Positions 1 to 63,365 of a stretch of DNA of 63,365 bases are shown piece after piece. The DNA is from Azoarcus sp. (GTDB lineage Bacteria > Pseudomonadota > Gammaproteobacteria > Burkholderiales > Rhodocyclaceae). The notes under the pieces are model-generated. The model saw only the letters and a list, made by a program, of their open reading frames with translations. It was not told where the DNA came from and made no database searches. Numbering within the stretch: the first letter of the stretch is position 1; each line of letters starts with the position of its first letter. Position numbers and translations under genes: made by a program. The DNA lies in NCBI GenBank assembly GCA_031285965.1, contig JAITVD010000040.1, forward strand, positions 1 to 63,365, read 5' to 3'.

Positions 1-191
1 GAAAGAGTTATACTTGCCGGGCTATATAAAAAATCAGCCATAACAGGTTTTGAAGGAATTGGTGAATTTAACTCAAGATACATTAATTTAATGTTTCTAT
101 TTTCATCATATTCACGACTGTCAACCCTTAACATAGGATAAGACTGATCGCCTTTACGTTTTAACATATAATACTTAAATTCATTACTCAT
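1..191 (-). CDS. Partial putative immunity-type protein (Imm11/DUF1629-like?)
   Basis: The 3' part lies beyond the window edge, leaving the first 63 codons. The ATG at 191 is preceded by a strong ribosome site (GGGGGAAATT). The protein begins MSNEFKYYMLKRKGDQSYPM and continues with a stretch rich in Asn, Tyr and Leu. There is no signal peptide or membrane segment in what is visible. The opening Tyr-rich strand followed by a 'P-x-MADFL' segment reminds me of small immunity proteins of the Imm11/DUF1629 type, but that is recognition from memory and weak. The gene is much more AT-rich than the flagellar operon beside it, which suggests acquisition by transfer. Its leader carries the same motif as two other AT-rich genes near 24.1-25.6 kb. 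No toxin gene is visible. Confidence 0.6.
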   Translation of the reverse strand, partial: MSNEFKYYMLKRKGDQSYPMLRVDSREYDENRNIKLMYLELNSPIPSKPVMADFLYSPASITL

Positions 192-271
192 AATTTCCCC
201 CAAAATATATACTAATTATTTTACTTTTTCAATTATTTGTCAAGTTCCTTTTTTATAATATTCCAATAAAT

Positions 272-295
272 TTTAGGGAAAATGTCGCATAACTT
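272..295 (-). promoter_or_regulatory. Shared leader motif, copy 1
   Basis: Read on the minus strand this is AAGTTATG, 11 nt, then CTAAA. It ends 80 nt before the ATG at 191. The same two blocks with the same 11-nt spacing occur before the genes starting at 25618 and 24806. It may be a promoter or a cassette junction; the sequence alone does not decide. Confidence 0.55.
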
Positions 296-544
296 GTGTA
301 TACCCCTACCAAAAGTGCCGATATACGCCCAAAATCGGATGTATACCCGCACCTTTGGTAGGTTTTATTTTTTTCTCCGGCTACCTCATGGCGTACTGAC
401 ATTTTCGATGCTCCCTGCGCTGACGTGCGTGTAGATTTTGGTCTCTTGCCCAAAGGCTTCCGAATGTACCGCAAATCCGTGCCGTTTTCGACGGGCGCGG
501 AGCGTGACCATGAATGTGCCGCAGCTTGCAAGCGCAAGTTTGCC
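288..544. repeat. Dispersed repeat, copy A (~257 bp)
   Basis: This stretch matches 25716-25979 in the same orientation with scattered substitutions and small indels. It contains an inverted repeat with arms at 306-326 and 341-361 and a 14-nt loop. The loop is identical to that of copy B. Here the arms have three mismatches, so the hairpin is decayed. A T-rich tract follows (362-374). A short open frame on the minus strand is partly conserved in both copies, but it overlaps the hairpin and has no recognisable domain, so I do not call it a gene. The rest of the interval 192-614 holds only AT-rich leader sequence and an unremarkable 70-bp tail after fliR. Confidence 0.8.
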
Positions 545-614
545 TCCCTTCATCCTCGTACCTGCCTGATCGTCACGCTGCCCTTCGCTCCGCAAGCCGG
601 ACGGCGGGCATCCT

Positions 615-1406
615 TCAGGGCGCGGGCGAGAGCGACTTCAGCAGTGCCGGAACGGCCTCGAAGCTCAATTCAAACAGGTTTTGGAACGCGGGGCCGAGGT
701 TGCTGAGAAGCAGGATGAGGGCGAAGAAGCCCGCGAGCATCGTGACGGGAAAACCGATAGCGAAAAGGTTGAGCTGCGGCGACGCTCTGGTGAGGACGCC
801 CAGCGCGGCGTTGGTGACGAGGAGCACCGCGAGCACGGGCAGCGAGAGCAGCAAGCCCGTCGAGAAAATGGCGGCGCCGGCTCGGGGAACGAAGCTCCAG
901 CCTTGCCCTTGAAGCCCCGCGCCGACGGGCAGCCATTCAAAGCTGCGCAGCAGCAGTTCAACCAAAATCAGATGCCCGTCGAGCGACAGGAAGAGCAGGG
1001 CGGCCACCATGCTCATGAAGTCCGCCAGCACGGCGCTCTGCCCGCCGGAATTGGGGTCGAAAAAGAGGGCGAAGGAAAGCCCCATCTGCATGCCGATGAA
1101 AGATCCGGCCAAGTCGATGGCGGCAAAGACGAGCCTGACCACAAAGCCGATAGCCGCGCCGATGAGCACTTGCTCGCCGAGCACCAAGAGGCCGATGCCC
1201 GAGCCGGGCGCAATGTCGGGCATGGGCGGCGCGGCGGGCAGGACAGCGACCGCGATGCCCAACCCCGCCGCGAGCCGCAGCCGCACCGCCATGCCGCGAT
1301 TGGAGAAAATCGGGGCGGTCATCATCATCCCGAGCAGGCGCACGAGCGGGTACATGAAGGCGGCGAGCCAAGCGTCGAGTTGGGCGGATGTAACACTGAG
1401 GAACAT
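615..1406 (-). CDS. fliR: Flagellar export apparatus protein FliR
   Basis: FliR is an integral membrane subunit of the flagellar type III export gate, working with FliP and FliQ in the core of the basal body. The 263-aa product has several hydrophobic segments and the family's features, including an N-terminal VTSAQLDAWLAAFMYPLVR stretch and a central FDPNSGGQSAVLADF region. Its length is normal for the family. It is the last gene of the minus-strand fli operon, 62 nt after fliQ. No good ribosome site precedes the ATG, and a strong RNA hairpin sits in the gap, so expression may depend on readthrough from fliQ or on altered mRNA stability. Confidence 0.95.
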   Translation of the reverse strand: MFLSVTSAQLDAWLAAFMYPLVRLLGMMMTAPIFSNRGMAVRLRLAAGLGIAVAVLPAAPPMPDIAPGSGIGLLVLGEQVLIGAAIGFVVRLVFAAIDLAGSFIGMQMGLSFALFFDPNSGGQSAVLADFMSMVAALLFLSLDGHLILVELLLRSFEWLPVGAGLQGQGWSFVPRAGAAIFSTGLLLSLPVLAVLLVTNAALGVLTRASPQLNLFAIGFPVTMLAGFFALILLLSNLGPAFQNLFELSFEAVPALLKSLSPAP

Positions 1407-1433
1407 GGCGGAGAAAATGGGCGCGGTTCATTT

Positions 1434-1460
1434 CCCTCCCCCATGCGCGATGGGAGAGGG
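1434..1460 (-). other. Intercistronic hairpin between fliQ and fliR
   Basis: Two 11-nt arms (1434-1444 and 1450-1460) pair with one mismatch around a GCGCG loop. No T-tract follows on the minus strand, so it is unlikely to be a strong terminator. It could stabilise or attenuate the fli transcript before fliR, or be a remnant of a REP-like palindrome. Confidence 0.5.
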
Positions 1461-1468
1461 CGGGGCGG

Positions 1469-1738
1469 CTAGCCAATCATCGACGGGATGGAACTGAAGA
1501 GCCGCCGCATGAAGTCGGTGACAATCGTAATCATCCACGGCCCGGCCACCACGAGGGTGACGAAAATGGCGACGACCTTGGGCACGAAAGTGAGTGTCAT
1601 TTCGTTGATTTGGGTCGCCGCCTGAAAAACGCTGACGATTAGCCCCGTGCAGAGCGCGGCGATGAACAGCGGCGCGGAAACCAGCAGGGTGACTTCGACG
1701 GCCTGACGGCCAAGGTCAATCACGGCGGTGGGGGTCAT
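1469..1738 (-). CDS. fliQ: Flagellar export apparatus protein FliQ
   Basis: FliQ is the small two-helix membrane subunit of the flagellar type III export gate. The product is 89 aa from the ATG at 1738 (MTPTAVIDLGRQAVEVTLLV), the usual FliQ size. Two hydrophobic helices are clear, and the central QAATQINEMTLTFVPK signature is typical. A longer in-frame reading upstream runs into the fliP-fliQ spacer and is not used; GGAGAA lies just before the chosen ATG. It lies 32 nt after fliP. Confidence 0.95.
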   Translation of the reverse strand: MTPTAVIDLGRQAVEVTLLVSAPLFIAALCTGLIVSVFQAATQINEMTLTFVPKVVAIFVTLVVAGPWMITIVTDFMRRLFSSIPSMIG

Positions 1739-1770
1739 GGCGTTTCTCCTGAAGCGTTTTTTTCGATGGG

Positions 1771-2544
1771 TCAGCCCGCGCCAAAGCTGCGCACCAGCGA
1801 GCCGATAATCAGCCCCCATCCGTCGACGAGCACGAACAGCATGAGCTTGAAAGGCAGCGACACGATGACGGGCGACATCATCATCATGCCCATCGACATG
1901 AGCACGGAGGCCACGACCATGTCGATGATGATGAAAGGAATGAAGACGATGAATCCAATCTGGAAAGCGGTCTTGATTTCGGAGGTGACATAGGCGGGGA
2001 CGATGACGCGCATCGGCAGTTCGTCGGGCTTGTCGACCTGTTCGATTTTCGCCATTTCGGCAAAGAGGGAAAGGTCGGCGTCGCGCACCTGGTGCAGCAT
2101 GAAGCCGCGCACGGGAACCGCCGCCCGCTCCAACGCTTGGGCGAGGTCGATGCTACCTTCGGACATGGGGCGATAGGCGGTTTGGTACACCTGCTCCGCG
2201 ACGGGGGACATGATGAAAAATGTCAGAAAGAGCGCCAGCCCAAGCAAGACTTGGTTGGGCGGCGAAGTTTGCGTGCCAAGCGCCTGCCGCAGGAGGGCGA
2301 AGACGATGATGATGCGCGTGAAACTCGTCATCATCAGCACCATCGCGGGGATGAAGCTCAGCAGCGTCAGCAGGAGCAAAGTCTGGATGGACAGGCTGTA
2401 GAGCGTACCGCCGCCGGGGGCGGGCGATGAGGTGAGCGCGGGCAGCCCCGGAAATTCGCTGCCGAGTTCCTGTGCGCCGACGGTCAGCGGCAGCAAGGCG
2501 GACAGACCGATGACAAGGGCTTTAAGGAGCGTCTTGGTCGGCAT
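1771..2544 (-). CDS. fliP: Flagellar export apparatus protein FliP
   Basis: FliP forms the core ring of the flagellar export gate with FliR and FliQ. The 257-aa protein begins with a cleavable signal-like segment ([20 protein letters not shown]...GAQ), as is usual for FliP, followed by four membrane helices. Family signatures include [18 protein letters not shown] and a C-terminal segment rich in Met ([10 protein letters not shown]). It overlaps the end of fliO by 23 nt, which suggests translational coupling. Confidence 0.96.
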
Positions 2545-2980
2545 TGCGGCGGCCTTTTATCGCCTGTGACAGGCGGCTGGCGAAAGACGCGGCCAAGGCG
2601 GAGGCGCTGGCGGGGACGATGGGCGCGGCCTCTGGCAGCGGCAGTTCGTCGCGCCCGAACAGGTGCAGGGTGCGCACGCTGTTTGGCGTAACGCCTAGCA
2701 TGAGGATTTTTTCGCCCGCTTCGAGCAGGACGACTTTTTCGCGTGGCCCCACCGCCGTAACGCCAAGAATGCGCATCAGCCCGTTGCCCCGGACGGGGGA
2801 GGAAAAACGCTTGAGCAGCCAGACGCAGGCGGCAAGGATGCCGAGCACGAGGAGGAGGCCAAGCAGCATTTGCCCGAAACCAGCAAGCGGGTCGGGAATG
2901 GCGGGTGCTTCCGTTGCCGCCGCGCAGGGCGCGGACAGAAAGAGGGCGGGCGCAAGGGAGAAGGCGGGCGGCGCTTTCAT
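2522..2980 (-). CDS. fliO: Flagellar biosynthesis protein FliO
   Basis: FliO is a membrane factor that helps FliP assemble into the export gate. From the ATG at 2980 the product is 152 aa, with an N-terminal hydrophobic signal-like stretch ([20 protein letters not shown]), a transmembrane helix at about residues 40-60, and a cytoplasmic domain containing [19 protein letters not shown]. An in-frame ATG nine codons upstream (3007) is possible. FliO is the least conserved export protein; position between fliN and fliP and the domain layout make the call secure. It overlaps fliP by 23 nt. Confidence 0.9.
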
Positions 2981-3012
2981 CGCGACATCGGCTTGGGGCG
3001 GTGGCAAGGCCG

Positions 3013-3582
3013 CTAGTGGTGGAGCTTTCGCATGCGCTCTGCCGGGGTAATGATGTCGGTGAGCCGGATGCCGAACTTGTCATTGACGACGACGACCTCG
3101 CCTTGCGCGATGAGGGTTCCGTTGACCAGCACGTCCATCGGCTCCCCCGCCAGCCCGTCAAGCTCCACGACGGAGCCGTGCGCCAGTTGCAGCAGGTTGC
3201 GGATGGTGATTCGGGTGCGCCCAAGCTCAACGGTAATCTGGACGGGAATGTCCAGAATCATGTCGTAGTCGTTGAGCGAGCCGCCCTTGCTTCCGCTGCC
3301 GAGGTCTTCAAAAAGCTGGCTCGCGGGCTTGGCCTGATAGGGCGAACCTGCGGCGGCGGCCAGTCCGGCGGCAACTTCCTCGGCCTCTTGGTCGAAGCCG
3401 GTTTCGGAATCGACCTGTTCCTGCATGGCAGCGGCCCAGTCGTCCTCGGTGATGCCGTCCTCGCCAGCGGGCTGTTCCTGTTCCTGCATGGCGGCGGCCC
3501 AGTCGTCCTCGCCGATTGGGGCTTCGCCGCCGTCCGGGGCTTCGGCAATGTCTGGAGCTTCGATGTCGTCGTCGTCAGCCAT
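3013..3582 (-). CDS. fliN: Flagellar motor switch protein FliN with long acidic N-terminus
   Basis: FliN is part of the C-ring that sets rotation direction and docks export substrates. The start at 3582 has GGAGG upstream and overlaps the end of fliM by 8 nt; the longer reading from 3639 lies inside fliM. The last ~80 residues are the SpoA domain (DIPVQITVELGRTRITIRNL ... GEVVVVNDKFGIRLTDI). The N-terminal ~95 residues are acidic and carry two copies of DDWAAAMQEQ, a segment I would expect only once. The 189-aa length is on the long side for FliN for this reason. Confidence 0.95.
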   Translation of the reverse strand: MADDDDIEAPDIAEAPDGGEAPIGEDDWAAAMQEQEQPAGEDGITEDDWAAAMQEQVDSETGFDQEAEEVAAGLAAAAGSPYQAKPASQLFEDLGSGSKGGSLNDYDMILDIPVQITVELGRTRITIRNLLQLAHGSVVELDGLAGEPMDVLVNGTLIAQGEVVVVNDKFGIRLTDIITPAERMRKLHH

Positions 3583-4585
3583 GATTTTGGCCTCCTGCAT
3601 GCGTGCTGAGGGGTTCGCTGCTGCCAAGCATTTCTTCAATCATGATGGCGTATTGGCTGTTTCGTGTGCCGGAATGGCATTTGAGCACGGGCACGCCGTC
3701 GATAGCGGCTTCAAGGCTATCCGGCACATTGAGCGGAATCACGTCGCCGGCGCGCATGTTGATGATGTCGCGCAAAGTGGCTCTGGCGGAGCCGAGATTG
3801 CAGACAAGCTCGACCGGCGCGCCCTGCAATTCCTGCGAGAGCATCGTGATCCAGCGCCTATCCTGGGTGAGATGGTCGCTTTGCATCGTCGAATAGAGCA
3901 AGTCGCGGATGGGTTCCAGCATCGAGTAGGGGAAGCAGATGTGCATGTCGGACTGGATGTCGCCCATCTCCAGCGTGAAGGAGGTGGCGACGATAATCTC
4001 GGAAGGCGTAGCGATGTTGGCGAACTGCGAGTTCATTTCCGAGCGCACGAATTCAAACTCGATTTGGAAAACGGGGTTCCATGAGCGGCTGTATTCGGTA
4101 AACACCACGTTGAGCAGCCCTTGGATGATGCGCTGCTCGGTGGGCGTGAAGTCCCGGCCTTCCACCCGCGTCTGGAACCGCCCGTTGCCGCCGAACATGT
4201 TGTCGATGACGGTGAAAACGAGCCGGGGATTAAAAACGATAAGCCCCGTCCCGCGCAGCGGTTTGGCGAGAATCAGGTTGAGGTTGGTGGGAACGACCAG
4301 ATTGCGCACGAATTCGGCGTATTTCTGCACCTTGATGGGTTCGACCGAAACCTCGACATTGCGGTGCATGTAGTTGAAGAGACCGATTCTCAGGTAACGC
4401 GCGAAACGCTCGTTCACAAGCTCCATCGTGGGCATGCGCCCGCGCACGATACGCTCTTGCGTGGCCATGTTGTAGGAGCGCACGCTCCCCTGTTCCGCTT
4501 CCTCGGCGGTTGGCTCGTCCGTCTCTCCGTTGACGCCGCGCAGCAGCGCGTCAACTTCTTCTTGGGAGAGAAAATCCGAGGACAT
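3575..4585 (-). CDS. fliM: Flagellar motor switch protein FliM
   Basis: FliM is the middle C-ring protein that binds phosphorylated CheY through its N-terminus and FliG/FliN through later domains. The 336-aa product begins with the CheY-binding type opening MSSDFLSQEEVDALLRGV. It then has the CheC-like middle domain (including FGGNGRFQTRVEGRDFTPTE) and a C-terminal SpoA domain. Length is normal. It follows fliL by 12 nt and overlaps fliN by 8 nt. Confidence 0.97.
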   Translation of the reverse strand: MSSDFLSQEEVDALLRGVNGETDEPTAEEAEQGSVRSYNMATQERIVRGRMPTMELVNERFARYLRIGLFNYMHRNVEVSVEPIKVQKYAEFVRNLVVPTNLNLILAKPLRGTGLIVFNPRLVFTVIDNMFGGNGRFQTRVEGRDFTPTEQRIIQGLLNVVFTEYSRSWNPVFQIEFEFVRSEMNSQFANIATPSEIIVATSFTLEMGDIQSDMHICFPYSMLEPIRDLLYSTMQSDHLTQDRRWITMLSQELQGAPVELVCNLGSARATLRDIINMRAGDVIPLNVPDSLEAAIDGVPVLKCHSGTRNSQYAIMIEEMLGSSEPLSTHAGGQNHG

Positions 4586-4597
4586 GGCCTGTTCCTG

Positions 4598-5185
4598 TCA
4601 TTGAACGATAAAGGAAATGAACAGCACCCCTTGCACCGGCCCGGACGGCACGACGGGCGGCGGGCTTCCGGGCGGCAGGGGCGGGACGCCGAACATGGTG
4701 TTCAATTCCTGCATTATTTCGTTTTGCAGCGTTTCATGAGCTTTGTCGTTTTGTATGTCGGCGATGGATTTCGAGGCCAGCGTCATATTGATGCGGTTGC
4801 GTATCGCGGGTGTCCAGCCCTTGAGCGCGTCGGCGGTTTTCTGGTCGGCCACGCGCAGGGAGAGTTCCGTCTGCAAATAGTGGTTTTCCTCGCCTTCCAC
4901 GGTGCGCAGGTTGACGGTGAAGGGGTCAAGCTGCGCGAATACCGGCGGCTGCCCGAGATTGACCGCGTAGGGAACCGCTGCCGCGCTTTCGGCGGCGGGG
5001 GGGAGGGGGGCTGCGGCGTTTTTGCCGGAGTCTTTTTTCAGGGCGAGCAGCGCGACAAAGGCTCCGACCGCGAGAACGAGGATGAGGATGAGGGTCAGCA
5101 GGATGATGAGCAGCAACTTGCCCTTGCGTTTTGGGGGCGCGGCGGGCGTTTCTGTCGCGGGAGGGGTTTTGTCCGCTTGAGCCAT
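4598..5185 (-). CDS. fliL: Flagellar basal body-associated protein FliL
   Basis: FliL is a single-pass inner-membrane protein next to the stators that supports torque. The 195-aa product has a short Pro/Lys-rich cytoplasmic tail, one membrane helix at about residues 24-48 (LLLIILLTLILILVLAVGAF), and a periplasmic domain with the family segment LDPFTVNLRTVEGEENHYLQ. The C-terminal domain is followed by a Pro-rich stretch. It lies between fliK and fliM in the expected order. Confidence 0.95.
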   Translation of the reverse strand: MAQADKTPPATETPAAPPKRKGKLLLIILLTLILILVLAVGAFVALLALKKDSGKNAAAPLPPAAESAAAVPYAVNLGQPPVFAQLDPFTVNLRTVEGEENHYLQTELSLRVADQKTADALKGWTPAIRNRINMTLASKSIADIQNDKAHETLQNEIMQELNTMFGVPPLPPGSPPPVVPSGPVQGVLFISFIVQ

Positions 5186-5277
5186 CTGGATTCTCCTTTT
5201 CTACGCGCAATTATCGTTGGGCTAAGCCTTTCGCCATGCGTGGAAAAGTGGGGCGTACTGCCCCTTATTCATCCGCT

Positions 5278-6696
5278 TCAAGCGAAAGTGTTGACCAAGC
5301 CGCTATCCAGCCTCGACCAGTGTCCGGGCGGCGGCTCCGGCGGGGCTTCTCCGCCGCCGCTGCCGTCATGGGCGTCCGCATGGCGCATTCCCGTGTGGCG
5401 GGTGTTTTCGCTGTCCTGCGCGCGGCCTTCGCCGGACGTGTTGACGCTGGCCTCCCCAAGGCTGATGCCCGCTTGCGCGAGCAGTTCGCGCAGGCGGGGC
5501 ATGGCTTGCTCCAGCGCGTCGCGGGCGGATTGCGAGGAGGCGAGGAATTGAGCCGTGCTTTGGTCGCCATTGAGATGGATTGAAACTTCCACCTTGCCAA
5601 GATGGGGCGGCGTGAGAATCAGTTCGGCGCGGTTTTCCGCACGTCCCATCATCCACATGACGCGGTTGCCGATTTCCTCGGCCCAGCCTTTTTGCCCCGC
5701 GCCTGCCGGAATGGTGAATTGGGGCAAAGCCGCGCCGGGCTGTGATGAGAGCCGTGGCGGGTTCAGTATCGGGATGTCTCCGCCAGTTTCCGCGATGCCG
5801 GCTGGAAGCGCCTTTGCGCCGCCGTTCTCAACGGGATTCATGAACTGGGCGCTGGCCGTGTTCATGATGGTGTTCAACGCGGCGGCATTGAGTCGCGGCG
5901 AAGCCCCGTTGCTTGCCAAGGCGGCAGCCTCATCTTTGGCGGCTAGCGTGATGGCGGAGGCGGGATGCTGGGATTTGCGCGCCATGAAAGCAAAATCGTC
6001 CGGCGCGTCCGGGTTCGCTCCCGGCTCGCTCCCTTCCGGTTCGCCTTGCGTGGCACTGTCCGCCGCGTCCTGCGGCAGGAGGAGGCTGGCTGTGCCGGAA
6101 TGGCGTGACCGTCCGGCGAGGTCGGGGGCAGTTTCGACGGATGTTTCCGGGTCGGGCGCGGTTTCGGCGGAAACGGAGGCAATGCCGTTCGGCAAAGCGG
6201 CAATCATTGCCGATGCGGCGGCAGCCTCCGCAGAGGAGGGCTGAGTTGCGGCGGCGGTTGCGTCGCTCTCGGAAGTTTGTTCTTTTTCGTCGGTTGGGGC
6301 ATCTGCCTGTTGGGGCGCGGGGGTGTCTTGCGTTTCAGCCTGCTGCGCCACGGCTTCTCCGGTTTCAGAGGGGGAATCGTCCGCGCGGGCGGCATCCCGC
6401 GATGGGCGCGACGCTTCTTTGTTGGCGGGCGCGGGCGAATTGTCGGATGGACGCGAGGTTTCACGCGCCGCCTCGGAAGGCGGGCGTTCGGGTGTTCGGG
6501 CGGCTTGGGGAGGCGGTTGCCGGGTGATTTCGGGCGTTCTGACATTAGCGCCGCTATCAGCCCGTATCTGTCCGCGCAAAAGGTCGGAAAAACTGGGCTT
6601 GAGCGCGGCGTTGGCGGCGCTGCGGCTGGCATCGGAATTTGCCGCCGCGCTGGAAGCGGAGAGATTCAGCGTGCCGCTGGAAACGGGTGTGGCCAT
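5278..6696 (-). CDS. fliK: Flagellar hook-length control protein FliK
   Basis: FliK is the secreted ruler that sets hook length and switches export specificity. From the ATG at 6696 (preceded by GAGGG) the product is 472 aa. The first ~300 residues are low-complexity, rich in Ala, Pro, Ser, Glu and Thr, as expected for the ruler part. The C-terminal ~100 residues hold the conserved FliK domain, including WAEEIGNRVMWMMG, LTPPHLGKVEVSIHLN and ALEQAMPRLRELLAQAGISL. A longer frame to 6753 would overlap fliJ and is not used. Confidence 0.94.
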   Translation of the reverse strand: MATPVSSGTLNLSASSAAANSDASRSAANAALKPSFSDLLRGQIRADSGANVRTPEITRQPPPQAARTPERPPSEAARETSRPSDNSPAPANKEASRPSRDAARADDSPSETGEAVAQQAETQDTPAPQQADAPTDEKEQTSESDATAAATQPSSAEAAAASAMIAALPNGIASVSAETAPDPETSVETAPDLAGRSRHSGTASLLLPQDAADSATQGEPEGSEPGANPDAPDDFAFMARKSQHPASAITLAAKDEAAALASNGASPRLNAAALNTIMNTASAQFMNPVENGGAKALPAGIAETGGDIPILNPPRLSSQPGAALPQFTIPAGAGQKGWAEEIGNRVMWMMGRAENRAELILTPPHLGKVEVSIHLNGDQSTAQFLASSQSARDALEQAMPRLRELLAQAGISLGEASVNTSGEGRAQDSENTRHTGMRHADAHDGSGGGEAPPEPPPGHWSRLDSGLVNTFA

Positions 6697-6762
6697 GGTC
6701 TTGCCCTCGTCTGCATGTGTTCCATGCAGCAGAAGCAAGGCTTGTGCCAGCAAGCGGCGGAT

Positions 6763-7215
6763 TTAGGAAAGCTCGTCGTGCTGCTCGCGGAACTGCCTGC
6801 TGGCGTGTTCGTCGCTGGCGCGCTGTTCCTGGCGCGATTCCTTGCGGGCAAGCTCGTTCTGGAATCGCTGCGAGAGGGTGTCGTAGGCGCGTACCGTCGA
6901 ACGCTGCTTCACCCATTGCTGCTGTCCCTGCGAGGTGTTCTGCTGCGATTGCTCAACGACTTTCTGCTGCGCCTCGATGGCTTCGTCGATGCGGTTGAGG
7001 AAGCTGGTGTAGTTGCGCATCGCCTCGGAGCCGATGCCGCCGCGTGCCGCTTCCATGAACTTCTCGCCGTATTCGCTGCGGTATTCCCGAAGAAGCTGGA
7101 GTTTTTGCTGGCTGTTGCGCTCGGAGGCAATTAGTTCCCCGAGTTCGCGGGTGACTTCGTCCATGCGGGTGTTGGCGAGGTCAAGCAAGGGCTGGAGGTG
7201 GAATTTTGGGGACAT
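6763..7215 (-). CDS. fliJ: Flagellar export chaperone FliJ
   Basis: FliJ is a coiled-coil protein that works with the FliI ATPase and escorts export substrates. The 150-aa product is almost entirely charged helix, with the family opening MSPKFHLQPLLDLANTRMDE and many Gln/Arg/Glu heptads. It is the first flagellar gene of this run on the minus strand. The genes upstream of it (diguanylate cyclase and sugar enzymes) are not flagellar, so fliI and fliH must lie elsewhere. Confidence 0.92.
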   Translation of the reverse strand: MSPKFHLQPLLDLANTRMDEVTRELGELIASERNSQQKLQLLREYRSEYGEKFMEAARGGIGSEAMRNYTSFLNRIDEAIEAQQKVVEQSQQNTSQGQQQWVKQRSTVRAYDTLSQRFQNELARKESRQEQRASDEHASRQFREQHDELS

Positions 7216-7283
7216 TCAGAATCAACAAAGCAGGAAACACCCCCATTGTAGGAAATGCGCGTGGACTATGCCCCGCTCCGATT

Positions 7284-8516
7284 TCACGCTGCCGTAAAAA
7301 CGCGGTTCCTGCCCGCGCGCTTGGCGGCGTACATGGCCTCATCGGCACGGGAAATAGCCGCCTCGGGGCTTTCGTCGGCAGAAAGCAGGGCGATTCCGGC
7401 GCTGAAGGTGATGGGCAAAGGGTCGCCGCCCTGCGCCTGGAAAATCCGGCTGGCCAGTTCGCGCTGGAGGCGGGCGATGACGGCGCGGGCGGCATCGATG
7501 GCGGCATCCGGCAGCAGAATGATGAATTCCTCGCCGCCGTAACGCGCCACGACATCCTGCGGGCGCAAGGTCTCGGTGATGGTGCGGGTCAGGTGGCGCA
7601 AGGCATCGTCGCCGACGCTGTGGCCGTGCTCGTCGTTGAGCTTCTTGAAGTGGTCGATGTCGATGAGCGCGATGCACAGCGGGGACGCCTTGCGGCGCAC
7701 GCGGGAAACTTCCCGCGTGAACGCTTCGGCCAGCCCCTTGCGGTTGAGCACGCCGGTGAGCGGGTCGTGGCGGACAAGCTGGCTGGCGGTGTCCAGTTCG
7801 CGCTGCAAGCGGGCGATTTTGCGGTTGGCGCTCTCAACGCGCTCGCGCAGTTCGGCCAATTCCTGTCCGGCCCGCTGGGTCGTTTCCTGAGCCTGGCGAG
7901 TGCCCAGCATCAGTTCGCCGACAACGTCCGAGAGACCGGCGATGTTGCTGGCCTCGCCGATGCGGCGCACGCTGCGGACGAGCAATTCGTTGTATTCATC
8001 GGTTGTGCCGGAGACTTCCGAGAGGCAGTCGATGAAACCGGCGAGCATCGTTTTCAGGCGGGACTGGGCTTCGGTCAGTTCGCGCTTGAGGCGGCTTTGT
8101 TTGTCGATGACTTCGCGCAACTGCTGGCCGACATCGTCGAGGGCGCGCAGGTTGAGCGGGCCGGAGAACGTTTCGGCGATGGCCGACAGTTGCCCGTGCA
8201 GCCATTTGTCGTCGATGACCAATTCCCGGATGTTGGCGACAATCAGGCGCAGCAGGTTGAGCAATGCCTCGCGCACGGCTTGATGTTCCGAGCCGATTCG
8301 TTTCATGCGCTCGGCAAGCTGTTCGAGGCGGCTGGAAAAATGGCCTTGTTCCGGGCTGCTGTTCGCGTCAAGCAGCGCCTCGGAGAGGGCGCGGACTTCC
8401 CACGTCAGGGATTCGTCGCCCTCGGCCAGCGGGATAACGCCATTGGTGAGCAAGCTGGCGAGGAGCGGGCGCAAAGGCGTTTCCGGTAGCGTTTCCGGCT
8501 TGGGGAGTGTGTCCAT
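7284..8516 (-). CDS. Diguanylate cyclase (GGEEF) with helical sensor region
   Basis: This enzyme should make cyclic-di-GMP from two GTP. The 410-aa product has no membrane segment. Its first ~230 residues are largely helical, with a coiled coil leading into the catalytic domain (HDPLTGVLNRKGLAEAFTRE, then DIDHFKKLNDEHGHSVGDDAL). The active-site motif GGEEF is at residues 327-331, with an inhibitory-site RxxD (RPQD) five residues before it, so both activity and product inhibition are predicted. The ATG at 8516 is 2 nt after the capD-like gene, and fliJ follows 68 nt downstream, so it may be co-transcribed with both. Confidence 0.93.
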   Translation of the reverse strand: MDTLPKPETLPETPLRPLLASLLTNGVIPLAEGDESLTWEVRALSEALLDANSSPEQGHFSSRLEQLAERMKRIGSEHQAVREALLNLLRLIVANIRELVIDDKWLHGQLSAIAETFSGPLNLRALDDVGQQLREVIDKQSRLKRELTEAQSRLKTMLAGFIDCLSEVSGTTDEYNELLVRSVRRIGEASNIAGLSDVVGELMLGTRQAQETTQRAGQELAELRERVESANRKIARLQRELDTASQLVRHDPLTGVLNRKGLAEAFTREVSRVRRKASPLCIALIDIDHFKKLNDEHGHSVGDDALRHLTRTITETLRPQDVVARYGGEEFIILLPDAAIDAARAVIARLQRELASRIFQAQGGDPLPITFSAGIALLSADESPEAAISRADEAMYAAKRAGRNRVFTAA

Positions 8517-8518
8517 TT

Positions 8519-10387
8519 TTACGGCGCGGCCTCGTGTAGGAGCGGAGGAGTTTCGGATGACAGCGGCGCGTATTCGGCGACCCACTGCCGGATGTCGCGC
8601 CGCACGGTTTCATCGTCGGGCGAGACGGGGTTGTCGAGCCAGTTTTGCAGATGGCCGAGGAAACCTTCGCCTACTTGCCGCGAACGCGCGATCCGCAGCT
8701 TTGGATGGGGCGTGGAAAGCGTTTTCTCGGTATCGGCCAGCAGTTCTTCGTAGAGCTTTTCGCCGGGGCGCAGTCCGGTGAATTCAATGCCGATCTGCGC
8801 TTCGGTGTATCCCGAGAGATGGATCATGTTGCGTGCCAGATCAATGATTTTCACCGGCTCGCCCATGTCGAGGACGAAAATTTTCCCATTTCCTTCCTGC
8901 GCCGCCGCTTGGAGCACCAATTGCGCTGCCTCGGGGATAGACATGAAGTAACGGGTGATTTCGGGATGCGTCACGGTGACGGGGCCGCCCCGCGCGATCT
9001 GGGCCTGAAACTTGGGAACTACGCTGCCGGAACTGCCGAGCACGTTGCCGAAGCGCACAATTCCGAAATGGAGGCTGCCCGACATGGAAAGCGCCTGACA
9101 GACCATTTCGGCCAGCCGCTTGGTCGCGCCCATGATGTTGGTTGGATTGACCGCCTTGTCGGTAGAAATCAGCGTGAAGTGTTTTGCGCCATGCTGTTGG
9201 GCACAGCGGGCGAGCCGCAGCGTGCCAAGCACGTTGTTCCGCACGGCTTGCCAGGTGTTTCCGATTTCCATCAGGGGGACGTGTTTGTACGCGGCGGCGT
9301 GGAAAATGGCTTGCGGCTGCCAGAAGGAAAAAATTTCTTTGAGGCGCGTCTCGTCCCGGATGTCGCCGATCAGCGGGATGATTTTTACGGCAGGTTGGTG
9401 GTGGGCGAACCATTCCGTGATCGAATAAAGCGCGAACTCGCTGATTTCCAGAAGAAGCAGCTTTTCCGGCTCGAACTTGGCAATTTGGCGGCATAGCTCG
9501 CTGCCGATCGAGCCGCCCGCGCCGGTGACGAGAATCGTTCGGCGGGCAAAAACCCGGTGCACGTGCTCCGCGTCGATGCGCACCGGCTCGCGCCCAAGCA
9601 GGTCTTCCATTTCAACTGGGCGCATGACATCGATTTCTACCCGTCCGCACATCAATTCTTCGATGCCTGGCACGATGAACACTTTGGCGTTCGCGGCCAC
9701 GGCGAGATTGGTGGCGTGGCGGATCGCGGCGGGCGGGGCCGATGGGATGGCAAGGATGACGTGCGCCGCTTGATATTTTTCAAGCGTCTGTCCTAGGGCA
9801 TCTATGCCGCCTTCGATAGGAATGCCGGAAAGCTCCCGCCCCCATTTGCTGCGGTCGTCATCGAGCAGCGCGACGGGACGCCACTCGGTTCGTTGTCCGA
9901 GCGCGTTGATGAGCATCTTGCCGCTATGGCCCGCGCCGACGATGACGACCGACATCCCGGATGCGGAAAGGCCGTAGCCCGTAATGGATTCCTTCAGCAT
10001 CCGCCAAGCCAGCCTTGCGCCGCACATGATGGCGGCGAGCAGCAACGGATAGAGCACGAGCATGGCTCTTGGCAGGTCGGGTCCCGGCGTGTCGAGAAGC
10101 GCCTTGAGCATTGCCAGCCCGCCCGCCGAAACGGCGATCGCGCCCAAAATACGCTTGAAGTCGCGGACGCTGGCAAAGCGCCATATGCCGCGATACAGGC
10201 TCGCTTGCCAGCAGGCTACGGCGTGGAGGGGCAGCAACGCCGCGAGGGGCAGGAGCGGAGAGAAGCTGCCGCCGGACGGCCAGACAAAATTGAAGCGGAT
10301 CAGCAGCCCGCCCGACCAAGCAATGACCGCGGCCAGAAGGTCGAAAAGAAAAACCAGTATCGTGAGCATCGGGAAGTTGGATGGCAT
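8519..10387 (-). CDS. Membrane nucleotide-sugar 4,6-dehydratase, CapD/WbpM family
   Basis: Proteins of this family convert UDP-GlcNAc-type sugars to 4-keto-6-deoxy products for O-antigen, capsule or protein glycans. The 622-aa product has several N-terminal membrane helices (about residues 1-130) and a first nucleotide-binding region (VVIVGAGHSGKMLINALGQ). The catalytic SDR domain starts at about residue 280 (ILVTGAGGSIGSELCRQI). The typical Tyr of YxxxK is replaced by Met (MGATK), as is characteristic of this family, and STDKAVNPTN is conserved. It sits between an SDR epimerase and a diguanylate cyclase. Flagellin or surface glycosylation is a reasonable guess for its role. Confidence 0.93.
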   Translation of the reverse strand: MPSNFPMLTILVFLFDLLAAVIAWSGGLLIRFNFVWPSGGSFSPLLPLAALLPLHAVACWQASLYRGIWRFASVRDFKRILGAIAVSAGGLAMLKALLDTPGPDLPRAMLVLYPLLLAAIMCGARLAWRMLKESITGYGLSASGMSVVIVGAGHSGKMLINALGQRTEWRPVALLDDDRSKWGRELSGIPIEGGIDALGQTLEKYQAAHVILAIPSAPPAAIRHATNLAVAANAKVFIVPGIEELMCGRVEIDVMRPVEMEDLLGREPVRIDAEHVHRVFARRTILVTGAGGSIGSELCRQIAKFEPEKLLLLEISEFALYSITEWFAHHQPAVKIIPLIGDIRDETRLKEIFSFWQPQAIFHAAAYKHVPLMEIGNTWQAVRNNVLGTLRLARCAQQHGAKHFTLISTDKAVNPTNIMGATKRLAEMVCQALSMSGSLHFGIVRFGNVLGSSGSVVPKFQAQIARGGPVTVTHPEITRYFMSIPEAAQLVLQAAAQEGNGKIFVLDMGEPVKIIDLARNMIHLSGYTEAQIGIEFTGLRPGEKLYEELLADTEKTLSTPHPKLRIARSRQVGEGFLGHLQNWLDNPVSPDDETVRRDIRQWVAEYAPLSSETPPLLHEAAP

Positions 10388-10456
10388 ATGGGGCGGGATT
10401 CTATGGCGAGCGCGTGTTTTCTGTGCGGCGGCGTGTTGTCCGTGCCGTGAAATCAG

Positions 10457-11416
10457 TCAATTTTGCGGATATTTAAGGAAGTGCGCGACGGTCTGCGCCA
10501 GCGAGTCGTCGATGCCGTAGGGCGGGTTCCAATTGAGCAGGTGGCGGGTATGTTCCATGTCGACCCGCATATTGGTTTTCAGCCGCTTGACGAGCGCCCG
10601 GTGCTCGGATGGGATGCGCTTCATGAGCAGCCATGCGGGTTTGTGGGACAGTTGCGGGGGCTTTCCAAGCGCCTCGCCAAGTTTTGACAGCAAGGCGGCG
10701 ATTGATAAATCCTCGCCGTCGCTCACATGCAGGATGTGGCCCGCCACGGCGGGGTGGCGCAGGCAGAGCGTGAGCGCGTCGACGAGGTTGCTGCGCGAAA
10801 TCAGGCTGCGGCGGTTTTTGGCGTCCGCGAGCGGCAGGGGCTTGCCGGCGCTGAGCAGGCGCATCAGGGCATGGAAATCGCCTTTCACGCCGGGGCCATA
10901 AACAAGGGGCGGGCGGACGATGACGGCTTCCATGCCGCTGCTCGCGGTGAGGGCGAACAGGGCGCGTTCGGCTTCGAGTTTGGAAATGGCATGAAAGCTG
11001 GTGGGCGCGGGCACGGAGTCGACGGAGAAGGGCTGGTCGGGCGGGGTCTCCTCGCCGCAGACCTCAACCGTGCTGACGAACACGAAGCGCCGCACCCCGG
11101 CGCGCGCGGCTTGGCTGGCGAGGCGGACGGTGGCATTGACATTGCAGCGCCGATATTCGGCCAGCGGGTCGGCTGCGGTTTCATTCATGGCAGGGGGGGG
11201 AGCCGCGCAATGGATGACGGCATCGATGCCCTTGAGGGCTGCTGACCAGTCCGTTGGAGCTTCAAGCCCATCGAAATGGAACACCTGTGCGTTGTCCGAT
11301 TCCCATGAAAGTTTCGACCTGACCGGCAGCTTCAGGCGATGCCCTTCCACGAGGAGCCGCTGGGCCAGAGCTTGCCCGATAAAACCGCTGGAGCCGGTAA
11401 GGAGGATTTTGCTCAT
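10457..11416 (-). CDS. NAD-dependent epimerase/dehydratase (SDR), atypical active site
   Basis: This 319-aa protein starts at the ATG at 11416 directly with the Rossmann motif (MSKILLTGSSGFIGQAL). It is an extended SDR, likely acting on a nucleotide sugar alongside the CapD/WbpM-type enzyme downstream. The Ser site is present (FVFVSTVEVCGEE). Where a YxxxK motif is expected the sequence reads HAISK, so the catalytic Tyr appears to be His (codon CAT). The downstream substrate region (VIVRPPLVYGPGVKGDF) is normal. Substrate is unknown; a UDP-sugar 4-epimerase or reductase role in surface-glycan synthesis is possible. Confidence 0.85.
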   Translation of the reverse strand: MSKILLTGSSGFIGQALAQRLLVEGHRLKLPVRSKLSWESDNAQVFHFDGLEAPTDWSAALKGIDAVIHCAAPPPAMNETAADPLAEYRRCNVNATVRLASQAARAGVRRFVFVSTVEVCGEETPPDQPFSVDSVPAPTSFHAISKLEAERALFALTASSGMEAVIVRPPLVYGPGVKGDFHALMRLLSAGKPLPLADAKNRRSLISRSNLVDALTLCLRHPAVAGHILHVSDGEDLSIAALLSKLGEALGKPPQLSHKPAWLLMKRIPSEHRALVKRLKTNMRVDMEHTRHLLNWNPPYGIDDSLAQTVAHFLKYPQN

Positions 11417-11616
11417 GGATGAAAAAGCGGGATGTAGCGGGCTGCGGGGCGCGGCATGGCTGTTTCGGGAAGGAAAGGCAGAACCGTCATGCTGCAATCG
11501 CGTGGGCAATATGGAAACTAAGGGATAAGTATAATCCGTAGCCTGTTTATTTGAAGGGTGGGCATTTCCATATTTCGGGGAACATCCATCCACAAAACTT
11601 CTCCATCAAGCCCGCC

Positions 11617-12468
11617 ATGCAATCCTTGTGGATGATCGTTGCCAGTTTTTTCTTTGCGGGCATGGGCGTGTGCGTCAAGCTCTCGGCCTCTGCGGGCTAT
11701 TCGCTGGCCGAAATCGTGTTCTATCGCTCGGCCATCATGTTTTTCATCATGCTGGCGTTCGTGCGCTGGCGCAATGTGCAACTGGCGACGCCGCACTGGC
11801 ATCGGCACGTCAAGCGGAGCGTTACGGGCTTCTGCTCGCTTTCAGTCTATTTCTACGCCATTTCCCTGCTGCCGCTGGCAACGGCGGTGACGCTCAATTA
11901 CACCTCGCCCGTGTTCCTGATGCTGCTGCTGATGTTTTTTCGCGGGCTTAGGCTCAATTTGGGAATCCTGTTTGCGCTGGGGCTGGGATTTGTGGGCGTG
12001 GTCTGCCTGCTGCGCCCTTCGTTTGACGAAGGCATCCTGTTCGGCGCGGCGGTGGCGCTTGGCTCCGCCGTGCTGACGGCAATGGTGTATTTCGATGTGA
12101 GCGATTTGGGGCGGCGCGGTGAGCCAGCGGCCCGCACGGTGTTTTATTTTTCGCTCATTTCCACCTTGCTGGGGCTGGCGTGGGTCGCTTTTTCGCAGAT
12201 GAGCCAGATTACATTCCGTGGGGCGCTCATGCTCGCCGGAACGGGGGGATTCGCCACGCTGGGGCAACTGGCGATGACCCGCGCCTATTCGAGCGGAAAA
12301 GTGCTGCTGAGCGCGAGCCTTACCTATACGGCAGTCGTCTTTGCCACGCTGTTCGGCGTCCTGCTGTGGGGCGAGCGTCTTGGCTGGATGGAATATGCGG
12401 GCATGGCGCTGGTAATGGTTTCCGGCGTTTCCGCCAATTATTTTTCGTCGATGAAGAAAGGAACATGA
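11617..12468 (+). CDS. EamA-family (DMT) membrane transporter
   Basis: The 283-aa product has about ten hydrophobic segments in two EamA repeats, the fold of drug/metabolite exporters such as RhaT and YdcZ relatives. The start at 11617 (MQSLWMIVASFFFAGMGV) begins right at the first helix; the longer reading from 11551 adds a polar tail unlike the family. The substrate cannot be read from sequence. Its stop overlaps the ATG of the next gene by 4 nt (ATGA), so the two are translationally coupled; that neighbour is a peptidoglycan enzyme. Confidence 0.88.
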   Translation: MQSLWMIVASFFFAGMGVCVKLSASAGYSLAEIVFYRSAIMFFIMLAFVRWRNVQLATPHWHRHVKRSVTGFCSLSVYFYAISLLPLATAVTLNYTSPVFLMLLLMFFRGLRLNLGILFALGLGFVGVVCLLRPSFDEGILFGAAVALGSAVLTAMVYFDVSDLGRRGEPAARTVFYFSLISTLLGLAWVAFSQMSQITFRGALMLAGTGGFATLGQLAMTRAYSSGKVLLSASLTYTAVVFATLFGVLLWGERLGWMEYAGMALVMVSGVSANYFSSMKKGT

Positions 12469-13820
12469 ACCCGAAAGAAAACGAAATCCGCTTTTTTGAG
12501 CACATGGCATTTCTTTTCCGCGTCCATTTGCGGCTTGCTGCCTTTCTTTCCTTGCTCCTCCTCTGCGCGGGGTCTGCGCGGGCGGACGATGCGGCTTATC
12601 CGCCGAAGGGCTTTGTATTTGTGCGGGACATGATTCCCGACGCGGCGCTCGATATTCGTTACTTTGGAGAAAACAATTTCATCGGGGCTAGGGTCGATGG
12701 CTACGAAGCGCCGCAGGCTCTCTTAAGCGTAGAGGCGGCGGCGGCGCTCAAGGCGGCTGGCAATAGCCTGCGCAAGAAAGGCTACGGGCTGAAGATTTTT
12801 GATGCCTACCGCCCGTCTCGGGCAGTGCGCCATTTCGTCCGCTGGGCGGAAGATTTGAATGACATACGGATGAAGGTGAGCTTTTATCCCGACGTGGACA
12901 AGGCGATGCTCTTCAGCCTCGGCTACATCGCCAGCCGGAGCGGGCATTCACGCGGCAGCGTGGTGGATGCTACTTTGATTGACCTGAAAAGCGGGCAGGA
13001 AGCCGATATGGGTTCGCCTTTCGATTTCTTCGGGAAAATCTCGCACCACGGCGCGGTGGCGGTGACTTCGGCACAGGCCGAAAACCGCGCAATGCTGCGC
13101 GAGGCGATGGAAGCGCATGGCTTCGTGTCCCTGAAAGAAGAATGGTGGCATTACCGCCTGAAAGACGAGCCTTATCCAAAGATTTTTTTTGATTTTCCGG
13201 TTCACGCGCCTATGCGGGTCGATGCCGCCACGCAGCAGGCTTTGGAGAAACTTGCGGATGGGGCGAATCGGCTTCTCGTCGTGACCGACGGAAAGAAAAA
13301 CCGGGCGCTTGTGCACGCTTATGCTAAGGCCGACGGTGCATGGAGCCTGCGTTTCAGCACGGACGGTTGGCTCGGGAAAAACGGGTTCAGCAAAGACAAG
13401 CGGGAAGGCGATGGCGCAACGCCCGTCGGGGCGTTCACGTTTGACCGCGCTTTCGGCAACGCAGGCGACCCAGGTGTTGCCGCGTTCCCGTACACGAAAG
13501 TTTCCCCAAACGATGTCTGGGTGGATGACCCCGCCTCGAAGTCCTACAACCAGTGGGCGCGGGCGGACGCGCCGGATGCCGACTGGTCATCCGCCGAGCG
13601 GCTCGCGGACTACAAAAAGCAGTACCGATACGCGCTCTCGATTGGCTACAACACAGCGCCCGTCGTGCCGGGAAAAGGCTCGGCCATTTTCCTGCATGTC
13701 GCGACCGGCCGTCCCACGGCGGGCTGCGTCGCCGTGCCGGAAGCGGCAATGGTTTTTTTCCTGTCTTTCGTCGAGCGGAATACCCGAATCGTGCTGACCC
13801 CTTCGCTTGAAGGGATGTGA
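12465..13820 (+). CDS. Fusion of D-Ala-D-Ala dipeptidase (VanX/M15D) and L,D-transpeptidase-like domain
   Basis: Two catalytic domains lie in one 451-aa exported protein. A hydrophobic signal segment occupies about residues 14-41; an in-frame ATG at 12504 is an alternative start. Residues ~46-250 are a VanX-type dipeptidase with zinc motif SGHSRGSVVD (H161, D168) and the catalytic EEWWH (E226, H229). Residues ~265-451 are YkuD-like, with H411 and the motif PTAGCVAVP (C421 as nucleophile). Together they could trim D-Ala-D-Ala or pentapeptide ends and form or edit L,D bonds in the periplasm. It is coupled to the upstream EamA transporter by an ATGA overlap. Both active sites look intact. Confidence 0.9.
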   Translation: MNPKENEIRFFEHMAFLFRVHLRLAAFLSLLLLCAGSARADDAAYPPKGFVFVRDMIPDAALDIRYFGENNFIGARVDGYEAPQALLSVEAAAALKAAGNSLRKKGYGLKIFDAYRPSRAVRHFVRWAEDLNDIRMKVSFYPDVDKAMLFSLGYIASRSGHSRGSVVDATLIDLKSGQEADMGSPFDFFGKISHHGAVAVTSAQAENRAMLREAMEAHGFVSLKEEWWHYRLKDEPYPKIFFDFPVHAPMRVDAATQQALEKLADGANRLLVVTDGKKNRALVHAYAKADGAWSLRFSTDGWLGKNGFSKDKREGDGATPVGAFTFDRAFGNAGDPGVAAFPYTKVSPNDVWVDDPASKSYNQWARADAPDADWSSAERLADYKKQYRYALSIGYNTAPVVPGKGSAIFLHVATGRPTAGCVAVPEAAMVFFLSFVERNTRIVLTPSLEGM

Positions 13821-13836
13821 ACGCCGCTTCCCGCGT

Positions 13837-13871
13837 AAAAAACGCCCCGCGCTGACAAGCAGCACGGGGCG
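13837..13871 (-). terminator. Terminator between the dipeptidase fusion and gdhA
   Basis: A GC-rich hairpin (arms CGCCCCG at 13843-13849 and CGGGGCG at 13865-13871) is extended by GCTG/CAGC pairing across one mismatch. On the minus strand it is followed by six Ts, so it should end the gdhA transcript. Confidence 0.85.
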
Positions 13872-13907
13872 GATTATATGTTGCCCTGAAAGCAGGCAGG
13901 AGGCGCT

Positions 13908-16185
<2,278 letters not shown>

Positions 16186-16197
16186 GGCGCGGCTTTT

Positions 16198-17019
16198 TCA
16201 GGCGCGGGCGTTCCAGCGCGATTGCACGGCCAGCAGCAGTTCGGTAAACACTTTGGGCGTTCCAGCGACGATGTTGCCGCTGTCGAGGTAGCCGTCCTCG
16301 CCATCAAAATCTGCGGCGAAGCCGCCCGCTTCCTGAATCAGCAACGCGCCAGCGGCCATATCCCAGGGCGAGAGTCCGATCTCCCAGAAACCGTCCAGCC
16401 TTCCGCTGGCGACATAGGCGAGGTCCAGCGAGGCCGCCCCGGCGCGGCGCAGACCGACGCTCTTTTGCGCAAGCTCGCGAAACATGGCCAGATAGGTGTC
16501 AATGTGCGCGAACTGCCGGAACGGAAAGCCCGTGCCGAGCAAGGCATCGGCCAGACGCAGGCAGCGCGAGACGCGGATGCGCCGATCGTTCATGTACGCG
16601 CCGCGACCGCGCGAGGCGGTGAAAAGCTCGTTGGAAACTGGGTCGAAGATGACTGCGTGCTCAGGTACGCCCTTGCGGGTGAGCGCGATGGAGACGGCGT
16701 ATTGCGGGAAGTCGTGGATGAAATTGGTCGTGCCGTCCAGCGGGTCGATGACCCAGACATACTCGCCATCGTGCCTGCCCTCCGGGTCGGAGCGCCCGGA
16801 CTCCTCTGCTAGAATGCCATGCCCCGGAAAGGCTTCGCGCAGGATGTCGACGATGGCCGCCTCGGCGGCGCGGTCGACTTCGGTGACAAAATCGTTGTGC
16901 GCCTTGGCCTCGATATTGAGCAGATCAAGCTGGTTGGCGGCCTGGTTGATGACGGACGCGGCGCGGCGCGCGGCCTTGATGGCGATGTTGACGGCGGGGT
17001 CGAAATTGGGGCGCATCAT
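16198..17019 (-). CDS. suhB: Inositol monophosphatase family protein SuhB
   Basis: SuhB removes phosphate from inositol-1-phosphate and, in enterobacteria, also assists rRNA transcription antitermination. The 273-aa product carries the metal site EES, the signature [17 protein letters not shown] and the C-terminal [19 protein letters not shown]. All metal ligands appear present. It is divergent from trmJ with a 47-nt gap, as in many betaproteobacteria. The start could be either of two adjacent ATGs (17019 or 17016). Confidence 0.93.
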
Positions 17020-17066
17020 GATGGGACTGTTTCCAAATTTGGGCGGAAAACCAACTATTTTAGCTT

Positions 17067-17834
17067 ATGAACGGCCTCTCTGCGCTTGACCGCGTCCGCG
17101 TGGTGCTCTCCCGCCCCAGCCATCCCGGCAATATTGGCGCAGTGGCACGGGCGATGAAAACAATGGGGCTTTCCCGCCTCTGGCTGGTTTCCCCCGCTTT
17201 GTTTCCCGACCCCGTTGCCGATGCGCGGGCTTCCGGCGCGGGCGATGTGCTCGCCAGCGCCCGCGTGGTCGGCTCCTTGCGGGAGGCGCTTGCCGGAACC
17301 GTGTTCGCGGCGGCGCTAACGGCGCGTCGGCGGGATTTGTCATTGGCGCGGCGCGACCCGCGCGCAGCAGCAGCCGAACTCGTGCAGCGGCTCCGGGATA
17401 CGTCCAGCGAAGTGGCGCTGGTTTTTGGCAATGAGGCAAGCGGCCTTTCCAACGAAGAATTGGGGCTTTGCGCCCTGCCGGTCACGATTCCCGCCAATCC
17501 CGCCTACGCATCGCTCAATCTCGGCGCGGCAGCGCAACTGATGTGTTACGAACTGCGTCTGGCGGCGATGGGGGAGGAGGCCGGAACGCCCTTCCTGCCT
17601 GCCGAGCCTTTGCCCGAAGCGGCGACGCACGAAGAAACCGAAGGTTTTTTCGCGCACCTCGAATCGAGCATCGTGGCAAGCGGCTTCCTCGACCCCGCCA
17701 AGCCCCGCCGCCTCATGCCCAGGCTGCGGCGGCTCTTCGGGCGCGTGCGGCTGGAGAAAGAAGAGATTGCCATCTTGCGCGGCATTCTTTCCAGTTTCGA
17801 CGCGGGCGTGAAGAATAATCGGCAGAGCCAGTAG
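17067..17834 (+). CDS. trmJ: tRNA (cytidine/uridine-2'-O-)-methyltransferase TrmJ
   Basis: TrmJ methylates the ribose of nucleotide 32 in tRNA using S-adenosylmethionine. The 255-aa product is a SPOUT protein: N-terminal motif VRVVLSRPSHPGNIGAVARA, then the knot motifs ALVFGNEASGLSNEEL and IPANPAYASLNLGAAAQLM. The Arg near the start and the LNL loop match the family. A C-terminal helical extension ends with LRRLFGRVRLEKEEIAILRG, also typical. It lies upstream of cysE, a frequent arrangement. Confidence 0.94.
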   Translation: MNGLSALDRVRVVLSRPSHPGNIGAVARAMKTMGLSRLWLVSPALFPDPVADARASGAGDVLASARVVGSLREALAGTVFAAALTARRRDLSLARRDPRAAAAELVQRLRDTSSEVALVFGNEASGLSNEELGLCALPVTIPANPAYASLNLGAAAQLMCYELRLAAMGEEAGTPFLPAEPLPEAATHEETEGFFAHLESSIVASGFLDPAKPRRLMPRLRRLFGRVRLEKEEIAILRGILSSFDAGVKNNRQSQ

Positions 17835-17950
17835 AATAGGGCGCACGGAATTCTGGCCGTGTGCGCCGGGGTTCTTTTGTCGCCAAAGGGGCGCGTGCCG
17901 TTCCTGCGGAATCCAAGGGTTTCAATTTCAATATTTCGGGAAATACTTCC

Positions 17951-18706
17951 ATGTTCGAGCATCTGCGAGAAGATTTGGCCAGCGTGCGCGAGCGCGACCC
18001 GGCGGCGCGTTCGACTTGGGAAGTGCTGACCTGCTATCCCGGCATCCATGCCCTGATTCTTCACCGTTTCGCGCACGCGGCTTGGCGGCGGCGGTTTTTC
18101 TGGCTGGGGCGTTTCGTCAGCCATGTCGGGCGCTTTCTGACGGGCATTGAAATCCATCCGGCGGCGGTCATCGGACGGCGCGTGTTCATCGACCACGGCA
18201 TGGGCGTGGTGATTGGGGAGACGGCCATCGTCGGCGACGACAGCACCATTTACCAAGGCGTCACGCTGGGCGGCACGTCGCTCTACCGTGGAACCAAGCG
18301 CCATCCCACGCTTGGGCGGGGCGTTGTGGTGGGCGCGGGCGCGAAAGTGCTGGGCGGGTTTGAAGTGGGCGACGGCGCTCGGATTGGCTCCAACGCGGTC
18401 GTCATCAAGCCCGTGCCCGCTGGCGCGACGGCGGTGGGGAACCCCGCGCACATTCTTGGCACCGAGCGCAAAGAGGAGTCCGGCGGCGAGCCTAAGCATG
18501 ATGTTTTTTCGGCCTACGGCGTTACACGCGACATGGATGACCCGTTGGCGCGCGCCGTTCTCGGATTGCTCGAACACGCCTCCGACACGGATCGCCGCTT
18601 CGCCCTCTTCGTCGAGAGGCTCGCGCAAGCGGGCATTGATTTTGGCGCGGCGGCGGAACCAAAAGACGGCTTCGACGCGGATAAACTGTCAAAAATAGTG
18701 GATTGA
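17951..18706 (+). CDS. cysE: Serine O-acetyltransferase
   Basis: CysE transfers acetyl from acetyl-CoA to serine, the first step of cysteine synthesis. From the ATG at 17951 ([20 protein letters not shown]) the product is 251 aa. The left-handed beta-helix repeats and the signature [18 protein letters not shown] and GVTLGG are clear, with the catalytic His/Asp pair in HGMGVVIGE and upstream residues. The tail after the helix (~60 residues) is longer than in short CysE forms and may bind cysteine synthase or act in feedback inhibition. A longer frame from 17861 is not used. Confidence 0.93.
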
Positions 18707-18784
18707 CAGCGGGGCTGATCTTGTACGTTTCGCGCTTCTTCGCATGAAATGTGAAGTCATCCAGTTCTATCTGATGTCGCAATG

Positions 18785-18818
18785 AAAAAAGCCGGCGCGT
18801 TTTGTGCGCCGGCTTTTT
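18785..18818. terminator. Bidirectional terminator between cysE and aqpZ
   Basis: A perfect 8-bp stem (GCCGGCGC at 18791-18798, GCGCCGGC at 18806-18813) has a 7-nt loop. Runs of A before and T after it allow termination of both cysE (plus) and the convergent aqpZ (minus). Confidence 0.9.
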
Positions 18819-18882
18819 CATTTTTAATTCTTCCCCCATTTGCAGAAGAGGCAAAAGAGAGGAAATAAGAATCAAGAAAAGC

Positions 18883-19569
18883 TCAATCCTGTTCTTTCCC
18901 GATGGCCTTGTAGATGAGCGCACCCAGGACGCCGCCCACGATGGGCGCGACCCAAAACGCCCAGAGCTGCGCAAGCGCCCCGCTTCCCGCAAAGACAGCC
19001 ACGGCGGTGCTCCGCGCGGGGTTGACCGATGTATTGGTGACGGGGATGGAGATCAGGTGGATCAGCGTCAGGCACAGGCCGATGGCGATGGGGGCGAATC
19101 CGGCAGGCGCGTTCTTGCTGGTCGCGCCAAGGATGACGAACAGGAAAATGGCGGTCATGGCGATTTCGCAGACGAGCGCGGCGCACAGCGAATAGCCGCC
19201 GGGCGAGAGTTCGCCGTAGCCGTTCGACGCGAAGCCGTCCAGCGCGAAGTTGGGCTGCCCGCTGGCAATCAGGTAGAGGATGCCCGCTGCGGCGAGGCCA
19301 CCGAGCACTTGCGCGGCGATGTAAGGAGGCAGTTCTTTTGCCTCGAAACGCCCCGCCGCGAACAGGCCAATCGAAACTGCCGGATTGAGATGGCAGCCGG
19401 AGATGTGCCCGATGGCATAGGCCATCGTGAGTACGCTCAGGCCGAAGGCGAACGAAACGCCAAGGAAGCCGATGCCAAACGTCGGAACGCTCGCAGCTAA
19501 TACCGCGCTGCCACAGCCGCCAAGGACGAGCCAGAATGTGCCAACAAATTCAGCCGCATATTTTTTCAT
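18883..19569 (-). CDS. aqpZ: Aquaporin Z
   Basis: AqpZ is an inner-membrane water channel. From the ATG at 19569 ([20 protein letters not shown]) the 228-aa product has six hydrophobic segments and both pore motifs: HLNPAVS and VNPARS. The second has the Arg expected in the selectivity filter, preceded by Thr/Ser residues typical of water-specific channels. AGAGG lies upstream of the start. It is convergent with cysE and seems to be a single-gene unit. Confidence 0.95.
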
Positions 19570-19693
19570 GGTGTGCCTCTGTAAGATCAGGTGGGAAGAA
19601 ATGAAAGACTGGGCGCAAGGAAGACAGCGGGCGCAGCGCGGCAATAGGGTCTCATGTCATGATTTTTCCTCGCGTCGGTCATGCCATAGGAAA

Positions 19694-20044
19694 TCATCGC
19701 GCCTCCCAGATGACCGGCTCATGGGCGGCAAGCGAGCGGCGCATCAGATCGAGCAGCGGCCACGCGCGTTGGGCAAGATTGACGGTTGCCGCCATGCCGA
19801 TGCGTCCGGCTTCGATGTCAGCTTCTTCCTCGGTTTCGCGCTCGGCCATGTCCTTGGCGCTTTCTTGCGCCCGTTCAATCTCGATGGCGGCTTCCAGGCG
19901 CTTGACGGCATCCGGCAACTGTTCCAGGGTCATAATGCCTTGTTTGGCGTTTTCGTCCTTGCCGAGGAGCGCGAGCAATTGTTTGGCGGCATCGCCGAAC
20001 ATAAGCACGTCCGCGTCGGCTTTGGATTTGAAGGTTGTCAGCAT
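19694..20044 (-). CDS. DUF1840 family protein
   Basis: The 116-aa cytosolic protein matches the DUF1840 family by memory, a group common in betaproteobacteria with no established function. Landmarks are the opening MLTTFKSKADADVLMFGDAA, the motif QGIMTLEQLPDAVKRLEAAI, and the C-terminal LAQRAWPLLDLMRRS. It is mostly helical and acidic. The stop of hpt is 33 nt upstream on the same strand, so the two may be co-transcribed. Confidence 0.85.
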   Translation of the reverse strand: MLTTFKSKADADVLMFGDAAKQLLALLGKDENAKQGIMTLEQLPDAVKRLEAAIEIERAQESAKDMAERETEEEADIEAGRIGMAATVNLAQRAWPLLDLMRRSLAAHEPVIWEAR

Positions 20045-20077
20045 CGTGGCATCCGTTGCTAGTTCATCGCCTTGGGT

Positions 20078-20644
20078 TCATAAGCCTTTGACGGCATAGA
20101 TTCCATCGGCATTTCTCCAGAATCCGCGATAATCCATCCCCGAGCCAAACAGGAAGCGGTCGGGGACTTCCAGCCCGGTGAAATCCGCCTTGAGGCCGGG
20201 GCGGGCCTTGCGGTTGTGCCGCTTGTCGACGAGCACTGCGGTGAGCACTTCGGCGGCGCCGTCGGAAATCAGGCGGTCGACGATATTGAGCAAGGTATGC
20301 CCAACATCGAGAATGTCATCGACGACGAGCACGGTGCGCCCTTTGACATCGGTTTTCGGATTCGCGTGCCATTGAATCTCATTGCCTTGGCAGTCGTTGC
20401 CGTAACGGCTTGCGTGGAGCCAGGAAAGTTCGAGCGGGAAATCGAGCCGGTGCAGCAGCCGCCCGGTTAGAACGAGGCCACCGTTCATGACAGACAAGAC
20501 GAGCGGGCCGGCGCTGGACAATTGCCCGGTAATGTCAGAGGCCATACGGTCGATGGCGGCATCCACTGTCAGCCCGTCCGCAAGGCATTCGGCCTCGTCG
20601 CGCATGAGCCGGATGTCGTTCAGGCGGAGGGTGTTCAGGCTCAT
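20078..20644 (-). CDS. hpt: Hypoxanthine-guanine phosphoribosyltransferase
   Basis: This enzyme salvages hypoxanthine and guanine to IMP and GMP using PRPP. From the ATG at 20644 (MSLNTLRLNDIRLMRDEAEC) the product is 188 aa. The PRPP-binding loop is VLVVDDILDVGHTL, and the purine-side segment PDRFLFGSGMDYRGFWRN is present. It belongs to the type found in betaproteobacteria (HGPRT-like, about 185 aa). A longer frame running to 21220 overlaps the divergent histidine kinase and is rejected. Confidence 0.9.
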   Translation of the reverse strand: MSLNTLRLNDIRLMRDEAECLADGLTVDAAIDRMASDITGQLSSAGPLVLSVMNGGLVLTGRLLHRLDFPLELSWLHASRYGNDCQGNEIQWHANPKTDVKGRTVLVVDDILDVGHTLLNIVDRLISDGAAEVLTAVLVDKRHNRKARPGLKADFTGLEVPDRFLFGSGMDYRGFWRNADGIYAVKGL

Positions 20645-20746
20645 CGTTCCGGTTCCGATTGAATGGGGGTGTTGGCGGATTCTAGCCCAATCGGATTCCG
20701 TAAGGCTAAACTGCGGCAGATATGGGTTTGCCGAATCGGGAGCAGC

Positions 20747-21871
20747 ATGCGGGACACTCGTCTGAATGGCGCGGCGCAAACAGCCAATCCTCTGGAGGCC
20801 GTCGTCGATGGGCTGGAAGCCGCCGTGTACGTGGCGGATGCGCGTAGCGGCGAAACCCTGTTCGCCAACCGCGCTTTCCGGGCGCTGCACGGGGACGATG
20901 CCGTGGGGCAGGTTCTTCGCGGGCTGATTGTGCCTTTGCCCGAACGCGGGGATTATCGGGTCGCCCCGCGCGGGGTCGAGGCTCAAGACGCTCCGTGCGA
21001 GCTTTTCGACGGGGAATTGCTCCAGCCTCGCACGGGCCGCTGGTATCACGTGCGGGAACAGGCGGTTGCGTGGGTGGATGGCCGCATCGTCCGGCTGGGC
21101 ATTGCCACCGACATTACAGAGCGCAAGAAAACCGCTGAAATCGCCCGCCAGCAAGAGGAACGCATTGCCCGCACGTCGCGTTTGGTGACTTTGGGCGAAA
21201 TGGCCTCGATGCTGGCGCATGAACTCAACCAGCCTTTAGCCGCCATCGCCAACTATTGCAACGGCTGCGCGGCGCGGATACAGGCGGGCGCTCCCGCATC
21301 GTCTCTGCTGCCCGCGATGCAAAAAGCCGCCGGACAGGCCGAACGGGCGGGCAAAGTCATTGCGCGTATCCGCGCCTTTGTGAAGAAAAGCGAACCGCAC
21401 CGCCGCGCAACGTCCGTTGCCGCTATTCTGGAAGAGGCGCTGGTTCTGGTCGAAATAGATGCCCGCCGGCGCGGCATCCGGCTCTCCGTTGAGCTTGATG
21501 ACGGCTTGCCGGATGTCCGCGCCGACCAGATCATGATTGAACAGGTGCTGCTCAACCTCACGCGCAACGGGCTTGATGCCATGAGCGATGCCCCGGACGA
21601 CGCGCGCGCGCTGGTGGTGAAGGCACGGAGAAGCGGCGACCATTTCGTGGAAATCGCGGTCATCGACCGGGGGCATGGCATTAGCGGGGAAGGCACGGAA
21701 TGGGTGTTTCAGCCCTTTGTGACAACGCGGGGCGAAGGCATGGGCTTGGGGCTGGCCATTTGCCGCTCGATCATCGAGTCCCACAACGGGCGCTTGAGCG
21801 TAAAACCCAATCCAGAAGGCGGCGCTATTTTTACTTTTACCTTACCCATCGAGGAGACGGCTTGTGAGTGA
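20747..21871 (+). CDS. PAS sensor histidine kinase (FixL-like)
   Basis: The 374-aa cytosolic kinase has a PAS domain at about residues 15-120 (ending in IATDITERKK), a HisKA dimerisation domain with the phospho-acceptor motif MASMLAHELNQPLAAI, and an ATPase domain with N, G1 and G2 boxes (NLTRNGLDAM, VIDRGHGISG, GEGMGLGLAICRSI). The start at 20747 follows GGGAGCAG; the longer frame lacks a good ribosome site. Its stop overlaps the GTG start of the next gene by 8 nt. The LNQPL form places it in the FixL/TtrS class. The signal sensed is not evident and no haem-binding His is obvious. Confidence 0.93.
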   Translation: MRDTRLNGAAQTANPLEAVVDGLEAAVYVADARSGETLFANRAFRALHGDDAVGQVLRGLIVPLPERGDYRVAPRGVEAQDAPCELFDGELLQPRTGRWYHVREQAVAWVDGRIVRLGIATDITERKKTAEIARQQEERIARTSRLVTLGEMASMLAHELNQPLAAIANYCNGCAARIQAGAPASSLLPAMQKAAGQAERAGKVIARIRAFVKKSEPHRRATSVAAILEEALVLVEIDARRRGIRLSVELDDGLPDVRADQIMIEQVLLNLTRNGLDAMSDAPDDARALVVKARRSGDHFVEIAVIDRGHGISGEGTEWVFQPFVTTRGEGMGLGLAICRSIIESHNGRLSVKPNPEGGAIFTFTLPIEETACE

Positions 21872-22505
21872 AGTGCCAAGCGGGGCGGTGCAAGAGGCAG
21901 AAGTCGGACAGCAAGTTTTCGTCGTCGACGACGACGATGCCCAACGGGATTCCTTGGTCTGGCTGCTGGAGTCGCATGGGTACGCGGTAAGAGCTTTTTC
22001 CAGCGCCGAAGCCTTTCTCGCGGCTTGGAACGGAAATTTTGTTGGCTGCCTCCTGCTCGATGTTCGCATGCCGGGCATGAGCGGGCTGGAACTGTTCGGG
22101 TGGCTTGCCCGAAGAAATTCGGCGTTGCCGGTCGTTTTCATCACTGGTCATGGCGACGTGCCGATGGCGGTTGAGGCGCTCAGAAAAGGCGCGGCAAATT
22201 TCATCGAAAAACCGTTTTCTGCCGAAGAAATGCTGCGAATCGTCGAAAACTGCTTGGCGCAGGAGCGGGAAGGGCGGACGCAGCGTCGCAATCAGGCCGA
22301 CACGGCGCATCGGCTGGCGCAGCTAACCGTGCGCGAGCGCGAAGTGCTCGACCTCGTCATCGCGGGCAAGCTCAATAAACAGATTGCCGACGTGCTGGGC
22401 ATCAGCATCAAAACGGTGGAAGTCCACCGCGCGCGGGTCATGGACAAGATGGGCGTCACCACCATGGCGAGCCTCATCCGGCGGGTCATGTCTGCCGGAC
22501 TGTGA
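21864..22505 (+). CDS. FixJ-family LuxR-type response regulator
   Basis: The 213-aa protein has an N-terminal receiver domain (VFVVDDDDAQRDSLVWLLES, acceptor Asp in LLLDVRMPGMSG, Lys in FIEKPFS) and a C-terminal LuxR helix-turn-helix (LTVREREVLDLVIAGKLNKQ). It should be phosphorylated by the kinase immediately upstream, and the two reading frames overlap (GTG start). It likely acts as a transcription activator. The genes it controls are not evident; folD and purE downstream are probably unrelated. Confidence 0.94.
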   Translation: MSEVPSGAVQEAEVGQQVFVVDDDDAQRDSLVWLLESHGYAVRAFSSAEAFLAAWNGNFVGCLLLDVRMPGMSGLELFGWLARRNSALPVVFITGHGDVPMAVEALRKGAANFIEKPFSAEEMLRIVENCLAQEREGRTQRRNQADTAHRLAQLTVREREVLDLVIAGKLNKQIADVLGISIKTVEVHRARVMDKMGVTTMASLIRRVMSAGL

Positions 22506-22554
22506 GGGGGCGGGCTGATAAAATCAACATTTTTCCCGAAACGGGGAGGGGCAG

Positions 22555-23418
22555 ATGGGCGGACAGCTAATTGACGGCAAGGCTTTGGCCGAAGAACTGC
22601 GCGAAGCGTTCAAGCCGCGCACGGCGGCGCTGGCGGCAAAGGGGCATCGTCCCGGTCTCGCGGTGATTTTGGCCGGAGAGGATCCGGCCTCGCAGGTTTA
22701 CGTGCGCAATAAAGTCAATGCCTGCGAAGCGGCGGGCATTTTTTCGCTGGAAGCTCGTTATTCGGCGGACGTGCCGCAAGAAACCCTGCTGGCGAAAATC
22801 GCCGCGCTCAACGCCGACCCCGCTATCCACGGCATCCTCGTGCAGCTTCCGCTGCCGCGCCACATGGACGAAAAAACCGTGCTCGAAGCCATTTCGCCGG
22901 AAAAAGATGTCGACGGTTTCCACGCGGCCAGCCTCGGTGCGCTTGTGCAGGGGCATCCCTGCTTTATTCCCTGCACGCCGCACGGCGTGATGAAAATGCT
23001 CGAAGCGCACGGCATTGACCCGTCGGGCAAGGAAGCGGTCATCATCGGGCGCTCCAGCATCGTGGGCAAACCAATGGCGGCCTTGCTGCTCAACGCGAAC
23101 GCGACAGTGACGGTCTGCCATTCCAAAACGCTTGATTTGCCCGCCCATGCCCGCCGCGCCGACATTCTTGTGGCGGCGCTGGGCAAACCGCGCTTTGTCA
23201 CGGCAAGCATGGTCAAGCCCGGCGCGGTGGTCATCGACGTGGGCATCAACCGCTTGCCGCCGGAAGAGGGCGGCAAACTGTGCGGTGACGTGGATTTTGA
23301 ATCCGTCCGGGAAGTCGCTTCCCTGATTACTCCCGTGCCCGGCGGCGTGGGACCGATGACCATTACCATGCTGCTGGCGAACACCATCGAAGCGGCAGAG
23401 CGGAGGGCTGGAAAATGA
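22555..23418 (+). CDS. folD: Bifunctional methylenetetrahydrofolate dehydrogenase/cyclohydrolase FolD
   Basis: FolD converts 5,10-methylene-THF to 10-formyl-THF for purine and formyl-Met-tRNA synthesis. The 287-aa product has the catalytic Lys in [14 protein letters not shown], the substrate loop [24 protein letters not shown], and the NADP-binding [18 protein letters not shown] and [20 protein letters not shown] lies before the ATG. It overlaps purE by 4 nt, which links folate and purine steps. Confidence 0.97.
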
Positions 23419-23921
23419 GCGCCACAAACAGCGAAGCGCCGATGGTCGGCGTTGTCATGGGTTCCGATTCCGACTGGCCGACGATGCAGGCGGCGGCGGG
23501 CATTCTCAAAGATTTTGGCGTGCCGTTCGAAACTAGGGTCGTCTCCGCCCACCGCACGCCCGACCTGCTTTTTGAGTATGCCGAGACTGCTCGCGCGCGC
23601 GGCATCAAGGCCATTATCGCGGGCGCGGGCGGCGCGGCGCACTTGCCCGGCATGCTGGCCGCCAAAACGGAAGTGCCTGTTTTGGGCGTTCCCGTCCAGT
23701 CCCGCGCCCTTTCCGGCGTTGATTCCCTGCATTCCATTGTGCAGATGCCTAAAGGCATCCCCGTCGCCACCTTCGCCATTGGCGAGGCGGGCGCGGCCAA
23801 CGCCGCTCTCTTCGCCGTGGCGCTGCTGGCAAATGAGGATGCCGCCCTCTTTGAAAAACTGCGGGTGTTCCGCCAAAAGCAGACCGAAAAAGTGCTGGCG
23901 ATGCGCCTGCCGGAATTGTAG
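23415..23921 (+). CDS. purE: N5-carboxyaminoimidazole ribonucleotide mutase PurE
   Basis: PurE (class I) rearranges N5-CAIR to CAIR in purine synthesis. The 168-aa product has [20 protein letters not shown], the His-containing [15 protein letters not shown], and [15 protein letters not shown]. It is coupled to folD by an ATGA overlap. The partner PurK gene, if any, is not directly downstream. A short hairpin at 23972-23987 (GCGCCA, AGGA, TGGCGC) may end the transcript, although no T-run follows. Confidence 0.96.
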
Positions 23922-24102
23922 GCAGACGCATCGTAAAACGGGCTGCTTGGAGCTTATTTATATAATTTCATGCGCCAAGGATGGCGCTTGTGTAGGTAAA
24001 TGCGGGGTAAAAAGTATTTCTTTTATTTTAATTATTCAAACCAATTTTAGCCTGCCTTTCGCATACAGTCCTGTTATGTGAAGTTGCGGCATACTCCATA
24101 AT

Positions 24103-24806
24103 TTATTCCCACGGGAATTTTTTCTTTTCAATGCACGAGTTAATAATATCTTTAATTGTGTATACATCTAAGTATTTCTTATCAAATAATCGACCGGAAA
24201 TGCCAGCTTCTGATTTAAACATCAAGTTCATTTTTTCATCACTTAGAGTTTCTATCAAGTAACCGTTTTTCAATAATTCAATAGAAAAATGAAGTCCAAT
24301 CCTTACTTCATCGTCGTGTTCGATATTATATTGTTGTTCCAATAAAGGTAACATTTGATTGAAATTTAATCTCAGGCAAACATCCGCAACCTTTTTTCTT
24401 ACTTTGCTGCTTTTATCATGATAGGTCTTTTCTAATATATATCGGATAATATCTTCCGGCGGACGGTCTAACGTTAAGGTAACAGCGTTATATCTTATTG
24501 CACTACTTTTATCATTTACAAGTCGTTTGTATATCACCCTTACCTCTTCAAAATGGTATGACAGGCGACATATAAATTTACCGGAATATGTGCTAAACAC
24601 TAACTCGCTTGATTGTCGCATACCATACTCAAAAATATCAAACTGTGTTTTTGTCAAATTCTTTTTTATTTGTACACTATATGCACAATCAATCAGTTTT
24701 TGAAGAATATCTTTATACTTTTGTACCCCGTTTTGTTCAAATAGCTTAATGCAAGGGCTAATTCATTTTCTGTATCTTTTCTAAGTCCTAAGTCAAACTC
24801 ACCCAT
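24103..24806 (-). pseudogene. Frameshifted HEAT-repeat protein gene in AT-rich island
   Basis: The start is an ATG at 24806 (MGEFDLGLRKDTENELALAL). At about 24745-24748 (CTTA) the frame is lost. Adding one base restores continuous coding into the downstream frame (LFEQNGVQKYKDILQKLID and on to the stop at 24103), giving about 234 aa. The longer 3' frame alone would start from a TTG at 24657. Residues in the second half show HEAT-like helical repeats (DKSSAIRYNAVTLTL, DKSSKVRKKVADVCLRL). The DNA is AT-rich compared with purE next door. It is either a real single-base deletion or a sequencing error. The function is unknown; a role as an immunity or scaffold protein is speculation. Confidence 0.72.
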
Positions 24807-24869
24807 AAAATTTGTACATCCGGTCTGGTATTCTTCACTATATATATTTTTTATATATAATCAACAAAC

Positions 24870-24893
24870 TTTAGAGGCGATTTTACATAACTT
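24870..24893 (-). promoter_or_regulatory. Shared leader motif, copy 3
   Basis: AAGTTATG, 11 nt, CTAAA on the minus strand, 63 nt before the ATG of the HEAT-repeat gene. Unlike the other two copies it is not followed by the large hairpin repeat. Confidence 0.5.
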
Positions 24894-24922
24894 GTATTTA
24901 TGCGAAGTAAGGGCGTACCCTA

Positions 24923-25618
24923 TTATTCTCTCTCAATTTTCTTTTTTATTTCATCAAGTTGTTCTGCTACTGCTTCCTGATATAGTTCAGGTCCATCATG
25001 ATCACAATTCCAAAAATTCGTATACCCAGTTGATTTATTTAAATCATTGGGATTGGGTTTTACTGCTTCTGTTGCTTCTAATAACCCTAGTTTATTATTT
25101 TTTGAATATTCCAATGCTTTTATAAATACATTTATTCTATTATGTGAATAATAACTATTCAAACTGTCTTTTATTTTATCCTTGGTATTATAATCTTCTA
25201 ATAATTTAACAACACCTTCAAAGGGAATATATATGCCGGAACAATAATTTTCAGTGATTCTATTGTTTGTTTTGTTTTTAATTTTCCGACTAATAATATC
25301 TTCCCATTTTTTTGTATATTTTATAAAATCATTGTTTTCTTCAATCAAAAACGAAAATGCTGAGCCACGAGTGTAAAAAAATTTCCTGAAAAATCCTTGA
25401 ACAATGGCTATATAAAATCCATGTGTTTTATCAAATATTTTCCTATCGTCAACCTGCAACCCTGCCATAATGCAATTAGTATATTTGTTTTTATAAAAAT
25501 CGTCCATATTATATTCTTTAGCGAGCGTATCTATTTTTTCTTTATTTAGAAAAATGTCAAAATACCATTCTTCAATTTCTTTTTCAGAAATTGGATGATA
25601 GGTTATATCGTATCCCAC
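24923..25618 (-). CDS. Unknown protein in AT-rich island (possible immunity-type protein)
   Basis: The GTG at 25618 is preferred because GGGGGG lies 7 nt upstream; it gives a 231-aa protein starting MGYDITYHPISEKEIEEWYF. The product is acidic, Lys/Asn/Tyr-rich, with no signal peptide or clear membrane segment. I do not recognise a named family with confidence. The style (small cytosolic protein, AT-rich, paired with a HEAT-repeat gene and a dispersed repeat) is that of immunity genes in polymorphic toxin loci, but no toxin is visible. It reads in the same direction as the HEAT gene, 116 nt upstream of it. Confidence 0.72.
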   Translation of the reverse strand: MGYDITYHPISEKEIEEWYFDIFLNKEKIDTLAKEYNMDDFYKNKYTNCIMAGLQVDDRKIFDKTHGFYIAIVQGFFRKFFYTRGSAFSFLIEENNDFIKYTKKWEDIISRKIKNKTNNRITENYCSGIYIPFEGVVKLLEDYNTKDKIKDSLNSYYSHNRINVFIKALEYSKNNKLGLLEATEAVKPNPNDLNKSTGYTNFWNCDHDGPELYQEAVAEQLDEIKKKIERE

Positions 25619-25699
25619 AACTTCACCCCCCAAAAAATATATTCATTGTATACCTTTTTTAAAAAAGATCAACTATTATTTTTATATTTTCAAGCCATT

Positions 25700-25723
25700 T
25701 TTAGCGCCTATATCACATAACTT
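25700..25723 (-). promoter_or_regulatory. Shared leader motif, copy 2
   Basis: AAGTTATG, 11 nt, CTAAA on the minus strand, ending 81 nt before the GTG at 25618. It sits at the edge of repeat copy B, as copy 1 does at copy A. Confidence 0.55.
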
Positions 25724-25979
25724 GTGTATACCCCTACCAAAGGTGTGGGTATACGCCCAAAATCGGATGTATACCCACACCTTTGGTAGGTTTTATTTTT
25801 TTCCCCGCTTGCCTCATGGTGTACTGACATTTTTGATGCTCCTTGCGCTGACGTGCGCGTAGATTTTGATTGTGTTGCTGCTTCCAACAATTTTTGAATA
25901 TGCCGCAAATCCGTGCGGTTTTCAACAGGCGCGGGACGTGGCTGCGAACTGTGCCGCAGCTTGTAAGCGCAAGTTTGCC
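25716..25979. repeat. Dispersed repeat, copy B (~264 bp)
   Basis: Matches 288-544 in the same orientation, with scattered differences. In this copy the inverted repeat is perfect: two 21-nt arms (25734-25754 and 25769-25789) around a 14-nt loop. The hexamer GTATAC occurs three times, once just outside the hairpin and once in each arm. In both copies the repeat lies directly upstream of an AT-rich minus-strand gene. The interval 25619-26093 holds only this repeat, the shared leader and the yijF-like terminator. Confidence 0.82.
25734..25802 (+). terminator. Long perfect hairpin with T-tract inside repeat B
   Basis: The 21-bp stem is followed on the plus strand by a G and then a tract of 11 Ts broken by one A. 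It has the form of an intrinsic terminator for plus-strand transcription, but no plus-strand gene precedes it. It could shield the minus-strand cassette from antisense reading, or act as a recognition structure for mobility. Confidence 0.45.
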
Positions 25980-26036
25980 ACCCCCCACTCCCACTGTTGC
26001 CTAGCGGCGACATTCCCTTCCAGGAGGGAGGCTATT

Positions 26037-26062
26037 AAAAACCTTCTCTCCTAGAGGGAAGG
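26037..26062 (-). terminator. Terminator of the DUF1287 gene
   Basis: On the minus strand CCTTCCCTC and GAGAGAAGG pair (one G-T) around a 3-nt loop and are followed by TTTTTAATAG, about 30 nt beyond the stop at 26094. Confidence 0.7.
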
Positions 26063-26093
26063 AGTGCGAAGAGCCAGAGAGGCGTGCAATGCC

Positions 26094-26687
26094 TTAATTG
26101 CCGGTAGGCGACGCGATGCGGTAATGCCCCGTGATTTTGAATTTGTGCAGCACGTCCTCTTCCTGAGTGCCGGCACTGATGTTGTGGATGATGAGCGGGC
26201 GCTGGTCCAAAAGGGTTTTTCGGTCGGAGACGATGCCGATATGCCCGACCTGCGGGCGCAGTTCCCAAGTCACGATGTCGCCGGGCTGGAACGCGCCGTC
26301 GGCAACTGCCCAGCCTTGGCGCTCGAAATAACGTTGCAGGTTGGGCACGCGGCGGTGGTCGATGCTGGCATCCGGCTTTTTCATTCCCCATCGCGGCTGA
26401 TTCGGATAACGGCGGAAATTTTTCTGCATGTCCTCATGGACGCGCTGCTGCAAGTCTACGCCCTGATGGCGCAGGGCGCGGATGACCACGTCCGTGCAGA
26501 CGCCCCGAATGATGGGAAGGTCGCCCATCGGATAGGAAAGCCGCACGTAGGCGGGGTCATAGAGGAGAGTCTTGCCGATTTGCGAGCGGGCGTCCTGGAC
26601 GAAGCGTTCCGGCGAAAAGGCAAAAGCCGCTTGCCATGCGAAAAGCATAAGCAGCAAGACGGCGGTGCGGACGAAGAAATGTCTCAT
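26094..26687 (-). CDS. DUF1287 family exported protein (YijF-like)
   Basis: The 197-aa product has a signal peptide (MRHFFVRTAVLLLMLFAWQAAFAF) and a DUF1287 domain, related by fold to NlpC/P60-type cysteine amidases. Possible active-site residues are the Cys in IIRGVCTDVVIRAL and the His in QVGHIGIVSD. The family is best known from E. coli YijF, whose function is not established; a peptidoglycan role is inferred from the fold. It is divergent from the PBP1A gene with a gap of ~117 bp. Confidence 0.87.
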   Translation of the reverse strand: MRHFFVRTAVLLLMLFAWQAAFAFSPERFVQDARSQIGKTLLYDPAYVRLSYPMGDLPIIRGVCTDVVIRALRHQGVDLQQRVHEDMQKNFRRYPNQPRWGMKKPDASIDHRRVPNLQRYFERQGWAVADGAFQPGDIVTWELRPQVGHIGIVSDRKTLLDQRPLIIHNISAGTQEEDVLHKFKITGHYRIASPTGN

Positions 26688-26804
26688 GCGAATGTTCCGG
26701 TAAAAGCCGCTGGCGGCGGGGCGGTACGTGAAGGCGGCGGGCTGTCCGTTTCGCGCCGCCTGAACCCTTTATAATGCGGCCTTCGATTTTAATGCGAGAG
26801 CACG

Positions 26805-29291
26805 ATGCGCTGGAACAAGCAAAAAGCGGTGCGGTGGGGAATTTATTCAGTTGCCGGAATGGCGGTGATGGGCGTGATTGGGCTGGCCACGCTGGTGACG
26901 GCATCCATCCTGATTTGGCCCAAACTGCCCGACCTCGGCACGCTCACCGACTACCGCCCCCGCGTTCCCCTGCGCGTCTATACCGCCGACAACTATCTGA
27001 TTAGGGAAATTGGCGAGGAGCGCCGAGCACCCGTCAAAATAGAGAACGTTCCCGTCGCGCTCAAAAACGCGCTGCTCGCGGCGGAAGACCTCAAATTCTA
27101 CGAGCATATTGGTATCGACCCCAAAGGCATCCTGCGGGCGACCTTGGCGAACATTCGGGCGGGCAGGAACGTGCAGGGCGCATCGACCATCACGCAGCAG
27201 GTGGCGCGGAATTTTTTCCTGACGCAAGACAAAACGTTGATCCGCAAGCTGTACGAGATGCTGCTCTCGCTCAAGATTGAGCACAACCTGAGCAAAGACC
27301 AGATTCTTGAGCTGTACATCAACCAGATTTACCTCGGGCATCGCGCCTATGGCTTTGAAGTGGCCGCCCGCACCTATTTTGGCAAATCGCTCGGCGAACT
27401 TTCGCTTGCCGAGATTGCCATGCTCGCGGGGCTGCCCAAGGGACCGTCCAGCATGAACCCGATTACCAACCCGGCGCGCGCGAAAAGCAGGCAGGGCTAT
27501 GTGCTGGGTCGGATGCTGGCGGTCGGGTTCATCGAGAAGACCGCTTACGACGCGGCAATGGCGGAGCCTCTGAAAACGGCCTCTGGCAGCGCCGCCCGCG
27601 ACCCGAGCGTGCTCAGCCCCGTCCATGCCGAGTATGTGGCGGAAATGGCGCGGCTGATTGCTGTCAACCAATTCGGCGAACAGGCCACCCAGCGCGGCAT
27701 GAAGGTCATCACCACGATTACCCGTGCCGAGCAGGAAGCCGCCTACGATGCCCTGCGGCAGGGCGTGACGGATTACGACCGCCGCCACGGCTACCGTGGC
27801 CCGGAAAAATACTTGCCCCTGCCGGAAGGCAAGCTGGAAGCGGGGCAAATCGACAGCGAACTTGACCGGGTGCGCGAAGATGGCGCACAAGACTATGGCG
27901 ACCTGCTTCTGGCGGTGGCCATCGACGCTTCGCCGAAAGAAGTCACCGTGTACCGCAACGGCGAATTCATCAAGATTGAAGGCAACGGGCTGAGTTTCGC
28001 CGCCCCCATGCTCCAGCCCAACGCGCCGCAGACGCGGCGGGTGCGGCGCGGCGCGGTGGTGCGCATCCGCAACGGCGGCGGAAACAAGGGATGGGAACTG
28101 ACGCAGGTTCCCGAAGTGGATGCCGCCTTGGTGTCGATTGACGCTCGGACGGGCGCTGTGCGCGCGCTGGTCGGCGGGTTCGATTTCAACCGCAACCAGT
28201 TCAACAACGTCACACAGGCTAAGCGCCAGCCGGGTTCCAGCTTCAAGCCCTTCATCTATTCGGCGAGCCTTGAACAGAAATACGCGCCGGGTTCCCTGAT
28301 TGCGGACGAGCCTCTGTATTACCCGGCAGGGGTGACGGGGCGCACCGCCTGGGAGCCGAACAATTACGACAGAAAATTTGCCGGCATGATGACGATGCGC
28401 GAGGCGCTGGCGCGTTCAAAAAACATCCCGGTCATCCGTGTGCTCGAAGACATCACGCCTTCCTACGCCCAGCGGTACATTGCCAGTTTTGGCTTTGATG
28501 GCGGCAGCCACCCGCCCTACCTAACGATGGCGTTGGGCGCGGGCGTGGCATCCCCTTGGGAGATGGCGTCGGCTTATGCCGTGTTCGCCAACAGCGGCTA
28601 CCGGGTCAACCCGTTCGTGGTCAAGGAAATTCAGGATGTGAACGGAAACGCGCTGGCTCATTTTGAATCGCAGGTGGCCGGGCAGGACGCGCCCCGCGTC
28701 ATCGACGCGCGAAACGCCTGGATTATGGATTCGATGCTCCAAGATGTCGTGCGCCGTGGCACGGGTTCGCGCGCGCGCGCGCTGAACCGCAAGGACATCG
28801 CGGGCAAAACCGGCACGACCAACGACTACGGCGATGCCTGGTTCTGCGGCTATAACCCTGCTGTGGTGGCCGTGGCGTGGATTGGTTTCCCGACACCGCG
28901 CAACATGGGCAGCAGCGAGACGGGCGGCACGGCGGCGCTTCCGATGTGGATTAACTACATGAAGTCCGCGCTAGCCGACAGCCCGGAAGTTTTCCTGCCC
29001 CGCCCGGACGGCATCAGCACCGCCTTGGCAGGCGAGGGGGATCACGAAGACTTTTACTACTCGGGGAACCCCCCGCCGGAACTGGCCACCCCCATGCTGG
29101 ACGGCGGCGGCATCCTGAATGACATCTTCAACGTTCCCGCCGACGCGCAAGCCTACGTCCCGCCCGCCCCCGTTTTGCAGACCCCGCAGGACGCTTCGGG
29201 AGGTTCGCCGCGCCCGCCATCTGAAGCAAACGCCCCCGTCCCCCTCGCAAGGCCCGAGGACGTGACTTCTTTGGGGGAGCTTGGGTATTGA
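26805..29291 (+). CDS. mrcA: Penicillin-binding protein 1A
   Basis: This bifunctional enzyme polymerises glycan strands from lipid II and cross-links the stem peptides in the periplasm. The 828-aa product has an N-terminal membrane anchor (~residues 14-36) and a GT51 domain with catalytic Glu94 in AAEDLKFYEHIG and STITQQVARNFFL. An OB-like insert follows. The transpeptidase domain has the SSFK box (S478), SKN (538-540) and KTG (668-670). The C-terminal ~70 residues are Pro-rich and disordered-looking. A TATAAT box at 26770-26775 lies upstream, but its -35 is weak. Confidence 0.96.
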   Translation: MRWNKQKAVRWGIYSVAGMAVMGVIGLATLVTASILIWPKLPDLGTLTDYRPRVPLRVYTADNYLIREIGEERRAPVKIENVPVALKNALLAAEDLKFYEHIGIDPKGILRATLANIRAGRNVQGASTITQQVARNFFLTQDKTLIRKLYEMLLSLKIEHNLSKDQILELYINQIYLGHRAYGFEVAARTYFGKSLGELSLAEIAMLAGLPKGPSSMNPITNPARAKSRQGYVLGRMLAVGFIEKTAYDAAMAEPLKTASGSAARDPSVLSPVHAEYVAEMARLIAVNQFGEQATQRGMKVITTITRAEQEAAYDALRQGVTDYDRRHGYRGPEKYLPLPEGKLEAGQIDSELDRVREDGAQDYGDLLLAVAIDASPKEVTVYRNGEFIKIEGNGLSFAAPMLQPNAPQTRRVRRGAVVRIRNGGGNKGWELTQVPEVDAALVSIDARTGAVRALVGGFDFNRNQFNNVTQAKRQPGSSFKPFIYSASLEQKYAPGSLIADEPLYYPAGVTGRTAWEPNNYDRKFAGMMTMREALARSKNIPVIRVLEDITPSYAQRYIASFGFDGGSHPPYLTMALGAGVASPWEMASAYAVFANSGYRVNPFVVKEIQDVNGNALAHFESQVAGQDAPRVIDARNAWIMDSMLQDVVRRGTGSRARALNRKDIAGKTGTTNDYGDAWFCGYNPAVVAVAWIGFPTPRNMGSSETGGTAALPMWINYMKSALADSPEVFLPRPDGISTALAGEGDHEDFYYSGNPPPELATPMLDGGGILNDIFNVPADAQAYVPPAPVLQTPQDASGGSPRPPSEANAPVPLARPEDVTSLGELGY

Positions 29292-29379
29292 GAGCGGGGT
29301 GCGCTTGCTAGTATGGCAGTGGTAGAAATTGGACGGATTTGGTTTTTTTGGTAGAAAAATGGTGGAGATTCGGGGCTGG

Positions 29380-29399
29380 ATCGGTAGTTTTTTACCGAT
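29380..29399 (+). terminator. Weak candidate terminator after mrcA
   Basis: ATCGGTA and TACCGAT form a perfect 7-bp stem with a T-rich 6-nt loop about 90 nt after the mrcA stop. No real T-tract follows, so confidence is low. Confidence 0.3.
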
Positions 29400-29633
29400 T
29401 TAGTCCCGGTTGAAACCGCTTCAATGCGGGCTTGGAGTGCCGCTCACGAAAGGCGCGTCGGCGTTGATGTTGTACCCACCGACTACCTCATATTCCTGCC
29501 GGACAGCATTGTCTACAGCATCCTCCTGTTCCTTCATGCCGATCTTGCGCCCGGCGAGGTCGTGACCAGCAAAGGCCGTGTTGGCCATCTGCGCGAGCCA
29601 GTAGTAGATACCTACAACCCCTGTCTTTTCCGG

Positions 29634-29862
29634 GTGCAGCAAAACCCATCCGAAAAACTGCACCAAACAGGAAAGCCCGTGGCGCTTATGGAGGCTCTGG
29701 TATCCGCCTGCGGCGGCATCTTTGACCCATTAATGGGCTTCAGGTACAACAGGATCTGCCGCATTGTCCCAAGGCAAGGATTTCGTCGGGATCGAGATCA
29801 GTGAGCACTACCACCAAGTCGCTGCCAACCGCCTTCAAAAGCTGGAGATACTTGCTAGTTGA
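29634..29862 (+). pseudogene. C-terminal fragment of a DNA methyltransferase, frameshifted
   Basis: The first part reads EKLHQTGKPVALMEALV then IFDPLMG. One extra base near 29739 breaks the frame; in the next frame it continues SGTTGSAALSQGKDFVGIEI and on to a stop at 29862. EKLHPTQKPV and DPFMGSGTT are the landmark motifs of N4/N6 DNA methyltransferases, motif I here being split by the frameshift. No N-terminal part is found upstream. An open frame on the minus strand (29421-29666) overlaps it and has no recognisable domain. This is probably a relic of a phage or restriction locus. Confidence 0.75.
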
Positions 29863-30048
29863 TGTATGGGGGAAAATCGTTAGAAAAGTGGCAGTTTTCC
29901 CCATCCAGAAATCATTCAAAAACAGGCGAAATTTCAATCTGAAAATTAAACTATACTCGTCCGAGAATTATACGTTCTTTACTATGGAGTGAGTGAATAG
30001 AACAGACAAACGCAAGGTTTTTATATTTGATGCAAGAGGTCAAAAATT

Positions 30049-30780
30049 CATGACAATATTAGAACTTTATTGAATATTGTAATCAACGCACAGGACGCAA
30101 ACGGCAAAACACTGTTAATCATTGCAACTTGGGAAAGTTACCTTAAAACTGTCCGACAACTGCTGAAATCGAGGGCGGATATTTACGTTATAGATGTCAC
30201 AGGCGCAAATACCCTGCATTACGCCGCTAGGTAAAACGATTCCGCAGTATTGAACGTCATTCTGGATGTAGGTATTGACATAAATATAAAAGAGATTGGT
30301 GGCTATCAATCTGCTACTATTCATACACCTACCGAGGTTGAAAACATTCCAATTTTACGGACTCTATTGGAGCGTGGTGTGAATCCTGATGTACAGGACA
30401 AATACAAAATGACCGCTGTGCAATTGGAGGCATAGCAGAGACAACTTGAAGCAGTAAAAACACTTTTAGCTTTTCATACTAATGTGAATACAAAAAATAA
30501 TAAAGGTGTTACGCCGATGATGTCCGTTGCCATTAAAGGTATTTTTGAATTTGTCATGATATTGGTTGAGATTAGCACTGAAATCAATGCCGCTATCAAT
30601 GCCGCTGCCAAAGACGGATTTACAGCCTTAATGTATGGCGCGTATTACGGACACACAGAAATTGTCGCTTATTTGCTCAATCAAGACGCAGATAAAAGCA
30701 CGGTGACAAAGAAAGGCGAAACCGCCTTATCTATCGCGGAAAAGAAGACGTTTGGCGCTGTTGCGGCGCTTCTGAAATGA
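30049..30780 (+). pseudogene. Ankyrin-repeat gene remnant with two in-frame stops
   Basis: A single frame from about 30049 to the TGA at 30780 encodes four to six ankyrin-type repeats, but is broken by TAA at 30232 and TAG at 30433. Repeat signatures include DANGKTLLIIATW, GANTLHYAAR, KDGFTALMYGAYYGHTEIV and KKGETALSIAEKK. The last ~98 codons (from an ATG at 30484) are intact and could still be expressed. The DNA is AT-rich. No clear start codon exists upstream in frame. Ankyrin proteins of this kind can be immunity proteins or effectors, but here the gene is probably dead. Confidence 0.75.
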
Positions 30781-30828
30781 TGAGGATTTACGCACCGAAT
30801 TAGTTCCAGCATTCCCTAAAAAGACAAA

Positions 30829-30851
30829 CGGTCATCGTTCGGCGATGACCG
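30829..30851 (-). terminator. Terminator at the end of the yiiX-pduL unit
   Basis: A perfect 9-bp stem (CGGTCATCG / CGATGACCG) with a 5-nt loop overlaps the stop codon of the YiiX-like gene. On the minus strand it is followed by TTTGTCTTTTT. Confidence 0.7.
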
Positions 30852-31476
30852 ACAATAACGGCGATTCAAACATCGCTTGCGGTGAAATCACGGTTTCTTC
30901 CAGCGGTATTTCGTTGCCGTAGCGTTCCTGCAATTTCTGTTTGACGGCGGGCGCGTCCAGATTGAATTCGCTGATTTTCTGCAATGTTCCAATGCGAATC
31001 CTCAGTGCGCGGTCGTAAATTTTCCAGACCAGTTCCGAGCAGTAGATGCGTTTGTCCGTCCATTCAAAAGTCAGGTCGTAAGCCCTGCCCGCGAAAGTGT
31101 CCGCCGTTTTGCGCAGTTTTTCCAAGGCATCTGGCGTTAGCGTTTGCTGGGCGGTTTTTAGGCGCTTGACAACAAAGCGCCCCTCCGTACCACGGGCAAT
31201 CCATTCGTCCAGCGGGGTGTATTTCACTTTGGCGGACGCTTCAAAAACATGGGGCTTGCCTTGCCGGAACAGGATGATGCCCATGTGGCTGTAGCGGGAG
31301 TTTGTTGCCTGTTGGATAGCTTGGCTTTGCGCCGAGCGCGAAGTCTGGAAAATGATGTCGCCTTCATTGACGACGGGCGCGGCGGGCGTGCAGCCGCCGA
31401 TGCCGACGCTGGCGAGGAAGAGAAAACTGGCCAGTCCGATGCGGGCTGGCCAGCGGAAACGATACGGAGAATCCAT
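30832..31476 (-). CDS. YiiX/YebB-like lipoprotein (permuted NlpC/P60 amidase fold)
   Basis: The 214-aa product has a lipoprotein signal ending in SVGIGGC, so it is probably anchored in the envelope. The mature domain matches the YiiX/DUF830 group of permuted papain-like amidases: EGDIIFQTSRSAQSQAIQQA, the His in NSRYSHMGIIL, Glu in FEASAKVKYTPLDEWI, and Cys in DKRIYCSELVW. The pduL stop lies 5 nt upstream, suggesting co-transcription. The substrate is unknown; a peptide or lipid amide bond is likely from the fold. Confidence 0.85.
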   Translation of the reverse strand: MDSPYRFRWPARIGLASFLFLASVGIGGCTPAAPVVNEGDIIFQTSRSAQSQAIQQATNSRYSHMGIILFRQGKPHVFEASAKVKYTPLDEWIARGTEGRFVVKRLKTAQQTLTPDALEKLRKTADTFAGRAYDLTFEWTDKRIYCSELVWKIYDRALRIRIGTLQKISEFNLDAPAVKQKLQERYGNEIPLEETVISPQAMFESPLLSVIAER

Positions 31477-31481
31477 GCCGG

Positions 31482-32063
31482 TTATGTTTTCTTTCTGATG
31501 ATTTCCGCTTCGTCGTTGTTGGCGATGCCCGCCGCGTTGGCCTCATCGGTGTCGATGTGGAATTCGCGGAAATGGCCCACGGCGGAGCGGATGAGCACGT
31601 CCTCAAAAATCAGCGGCCTTGTGCCGCAAGTTTTGACATCGACGAGGTCTTTATCCTGAAGCCCCGCCTCCCGCGCCTGTTCGGGCGAGAGATGGATGTG
31701 GCGCAGCGCCACGATAGCGCCTGATTTCAAATCGACTTCGCCTTTGGGACCGACAAGTTTGATGCCGGAGGAGCCTTCGAGTTTGCCGGATTCCCGCACG
31801 GGAGGGCTGATGCCGAGCGCGCGCGCATCTGTCATCGATACTTCGACCTGCGTTTGCGGACGGGTCGGCCCAATGATGCGGATGTTTTTGAACGAACCCT
31901 TGGGACCGACGATGTCGACCTGTTCGTTTGCGGCATATTGGCCGCGCTGCACAAGCTCTTTGTATGACGTGAGCTTGTATCCTTTGCCGAAAAGCGTCTC
32001 CATATCCTGCTCGGACAGGTGAAGGTGCTTGTTTGAGATGCCGATGGGGACTTTGTAGTTCAT
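31482..32063 (-). CDS. pduL: Phosphate acyltransferase PduL
   Basis: PduL transfers an acyl group from acyl-CoA to phosphate; paired with acetate kinase this yields acetate and ATP. From the ATG at 32063 (MNYKVPIGISNKHLHLSEQD) the product is 193 aa. The zinc motifs HLHL and RHIHL are both present. There is no N-terminal encapsulation peptide, so a free cytosolic enzyme rather than a microcompartment one is predicted. ackA lies upstream on the same strand, supporting a PduL-AckA pathway in place of Pta-AckA. Confidence 0.93.
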   Translation of the reverse strand: MNYKVPIGISNKHLHLSEQDMETLFGKGYKLTSYKELVQRGQYAANEQVDIVGPKGSFKNIRIIGPTRPQTQVEVSMTDARALGISPPVRESGKLEGSSGIKLVGPKGEVDLKSGAIVALRHIHLSPEQAREAGLQDKDLVDVKTCGTRPLIFEDVLIRSAVGHFREFHIDTDEANAAGIANNDEAEIIRKKT

Positions 32064-32139
32064 GAGTTCTCTCCGTAAATGGTTTTTGCAGCCTAGGTGT
32101 TGTGGTTGCGCAGCGGGCACGTATGCTGCCGTATCAGAA

Positions 32140-32165
32140 CCGGGAACGCATTGAAGCGTTCCCGG
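32140..32165. other. Perfect hairpin in the ackA-pduL gap
   Basis: A 10-bp perfect stem (CCGGGAACGC / GCGTTCCCGG) with a 6-nt loop lies in the 163-bp gap between ackA and pduL. No T-tract follows in either direction. It may be an RNA-processing or stabilising element. Confidence 0.45.
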
Positions 32166-32226
32166 ATGGAGGCGTGATGCCTGCGGCGATGCTACCGATA
32201 AAAATTGACGTGCTCCGTGAAGGGTT

Positions 32227-33411
32227 TTACAGCCCCAATACTTCGGCGGTATAGCGGGCGATCATGCCTTCTTCGTTGGTTGGCACGACGGCGACGGCAA
32301 CACGGCTCTTCGCGCTGTCGAGGCGCAGCTTGTCCTCGGCATTGGCCGCCGGGTCGATGTCGATGCCAAGCCAAGCGGACAGGGCGCAGACGCGCTCGCG
32401 GATGACGGCGGAGTGCTCGCCGATGCCGCCAGTGAAAACCAGAGCGTCCAGCCCGCCTGCCGCCGCCGCGAGCGAGCCAAGCTCGCGGGCGATCCGGTAA
32501 CAGAACAGGTCGACCGCCTCTCGGGCTTCGGGCGTGTCCGAGGACAGCAGGTCGCGCATGTCTTGGCTCTCGCCGGAGACGCCCAGCAAGCCAGATTCCT
32601 TGTACAGCAATTGGGTGAGCGACTTGTAGTCCATGCCTTTCTGGTCAATCAGGTAGAGCAGGACGCCGGGGTCGATGGAGCCGCAGCGGGTTCCCATGAG
32701 CAGCCCGTTGATGGTGGAAAAGCCCATCGTCGTCGCCACGCCCGTGCCGCCGCGCACGGCGGCCATCGAAGCGCCGTTGCCCAGATGCGCGATGACGACG
32801 CCGCCCTTGGCTTTTTCCCCGATGGCCTGGGGCAGGGTGCGGGTGACGTAGTCATAAGACAGGCCGTGGAAACCGTAGCTCTTGATGCCGCCCTGCGTGA
32901 GCGCGCGCGGCAGCCCGTAGATTTGCGCGACTTCGGGGTTGTGCCGATGGAAAGCCGTGTCGAAACAGGCGACTTGGGGCACATCGGGCAGCAGCTTAAA
33001 AATTTCGCTGACCGCTCGCAGGTTGTGCGGCTGGTGCAGCGGCGCAAGCGGGATGAGGGTTTCGAGCTTTGCCAAAATGGCGGTGTCGAGCTTGACCGGG
33101 GCGCTGTAGCCTTCACCGCCATGCACGACGCGGTGGCCAGCGGCGGAGATTTTCAGTTCCGGCGCGTTGGTTTCGAGCCAGCGGAACAGGTAGGCGAGGG
33201 AGGCGCGGTGCTGTTCGGTTTGGTCGCCCGTGAGGGAAACGTTTTCCTGATAACGTTTGCCGCCGGATGTTTTGGCGGAGAGCTTGGGCGTGGCGCCGAT
33301 GCCTTCGATTTGGCCCGAGAGCGCCGGATGTTCGGCCAGCGCGGGTTCCAGAGGGAATACGGCAAACTTTAGGCTCGATGAACCTGCGTTGAGGACGAGG
33401 ACGGACTTCAT
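32227..33411 (-). CDS. ackA: Acetate kinase
   Basis: AckA interconverts acetyl phosphate plus ADP with acetate plus ATP. From the ATG at 33411 (MKSVLVLNAGSSSLKFAVFP) the product is 394 aa, the usual size. Signatures are LNAGSSSLKF, the substrate region AAGHRVVHGGEGYSAPV, VAHLGNGASMAAVRGG and FTGGIGEHSAVIRERVC. The run of extra codons upstream to 33534 is leader. It is divergent from glmU, sharing a gap of ~160 bp. Confidence 0.95.
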   Translation of the reverse strand: MKSVLVLNAGSSSLKFAVFPLEPALAEHPALSGQIEGIGATPKLSAKTSGGKRYQENVSLTGDQTEQHRASLAYLFRWLETNAPELKISAAGHRVVHGGEGYSAPVKLDTAILAKLETLIPLAPLHQPHNLRAVSEIFKLLPDVPQVACFDTAFHRHNPEVAQIYGLPRALTQGGIKSYGFHGLSYDYVTRTLPQAIGEKAKGGVVIAHLGNGASMAAVRGGTGVATTMGFSTINGLLMGTRCGSIDPGVLLYLIDQKGMDYKSLTQLLYKESGLLGVSGESQDMRDLLSSDTPEAREAVDLFCYRIARELGSLAAAAGGLDALVFTGGIGEHSAVIRERVCALSAWLGIDIDPAANAEDKLRLDSAKSRVAVAVVPTNEEGMIARYTAEVLGL

Positions 33412-33570
33412 GCGTGGCTCCTTTTTATAATGCTCAGTTATCGCCCAAGCATGACTGTTCCGTTTTGGAATGAAAAGGACATGAAAGTCAAGGGCGAGCG
33501 GCAATTCTAGCTGAATTCGTTTCAATCTTGCCAAATGCTAGAATGCCCCAGTTTTTTTATTGGAAAACTC

Positions 33571-34932
33571 ATGGAAGTTGTGATTCTCGCCGCCGGACAG
33601 GGCAAGCGAATGCGCTCTGTTTTGCCCAAAGTGTTGCAGCCGCTTGCGGGTAAGCCCTTGCTGGCTCATGTGCTGGCCAGCGCCCGCGCGCTTGGGGCGC
33701 GGCGTATTTGCGTCGTTCATGGGCATGGCGGCGAGGCGGTGCGCTTGCGCCTTGATGCGCCCGATCTCGTCTGGGCGGAGCAAAGTCCGCAGCTTGGGAC
33801 GGGACACGCGGTGCTACAGGCGATGCCGCATTTGTCCAATGAGGCGCGTGTGCTGGTGCTCTATGGCGACGTTCCTCTGATTGGCACGGCCACGCTTGCG
33901 CGGCTGATGGACGCGGCGGGAAAAGACCGGCTGGCTTTGCTGACGGTCGAAGTGGGCAATCCGGCGGGCTATGGGCGCATCTTGCGCGATGGCGCGGGGC
34001 GTGTGACGCGCATCGTCGAGGAGAAAGATGCCACGCCCGATGAGCGCCTCGTGCGCGAAATCAACACGGGCATCCTCGTCGCTCCCGCGAGTCGGCTGCG
34101 CGATTGGCTTGCCCGAATCGGCAACGACAACGCCCAGGGCGAGTATTACCTGACGGATATTGTCGGCCTTGCGGCACAAGACGGCGTGGAAATCGTCACT
34201 GCCGCGCCTGATGACGTGTCCGAAACGCTTGGCGTGAATGACAAGGCGCAATTGGCCGCCTTGGAGCGGATGTTTCAGGCATCCGTGGCGCGGGGCCTCA
34301 TGGATGCCGGAGTGACGCTCATCGACCCGGCGCGGATTGACGTGCGCGGCGAGCTTCACTGCGGGCGCGATGTCGAAATCGACGTGAATTGCGTGTTCGA
34401 GGGGCGGGTCGAACTGGGCGACGGCGTTGTCATTGGCGCGAACTGCGTGCTCCGCGATGTCCAGATTGGCGGCAGGACGCATATCGCCCCATTTTCGCAT
34501 CTTGATGGCACGGTAACGGGCGAAGCCTGTTCGCTGGGGCCGTTTGCCCGCACCCGCCCCGGAACGGTGCTGGGCAATGAGGTGCATGTCGGCAATTTTG
34601 TCGAAATCAAGAACAGCACGTTCGCGGATGACGCCAAGGCGGGGCATCTGTCGTATATCGGCGATGCCAGCGTCGGGGCGCGGGTGAATATCGGCGCGGG
34701 AACCATCACCTGCAATTACGATGGCGCGAACAAGCATCGCACCGAGATCGGGGACGATGCGTTCATCGGTTCCGATACCCAACTGGTCGCGCCCGTGCGG
34801 GTGGGTCGGGGTGCGACACTGGGCGCGGGCACGACCCTGACACGCGACGCGCCGCCCGACCAACTCACGGTGTCGCGTGCCCGGCAGCAAAGCCTCGCGG
34901 GTTGGGTGCGACCTGTCAAAAAGAAAAAGTGA
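33571..34932 (+). CDS. glmU: Bifunctional UDP-GlcNAc pyrophosphorylase/GlcN-1-P acetyltransferase GlmU
   Basis: GlmU carries out the last two steps to UDP-GlcNAc. From the ATG at 33571 the product is 453 aa, with the uridyltransferase motif [20 protein letters not shown] and the C-terminal beta-helix acetyltransferase ([20 protein letters not shown]). A TAGAAT box at 33539-33544 may be its -10. The next gene, glmS, supplies GlcN-6-P for the same pathway 21 nt downstream. Confidence 0.96.
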
Positions 34933-34953
34933 TTCGTTCATTGGAGAAACCGC

Positions 34954-36798
34954 ATGTGCGGCATCGTCGTTGCCATTGCTACCCATAACGTGGTTCCCGC
35001 GCTCATTGAGGGTTTGAGCAGGCTTGAGTATCGCGGCTACGATTCGGCGGGGCTGGCCGTGATCGGAGAGCAAGGCGATGCCGCCGGAATGCTTGTTCGG
35101 CTGCGGGCCTGCGGGCGCGTTGCCGAACTGGCGGCGCGGGTCGAATCCAGCCGCCTGTCGGCATCCCTCGGCATTGCCCATACGCGCTGGGCGACGCACG
35201 GCGCGCCGTCGGAGCGCAATGCCCATCCACACCTGTCGGAAGGCGTGGGCGTGGTGCATAACGGCATCATCGAAAATTTCGAGTCGATTCGGGCGGGGCT
35301 ACAGGCGCGTGGCTATGCGTTCGTCTCCGATACCGATACCGAAGCCATCGCGCATCTCATTCACCACAAGCTGCAAACAGTACCCGACCTGTTTGAGGCC
35401 GTGCGTCTGGCGGTCAGCGAATTGAAAGGCGCTTATGCAATCGGGGTCATTTCGGATGCTGTCCCCGACCGGGCGGTGGTGGCGCGGCATGGTGCGCCCC
35501 TGCTGTTGGGCATTGGCGAAGACGGCATGTACGCGGCCTCGGACGCGGCGGCTTTGCTTCAGGTGACGCGCAAGGTGGTGTATCTGGAAGATGGCGATGT
35601 CGCGGAACTGGCGCGGGAGGCTCACCGCGTCACGCGCGTGAGCGGCGAATCCGTTGCGCGTCAGGTGCATCTTTCCGGCCTTTCCGCCAACGCGATGGAG
35701 CTTGGTTCCTATCGCCATTTCATGCAGAAGGAAATTTTCGAGCAGCCGCAGGCCATCTCGAACACGCTGGGGCTGGTTCCGGGCAGCCATTCGGTTCCAG
35801 AAGGGCTTTTTGGCGCACGGGCTGGCGAGGTGTTTGCCGGGGCGCGGCGGGTGCTGATTCTGGCTTGCGGAACCAGCTATCACGCCGGGCTGGTGGCGCG
35901 TTATTGGCTGGAAACAGTCGCGGGTTTGCCTGCCTCGGTGGAAATCGCCAGCGAATATCGCTACCGCAAGCCTGTGGCAGAACCCGATACGCTGGTGGTC
36001 GCGGTGTCCCAGTCGGGCGAGACCGCCGATACGCTGGCGGCGCTCAAGTATGCGCACGGGCTTGGCATGGAGCGCACGCTGGCGATCTGCAACGTGCCGG
36101 AATCGGCCATCGTGCGCGAAGCGGCCTTGCGGTTCATTACTTGCGCGGGGCCTGAAATCGGCGTGGCCTCGACTAAGGCATTTACAACGCAGCTTGTGGC
36201 TTTCGCGTTGCTGTCGCTGGTTTTGGCCAAGCGCAACGGTCGCCTTTCCGAAGCGGAGGAAGAAAAGCATCTGGCGGCGCTGCGCCATTTGCCTGTCGCG
36301 GTGCAAAAAGTGCTCGAACTTGAACCGCAAATCGAGGGCTGGGCGCAGCGTTTTGCGGGCAAGGAGCACGCGCTGTTCCTCGGGCGCGGGCAGCACTGGC
36401 CGATTGCGATGGAAGGCGCGCTCAAGCTCAAGGAGATTTCCTACATCCATGCGGAAGCCTACGCCGCTGGCGAGCTTAAACACGGGCCGCTTGCGCTTGT
36501 CGATGAGCGGATGCCGGTCATCGCGGTGTCGCCAGCCGATGACCTGCTTGAAAAACTCAAATCCAATTTGCAGGAAGTCCGCGCCAGAGGAGGGGAGCTT
36601 TACGTGTTTGCGGATGCCGATTGCGGGATTGGCGCATCGGAAGGGCTGCACATCATGTGCCTGCCCGAGCATTACGGCATGTTGTCCCCGGTGCTGCATG
36701 TCGTCCCGCTGCAACTGCTTGCCTACCATGTGGCTTTGGTGCGGGGCACGGATGTCGATAAGCCGCGCAACCTCGCAAAAAGCGTGACGGTTGAATGA
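34954..36798 (+). CDS. glmS: Glutamine-fructose-6-phosphate aminotransferase GlmS
   Basis: GlmS makes glucosamine-6-phosphate from fructose-6-phosphate and glutamine, the committed step to UDP-GlcNAc. The 614-aa product starts with the catalytic Cys2 (MCGIVVAIA) and the glutaminase signature [15 protein letters not shown]. Two SIS domains follow, with [30 protein letters not shown] and the C-terminal KSVTVE. The short glmU-glmS gap indicates an operon. No glmS ribozyme is expected or seen in this gap. Confidence 0.97.
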
Positions 36799-36880
36799 GA
36801 ACAGGCTTGGCGCGATACCGTGGTGCGCTGAACGCGCTAGTAAGCGATAATAGCGGGATGCGTCAGAACGGATATGGCTA

Positions 36881-38137
36881 ATGAAGCGTGTTGATGATTT
36901 CCGCCTGCGGCTCGGCTCGCACGAATTGATTCCGATCATGGTGGGCGGCATGGGGGTCGATATTTCGACTTCCGCGCTGGCTGTCGAGGTGGCGCGTCTG
37001 GGCGGCATCGGCCATATTTCGGATGCGATGGTGCATACCGTCACTGATCGGCGCTTCCATACGCATTACGTCAAAGACCGCCTCAAGCAGTACAAATCCA
37101 ACGTCGGCAACCTCGATAAGTCGGTGGCGCAGTTCGACCTTGGGTTGCTTGCCGAGGCGACCCGCCTGCATGTCGGCAGCACGATGGAAGCCAAGCGCGG
37201 CGCGGGGCTAGTGTTCGTAAACTGCATGGAAAAGCTGACGATGAATAGCCCGCGCGAAACCTTGCGGGTGAGGCTGCGCTCGGCAATGGATGCGGGCATC
37301 GACGGCATTACTTTGGCAGCAGGGCTGCATCTTGGCTCGTTCGCGCTGATTCAGGACCACCCGAGGTTCCACGATGTCAAACTGGGCATCATCGTTTCTT
37401 CCTTGCGCGCCTTGCAGCTTTTTCTGAAGAAAAACGCGCGCGCCAGCGGCAGGCTGCCTGACTACATCGTGGTTGAAGGCCCGTTGGCGGGCGGGCATCT
37501 TGGTTTCGGGGCGGATGACTGGATGCGGTACGACCTTGCGTCCATCTTGGCGGAAATCCGAAACTGGCTGCAAGCGGAGAAGCTCGATATTCCGTTGATT
37601 CCCGCCGGGGGAATTTTTACGGGCGGCGCGGCGGCGCAATATCTGGAGCAAGGGGCGGCTGCCGTGCAGGTGGCGACCCGCTTTACCGTCACAAAAGAAT
37701 GCGGCTTGCCGGACGATGTGAAACAGGCTTATTTCCGGGCGACCGAAGACCAAATCGAAGTCAATAACGCCTCGCCGACGGGCTATCCGATGCGGATGAT
37801 AAAAGGCTGTCCCGCGCTGGGCAGCGGAACCCGCCCCAATTGCGAGGCGTTCGGCTACCTGCTTGACGCATCCGGGCATTGCCCGTATGCGGAAGCGTGG
37901 GAGCGGGAGCAGGCGAAACTGCCGGAAGGGCAAAAGATTAGGATTTGGGATAAAACCTGTCTATGCACGCATATGCGCAATTTCCACTGCTGGACTTGTG
38001 GCCACTATGCGTGGAGGCTTAAAGAAACCAGTTTGCGGGAATCGGGCGGCGATTACCGTTTGCTCAGCGTCGAGCATGTTTTCCGCGATTACCAATATAG
38101 CGTCGGCGAGCAAATCCAATTGCCTTTTCAGGATTGA
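36881..38137 (+). CDS. Nitronate monooxygenase-like flavoprotein with C-terminal Cys cluster
   Basis: The 418-aa product is a TIM-barrel FMN protein of the nitronate monooxygenase/2-nitropropane dioxygenase group: opening IPIMVGGMGVDISTSALAVE, VVEGPLAGGHLGFG, and the phosphate loop PAGGIFTGGAAAQYLEQGAA. The C-terminal ~100 residues carry seven Cys (including TCLCTHM and FHCWTCGH), suggesting a metal site or Fe-S cluster. This extension is not part of the smaller nitronate monooxygenases. The real substrate is uncertain; an FMN-dependent reductase is also possible. Confidence 0.85.
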   Translation: MKRVDDFRLRLGSHELIPIMVGGMGVDISTSALAVEVARLGGIGHISDAMVHTVTDRRFHTHYVKDRLKQYKSNVGNLDKSVAQFDLGLLAEATRLHVGSTMEAKRGAGLVFVNCMEKLTMNSPRETLRVRLRSAMDAGIDGITLAAGLHLGSFALIQDHPRFHDVKLGIIVSSLRALQLFLKKNARASGRLPDYIVVEGPLAGGHLGFGADDWMRYDLASILAEIRNWLQAEKLDIPLIPAGGIFTGGAAAQYLEQGAAAVQVATRFTVTKECGLPDDVKQAYFRATEDQIEVNNASPTGYPMRMIKGCPALGSGTRPNCEAFGYLLDASGHCPYAEAWEREQAKLPEGQKIRIWDKTCLCTHMRNFHCWTCGHYAWRLKETSLRESGGDYRLLSVEHVFRDYQYSVGEQIQLPFQD

Positions 38138-38228
38138 ACTCAATGGTTTTTCTAGAAAAAAGGCGGCATTATGGAGCTTGACGGGTGCTAGAATGCCTGC
38201 TTAGGCATTGGATGGTTCAGTGGTGAGA

Positions 38229-39191
38229 ATGGCAGTGGACAGGAACGAGAACGGTATCTTGGAAGTCTCTGGGCAAGCGGGCAAAGTGGTTGTGTTTGCC
38301 GATTTGACTGGCAGCACAAAATTGTTCGAGTCCCAAGGCAACACCATCGCCACTCAGATAGTGACCCATTGCACCCAAATGCTTGGCAAGCATTTCGTCC
38401 AGGCGGGGGGGCGCGTCGTCAAATTCCTAGGTGATGGCCTGCTCGTGCTGTTTGACCAGAGCGATGACGCTGTCGACGCGGCGTCCCACACCCGCGACGT
38501 GCTTTACGAGTGCAACATGGAGCACTTCGACAACACGAATACGCCGCTGGGGCTGAAAGTTGGAATCGAATTCGGCTCCGTCATCGAACAGCGCGGCGAT
38601 TGCTACGGCGACGCGGTCAATGTCGCGGCGCGTCTCGGCGACCGCGCCGAGTCCAATGAAATCCTCCTCGGCGAATCTCTGTACTCCCGCTTGCCTGAAT
38701 CGAAGCGCCATCTTTGCACGAGCATCGACCGTATCACCATCAAGGGCAAAGTGGGGCTTTTCAGGGTATGGCGCTTTGATTGGCGGCATACGGCGGAGAC
38801 CACGATCACCGGCCCGCTCGACCTGCTCAACGAACGTCTGGGCATGGCATCGACGCAGAAAGCCAACATTGATGCCAACGGTCGGCATGTGCAGCTTCTG
38901 CCCACCAGCGGCGCGCTTGTCATCGGGCGCAGCGAAAGCTGCGGGCTGGTCATCGACGACAGGCGGGTATCGCGCCGTCATGCCCGCATAGAGTGGGTTG
39001 GCGGTCAGTGTACGCTGACCGATTTCAGCACCAACGGGACTTGGGTGAAGTTCGGGCGCAAAACCGAATTGGTCATCCTGAAACGCGACCGCTGCGTGCT
39101 GCATGGAGAGGGCATGATCGGCCTGGGAGTGGCTCCCGATGACCTATCCATAGCGACATTCAATTTCCAGATCGTCAGCGAAGACGAGTGA
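38229..39191 (+). CDS. Class III nucleotide cyclase fused to FHA domain
   Basis: Residues ~15-185 are a class III cyclase domain: first metal Asp in VVVFADLTGSTKLFE, second in VVKFLGDGLLVLF, and the transition-state Asn/Arg in GDAVNVAARLGDRA. All look intact, so cAMP or cGMP synthesis is plausible. Residues ~230-320 form an FHA phosphothreonine-binding domain (LVIGRSESCGLVIDD, RRVSRRHARIEW, STNGTWVKFG). The start at 38229 (MAVDRNENGILEVSG) is preferred; a GTG at 38223 and a TTG at 38208 are alternatives. A small 7-bp hairpin (38192-38209) lies in the leader. A link to Ser/Thr kinase signalling is inferred. Confidence 0.88.
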   Translation: MAVDRNENGILEVSGQAGKVVVFADLTGSTKLFESQGNTIATQIVTHCTQMLGKHFVQAGGRVVKFLGDGLLVLFDQSDDAVDAASHTRDVLYECNMEHFDNTNTPLGLKVGIEFGSVIEQRGDCYGDAVNVAARLGDRAESNEILLGESLYSRLPESKRHLCTSIDRITIKGKVGLFRVWRFDWRHTAETTITGPLDLLNERLGMASTQKANIDANGRHVQLLPTSGALVIGRSESCGLVIDDRRVSRRHARIEWVGGQCTLTDFSTNGTWVKFGRKTELVILKRDRCVLHGEGMIGLGVAPDDLSIATFNFQIVSEDE

Positions 39192-39217
39192 CGCGCAGGC
39201 GCGGCGGGTTCAGCCGC

Positions 39218-40366
39218 TCACGCCGTATTGGTCCACCTGAAGATAAAGGAATCGCCCAGATTGCGGCTGGCGGTGGCGATTTCTTCAAAGCCGTCGACCA
39301 CATTGCGGAAAACATTGATGAGGTTCGGGTCAAAATGTTTGCCGCTGCCATCCAGAATGATTGACCTTGCCACGTCGAGCGGCATTTCATCCTTATAGGG
39401 ACGGGCGGAAATCAATGCGTCATAAACATCGGCAATCGCCATCAAGCGGCCTTGCAGCGGGATGTCTTCGCCCGCCAGCCCATGCGGGTAGCCCGATCCG
39501 TCCCATTTTTCGTGGTGGTAGCCTGCGAAACGTTTTGCGTGGTGGAGGAAGTTGTCCTCATGGGCGGCGTGTCGGGTTTCCTGCTCGATTCTTTCAATGG
39601 CATCTACCCCGCGAGCCGAGTGTGTTTTCATAATCTCGAATTCTTCCGGTGTCAGTTTTCCGGGTTTATTCAGGATGATGTCGCTGATGGCGATTTTCCC
39701 TACATCATGGAGTTGCGCGGAAGGGATGAGGAAAGTCAAATCCCAGTTTGAGATTTCGTCAAGATAAATCCCGTCATCCAGCATTTTCTGGACGAGAAGC
39801 TCCAGATATTGCTGCGTGCGCGCAATGTGGCTTCCGGTCTTATGGTCGCGGAACTCAACCAATTCGGCCATGACGTTCAGGATGGCGAACTGCATCTGTA
39901 TGATTTGTTTTGCTTTTTGGTCTACTTTGTGCATCAGGTTGGAATTGAGTTTTTTCAGTTCCTTTTCCTGCGTGGCAATGAGCAGATGATTTTCAATCCG
40001 CCGCAACAGCAGGGGCGGAGAAAAGGGTTTGGTGACGTAGTCGATCGCGCCGAGCGCCAGCCCTTCCAGTTCGCTGCCGTCATCGGTGCGGGCGGTGACG
40101 AAAATGACCGGAATGTCGGACAGGCGTTTGTCGGATTTCAACCGTTTGATGGCCTCATAGCCGCTTATCCCTGGCATTTCAATATCGAGCAGGATGAGGT
40201 CGGGAGTAATCTTTTCCAGCAGATTGAACAGCACCGCGCCCGAAGGGATGGCGTAGGTGTCGTAATGCCCCCGGAGAATGTTGCGGGCGATATTCAGGGT
40301 GGTCACGTTGTCGTCGACCATGACAATGGTCTGGCGACGGACGGCAGGCATGGTTTGTTCCGTCAT
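39218..40366 (-). CDS. HD-GYP response regulator (c-di-GMP phosphodiesterase)
   Basis: The 382-aa product has a receiver domain (TIVMVDDNVTTLNIARNIL, acceptor Asp in LILLDIEMPGISGYEA, Lys in TKPFSP), a linker helix, and an HD-GYP domain: HIARTQQYLELL, LHDVGKIAI, HHEKWDGSGYPHGL and IADVYDAL. It should break down cyclic-di-GMP under control of phosphorylation. Its ATG overlaps the stop of the hybrid kinase upstream (ATGA), so that kinase is the obvious partner. Confidence 0.93.
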   Translation of the reverse strand: MTEQTMPAVRRQTIVMVDDNVTTLNIARNILRGHYDTYAIPSGAVLFNLLEKITPDLILLDIEMPGISGYEAIKRLKSDKRLSDIPVIFVTARTDDGSELEGLALGAIDYVTKPFSPPLLLRRIENHLLIATQEKELKKLNSNLMHKVDQKAKQIIQMQFAILNVMAELVEFRDHKTGSHIARTQQYLELLVQKMLDDGIYLDEISNWDLTFLIPSAQLHDVGKIAISDIILNKPGKLTPEEFEIMKTHSARGVDAIERIEQETRHAAHEDNFLHHAKRFAGYHHEKWDGSGYPHGLAGEDIPLQGRLMAIADVYDALISARPYKDEMPLDVARSIILDGSGKHFDPNLINVFRNVVDGFEEIATASRNLGDSFIFRWTNTA

Positions 40367-42468
40367 ATCGTTTCCCCTAGGGCTTCCCGCTTCCATTTTG
40401 AGAGCCGTTCCTGTATGGCGATGTATTCCATCTGGCTGGTTTTTTCGTGCAGCCAGTTGACGAGTTCCGCTTGTGTTTCGTATTCAAAACATTCAAGCGA
40501 TTTCAAGGTTTCTTCCATTTCATCTATCTTGAAATTTGCGGCGGCGGACTGCATCCGTTCCAGCAGCGTTTCATCAGGCGCATGCCGAATTGGTTTTTCT
40601 TCTGTTTCGGGTGCGTTGGCACGCAGAAAGCCAGTCAGCGTATTTAATAGTTTCCGGGTGTTTTCAACAAAGAGAGGAGTGTTCCGGTTCACGATCTGCA
40701 AGTCGCCCGCTTTTGCGGCGTGTTCGAGTTCTTCGGCCTGTTTGGCGATTTCACGCGCTTCGATGGCATAGCTGCTGCCCTTGATGCCGTGAACGTGGAT
40801 TGCGTAATCGGAAAGCGTCTCGGCAGTAACGTGGCTGATCGTATTGATGAGGTGAGCCGTGTTGTCGACATACGAACGGAGAACGGAAAGATAAACGTCC
40901 CGATCCCCGGAGAAATAGTCCAGCCCCGCTTGCCAGTCGATGCCTTCTATTGAAGCGGCTTTCCCTTCTTCGCCTTTCTGCCGTGCTTCAGCGTGGCTTG
41001 CCGACATGGAAGCGGGCAGAGCGCCCGCTTTATTTTCCTGTTCTTTGTCGCGTACCCATTGCCGGAGAATAGCGTCCATCCTGGCGACATCGACTGGCTT
41101 GCTCAAGAAAGCCTGAAAGCCCTTTTTCAGGAATTTCTCCTCGTTGCCGACAATGGCGTTGGCGGTCAGGGCGATGATGGGGATGTTCATAGCGTAATTG
41201 CTGCCGATCTCTTCCCGGATGATGCGCGTCGCTTCGATACCGTCCATTTCCGGCATCATGTGGTCCATGAAGATAGCGTTGTAAATGACTGTTTCGCTGC
41301 GTATGCGCTTGATGGCTTCCGTGCCGCTGGTCACGCAGTCGACCTGCATCCCGTAGGGTTTCAGAATGCCTTTGGCAATATCGAGGTTGGTTGGCACGTC
41401 GTCTACGATGAGCAGCTTTGCGTAGGGCATTGGGATGCGCGTAAATTTCATGGCGCGGAGGCGCTTGTTCGTCGTGTAGTTTTTGCCATCCACGTTCTTC
41501 AGGGATTTGACGATGTCCACGCCGATGGAGGGAGAGGGCACGTATTTTTGCTGGATGCGCACGGTAAACGTCGTGCCCTTGCCGTAGGCGCTGGACACCG
41601 AGATGGAGCCGTTCATGGCTTCTACCATGCGGCGGGTGATGGCAAGCCCAAGCCCCGAGCCATGCGTCTTGCGTTTGTCTTTGAAATTTTGGCCGCTATA
41701 GCTGGAGAACAGCTTTCCGAGTTCTTCTTCGCGGATGCCAGAGCCGGTGTCCTTAATGCTGCTGATGAGCCAGACCTTGTCCGCGTCCCGCTCCCAGTTG
41801 ATTGACCACTCGATGCTTCCTTTGTCCGTGTAATTGCAGGCGTTGCTCAACAGATTGTTGAAAATCTGCTTGACCCGCAGTTCGTCGCCGACCAACTTTG
41901 ACGGGATGGCCTCGTCAATCATTACCTGGAAGCTGACGGGCTTTTCCGCAATCCGCAGCCTGTTCAGGCTTTGGATGTCGTTAATCATGCTCGGCACGTC
42001 GTATTCGGACAGGATTAGCTCGAATTTCGCGGATTCGATTCTGGAAATATCGAGGATGTCATTGACGATGCTTAAAAGCGTCATGCCGGAGCCATATATT
42101 TTTTCAAGGTTGTCGGCAACTTCCTTCGGGAGGCTGTTTCCGTACAGCATCAGCTCGCTCAGGCCAATGATGGCGTTGAGAGGAGTGCGCATTTCATGGC
42201 TGGTATGGGTCAGGAAGTTGCTCTTTGCCGCCGAAGCGTCCTCGGCGGCCTGCTTCAGTTGACGAAGCGCCTCAAATGGGCGGGCGATAATCGTCGCGGC
42301 CAGAAACGCCAAGCCCCCCCCGATTGTCAGGATGAGGACGCCAGAGGCCAGCAGCCCTTGCTTGCTCAGGCTGTCCTGAACGGAAAAAAGCCCTGCCAGC
42401 AAGCCCGCTACGGTAATGATTGCAGCGACGGCAACGATGATGAGCAGCGCCGTTGTTCTGATTTTCAA
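40363..42468 (-). CDS. Hybrid sensor histidine kinase with receiver and HPt domains
   Basis: The 701-aa membrane protein has two N-terminal helices (about residues 7-28 and 38-62) with almost no periplasmic loop, so it probably senses an internal or membrane signal. It then has HisKA (SHEMRTPLNAIIGLSELM) and HATPase (GSGLGLAITRRMVEAMNG). A receiver (LLIVDDVPTNLDIAKGIL; acceptor Asp in AIFMDHMMPEMDG) and a C-terminal HPt (HVHGIKGSSYAIEA) follow. The full phosphorelay can end on the receiver of the HD-GYP protein encoded by the overlapping downstream gene. Confidence 0.94.
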   Translation of the reverse strand: MKIRTTALLIIVAVAAIITVAGLLAGLFSVQDSLSKQGLLASGVLILTIGGGLAFLAATIIARPFEALRQLKQAAEDASAAKSNFLTHTSHEMRTPLNAIIGLSELMLYGNSLPKEVADNLEKIYGSGMTLLSIVNDILDISRIESAKFELILSEYDVPSMINDIQSLNRLRIAEKPVSFQVMIDEAIPSKLVGDELRVKQIFNNLLSNACNYTDKGSIEWSINWERDADKVWLISSIKDTGSGIREEELGKLFSSYSGQNFKDKRKTHGSGLGLAITRRMVEAMNGSISVSSAYGKGTTFTVRIQQKYVPSPSIGVDIVKSLKNVDGKNYTTNKRLRAMKFTRIPMPYAKLLIVDDVPTNLDIAKGILKPYGMQVDCVTSGTEAIKRIRSETVIYNAIFMDHMMPEMDGIEATRIIREEIGSNYAMNIPIIALTANAIVGNEEKFLKKGFQAFLSKPVDVARMDAILRQWVRDKEQENKAGALPASMSASHAEARQKGEEGKAASIEGIDWQAGLDYFSGDRDVYLSVLRSYVDNTAHLINTISHVTAETLSDYAIHVHGIKGSSYAIEAREIAKQAEELEHAAKAGDLQIVNRNTPLFVENTRKLLNTLTGFLRANAPETEEKPIRHAPDETLLERMQSAAANFKIDEMEETLKSLECFEYETQAELVNWLHEKTSQMEYIAIQERLSKWKREALGETI

Positions 42469-42760
42469 AATGCCCGCCTCCTCAGCGACTAGGCATCTTG
42501 GGGCGAACCCGATGCTTAGTCAGATATTCCCGGATTGATGTGCATCGGGAAGAGAGCCATTGCGCATCTCGTCATCGCAAGCACATTTATAACATTTTGT
42601 CAATTAGTATAAATACGATAACTCAAGGGTATTTTACTAACGTTAGGCAGTGAGGGCGTGATTTTTGTCACAGAAACGGCATTGGGTATGGGTTGGATGC
42701 TGAAAAATGCAGATTTTGCACGGACGGCTTCCGTGTTTTGCCGGACGCATAAACTACAAA

Positions 42761-42795
42761 CCCCTCGCTGCGTACCCGAGAGCCGCAGCGAGGGG
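42761..42795 (-). terminator. Terminator after tolC
   Basis: A perfect 12-bp stem (42761-42772 / 42784-42795) with an 11-nt loop, followed on the minus strand by TTTGTAGTTT, about 30 nt after the tolC stop. The rest of the gap 42469-42823 is the AT-rich upstream region of the hybrid kinase; I see no gene in it. Confidence 0.8.
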
Positions 42796-42823
42796 GAATA
42801 ATGGCCGTGCCAGTCTTGTTTGT

Positions 42824-44278
42824 TTATTCGCTGTTGGCGAACGAGCGGCGTGTGCCGGACAGGGGCTGTGTGCTGGAGGCGGTGTTTTGCGTTTCCAGCA
42901 GGGCGTTGATGGCGCGAACATCTTCTTCGCTTAAGGTTCCGACCGCAGCTTTCAGCCGCAATTGAGCCAGCAGGGTGTCGTAGCGGGCACGGGAAAGTTT
43001 TTGCACGGTTTCCGCAAGCTGGCTTTGGGCGTTGAGAACGTCGATATTGATGCGCACGCCCACCTTGTAGCCCAGCCGATTGGATTCGAGCGATGAGGCG
43101 GATGACACTTTCGCCGCTTCAAGCGCCTGCACTTGCGCCATGCCGCTGGTTACGCCCAGATAGGCTTCACGCGCCGCCAGTGCTGCGGCGCGCCGGGCTT
43201 CTTCGAGGTCGGAGTCGGCCTTGAGCTTGAGCGCCGCCGTTTCGCGTGTGCGGGAGGAGACGTAGCCGCCCTGATAAAGAGGAATGTCGAGCATTACGCC
43301 GACCACGCTGCCTTCGTTGCGCTCAACCGTGGCCGAAGGGCGGGTATCGCGCCCATAGCTTGCCACTAGGTCCAGTGTCGGCAGATGTCCCGCCCGCGCC
43401 CGAAGGTGCTCGCGCCCCGCGATTTCACGGAGCAGGGCTTTGGACTGTACGCCGTAATGGTTTTTCTCGGCGGTCTCCACCCACGAATTGATGCTGTTCG
43501 GCTGGGGGGGGGAGATCATGACGCCGGGCTTGAAGCCCGCCAATTCGTCGGGCGAGTGGCCAATGATGCGCGCCAATGCTTCCAGCGAGACATCCAGCGT
43601 GTTGCGGGCGGCGATTTCCTGCGCCGAGGCAAGGTCGAAACGGGATTGCGCTTCATGCACGTCCGTTACCGTTACCGTGCCGACTTTGAAGCTGGTGCGG
43701 GCCAGTTCAAGCTGCTCGGCGGCAGCGGTGCGCAGTTGCACGATGGCGCGTAGCGAGTCCCTCGCGTTCAGGACATCGAAATAGGCTTCCGCCGTGCGCA
43801 GGATTAAATCCTGCGTTTCTTGGCTGAAAATGTTGTCGGCCAGTTCGGTCTGTAATTCGCCTTCCTTGTATTGATGCCAGTTCTGCAACCGAACCAAAGG
43901 GGCGTTCAGTTGCACCGCATAGCTGTTGCTGCTGTAGCGGTAGTTTGTCGCTTGGCTGGGAACGGGGGTTTTAGGAGTGACATCGAAGTCGTTCCGTAGC
44001 GCATCGGCGGAGACGCCCAGTGTTGGCAGCAGTGCGCTTCGCCCTTGTATGCGTTTTTCTTGGTCGGCTTCGTGCTGCGCGCGCGAAGCGGAGTATTGGG
44101 CATCATGGGCAAGGGCGTCAAAGTAGACCTGAAGCAGGTCGGCAGCGCATGCGCCATTTGCCGTCAGCATGAATCCTGCCGCCAGGAAGGCGCGTGCGAG
44201 CGATTTGCGGCGAACCCCGAAACATATCGAAGCATTCCTGGTCGGGAGGTCAGGGCGGTTAGGAGCGAGAGAAGTCAC
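42824..44278 (-). CDS. tolC: TolC-family outer-membrane channel
   Basis: TolC forms the outer-membrane duct for type I secretion and drug efflux. The 484-aa product has a long N-terminus with a signal segment (about residues 25-45, AFLAAGFMLTANGACAAD) and two OEP repeats, the first with LDLVASYGRDTRPSATV and the second with NRLGYKVGVRINIDVLNAQSQ. The pcm stop lies 9 nt upstream, so the two form an operon, the usual neighbour pair in betaproteobacteria. A second TolC-like gene is at 48559. Confidence 0.93.
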   Translation of the reverse strand: MTSLAPNRPDLPTRNASICFGVRRKSLARAFLAAGFMLTANGACAADLLQVYFDALAHDAQYSASRAQHEADQEKRIQGRSALLPTLGVSADALRNDFDVTPKTPVPSQATNYRYSSNSYAVQLNAPLVRLQNWHQYKEGELQTELADNIFSQETQDLILRTAEAYFDVLNARDSLRAIVQLRTAAAEQLELARTSFKVGTVTVTDVHEAQSRFDLASAQEIAARNTLDVSLEALARIIGHSPDELAGFKPGVMISPPQPNSINSWVETAEKNHYGVQSKALLREIAGREHLRARAGHLPTLDLVASYGRDTRPSATVERNEGSVVGVMLDIPLYQGGYVSSRTRETAALKLKADSDLEEARRAAALAAREAYLGVTSGMAQVQALEAAKVSSASSLESNRLGYKVGVRINIDVLNAQSQLAETVQKLSRARYDTLLAQLRLKAAVGTLSEEDVRAINALLETQNTASSTQPLSGTRRSFANSE

Positions 44279-44287
44279 GATGAGAGC

Positions 44288-44941
44288 CTAGAAATTGAAT
44301 ATGGGCATTTGCGGGACGTGCCGCAGCATTGGCACGACTGTTTCAAACAGAGCGGGCGGTTGATCCGCTTTTTTGCTACTACGTAATATTACACATGCTT
44401 TCATCGCGGGGGAAGCTCCCGTGAAAGCGAACAGGCAGCCTTCGGGCTTGAGCTGCAAAAGCAGTTCCTCCGGGATTTCGGGCAGCCCGCCGGAGACGAC
44501 GATCACATCATATGGCGCTTGCGTATACCAGCCTTGGGAGGCGTCGCCTTCTTCTACGGTTACGTTGCTGACGCCATTGTTCGAGAGGTTGTTGCGCGCA
44601 AATTTTGCAAGTTCCGGGTCGATTTCGATGGTGTGGACGTGATCCGCGTTGGCGGCGAGCAGGGCGGCAAAATAACCGCTGCCCGTGCCGACTTCCAGTA
44701 CCGACTTAGTATGTTGGGTTCCAATGGTCTGAAGGATGCGCCCTTCGATAGCTGGCTTGAGCATGACTTGCCCGCAGGGCAGCGGAATTTCAATGTCGGC
44801 AAAAGCGAGCGGGCGCATTTCGGGCGGCACGTAGTCTTCGCGCCGTACCGTCATCAACAGTTGGCGCACACCCGGATCTACCACGCCATAAGGGCGAATC
44901 TGCTGCTCGATCATGTTGAAACGCGCGTGTTCAAAGTTCAT
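44288..44941 (-). CDS. pcm: Protein-L-isoaspartate O-methyltransferase family protein
   Basis: The 217-aa product matches the PIMT family that repairs isoaspartyl residues with S-adenosylmethionine, in the short version found beside tolC. From the ATG at 44941 (MNFEHARFNMIEQQIRPYGV) it shows motif I VLEVGTGSGYFAALLA and IEIDPELAKFARNNL. The N-terminal substrate-side region is shorter than in E. coli Pcm, so repair activity is not certain. Coupled to tolC. Confidence 0.88.
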   Translation of the reverse strand: MNFEHARFNMIEQQIRPYGVVDPGVRQLLMTVRREDYVPPEMRPLAFADIEIPLPCGQVMLKPAIEGRILQTIGTQHTKSVLEVGTGSGYFAALLAANADHVHTIEIDPELAKFARNNLSNNGVSNVTVEEGDASQGWYTQAPYDVIVVSGGLPEIPEELLLQLKPEGCLFAFTGASPAMKACVILRSSKKADQPPALFETVVPMLRHVPQMPIFNF

Positions 44942-45035
44942 CGCATCCTTCCTGTAAATGAGTACGTCATGACAAATGCACACCGCATGGCACGGCGGCT
45001 ATTTTAGGGAAATTCGAGATGCGCGTCACTCTCCC

Positions 45036-45066
45036 ACGCCCGCTTCCCGTGCGGAAGAGCGGGCGT
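45036..45066 (-). terminator. Candidate terminator between lapD and pcm
   Basis: ACGCCCGCT and AGCGGGCGT pair over 9 bp with further inner pairing. There is no clear T-tract, so termination may be partial. Confidence 0.4.
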
Positions 45067-45097
45067 AAAGACTAACTAGAATGGCGCTCCCTTTGCG

Positions 45098-47035
45098 TCA
45101 GCCCAGTACGGAACCAGCCAGCCCATCGAAACCGAGATCGGCAAGAACCGCCCGCTGCTCAGGGCGGTCGATGTCTTTCGCGATGACGATGAAGCCGAGC
45201 GTGTGGGCGAGCATGACTAGGCTGCGCACAAAGCTCTGGTTGCCTTCGTTCTGGTCGATGTCGCGCAGCAGCGAGGTGTCGACCTTGAGGTAGTCAAGGC
45301 CGAGGTCATGCAGGTCGCCCAGTGCGGAGAAGTGCGGGCCGGCATGTTTGATGCCAAGTTTGCTGGCGAACGGTTTGATCGCCAAGCAGAAAGCGCGGAA
45401 GGCCGTTGGGTTGCGTATTGCGCCTTCTTCGGGCACTTCCATCCAGAGACGCCCAACCACATCAGGGCTTGCGCGCAGCAAGGCAATGAGTTCGGTTACG
45501 AAATGCCCATCTTCAAGCGTTTGCGCCGAAAGGGTGACGGCAACTGATTCCTCGCCGCTCTTGACGCGGTTGAGGGCTGTTTTCACCATGCCGTAGTCCA
45601 TGCGGGCAACCAAGCCGAGGCGCATGCCCCACGGCAGGAAGTCGCCGGTTTTGTACAGGACGCCATCTGAGGGCAGGGCGACGACTTCCTCGTGGTGGAT
45701 AGGTGCGCCCTGCATCGTGCAGACCGGGCAAAACTCCGCTTGGAATGCGTCGTTGGCAAGCGCCGCCGTGAGGAGTTCGCGCCACTGTTCCTGAGTGCGG
45801 GTGGGCAGTGCGCTGTCGCGCTGCTCTTCAATTTTCAGCCCCCGGCTGCCTTCCAGTTCGGCCTGCGCCAGCGCCGTGTCGAGCCTTGCCAATATGGTGG
45901 CCAGCGCATCGTTTCGGGAATAAGGCACGGCGGCGATTGCCAAGGTCAGCGTGTCGGCGTTTGCTTGTTCATCGGCGGCTGCATAGACGCGCTTGGCAAC
46001 CGAGGCTGCCCACGATTGAAATTCAAATCCAGCGACGGACGGGGCGAGCAGGGCCAAGTCGCTGCCGTTGAGGCGGCCTCCGATGCTGCCGTCGTCGTCG
46101 GCATCGTTCCTGCCAAGCGCAAGGGACAGAGCGTTCAACAGTTTGTCGGTTGCGCCCCGTCCAATATCGCGGTTCAGTTCAATGAGCTTGCCTATGCGCA
46201 GGATGAGCAGTGCGCTTTGCGCGGGCGCGCTCGGCGCAGCCAGACGGGAAGAGAATGCGTTCAGGAATTGGCGGCGTTCGAGCAGGCCGGTGACGGAATC
46301 TTCGTGTATCTGGCGGCGCAGGTTTTCGAGCCGCTGTGCTTCTTCGGCAAGCATCTGCCGCACCCGGTCGGAGAGCGTGTTCATTGCTCGCACGACCACT
46401 CTCAGTTCGGCGGTTCTGGGTTCCGGCGTGGTGATGAAGCGGCGCTCGCCAATCGCCTGGGCGTGCATGACAAGGGTGCGCAATGGTGCGGTAATCCGGC
46501 TCAACAGGAGGCTGCCGGTCAGCCCGGCGACAATTGTGATGACTAGGAACCACCACAACAACTGGAGGGTATTGTTCCAGAGCGCCTGATAGACGTAGCC
46601 GCTGTGGCTCTCTACCGTGAGCGTGCCAAATTGATGCCAACCGTTCTGCACGTGGGCGACGCCTGGCCGCCCCTCGATGGCCGCCCATTTTACGAACCAG
46701 TCGGGCACATGCTCGATGCGCGCGTCGGCGCGAAGATCGACGACTTCCTCACCGTCTGGGCCGACGAGGCTGATATTGCGGTAATGCCCAATATCGAATT
46801 GGGCACCGAGCGTGGTCTGGGCGACGCCTTCAGTATCGCCATTCGCGCTGGCCTCGGCTTCCTCGAGCGAGGACTGCAAGGCTTGCGCTAGGATGTTGGC
46901 ATTGTCGGAATTCTTGGTGGTGAGCTGCTGTTCGAGATATTGCCGCGCATTCAGCGTGCTCACGAGCAGGCTGCCCCCGAGAGCGAGCAGAGTGATGGCC
47001 GCAATAGCGATCCAGAGTTGTTTTATCAGAGACAT
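45098..47035 (-). CDS. lapD: LapD-like c-di-GMP receptor (degenerate GGDEF-EAL)
   Basis: LapD binds cyclic-di-GMP inside the cell and then holds the LapG protease in the periplasm so that the adhesin stays on the surface. The 645-aa product has one N-terminal helix, a periplasmic module (~residues 30-150, LapD/MoxY type), a second helix (~160-180), HAMP, and degenerate GGDEF and EAL domains: the GGDEF site reads LNGSDL, and the EAL motif is EVVAL. Both are predicted to be inactive, as in LapD. lapG lies 43 nt upstream on the same strand, strong support. Confidence 0.93.
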   Translation of the reverse strand: MSLIKQLWIAIAAITLLALGGSLLVSTLNARQYLEQQLTTKNSDNANILAQALQSSLEEAEASANGDTEGVAQTTLGAQFDIGHYRNISLVGPDGEEVVDLRADARIEHVPDWFVKWAAIEGRPGVAHVQNGWHQFGTLTVESHSGYVYQALWNNTLQLLWWFLVITIVAGLTGSLLLSRITAPLRTLVMHAQAIGERRFITTPEPRTAELRVVVRAMNTLSDRVRQMLAEEAQRLENLRRQIHEDSVTGLLERRQFLNAFSSRLAAPSAPAQSALLILRIGKLIELNRDIGRGATDKLLNALSLALGRNDADDDGSIGGRLNGSDLALLAPSVAGFEFQSWAASVAKRVYAAADEQANADTLTLAIAAVPYSRNDALATILARLDTALAQAELEGSRGLKIEEQRDSALPTRTQEQWRELLTAALANDAFQAEFCPVCTMQGAPIHHEEVVALPSDGVLYKTGDFLPWGMRLGLVARMDYGMVKTALNRVKSGEESVAVTLSAQTLEDGHFVTELIALLRASPDVVGRLWMEVPEEGAIRNPTAFRAFCLAIKPFASKLGIKHAGPHFSALGDLHDLGLDYLKVDTSLLRDIDQNEGNQSFVRSLVMLAHTLGFIVIAKDIDRPEQRAVLADLGFDGLAGSVLG

Positions 47036-47078
47036 GGCCGAAACTTCCGAAAAAAGCCGCTGGCGCAGAGGTTAGATT

Positions 47079-48107
47079 TTACCGTCGAGCGATTCTCCGC
47101 GATAACGGTCGGGATTTTGCCGCTTTTATCCTTTTTTTCGCAGAAGCGACGCGCTTGGAAGCGATTTTTTTTGTTTTTGAATGAGCTTGGCGTTTTGCGC
47201 CTAGCTTCGACGAAGATCGGGATTTTGCAACTTTTTTCAAGAGCGGGCGGGTTTTTGGGTATTTCCATGACATCGACGAGCGGGCGCTGATCCGTGTTAT
47301 GGATGGGTCAATCCCTTCGCGGCGCATCCGTTGCAGCACGTCGCGCCAGCGGGACAGACGCGCCGAGGGGTCTCCTGATGACCCCCGTTCGCTCCCAATC
47401 CACAGCCCTTCATGGTTAAAGCTGAATACCGGGTAGAGATCAGGCCGCTCTGTGGCCGGAAATATTCGGTCGATCAAATTGTCCAGAATCAATGGGTCGT
47501 CCGTGGGGGTCTTGAAATAGCTCAGCACCATGTGCGATATGGTTTGCGAACCCAATCGCGCACGAACGTAGACCAGCCGCAGTTTTTGCACGGGGACGCC
47601 CATCAGCAGCAGGGAAACGTATTTTGTGAGCGCGTAGTCCTCGCAATCGCCCCGTCCTTTGCCGAGGGCTTCCAGCGGTGTCGTCCAGTAGTCCTCCGCT
47701 CCCCATGTGTCCCGATCCCCAGTGTAATGTATGTGGTCGTTGACGAAGGTATTGGCGCGATCAACCCTGATGTTTTCGGGCTGCTGCCGATTTCTCTCGA
47801 GCATGTCGCGCCATGCCTTGACCCTAGTCGCGCCGTCTTGCCCGTACTCCGTCGCCGCTAGCCGCTCCATGCGGGCAAAGTCGGTTTGGGCATTGCTTAT
47901 TCCCGTCAAGCTGGCAAGAAAAATTACAACGAGCCTGCTTATCCACACTGTCCAGCAAGATGGTGGAGGGCGTCGGAAATGGGCAAAAGTCCTGCAAGTC
48001 TGCCCTTGGGTCGTTGCGATAGGCACTTTTGATGGCGGATGCTGAACGATGGTTTCTACCTCTTCATCTACCGGAGAGCCACGCGAAGGTAATGTGATGT
48101 ACTTCAC
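47079..48107 (-). CDS. lapG: LapG-like periplasmic cysteine protease with lysine-rich tail
   Basis: LapG cleaves the N-terminus of a large adhesin to release cells from surfaces. The 342-aa reading from the GTG at 48107 has a membrane/signal segment at about residues 57-72 (SRLVVIFLASLTGISNAQ), so an internal start is possible. The protease core has the triad C155 (GRGDCEDYAL), H192 (SHMVLSY) and D209. After residue ~284 there is a ~59-residue tail with about 24 Lys/Arg and no acidic residue, which looks like histone H1 repeats and is unusual for LapG. The region 48108-48558 upstream is a divergent intergenic stretch with no gene that I can see. Confidence 0.9.
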   Translation of the reverse strand: MKYITLPSRGSPVDEEVETIVQHPPSKVPIATTQGQTCRTFAHFRRPPPSCWTVWISRLVVIFLASLTGISNAQTDFARMERLAATEYGQDGATRVKAWRDMLERNRQQPENIRVDRANTFVNDHIHYTGDRDTWGAEDYWTTPLEALGKGRGDCEDYALTKYVSLLLMGVPVQKLRLVYVRARLGSQTISHMVLSYFKTPTDDPLILDNLIDRIFPATERPDLYPVFSFNHEGLWIGSERGSSGDPSARLSRWRDVLQRMRREGIDPSITRISARSSMSWKYPKTRPLLKKVAKSRSSSKLGAKRQAHSKTKKIASKRVASAKKRIKAAKSRPLSRRIARR

Positions 48108-48468
48108 GTAGATGATGAAGAAATAGTATCGTCAATACGATAAATAGGAAACGGGATGGTCAAGTTAGCTTCGTTTAAGTATCCAGATGTTGTGTCAATA
48201 CAACGTACCTCCTTATGATTAGATGCCTAGCCGCAAGCATGTTCCTGGTAGTGTCTGTAGTGATAAAGGGCTGCTTTGGGTGCGTGATGATGTCTGCTTG
48301 CCATGAATGGTGCCACGGGCGGCGCTTGCTCAATGCAATAGGGGTATCTCCGCGTAGCACGTATCAATGAGAGTTGTCCGAAGGGTGTTGTACTAACAGC
48401 AGTTTTTTTGATGAAACCGTAAAATAATTAGCAATAGCCCTCATACCGGGTGTAGACTCAAAGGCACT

Positions 48469-48474
48469 TATAAT
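48469..48474 (+). promoter_or_regulatory. Possible -10 box before the LapE-like gene
   Basis: TATAAT occurs 85 nt before the start at 48559, but no good -35 box lies 16-18 nt upstream, so this is tentative. The gap is otherwise without recognisable features. Confidence 0.3.
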
Positions 48475-48558
48475 CTTGAACCGGCTATGTACTAAGTTCG
48501 GATTCATAACGAGATGCGCAGGAAAGATTTGCAATTTGCAACTACTTGGAGATAACTC

Positions 48559-50037
48559 ATGAACAGGATGAAGACATTGGTCTGTGTGGCGGTTGCTTCC
48601 GCCCTGCAAGCCTTGTCCGGAAGCTCTGGCGCACAGGAACTTGCCGAAGCTCCCAAGGGGGCTTTGGTAGAGGCGGTGCGCAAGGCTGTGGTCAGCAACC
48701 CCGAAGTTCAGGCGCGTTGGCATGGATACCGTGCCGCGACAGCGGCTCGGGATGTTGCCCGCGGCGGGTTTCTCCCGCGCATTGACCTGAATGCCGGATT
48801 AGGGCACAGATGGCGCAAGGATCCCGACCAAGACCGCGACGACTGGGGCTATGGCGGGGCGGGTCTTGATCTCAGGCAGATGATTTATGATGGCTTTGCC
48901 ACGAGCAGCGAAGTCAAGCGCATGAGCTATACCCGGCTTATGCGCTATTACGAGTTGCTTGATGCGTCAGAAAATGCTGGCTTGGAAGTTATGCAGGCAT
49001 ATGCCGATGTCGAGCGGCAGCGCGAACTGGTTGAGCATGGCAAAGCCAATTACGCAACCCACAAGCAGTATCGTGATGACCTCGAAAGCCGTGCCGGAGC
49101 CGGCGTAAGCCGTCGGGTTGACCTTGATCAGGCGAATGGCCGTCTGGCTTTGGCCGAGTCCAATCTGCTGACCGAAATTTCAAACCTGCATGATGTCAGT
49201 GCGCGTTTCCAGCGTCTTGTCGGCGAGGTTCCGCCCGACGCGCTGCCGCCAATCGCGGATAGCTTCAATAACGTGCAGCTTCCCGAAAACGTCGTTGCCG
49301 CGTTGCAGGCTGCGTATGTGAACAATCCGGCGTTCAACGCTGCGATTGAGAATGTCCGCGCCAGCATGGCCAACCGCGATGTGGCTCGCTCCAACTACCA
49401 TCCCAAGCTCGACCTGCTTGCGAGGACGGGGGTTGACCACAATGTCGACAATGACGAGTACTACGATAACAACGGGCAGAGAACCGGCGGCTACAAGGGC
49501 AACAGGCGCGAGAGTTCGGTCGAGTTGCAACTGAACTTCAACATTTTCCGTGGCGGTTCCGATGCGGCTCGTGTCCGTCAGGCGGGCGAAGAGGTCGACC
49601 AAGCAAGGGATCTGCGCGAAAAAGCCTGCCGCGATCTGCGCCAGACCTTGACGATCGCGTATCAGGATACCCGTAGCCTGAATGAGCAGTTGGGCTATCT
49701 TGAGCGGCATTATCTGATGACCGAAAAGGCGCGCACCGCCTTCCGTGACCAGTTCAAGATTGGCCAGCGCACCCTGCTTGACCTGCTTGACACCGAGAAC
49801 GAGTATTTCACTTCTCAGCGGAACTTCACGAACGCGCGCTATAACCTGCTGGTCGCGCAAGCCCGTACTTTGGCGGGAACCGGGCAGTTGTTGCGTACCC
49901 TTGGCGTCGTGCGCGAGGATCTGCCCACGGCGAAAGAGCTTGGGCAAGATCGTGAAACAGTCGAACCGGCGGACATGTGTCCGGCTGACGCGCCTGTCCA
50001 ACTCGAAGTCGACAAGGACAAGATAGCGGCTCGCTGA
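48559..50037 (+). CDS. LapE/AggA-like TolC family outer-membrane protein
   Basis: The 492-aa product starts at the ATG with GGAGATAAC upstream and has a signal peptide (MNRMKTLVCVAVASALQALSGSSGA). Two OEP repeats follow, with the typical RVDLDQANGRLALAES and FKIGQRTLLDLLDTENEYF. Proteins of this subgroup (AggA/LapE) serve as the outer-membrane exit of type I systems for large adhesins. The divergent lapG-lapD pair supports this. The inner-membrane parts (LapB/LapC) and the adhesin itself are not in this window. Confidence 0.88.
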   Translation: MNRMKTLVCVAVASALQALSGSSGAQELAEAPKGALVEAVRKAVVSNPEVQARWHGYRAATAARDVARGGFLPRIDLNAGLGHRWRKDPDQDRDDWGYGGAGLDLRQMIYDGFATSSEVKRMSYTRLMRYYELLDASENAGLEVMQAYADVERQRELVEHGKANYATHKQYRDDLESRAGAGVSRRVDLDQANGRLALAESNLLTEISNLHDVSARFQRLVGEVPPDALPPIADSFNNVQLPENVVAALQAAYVNNPAFNAAIENVRASMANRDVARSNYHPKLDLLARTGVDHNVDNDEYYDNNGQRTGGYKGNRRESSVELQLNFNIFRGGSDAARVRQAGEEVDQARDLREKACRDLRQTLTIAYQDTRSLNEQLGYLERHYLMTEKARTAFRDQFKIGQRTLLDLLDTENEYFTSQRNFTNARYNLLVAQARTLAGTGQLLRTLGVVREDLPTAKELGQDRETVEPADMCPADAPVQLEVDKDKIAAR

Positions 50038-50088
50038 TTTAGGCTCGTGTAAGTCAACGCCGGGTTTGTGTGAAATGTGAATCTGGCG

Positions 50089-50124
50089 AAAAATGGCGCA
50101 ACCTTTACGTTGCGCCATTTTTTT
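50089..50124 (+). terminator. Terminator after the LapE-like gene
   Basis: A 12-bp stem (AAATGGCGCAAC / GTTGCGCCATTT) with a 6-nt loop is followed by TTTT, 52 nt after the stop at 50037. An open frame starting inside this hairpin and running into rpsB is an artefact. Confidence 0.88.
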
Positions 50125-50177
50125 GCCCATAACTCAGACAGGCACGTTTTTCATCGCCGCTTTGTGGGTTTGCTGGC

Positions 50178-50207
50178 TTGAGAATGCCGTCTGTAGGCTG
50201 CTATACT
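50178..50207 (+). promoter_or_regulatory. Sigma-70 type promoter of rpsB operon
   Basis: TTGAGA (50178-50183) and TATACT (50202-50207) are spaced by 18 nt. The start of transcription would fall near 50215, leaving a leader of about 140 nt before rpsB. Confidence 0.65.
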
Positions 50208-50214
50208 TAGCAGC

Positions 50215-50356
50215 TTGTCTTTATGGAATTTATCCTGAAGATAAATTCACACGCTGGATCGATCAGGGTGCGCCGCTCCGCAGGAAGGTGTCACTGGTGG
50301 GGAAACTTCCCTGCCCGGTTCGGCGGAGGTCAAACCCTGAAAACTGGAGTACCGCA
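50215..50356 (+). promoter_or_regulatory. Long rpsB leader, possible S2 autoregulatory region
   Basis: This ~140-nt leader is GC-rich in its second half, with several self-complementary stretches (for example around GGGGAAACTTCCC at 50300-50312). In enterobacteria ribosomal protein S2 represses its own mRNA through the rpsB leader. A similar role here is inference only. Confidence 0.3.
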
Positions 50357-51115
50357 ATGTCAGTCTCAATGCGCCAAATGCTTGAAGCAGGTGTCCATTT
50401 TGGTCACCAAACCCGTTTCTGGAACCCGAGGATGGCTCAGTACATCTTCGGCCAGCGGAACAAGATTCACATCGTCAATCTCGAAAAAACACTCGCCAAG
50501 TACAACGAGGCGATGGATTTCGTGCGCAAGCTCGCTGCTAAGCGCGGCACAATCTTGTTCGTAAGCGCCAAGCGCCAGGCGCGCGAGATTCTTGCCGAAG
50601 AGGCGCGCCGCGCCGGTATGCCGTTTGTCGACGAACGTTGGCTTGGCGGCACGCTCACCAATTTCAAGACGGTCAAAACTTCGATCAAGCGCCTGAAAGA
50701 ACTCGAAGCGATGATCGAAGACGGTTCAATCGAGCGCCTCTCCAAGCACGACGCGCTGATGACGCGCCGCGAACTGGAAAAACTGAATAAGTCGATTGGC
50801 GGCATCAAGGACATGGGCGGTTTGCCTGACGCGCTGTTCGTGATTGATGTCGGTTATCACAAGATTGCTATCACGGAAGCGCAAAAACTGGGTATTCCTG
50901 TGGTGGCGGTGGTGGATACCAACCATTCTCCCGAAGGCGTGAATTACGTGATTCCCGGTAATGACGACTCTTCCCGCGCTATTCGCCTTTATGCCCGTGG
51001 CGTAGCGGATGCCGTGCTTCAGGGGCGTAGTCAGGTACAGATGGAAATCATCGAGGCAGGCAACGAAGAGTTCGTCGAAGTCGAAGAAGAGAGCGTTGTC
51101 GAGGCGGATGCCTGA
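50357..51115 (+). CDS. rpsB: 30S ribosomal protein S2
   Basis: The 252-aa product is S2 of the small ribosomal subunit: [48 protein letters not shown] and [20 protein letters not shown] are all typical. GGAG lies 8 nt before the ATG. A longer frame from 50093 starts inside a terminator and is not used. The acidic C-terminus is normal for this group. First gene of the rpsB-tsf-pyrH-frr cluster. Confidence 0.98.
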
Positions 51116-51185
51116 TTCCGCGCCTGTATTCATCGCGGCGGGCTTGTTCCGCCGCTGCAAGAAAACGAGCATCAAGGAGCAAAGC

Positions 51186-52085
51186 ATGGCGGAAATTACC
51201 GCAAGCATGGTCAAGGAACTGCGCGAGAAAACAGACGCGCCGATGATGGAATGCAAGAAAGCCCTGTCCGAAGCCGACGGGGACATGGCCAGAGCCGAGG
51301 AAATCCTGCGGGTCAAATTGGGTAACAAAGCGACGAAAGCCGCTGCCCGCGTGACCGCCGAAGGGATGGTCGCAATCCATATCTCGAATGGCGCTAAGCT
51401 GGGCGCGGTTCTGGAAGGCAACTGCGAAACCGATTTCGTCGCCAAAAACGATGATTTCATCGCGCTGGTCAAGAATACCGTTGCGCTGGTCGCGGACAGA
51501 GCGCCTGCCGACGTTGCGGCGCTCTCGGCGCTGCAAATGGGCGAGGGTACGGTGGAATCAACCCGTACCGCGCTGGTGGGTAAGATTGGCGAAAATATCA
51601 CCTTGCGCCGTTTCCAGCGCGTTGAGGCAAAAGGCCAGCTTCATTCCTACATCCACGGTGGGGCAAAGATTGGTGTGCTGCTTGATCTGGTTGGCGGCGA
51701 TGCGCAATTGGGCAAGGATTTGTCCATGCACATCGCTGCGGCCAAGCCGAAGGCGCTGGATGCCAGCGGGGTGGATGCCGCGCTAATCGAAACCGAACGC
51801 CGCATCGCCATCGAGAAAGCGCGTGAATCCGGCAAGCCTGAAAACATGCTGGAGAAAATCGCCGAAGGCACGGTGCAGAAGTTCCTCAAGGAAGTGACCC
51901 TGCTCAATCAGGTCTTTGTGAAGGCCGAGGATGGCAAGCAGACCGTAGAGCAACTGCTTAAGGCCAAGGGCGCGACAGTTGGGGGCTTCACGCTTTACGT
52001 GGTTGGCGAAGGGATTGAGAAGAAAAGCTCCGATTTCGCCGCCGAAGTCGCTCAGCAGGCCGCAGCCGCCGCGCAAAAGAAGTAA
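51186..52085 (+). CDS. tsf: Elongation factor Ts
   Basis: EF-Ts recycles EF-Tu from its GDP form. The 299-aa product begins [20 protein letters not shown] with the family's MMECKKAL motif and the central [12 protein letters not shown]. Two dimerisation subdomains follow. The start has AAGGAG upstream. It lies 70 nt after rpsB, as in most proteobacteria. Confidence 0.98.
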
Positions 52086-52106
52086 GAGAAGGAGAGCTTC
52101 CTGCCC

Positions 52107-52826
52107 ATGACTGCCCCGCCCGCCTACACCCGCATCCTGCTCAAACTTTCGGGCGAAGCCCTGATGGGCGAAGACAGCTACGGCATCAATGAAACCGTTG
52201 TCTCGCGCATCGTTTCGGAGATTGCCGAGGTTTCGCGGCTGGGGGTGCAGGTCGGGGTCGTGATTGGCGGAGGCAACATCTTTCGTGGTATGGCGGGCGC
52301 GGCGAAAGGCATGGATCGCGCCACTGCTGACTACATGGGCATGCTCGCCACGGTGATGAACGCAATGGCGCTCGCGGACGCGATGCGCCGTGCGGATTTG
52401 CCTGCCCGCGTGCAGTCCGCGCTACAGATCGACCAAGTGGTTGAGCCTTATGTCCGCGCCCGCGCCATCCGTCACCTTGAAGCGGGGCGGGTGGTGATTT
52501 TTGCCGCTGGCACGGGCAATCCGTTCTTTACCACCGATACGGCTGCCGCCTTGCGCGGGGCTGAAATCGGTGCGCAAGTCGTGCTCAAGGCGACCAAGGT
52601 GGATGGTGTCTACACTGCCGACCCCAAGAAAGACCCTGAAGCGAAGCGGTTTGCCCGCATCAGTTTCGACGAAGCCATTGGCCGCAGCTTGGCCGTGCTG
52701 GATGCCACCGCGTTTGCACTGTGCCGTGACCAAAATCTGCCGATCAACGTTTTTTCGATCTTCAAGCCCGGTGCCTTGCGCCGCGTCATCATGGGCGAGG
52801 ACGAAGGTACGCTGGTTCATTCCTGA
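52107..52826 (+). CDS. pyrH: UMP kinase
   Basis: PyrH phosphorylates UMP to UDP and is the first dedicated step to UTP and CTP. The 239-aa product shows [30 protein letters not shown], the Asp/Thr-rich [20 protein letters not shown] and [17 protein letters not shown]. It has AGAAGGAGAG upstream. Co-transcription with tsf and frr is likely from the short gaps. Confidence 0.98.
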
Positions 52827-52850
52827 AGGTTTATTTTTAAGGTTTCCGTG

Positions 52851-53408
52851 ATGATTTCTGAACTCAAGAAACTGATCGAACACAAGATGCAGAAGTCGGT
52901 CGAGGCGCTCAAGAACGATCTCATCAAGATACGGACGGGGCGCGCCCATACGGGCTTGCTCGACCATATTCAGGTAGAGTATTACGGAAGCATGGTTCCG
53001 ATTAGCCAGGTTGCCAATGTCACGCTGCTCGATGCCCGTACCATTGGCGTGCAGCCGTGGGAAAAGCCGATGGTGGCAAAGGTGGAAAAAGCCATCCGTG
53101 ATTCCGACATCGGCGTGAATCCCGCCAATATGGGCGACATCATCCGGGTTCCAATGCCGCCGCTGACCGAAGAGCGCCGCCGCGAACTCACCAAAATCGT
53201 CAAACACGAGGGCGAAGCCGCCAAGGTGGCCGTGCGCAACTTGCGCCGCGATGCCAACCACCACCTCAAGGAAGGGGTCAAGGACAAGACTATTTCGGAA
53301 GATGATGAACGGCGGGCCGAGGAGGACATCCAGAAGCTCACCGATCACTATGTCGTCGAAATCGACAAGCTGCTTGCCCAGAAAGAACAGGAACTGATGC
53401 AGATCTGA
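52851..53408 (+). CDS. frr: Ribosome recycling factor
   Basis: RRF splits the post-termination ribosome with EF-G. The 185-aa product starts at the ATG at 52851 ([20 protein letters not shown]); a GTG three bases earlier is an equally placed alternative. Signatures include [36 protein letters not shown] and the C-terminal helix [20 protein letters not shown]. Usual length. Confidence 0.98.
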
Positions 53409-53456
53409 TCTGCCGGACAGCCCCGGCTTTTCCGGGTCATGCGTGGAGAATGCCCG

Positions 53457-54239
53457 ATGGCAGATCAAGCCTTTACCAGTTCCACCTTGGCAGTGCCTAG
53501 CCTGAACAAGGTTCCGCAGCATGTCGCCATCATCATGGACGGCAACGGGCGCTGGGCGCGCAAGCGGTTTTTGCCCCGAATTGCCGGTCATAGCCGTGGG
53601 GTGGAAGCGGTGCGCGGAATTATCCGCGCCTCCATTGAGCGCGGGGTTGGATACCTGACCCTGTTTGCGTTCAGTTCCGAAAATTGGCGACGCCCCGCCG
53701 AAGAAGTCTCTTTCCTGATGCAGCTTTTCATCAAATCGCTGCAAAAAGAAGTGAGCCGCCTGCACGAAAACAATATCCGCTTTCGCGTCATCGGCGACCG
53801 TTCGCGTTTTGAGCCGATACTGGTCAAAGCCATCGAAGCCGCTGAGGAACTCACCGCCAGCAATACCCGCCTGCATTTGACCGTGGCCGCCAATTATGGC
53901 GGACGCTGGGACGTGCTGTCCGCCGTGAATCGCATCCTTGCCCGTCAGGCGGGCATGGAGGGAATCAGCGAGGAAATGATTAGCGCCGAACTGTCGATGA
54001 GCTTTGCGCCGGAGCCTGATTTGTTCATCCGCACTGGTGGGGAGAAGCGAATCAGCAACTTTTTGCTCTGGCAATTGGCGTATACGGAGTTTTTCTTTAC
54101 CGATGCCCTGTGGCCGGATTTCGACGCGAAGGCGTTCGATCAGGCCATTGCTTCCTATCAGGAACGCGAACGCCGTTTTGGCCGCACCAGCGAGCAATTG
54201 GCGAACGCCACAGACAGCAAAACGGAACACCATGCTTAA
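53457..54239 (+). CDS. uppS: Undecaprenyl diphosphate synthase
   Basis: UppS builds the C55 lipid carrier for peptidoglycan and O-antigen by adding isopentenyl units to farnesyl diphosphate. From the ATG at 53457, 8 nt after GGAGA, the product is 260 aa. The substrate motif [16 protein letters not shown] with the catalytic Asp, [13 protein letters not shown], and the C-terminal [20 protein letters not shown] are present. The stop overlaps cdsA by 8 nt. Confidence 0.97.
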
Positions 54240-55119
54240 AACACGGATCATCACGGCGACCGTGCTGCTGGCAGGATTGCTGCTGGCGCTGTTTTTTCTT
54301 CCGCCATTGCCTTGGGCAGGGTTTTGCTCGTTGATTTGCGCGCTCGCGGCTTGGGAATGGGGCGCTCTTGCGGGGTTTGGAAGCAAGCTCAGGGTCGTTT
54401 ATGGCATCGCTTTGGGATGCCTGTGCCTGTATTTGTTGCTGCTTGCTTCTGACTATTTTTCTCAACCGGGGTTCCAAGTTTTTGGTTCCGTTTTTTTTTC
54501 AGTCACATGGTTTGCCATAGGTATTTTTTGGCTGTTGATTGTGCCTTTTTGGCTACGGCATAAATGGCTCTTGAATTCCCGCCCTTGGTGTGCAGCACTG
54601 ATCGGAATCATCGTGCTGGTTCCGCCGATGTTTGTGTTCTTCATGTTGCGCTACAGTACTGGCCCTTGGGGTGTCTTGGCGGTTTGTGCGCTGGTTTGGG
54701 TCGCTGATATTGCCGCCTATTTTTCCGGACGGGCGTTTGGGGGCAAGAAACTTGCGCCCAGCATCAGTCCGGGTAAAACGTGGGCGGGTGCAATCGGTGG
54801 GATGGTTGGAGTTTTGCTGTATTGCAATGCGGTTTTCGTCTCACTTTTCAGTTTTGGTTGGTATGCAGCAAAAGGTGTGTCTACATGGTGGGCGTTGCTG
54901 ATACTTCAGTTCTTGTTTATGAGTTTGGCCACTTTGAGCATTGTTGGAGACCTCTTTGAATCGCTGCTCAAGCGCCAAGCGGGAATGAAAGACAGCAGCA
55001 ATCTTTTGCCGGGGCATGGCGGCGTGCTTGACCGGGTCGATAGTTTGGTTTCGACTTTGGGGTTTATAGGTTTTATTTCTGAAGTTCATTGGTTTTTTTT
55101 GTTTTATTTTTTTAGCTAG
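54232..55119 (+). CDS. cdsA: Phosphatidate cytidylyltransferase
   Basis: CdsA makes CDP-diacylglycerol for phospholipid synthesis. The 295-aa product is strongly hydrophobic with about eight helices and the C-terminal signature [20 protein letters not shown] plus [14 protein letters not shown]. The Asp residues that bind metal are present. Base use in the second half is visibly more AT-rich than in its neighbours, mainly because of many Phe codons (TTT). It overlaps the end of uppS. Confidence 0.95.
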
Positions 55120-55120
55120 C

Positions 55121-56320
55121 ATGCCCGCAGCCTCTCTCCAGCAGATCACTCTCCTCGGCGCGACGGGTTCCATTGGCGCGAGTACGCTGAATGTCATTTC
55201 CCGCCATCCTGAGCGTTATTCGGTTTTTGCCTTGACCGCACATCGTGCGGCGAAGCGCCTAGCTGAACTGTGCTTGCGGTTTTCCCCGCTCTTTGCGGTG
55301 ATGGCAGACAAAAACGCGGCGCGGGAATTGCAAGCGATGCTGCATGCTGCCCGCTGCCCGACAACGGTGCTGGAAGGCGGGCGAGCTTTGTGCGAAGTGG
55401 CGCAAGCGCCCGAGGCCGATGTGGTGATGGCGGCGATTGTGGGAGCGGCAGGGCTTGAGCCGACGCTTTCAGCCGTGCGCGCGGGCAAGAAGGTGCTGCT
55501 TGCCAACAAGGAAGCCTTGGTGATGTCCGGCCAGCTTTTCATGGATGCCGCAGAAGCGTCCGGCTGCCGCCTGCTTCCAGTCGACAGCGAGCACAACGCG
55601 GTGTTTCAGTCCTTGCCGGAAAGTTTCCGGCGCAACCCGTGCGCGCATGGGGTGCGGCGCATTCTGCTGACGGCCTCGGGCGGCCCGTTCCGCAGCACGC
55701 CTCTTGAGAGGCTGGAAACGGTGACGCCGGAAGAAGCCTGTGCGCATCCGGTCTGGTCAATGGGACGCAAAATTTCGGTCGATTCCGCAACCATGATGAA
55801 CAAAGGGCTTGAAGTCATCGAAGCCCATTGGTTGTTCGGTGTGCCGCCTGCGCAGATTGAAGTACTCATCCATCCGCAGGGCATTGTTCATTCAATGGTC
55901 GATTACGCCGATGGTTCGGTTCTGGCTCAACTTGGCAATCCCGACATGCGCATCCCGATTGCCAATGCTTTGGCTTGGCCGGAGCGGGTTGATTCGGGCG
56001 CTCCCGCGCTCGATTTTTTTGGCATGGCGGACTTAAAATTCGAGAGTCCCGATTTCAGCCGTTTTCCCTGCCTCGCCTTGGCGTATCGGGCGCTGGAAGC
56101 GGGGGGGGCGATGCCCGCCGCGCTCAATGCGGCCAATGAAGAAGCGGTGGCGGCTTTTCTGGAAGGCAGGCTGGGTTTTTGCCGCATTGCCAATGTAATT
56201 TCCACCGTGCTGGAACAGGGCGGGTGGGCGGGCGCGGAAACGCTGGAAGCGGTGATGGAAGCGGATGTCCGCGCCCGGACGCTTGCCCGCGCCGAAATCC
56301 AAAAACGAGGTTGTGCATGA
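55121..56320 (+). CDS. dxr: 1-deoxy-D-xylulose-5-phosphate reductoisomerase
   Basis: Dxr makes methylerythritol phosphate in isoprenoid synthesis, the pathway feeding UppS. The 399-aa product has the NADPH site [18 protein letters not shown], the metal/substrate segment [16 protein letters not shown], and [20 protein letters not shown]. Only 1 nt separates it from cdsA, and it overlaps rseP by 4 nt. Confidence 0.98.
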
Positions 56321-57672
56321 GTTTCTTTTTTCATTACATCGTCCCGTTCATTGTTGCTCTTGGGATACTCATACTGGTTCACGAATTGGGGCATTACCTC
56401 GTTGCGCGTTGGTGCGGGGTCAAGGTTCTGCGTTTCTCGGTGGGCTTTGGCCGCCCCTTGCTGAGATATCAGGGAAAGGGCGAAACCGAGTGGGTGCTTG
56501 CGGCGTTCCCGCTTGGCGGCTACGTCAAGATGTTTGGCGAAAGCGAGGACGAGGGCGAAATCGAAGAGCATGAATCGTGTCGGGCGTTTAGCCGCCAGCC
56601 TGTCGGGCGTCGGTTTGCCATTGTCGCCGCCGGGCCGATTTTCAATCTGCTGCTGGCCGTTGTCTTGTATTGGGGGCTGTTCGTGGGTGGCAGCGATGAG
56701 TTGCGCCCCCTGATTGCGCCCGCCGAGGCGCAGAGCAGTTTGGCCCGCGACGCGGGCGTGGAAGAGGGCGATCTCGTCTTGAGCGTCGATGGCAATGAAG
56801 TCAGAAGTTGGCAGGATTTGCGGTGGGCATTGCTGCGCCACGCGGTCGACCGCAGCGAGGCGCTCTTGCAGGTGCGTACGCGCTCAGGCAGCGATGCCGT
56901 TCGGCGGCTGGATTTGCGGAATTTTTCGCTCGACGACATCGGCAAGGAAGACCCGGTTTTTCGCATGGGCTTGCAGCCCGCCCCCGCGCCCGCGCTCATC
57001 AAGCAGGTGGAGCCGGACAGCGCGGCGGCTAAAGCAGGCATGATGGCGGGCGATGAAATCGTCGCCATTGACGGGCAAGCGAAAAACCAGATTCACGAAG
57101 TCGTCGAAACCGTGCGCGCCACGCCGGGGCAAACGCGGATGCTGACCGTGCGGCGAGGCGGGGAAGAGCGGGTGCTTTCAGTTGTTGTGGGCGAAAAAAA
57201 GAATGTGGATGGCGCGGCAGCCGGTTTTATTGGCGTGGCTTTTGATACTTCGGCGCTGTTTGCCGAGGTGAGCTATGGGCCGCTCGACGCTCTGCCGCGA
57301 GCCGTGCGGCTGACTTGGGAAACCAGCCTGCTCACCCTGAAATCCATCGGGCAGATGATTCTCGGCAAAATCTCGCTGAAAAATATTTCCGGGCCGATCA
57401 CGATTGCCGACTTTGCGGGAAAATCGGCCCAGCACGGAACATCAGCGTTCATCCGTTTTCTGGCACTCATCAGCATCAGCCTTGGGATTTTGAATTTGCT
57501 ACCCATCCCTGTGCTAGACGGCGGACATTTACTGTATTATGCAGCGGAATTTATAAAAGGCAGTGCGCTTTCCAGCCGCGTCATGGAGCTTGGGCAGAGA
57601 ATTGGCATAGCCCTCCTCTTCATGCTGATGGCGTTTGCCATTTATAACGATATCAACCGTCTCATATCCTGA
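56317..57672 (+). CDS. rseP: Site-2 protease RseP
   Basis: RseP is the inner-membrane zinc protease that cuts anti-sigma-E in the envelope stress response. The 451-aa product has the active-site HELGH at residues ~22-26 and the second metal motif [15 protein letters not shown] near the C-terminus. Two PDZ domains lie between. It starts in the ATGA overlap with dxr. A longer frame (from 56179) lies inside dxr and is not used. Next to bamA, as usual. Confidence 0.97.
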
Positions 57673-57680
57673 ATATCCGC

Positions 57681-60026
57681 ATGATATACAAACGCCTCGT
57701 CGGGCTGATTGCAGCCCTCTTGGTTTCCATGCCGGCCTTGGCTTTCCAACCGTTCGTGGTCAAGGACATCCGGGTGGAAGGTTTGCAACGCACCGAGGCA
57801 GGGACGGTATTCAATTACTTGCCCGTCAAAGTGGGCGACATGTTCGACGAGGCGCAGGCCGCTGAGGCAATACGCGCCTTGTTTGATACTGGGTTTTTCC
57901 GGGACGTGCGCATCGAAACCGAAAACGATGTGCTGGTCGTCGTGGTCGATGAGCGCCCATCCATTGCGAGAATCGACTTCGTCGGCGTCAAGGACATCGA
58001 TGTCGAGGCGCTTAGGAAAGGGCTGAAAGATGTCGATTTGGCCGAATCCCGCACGTTCGACCGTGCGCTCCTCGACCGCGCTGAACTGGAAATCAAGCGC
58101 CAGTACCTTGCGCGCGGCAAGTTCGGCGCAACCATCACGACCACGGTGACACCGCTTGAACGCAACCGCGTTGGCATTGCCTTCAACGTTGACGAGGGCG
58201 ATGTTGCCCGCATCCGGCAGATCAAGATCGTTGGCGCAAAAGACTTCAAGGAAGGCAAGCTGCTTGATCTCTTCGAGCTTTCCACGCCGGGCTGGTTTAC
58301 TTGGTATACCAAGCGCGACCAATATTCGCGGCAGAAACTCGCCGCTGACCTCGAACGTCTGCGTTCCCACTATCTTGATCGCGGCTATCTCAATTTCAAC
58401 ATCGAGTCCACGCAGGTTTCGGTTACGCCGGACAAAAAGAGCATCTACATTACGGTCAGCCTTCTCGAAGGCGAACGCTATACCGTGACCGATGTGCGCT
58501 ATGCGGGCAACCTGATATTGCCCGAGGAAGAATATCTAAAGCTGACGACTATCCGTCCCGGCGAGACTTTTTCGCGTGAGCGCCTGACCCAGACGACCAA
58601 GGCCATCACCGACCGCTTGGGCAATGAGGGCTATGCTTTTGCCAACGTCAATGCCGCGCCCGAAATGAACGAGCAAAAGAACGAGGTTGCCTTTACCATC
58701 TATGTCGACCCGGGTCGCAAGGTGTATGTGCGCCGCATCAATGTGCAAGGCAATACCAAGACCCGTGACGACATCATCCGCCGCGAAGTTCGGCAGATGG
58801 AAAGCGCGTGGTACGACGGTGCGGCAATCAACCGCTCGCGTGACCGTATCGACAGGCTGGGCTTTTTTGAAGAAGTGACCGTTGAAACGCCGCCTGTCGC
58901 GGGCGTGACGGATCAGGCCGATGTCAATTTCACGGTCAAGGAGCAGCGCACCGGCAGCCTGATGCTCGGCGTGGGCTATTCCTCTGCGGAAAAGGCCATC
59001 CTCCAGGCGGCGATTTCTGAGCGCAATCTTCTGGGTTCCGGCAAGAACGCAGTTCTGGCGTTCGACACGTCCAAATCTTCGCGTACCTTGTCCCTGTCCC
59101 TGACCGACCCGTATTTCACGGTGGATGGCGTGAGTTTGGGCGGAGATATTTATTACCGCACCTATGACCCGGCGGAAACTTTGTCGGTGTCGCCCTACAA
59201 GATGGTTTCGGCGGGCGCGGGGCTGCGCGTGGGCTATCCGATTGCCGAGGACGACAGCATCAGCTTTGGCTTGTCTTTCGACCGCACCCAAATTACGACG
59301 TATGCCGACAGCTATCGGCTGTACAAGGAGTTTTGTAAGGATTTTGGCTGTACCGGCCCGAACGGGGAAATATCTACCACTGGCATCGGCGAAGTTGAAG
59401 TGAACAGTTTGGTGACCAGCATCGGCTGGGGGCGTGATACCCGGAATAGCTATTTCTATCCAACCAAGGGTACTTACCAGCGCATCTATGCCGAGATCGC
59501 GACGGCACCGGCGGATCTCCGCTATGGCAAGGTCACTTACCAGTTCCAGCACTGGATACCGATTGCCGAAACCCAAGCCCTGATGTTCAACGCCGAATTT
59601 GGCTGGGTCAAAGGCTATGACAAACAGCCGGTTCCGTTCTACAAGAATTTTTATGTGGGCGGCATCAGTTCCGTGCGCGGATATGAAGCAAGCTCCATCG
59701 GTCCCAGAGATAGCGAGGACAACGCCCTTGGCGGGACGCGCAAGTTCGTTGCCAATCTTGAATACTTCTTCCCGATGCCCGGCACAGGGCGGGACCGTTC
59801 GTTCCGTATTTCAAGTTTTGTCGATGCGGGCACGGTCTGGGGGGAAGACCCGCTCACAGGGGAAGAACAGCCCATCCGAGCCGAGTTTTTGCGCTACAGT
59901 GCGGGCTTGGCGCTGACATGGAACGCGCCGATCGGCCCGCTCAAGTTCAGCTTGGGCTATCCGCTGAACAAAAAAGAGGGTGACAAAACCCGCCCGTTCG
60001 ATTTTCTGCTCGGCGCGACATTCTGA
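57681..60026 (+). CDS. bamA: Outer-membrane assembly factor BamA
   Basis: BamA folds beta-barrel proteins into the outer membrane. The 781-aa product has a signal peptide (MIYKRLVGLIAALLVSMPALA), five POTRA domains (first FVVKDIRVEGLQRTEAGTVF) and a 16-strand barrel with the SSVRGYE motif of loop 6 (GGISSVRGYEASSIGP) and a C-terminal Phe. Length is normal. Eight nt separate it from rseP. Confidence 0.98.
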   Translation: MIYKRLVGLIAALLVSMPALAFQPFVVKDIRVEGLQRTEAGTVFNYLPVKVGDMFDEAQAAEAIRALFDTGFFRDVRIETENDVLVVVVDERPSIARIDFVGVKDIDVEALRKGLKDVDLAESRTFDRALLDRAELEIKRQYLARGKFGATITTTVTPLERNRVGIAFNVDEGDVARIRQIKIVGAKDFKEGKLLDLFELSTPGWFTWYTKRDQYSRQKLAADLERLRSHYLDRGYLNFNIESTQVSVTPDKKSIYITVSLLEGERYTVTDVRYAGNLILPEEEYLKLTTIRPGETFSRERLTQTTKAITDRLGNEGYAFANVNAAPEMNEQKNEVAFTIYVDPGRKVYVRRINVQGNTKTRDDIIRREVRQMESAWYDGAAINRSRDRIDRLGFFEEVTVETPPVAGVTDQADVNFTVKEQRTGSLMLGVGYSSAEKAILQAAISERNLLGSGKNAVLAFDTSKSSRTLSLSLTDPYFTVDGVSLGGDIYYRTYDPAETLSVSPYKMVSAGAGLRVGYPIAEDDSISFGLSFDRTQITTYADSYRLYKEFCKDFGCTGPNGEISTTGIGEVEVNSLVTSIGWGRDTRNSYFYPTKGTYQRIYAEIATAPADLRYGKVTYQFQHWIPIAETQALMFNAEFGWVKGYDKQPVPFYKNFYVGGISSVRGYEASSIGPRDSEDNALGGTRKFVANLEYFFPMPGTGRDRSFRISSFVDAGTVWGEDPLTGEEQPIRAEFLRYSAGLALTWNAPIGPLKFSLGYPLNKKEGDKTRPFDFLLGATF

Positions 60027-60069
60027 TGAGTGCCGTGCCGCATAAAAAACGACTTACTTGGAGAAATGT

Positions 60070-60570
60070 GTGAAAGTCCGTGCCTTTTCCGTACTCGCCC
60101 TGATTCTGATGGGGGCTTCCCAGTTGGCGCTTGCAGAAACCAAAATTGGTTTCGTCAATACCGAACGTGTGATGAGGGAATCCGCGCCCGCCGTGCGCGG
60201 ACAGCAGCGCATCGAGAAAGAGTTTTCCAAGCGCGACCAAGAGTTGCAGCGCATGGCCAAAGAGTTGGAAGCCCTCCAGAAAGAACTGGGCAACGAAAAC
60301 TCGAAAATGAGCGCCACCGAACGCCAAAAGAAAGACCGCTCCTTGGGCGAGCTTGGCAGAGAGTTCCAGCGCAAGCAACGCGAAATGCGCGAAGACCTCA
60401 ACCAGCGCCGCAACGAAGAAATGGCCGCGATTATTGAAGCGGCCAACAAAGCCATCAAGCAGATTGCGGAAGCCGAAAAGTTTGATGTCATTTTTCAGGA
60501 TGTCGTGTATGCCAATCCGCGTATCGACATCACTGACAAAGTGATCAAGGCGCTGGCTGACGCCAAATAA
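60070..60570 (+). CDS. skp: Periplasmic chaperone Skp (OmpH family)
   Basis: Skp escorts unfolded outer-membrane proteins through the periplasm to BamA. The start is a GTG at 60070, 8 nt after GGAG; the product is 166 aa with a signal peptide (MKVRAFSVLALILMGASQLALAE). The OmpH motif IGFVNTERVMRESAPA and the long charged coiled coil with Lys/Glu/Gln are clear. It follows bamA and precedes lpxD, the standard order. Confidence 0.95.
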   Translation: MKVRAFSVLALILMGASQLALAETKIGFVNTERVMRESAPAVRGQQRIEKEFSKRDQELQRMAKELEALQKELGNENSKMSATERQKKDRSLGELGREFQRKQREMREDLNQRRNEEMAAIIEAANKAIKQIAEAEKFDVIFQDVVYANPRIDITDKVIKALADAK

Positions 60571-60586
60571 GTTTGCCGTTCAAGCG

Positions 60587-61627
60587 ATGCCACGGATCGA
60601 CGCACTGGCTGCCAGACTTGGGGGCGAACTGCTTGGAGACGGCAGCGTTGAGGTACGCCGGGTTGCCCCGCCGGAGCAGGCAGGTGAGGGCGACTTGGCG
60701 TTTCTTGCCAACCCGAAATACTTGGCGCGGCTGAAAGCCAGCCAGGCAGCGGCGTTCATCGTTAAACCCGTGCATCGGGACGCGCTCGGCGATGACCGCC
60801 CGCGCATCCTGACTTCTGACCCTTATTTGTATTTCGCCCGCGCCGCGCAGTTTTTCAACCCGTTGCCGCCCGTCGTTCCCGGCATCCATCCGCTCGCTTC
60901 CGTGCGCTGCGCGATACCGGAGACGGTTGAGGTTGATGCGGGGGCCGTCGTGGAAGAGGGGGCGGAAATCGGCGAAGCGGTGCAGATTGGCGCTAATTGC
61001 TATATTGGGCGCGGGGCGCGCGTCAGCCGTGGCACGCGGCTCATGCCCAACGTCACAATCTATGCTGGTTGTATTCTTGGTGAGAATTGCATCATCCATG
61101 CGGGCGCGGTGATTGGCTCGGATGGCTTCGGTTTCGCGCGGGAAGCCGATGGGCGCTGGGTCAAGATTCCGCAAACAGGCCGGGTCGTGATTGGCAACGA
61201 CGTGGAGATCGGAGCCAATACTTCGATTGACCGTGGCGCACTGGAGGACACCGTGATTGGCGATGGCGTCAAGCTCGACAACCAGATACAGATTGCCCAT
61301 AACGTGCGGATTGGCGCACATACCGCCATAGCGGGCAGTTCCGGCATCGCGGGCAGCGCGAAGATTGGCGAGCGTTGTATGATTGGCGGGCAAGCGGGAA
61401 TTGTCGGGCATTTGAGCATCGCGGATGATGTGGTCGTTTCGGGCTGCACAATGGTTTCAAAATCCATCCGTGCGGCGGGCATCTACACTGGCAGCCTGCC
61501 GCAGCAAACGCATGGCGAATGGGTCAGAAATTTTGCCCATCTGCGCCATCTCGACGCGCTTGCAAACAGGATTCGCCTTCTCGAACAACGCTTGGAGCAG
61601 CAGGAAACAAACAAGGAAGCACTCTGA
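60587..61627 (+). CDS. lpxD: UDP-3-O-acylglucosamine N-acyltransferase LpxD
   Basis: LpxD adds the N-linked acyl chain in lipid A synthesis. The 346-aa product has the N-terminal uridine-binding domain (residues ~1-100), hexapeptide repeats with the catalytic His in [12 protein letters not shown], and a C-terminal helix ([20 protein letters not shown]). All signatures are present. It lies 16 nt after skp. Confidence 0.97.
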
Positions 61628-61629
61628 TT

Positions 61630-62070
61630 ATGGTCATGGACATCAACGAAATTCGCCGCTACCTGCCGCATCGCTACCCTTTTCTGCTGGTCGATAGGGT
61701 GCTTGAGATTCAGGAGAACCGCATCCTCGCGATCAAAAACGTCACCGTGAATGAGCCGTTTTTCACCGGTCACTTTCCCCATCGTCCGGTCATGCCGGGG
61801 GTGCTTATCGTCGAGGCGCTGGCTCAAGCTGCCGCGCTGATGTCGTGCAAGGCCGAGAATGTCGTTCCCGATGAAGAAACGGTGTTTCTGTTCGCGGGTT
61901 TCGACAAGGTTCGCTTCAAACGCCAGGTCGTGCCCGGCGACCAACTGCTGTTTGATGTTTCCATGATGCAAAACAAGCGCGGCATTTATAGATACAAAGG
62001 GGTCGCCACCGTTGAGGGCGAACTGGCCGTCGAGTCCGAATTTCTGTGCGCGTTCAGACCCAAGTCATGA
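61630..62070 (+). CDS. fabZ: 3-hydroxyacyl-ACP dehydratase FabZ
   Basis: FabZ removes water from 3-hydroxyacyl-ACP in fatty-acid elongation. From the ATG at 61630 the product is 146 aa (a second ATG at 61636 is possible). The active-site His in [23 protein letters not shown] is present with the Glu. The placement between lpxD and lpxA balances use of hydroxyacyl chains for lipid A and phospholipid. It overlaps lpxA by 4 nt. Confidence 0.97.
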
Positions 62071-62837
62071 TTCACCCAACAGCAATCATTCATTCTGGCG
62101 CGAAAATCGGTAACGGAGTTGAAATCGGGCCGTACTCGGTTGTCGGCGAGCATGTCGAGATTGGCGACAATACTAGGGTCGGGCCGAATGTCGTGCTCGA
62201 AGGCCACACCCGTATCGGGCGCGAAAACAGGATTTTTCAGTTCAGTTCGATTGGCGGGGAACCGCAGGACAAAAAATATTTGGGGGAACCCACCCGGCTT
62301 GAAATAGGCGACCGCAATACCATCCGGGAATATTGCTCTTTCAGCACAGGCACGGCTCAAGATAGCGGCGTGACCCGCATTGGAAATGATAATTGGATTA
62401 TGGCCTACGTGCATGTCGCGCATGATTGCCAAATCGGCGACAACACCATCTTTGCCAATGGCGCTTCGCTTGCCGGACATGCCCGTGTCGGCGACTGGGC
62501 CATCCTCGGCGGCTTTAGCGGCGTCCATCAGTTCGTCCGCGTTGGCGCGCACAGCTTTGTCGGCGCGTTCACCCTACTGCTTCAGGATTTGCCTCCCTAC
62601 ATCACCGTAGGCGGCAGCCCCGCCGCGCCGCATGGCATCAACAGCGAAGGCTTGCGCCGCCGGAATTTCTCGACAGAGTCGATTGCCGCGATCAAGCGGG
62701 CCTATCGCATCCTTTACCGTAATGGCCTTTCACTTGCGCAGGCGCGCGAACAGATTGCCGCGCTTGCCGCCGATTACGCCGAAGTTCAACTTTTTGCCGA
62801 TTTCATTGAGGTATCGGGACGCGGATTGGTACGCTGA
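62067..62837 (+). CDS. lpxA: UDP-N-acetylglucosamine acyltransferase LpxA
   Basis: LpxA starts lipid A synthesis by acylating UDP-GlcNAc at O-3. The 256-aa product begins [22 protein letters not shown] with hexapeptide repeats, the catalytic His in [15 protein letters not shown], and a C-terminal helical domain ([20 protein letters not shown]). Usual length. Confidence 0.97.
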
Positions 62838-62838
62838 C

Positions 62839-63365
62839 ATGACACATACGATTGCCATGGTAGCCGGGGAAGCCTCCGGCGATTTGCTGGCCGCCCACTT
62901 GATTCGCGCCATTCGCGCCCGTTTGCCCAAAGCGCGTTTTTATGGCATTGGCGGGCCGAAGATGCAGGCGGAGGGTTTCGAGGCGCTCTGGCCTGCCGAA
63001 CTGCTCTCGGTCAACGGCTATACGGAAGCGATTGGCCGCTATAGCTCACTGGCCGGCATTCGCCGCAAGCTGCTCAAGGACATTCGGCGTACCCAGCCCG
63101 ACGTGTTCATCGGGGTCGATGCGCCCGATTTCAATCTCTGGCTGGAAGGCAAGGTCAAGGATGACGGCATTCCGGCCATCCATTTCGTCAGCCCCTCGAT
63201 TTGGGCTTGGCGCGGCAGGCGCATCAAGACTATCGCCCGTTCGGTGACACATATGCTGTGCCTCTTCCCGTTCGAGATGCCCATCTATGAGCGGGCGGGC
63301 ATTCCTGCCACTTATGTTGGGCATCCGCTCGCGGATGATTTGCCGGTGGAGCCAAATAAGCAAGA
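62839..63365 (+). CDS. lpxB: Lipid A disaccharide synthase LpxB (partial)
   Basis: The first 175 codons are present; the gene runs off the window edge. LpxB joins UDP-diacylglucosamine and lipid X to form the lipid A disaccharide. The opening MTHTIAMVAGEASGDLLAAH, GGPKMQAEGFEALWPAELLSVNG and VDAPDFNLWLEGKVK match the family. It starts 1 nt after the lpxA stop. Confidence 0.95.
   Translation, partial: MTHTIAMVAGEASGDLLAAHLIRAIRARLPKARFYGIGGPKMQAEGFEALWPAELLSVNGYTEAIGRYSSLAGIRRKLLKDIRRTQPDVFIGVDAPDFNLWLEGKVKDDGIPAIHFVSPSIWAWRGRRIKTIARSVTHMLCLFPFEMPIYERAGIPATYVGHPLADDLPVEPNKQ

What the first reader, a model, noticed from the sequence alone, without database searches (positions are those of the whole stretch)
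24870..25723. Identical bipartite leader motif upstream of three unrelated AT-rich genes
On the minus strand AAGTTATG, exactly 11 nt, then CTAAA precedes the genes starting at 191, 24806 and 25618, each 63-81 nt before the start codon (motif copies at 272-295, 24870-24893, 25700-25723). The three genes do not resemble one another, yet the leader is shared, and the gene at 191 lies about 25 kb from the other two. This fits a family of cassettes that move with a common promoter, regulator site or recombination junction. It is the strongest candidate here for an undescribed system.
Basis: seen in the sequence. Interest (0 to 1): 0.72.

Follow-up and report, generated by a model that had tools for sequence, protein, structure and literature searches.

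The report
Gene-cassette capture sites of unusual integron
The shared leader marks where small foreign genes appear to be plugged into the chromosome by an integron-like capture system whose enzyme lacks the part used to recognise integrons; related enzymes occur in many Bacteroidota genomes and sit directly before two clinical antibiotic-resistance genes on plasmids.

Summary
The motif is real: three exact copies, none expected. It is the first ~20 nt of a gene cassette, not a regulator box. At 272 and 25700 it follows a leader (decayed 3' end of a tyrosine recombinase gene, palindrome, GTATACACAAG|TT). The genome has 11 such leaders and 3 truncated ones; one keeps an open 294-aa recombinase. 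Cassettes are AT-rich genes with promoter-like sequences. A cassette's first ~18 nt pair with its own last ~18 nt (153 of 180 positions; best of 20,000 permutations 134), as a circular integron cassette requires. The recombinase lacks the IntI insertion (22 versus 63-66 residues) and groups with Bacteroidota enzymes, found in 82 of 295 Bacteroidia genomes, whose loci show similar leaders (63 of 80) and folded ~130-bp sites (42 downstream, none upstream). Truncated relatives precede tet(X3) and blaVEB-3 on plasmids; the blaVEB-3 and blaVEB-1 contexts diverge at the predicted G|TT. Best reading: an integron-type platform run by a XerA-like recombinase. Recombination itself is inferred. The listings of eight targeted literature searches showed no description; preprints were not held.

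The parts
25815..25944 (-). decayed 3' end of a tyrosine recombinase gene (bounds approximate)
   Evidence: blastn to the intact locus L033; homology including the leader spans 25710-25944
25733..25790 (-). leader palindrome with two exactly complementary 22-nt arms
   Evidence: self-BLAST
24897..25720 (-). cassette 1; its end arm lacks the final C and its hairpin is lost; 9 of 12 arm positions still pair with its start
24923..25618 (-). AT-rich gene of cassette 1, function unknown
   Evidence: no Pfam family over its cut-off
24103..24806 (-). AT-rich gene of cassette 2, frame-broken; second piece weakly like HEAT repeats (below Pfam cut-off)
24060..24090 (-). left half of an attC-like site (end arm, AAC, stem); right half missing
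24000..25983 (-). inserted block (bounds approximate); two genus relatives have the flanking genes about 200 and 29 nt apart
380..484 (-). decayed recombinase 3' end of the second leader copy (bounds approximate)
305..362 (-). leader palindrome of the second copy, less exact
1..191 (-). start of the third cassette's AT-rich gene, cut by the contig end; resembles the Imm11 proteins of sister cassettes by eye only
   Evidence: no Pfam hit for the 63-aa piece; a pairwise comparison failed

Best explanation
The leader is the attI-like insertion point, and the motif the cassette 5' end, of an integron-type gene-capture platform. Platform order is recombinase gene, then within about 100 nt a palindromic attI-like leader ending in ACAAG|TT, then cassettes in the same direction as the recombinase gene. 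Each cassette starts at TT of G|TT, carries a promoter-like sequence and as a rule one AT-rich gene (in this genome some of immunity type: Imm11, SUKH-4), and ends in an imperfect palindrome whose outer arm pairs with the cassette's own start. Proposed mechanism (inferred): the cassette is excised as a circle by recombination at G|TT, its site folds as one strand, and a XerA-like tyrosine recombinase joins it to the leader or to another site. The recombinase belongs to a clade, otherwise seen here in Bacteroidota, that lacks the insertion characteristic of IntI. In this non-Bacteroidota genome the platform was acquired and its leaders spread to 11 places (3 more are truncated); most copies keep only a decayed recombinase 3' end, leader and cassette.
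For: Self-pairing of cassette arms: own genome 15 cassettes, 153 of 180 positions against permutation mean 110.8, maximum 134 of 20,000; Bacteroidota 21 cassettes, 141 of 210 against mean 88.0, maximum 111. Position 11 unpaired in 15 of 15 and 21 of 21. Folded sites downstream of the recombinase: 42, with 0 upstream, 0.9 in shuffles, 1 on the opposite strand, 4.0 with other core triplets. Consensus structure: 21 of 24 pairs with two-sided changes, among them all 8 of the inner helix not used for picking. Model R1: 101 of 105 hits downstream on the + strand, in 45 of 80 loci, 41 of the hits being its input. Leader core after the stop codon in 63 of 80 loci versus 28 of 1735 control pieces; a palindrome with 10 or more of 12 paired in 44 of those 63, 10.0 of 63 in shuffles. 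R1 sites in 20 of 20 chosen Bacteroidia genomes with the recombinase; arrays on the same contig and strand behind it in G130, G060, G112, G142, G085, G075. Empty site in two relatives. VEB genes of other plasmids share sequence with the blaVEB-3 platform only from the predicted core on; the blaVEB-1 attC fits R1 (E 4e-7) and its arms show the same pattern; R1 gives no hit in 12 IntI loci.
Against: No excision, integration or circle was observed. R1 also finds sites in 12 of 19 chosen Bacteroidia genomes without a recombinase at E<=1e-70, up to 17 sites; orphan clusters or more distant enzymes are possible. R1 finds none in the window's own genome, whose sites are a longer variant. Leader core not matched in 17 of 80 loci, two of them with under 100 nt held, and its pattern was written after seeing those leaders. 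35 of 80 loci have no downstream R1 hit, though 25 of 80 hold under 1 kb downstream. Five of 15 own cassettes pair at 10 of 12 or fewer (10, 10, 9, 7, 7), window cassette 2 among them at 7. Dispersal of leaders in this genome is not explained by cassette recombination. The IntI insertion is called essential for integron function, yet not fully conserved in the integron-like subgroup (PMC8138268, passage), so an enzyme without it may act differently, or such members may already be counted there.
Confidence: 0.85

Rival explanations
1. Ordinary integron: a canonical IntI elsewhere in the lineage made the array, and the XerA-like gene is a bystander.
For: 51 of 100 genomes of the kin search have an IntI over the family cut-off, among them 5 genus members (G009, G011, G012, G013, G016). 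The blaVEB-1 cassette shows that such a site can lie among typical multiresistance cassettes.
Against: The window's genome has no IntI over the cut-off. The leader core follows the XerA-like gene in 63 of 80 Bacteroidota loci, and R1 gave no hit in 12 IntI loci. The attC-like DNA is in 1 of 21 genus genomes, the one that has the recombinase.
Confidence: 0.07
2. A non-autonomous repeat (MITE-like) with a shared promoter region spread through the genome and happens to lie before AT-rich genes.
For: Dispersed copies with decayed recombinase ends; 8 of 13 begin within 9 nt of one point in the recombinase gene; two (C12a, C25) extend about 95-100 nt further left with sequence resembling the flank of the C56 copy.
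Against: It does not predict that each cassette's start pairs with its own end, nor an intact recombinase with a like leader and sites in another phylum.
Confidence: 0.05
3. Transcription or regulator site shared by immunity-type genes.
For: Promoter-like pairs follow the motif (14 of 14); 4 of the 12 cassette genes scanned match immunity families over cut-off.
Against: The promoter-like pair lies outside the motif, and the N11 part varies in step with the far end of the cassette.
Confidence: 0.03

Closest known systems
Integrons (IntI / attI / attC), e.g. class 1 and sedentary chromosomal integrons
   Same: Cassettes bounded by G|TT, folded attC-like sites with two outer stem pairs, an attI-like leader beside the recombinase gene, arrays in one direction, AT-rich cargo.
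   Different: Recombinase without the IntI insertion; leader at the 3' end of the recombinase gene and cassettes in the same direction; arms paired over about 10-18 nt with an unpaired position 11 (the classical 7-nt core is recalled, not measured here); cassettes of this genome with their own promoter-like sequence.
XerA and XerC/XerD chromosome-dimer recombinases
   Same: Closest solved structures are archaeal XerA; NCBIfam NF040815, named site-specific tyrosine recombinase/integron integrase, matched over cut-off.
   Different: Linked to cassettes and a palindromic leader; in the tree it lies with IntI, not with the Xer-like proteins of relatives (root unknown, long-branch warning).
xerD/tpnF-tet(X) and recombinase-blaVEB-3 contexts on plasmids of human and animal bacteria
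   Same: Truncated relative directly before the resistance gene, closest to the Bacteroidota group (54% and 60% identity; Xer and IntI rows 39% or less), with a GTT core between.
   Different: Described in print as xerD-tet(X3)-res-orf1-ISVsa3 (PMC7494873) and ISCR2-tpnF-tet(X3)-hp-hp-ISCR2 (PMC7722449); the passages seen do not call it an integron platform.

Membership tests
Integron (canonical, IntI-based) | IntI over the family cut-off | tested here: not met
   TIGR02249 213 bits versus cut-off 265, in 2 stretches; none over cut-off in the genome
Integron (canonical, IntI-based) | IntI-specific insertion in the catalytic domain | tested here: not met
   22 residues in own and 20 of 20 Bacteroidota enzymes versus 63-66 in 12 IntI; 20 of 80 loci were used
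Integron (canonical, IntI-based) | tyrosine recombinase active-site residues | tested here: met
   R151, H241, R244, H267, Y276 identical in all 62 rows; the lysine column does not align reliably
Integron (canonical, IntI-based) | attI-like site next to the recombinase gene | tested here: met
   63 of 80 loci versus 28 of 1735 control pieces; but 3' of the gene, and by sequence only
Integron (canonical, IntI-based) | attC sites with R and L stem pairs at cassette ends | tested here: met
Integron (canonical, IntI-based) | cassette start pairs with own end (circular cassette) | tested here: met
Integron (canonical, IntI-based) | experimentally shown excision and integration | not testable with these tools
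   sequence only
XerA recombinase family (NF040815) | score over curated cut-off | tested here: met
   230.8 bits versus 220
XerA recombinase family (NF040815) | acts at a single dif site for dimer resolution | not tested
   the genome has another recombinase match on contig C62 at 33% identity; dif was not sought

The most novel reading that the evidence does not exclude
A second class of integron, at home in Bacteroidota, in which a XerA-like recombinase without the IntI insertion captures cassettes through folded sites with long paired arms. It may resemble the state from which IntI arose, and it may have supplied cassettes such as blaVEB, and the tet(X) region, to bacteria of people and animals.
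Probability: 0.6. Interest if true: 0.92.

Novelty: new variant of a known kind. Interest (0 to 1): 0.82.

Why it matters
IntegronFinder 2.0 reports, for Bacteroidetes itself, one complete integron (Salinibacter ruber) and states that the extra domain lets IntI be told from other integrases (PMC9024848, passages). If over a quarter of Bacteroidia genomes carry an integron-type platform that such searches miss, a large gene-exchange reservoir is uncounted, the role of the IntI insertion becomes testable by comparison, and the recombinase pieces before tet(X) and blaVEB receive a reading.

Tried and rejected
Rfam at gathering thresholds on the window: no match. Early guess that the flanks are a type VI secretion region: rejected for the ten flanking proteins scanned, which include FliP, FliM, FliK and metabolic enzymes. 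Site finders: the strict one found 14 downstream, 1 upstream; the loose one had poor contrast (83 downstream, 55 upstream in 358 kb, 56 shuffled); the length- and spacer-limited one was kept. It was tuned after seeing on the same loci, so its contrast is partly fitted; the independent checks are the inner helix and the arm permutations. One chance-looking site (L091:8126) was dropped before alignment A1 but is still in the counts. In one search one listed non-carrier (G090, 0.5 Mb) was left out; carriers were picked among the stronger matches; G060 holds training sites of R1; counts are lower bounds because 86 candidates per genome were scored. Repeats of 135 bp reported around some blaVEB genes (PMC3668210, passage) were sought in three VEB records and not found at 40 bp or longer, so a link to them is not claimed. 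Empty site at the C78 locus: no left-flank adjacency seen. Structure prediction was not run. Recombinase relatives in phage records: 12 at E<=1e-40, about 36% identical or less.

Literature searches: ten; two were on side questions. I saw their listings and starts of abstracts. Papers seen as passages: PMC8138268, PMC9024848, PMC8618304, PMC3668210, PMC7046756, PMC11194056, PMC7722449, PMC7494873. Two papers asked for were not held.

Full report
Observation. The motif has three exact copies at the stated places and none is expected by chance. The genome (2.34 Mb, 90 contigs) has four exact copies and, in the 12 fetched pieces, seven more with one mismatch. All 11 are followed by 22-30% GC sequence with an open frame; the window apart from the block is about 62% GC.

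What surrounds it. The copies at 272 and 25700 lie at the end of a repeat that often sits near contig ends. Counting by hand places have the leader through the core and 3 (C64, C78a, C85) only its left part. In contig C5 (L033) the unit is complete: an open 294-aa tyrosine recombinase (L033:2995-3879), a leader with two direct repeats, AAGTTATAT, an Imm11-family gene, and the start of a large palindrome. The rest of C5 is 60% GC, as the host is, so contamination is unlikely (inference). In C78 two cassettes follow a decayed leader, each ending in such a palindrome. BLAST with one palindrome gave 36 matches in the genome and none in the 20 other genus genomes. In the 59 other genomes of the kin search no match exceeded 40% identity over most of the protein; short C-terminal matches reached 58%.

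What the motif is. In 15 cassettes with both ends in hand, positions 7-18 of the start pair with the cassette's own end at 153 of 180, against a permutation mean of 110.8 and a maximum of 134 in 20,000. Cassettes with different N11 have matching different ends. Position 11 is an A facing a C in all 15. This is what a circular integron cassette needs, because its start and end form one site. So AAG is leader, G|TT the junction, ATG-N11 the arm, and CTAAA the conserved bases after it. Ends in the window are decayed: cassette 1 has lost its hairpin and pairs at 9 of 12 when a missing final C is allowed; cassette 2 pairs at 7 of 12. Five of the 15 pair at 10 or fewer.

Cargo. Of 12 cassette genes scanned, 4 match Pfam over cut-off: Imm11 in three, SUKH-4 in one. 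Promoter-like pairs: 14 of 14 cassettes at 3 or fewer mismatches, mean 1.5 versus 3.35 in resampled pieces.

The insertion. In two genus relatives (G009, G011) the genes flanking window 23.9 and 26.1 kb are about 200 and 29 nt apart, versus 2.2 kb here. In the other six loci compared the two flanks were not both within the locus held.

The recombinase. NCBIfam XerA model over cut-off; integron integrase model under cut-off and split. Against V. cholerae integron integrase (2a3v) the alignment breaks where that chain has 62 residues and this enzyme 20. In a 62-row alignment the segment is 22 residues in own and 20 of 20 Bacteroidota enzymes, 22-28 in 29 rows that I label Xer, 63-66 in 12 IntI. 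The tree puts own with Bacteroidota (97/99), and these with IntI against the Xer rows (100/99); it is rooted at the midpoint only, one Xer-labelled row (L120) lies on a long branch beside IntI, and the program warns of long branches.

Bacteroidota. Folded sites of 118-136 bp: 42 downstream in 21 loci, 0 upstream, 0.9 in shuffles, 4.0 with other cores. Arms of 21 cassettes self-pair (141 of 210; permutation maximum 111), and position 11 is unpaired in all 21. Consensus folding gives 24 pairs, 21 with two-sided changes. The picking rule used the outer stems, so the inner helix (columns 20-28 with 107-116) is the fair test; all its 8 pairs have two-sided changes, with 1 to 8 of 41 sequences broken or gapped at each. 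Model R1 found 105 hits at E<=0.01 in the 80 loci, 101 downstream on the + strand; 41 are its input. Of the other four, two are minus-strand shadows of + hits and two lie upstream. Of 295 Bacteroidia genomes 82 have the recombinase at E<=1e-70; these were not each checked for a leader. R1 sites: 20 of 20 chosen carriers (2-46 sites, 254 in all), 12 of 19 chosen non-carriers (78 in all), 0 in the window's genome.

Clinical link. Of 72,556 plasmids 41 hold relatives at E<=1e-60. Three of the 41 were opened for this: in Acinetobacter p80-1-2-tetX3 a truncated one precedes tet(X3), in Klebsiella michiganensis p2 one precedes blaVEB-3, and a Chryseobacterium plasmid has a full one with four R1 sites on the + strand behind it. 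The two truncated genes are closest to Bacteroidota rows (54% and 60%). Between recombinase and resistance gene lies a GTT core. Of 50 plasmids with VEB genes, 30 were listed: 6 match the whole query, 23 begin at query 77-88, that is at or just after the core (G at 80), and one at the record's own start. In L221, an E. coli plasmid with cmlA5, blaVEB-1, aadB and dfrA14 in a row (a class 1 type array, by recall), the blaVEB-1 cassette starts with the same GTTAGCGGTAATTT, and its arms pair 10 nt, mismatch, 3 nt. Its site fits R1 at E 4e-7; the other sites of that record gave no hit, but they are shorter. For tet(X3) three inner arm positions do not pair and its site is cut off, so its cassette nature is less sure.

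What is not explained. Of 13 leader copies compared with the intact one, eight begin within 9 nt of one point in the recombinase gene, and C12a and C25 extend about 95-100 nt further left with sequence resembling the flank of the C56 copy, by eye the end of xseA. Cassette recombination does not predict this.

Status of steps. Shown by sequence: repeat, cassette boundaries by self-pairing, site covariation, linkage of recombinase, leader and sites, missing insertion, empty site. Inferred: excision as circles, folding of a single strand, leader as attI, origin of the resistance cassettes.

Noticed in passing
window 25944 and 484; L026, L028, L029, L034, L036: Dispersed leader copies often begin at one point in the decayed recombinase gene, with about 25 further shared nt (by eye, AAACTTGCGCTTGC); two carry sequence resembling the flank of the C56 copy. 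Mechanism of spread unknown.
   Followed up: partly
L216:3519-5540 and L218:3633-5254: Truncated relatives of the recombinase directly before tet(X3) and blaVEB-3, with a GTT core between.
   Followed up: partly
L221:1504-2579: The blaVEB-1 cassette has an attC that fits the Bacteroidota model and the unpaired position 11.
   Followed up: yes
L027:116-404, L034:1760-1896, L036:4496-5761: Three decayed recombinase ends are followed by a gene without the full leader; the one in C85 (L036) precedes a GGDEF-like gene and the one in C64 (L034) an HD-domain-like gene (by eye).
   Followed up: no
G072 and G074: Bacteroidia genomes with 17 and 13 model sites but no recombinase at E<=1e-70: orphan site clusters or more distant enzymes.
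   Followed up: no
G386:C19:6543-7358 and G046:C46:1520-2335: Recombinases in other families of the order whose integron-model match is split as in ours, so they may also lack the IntI insertion.
   Followed up: no
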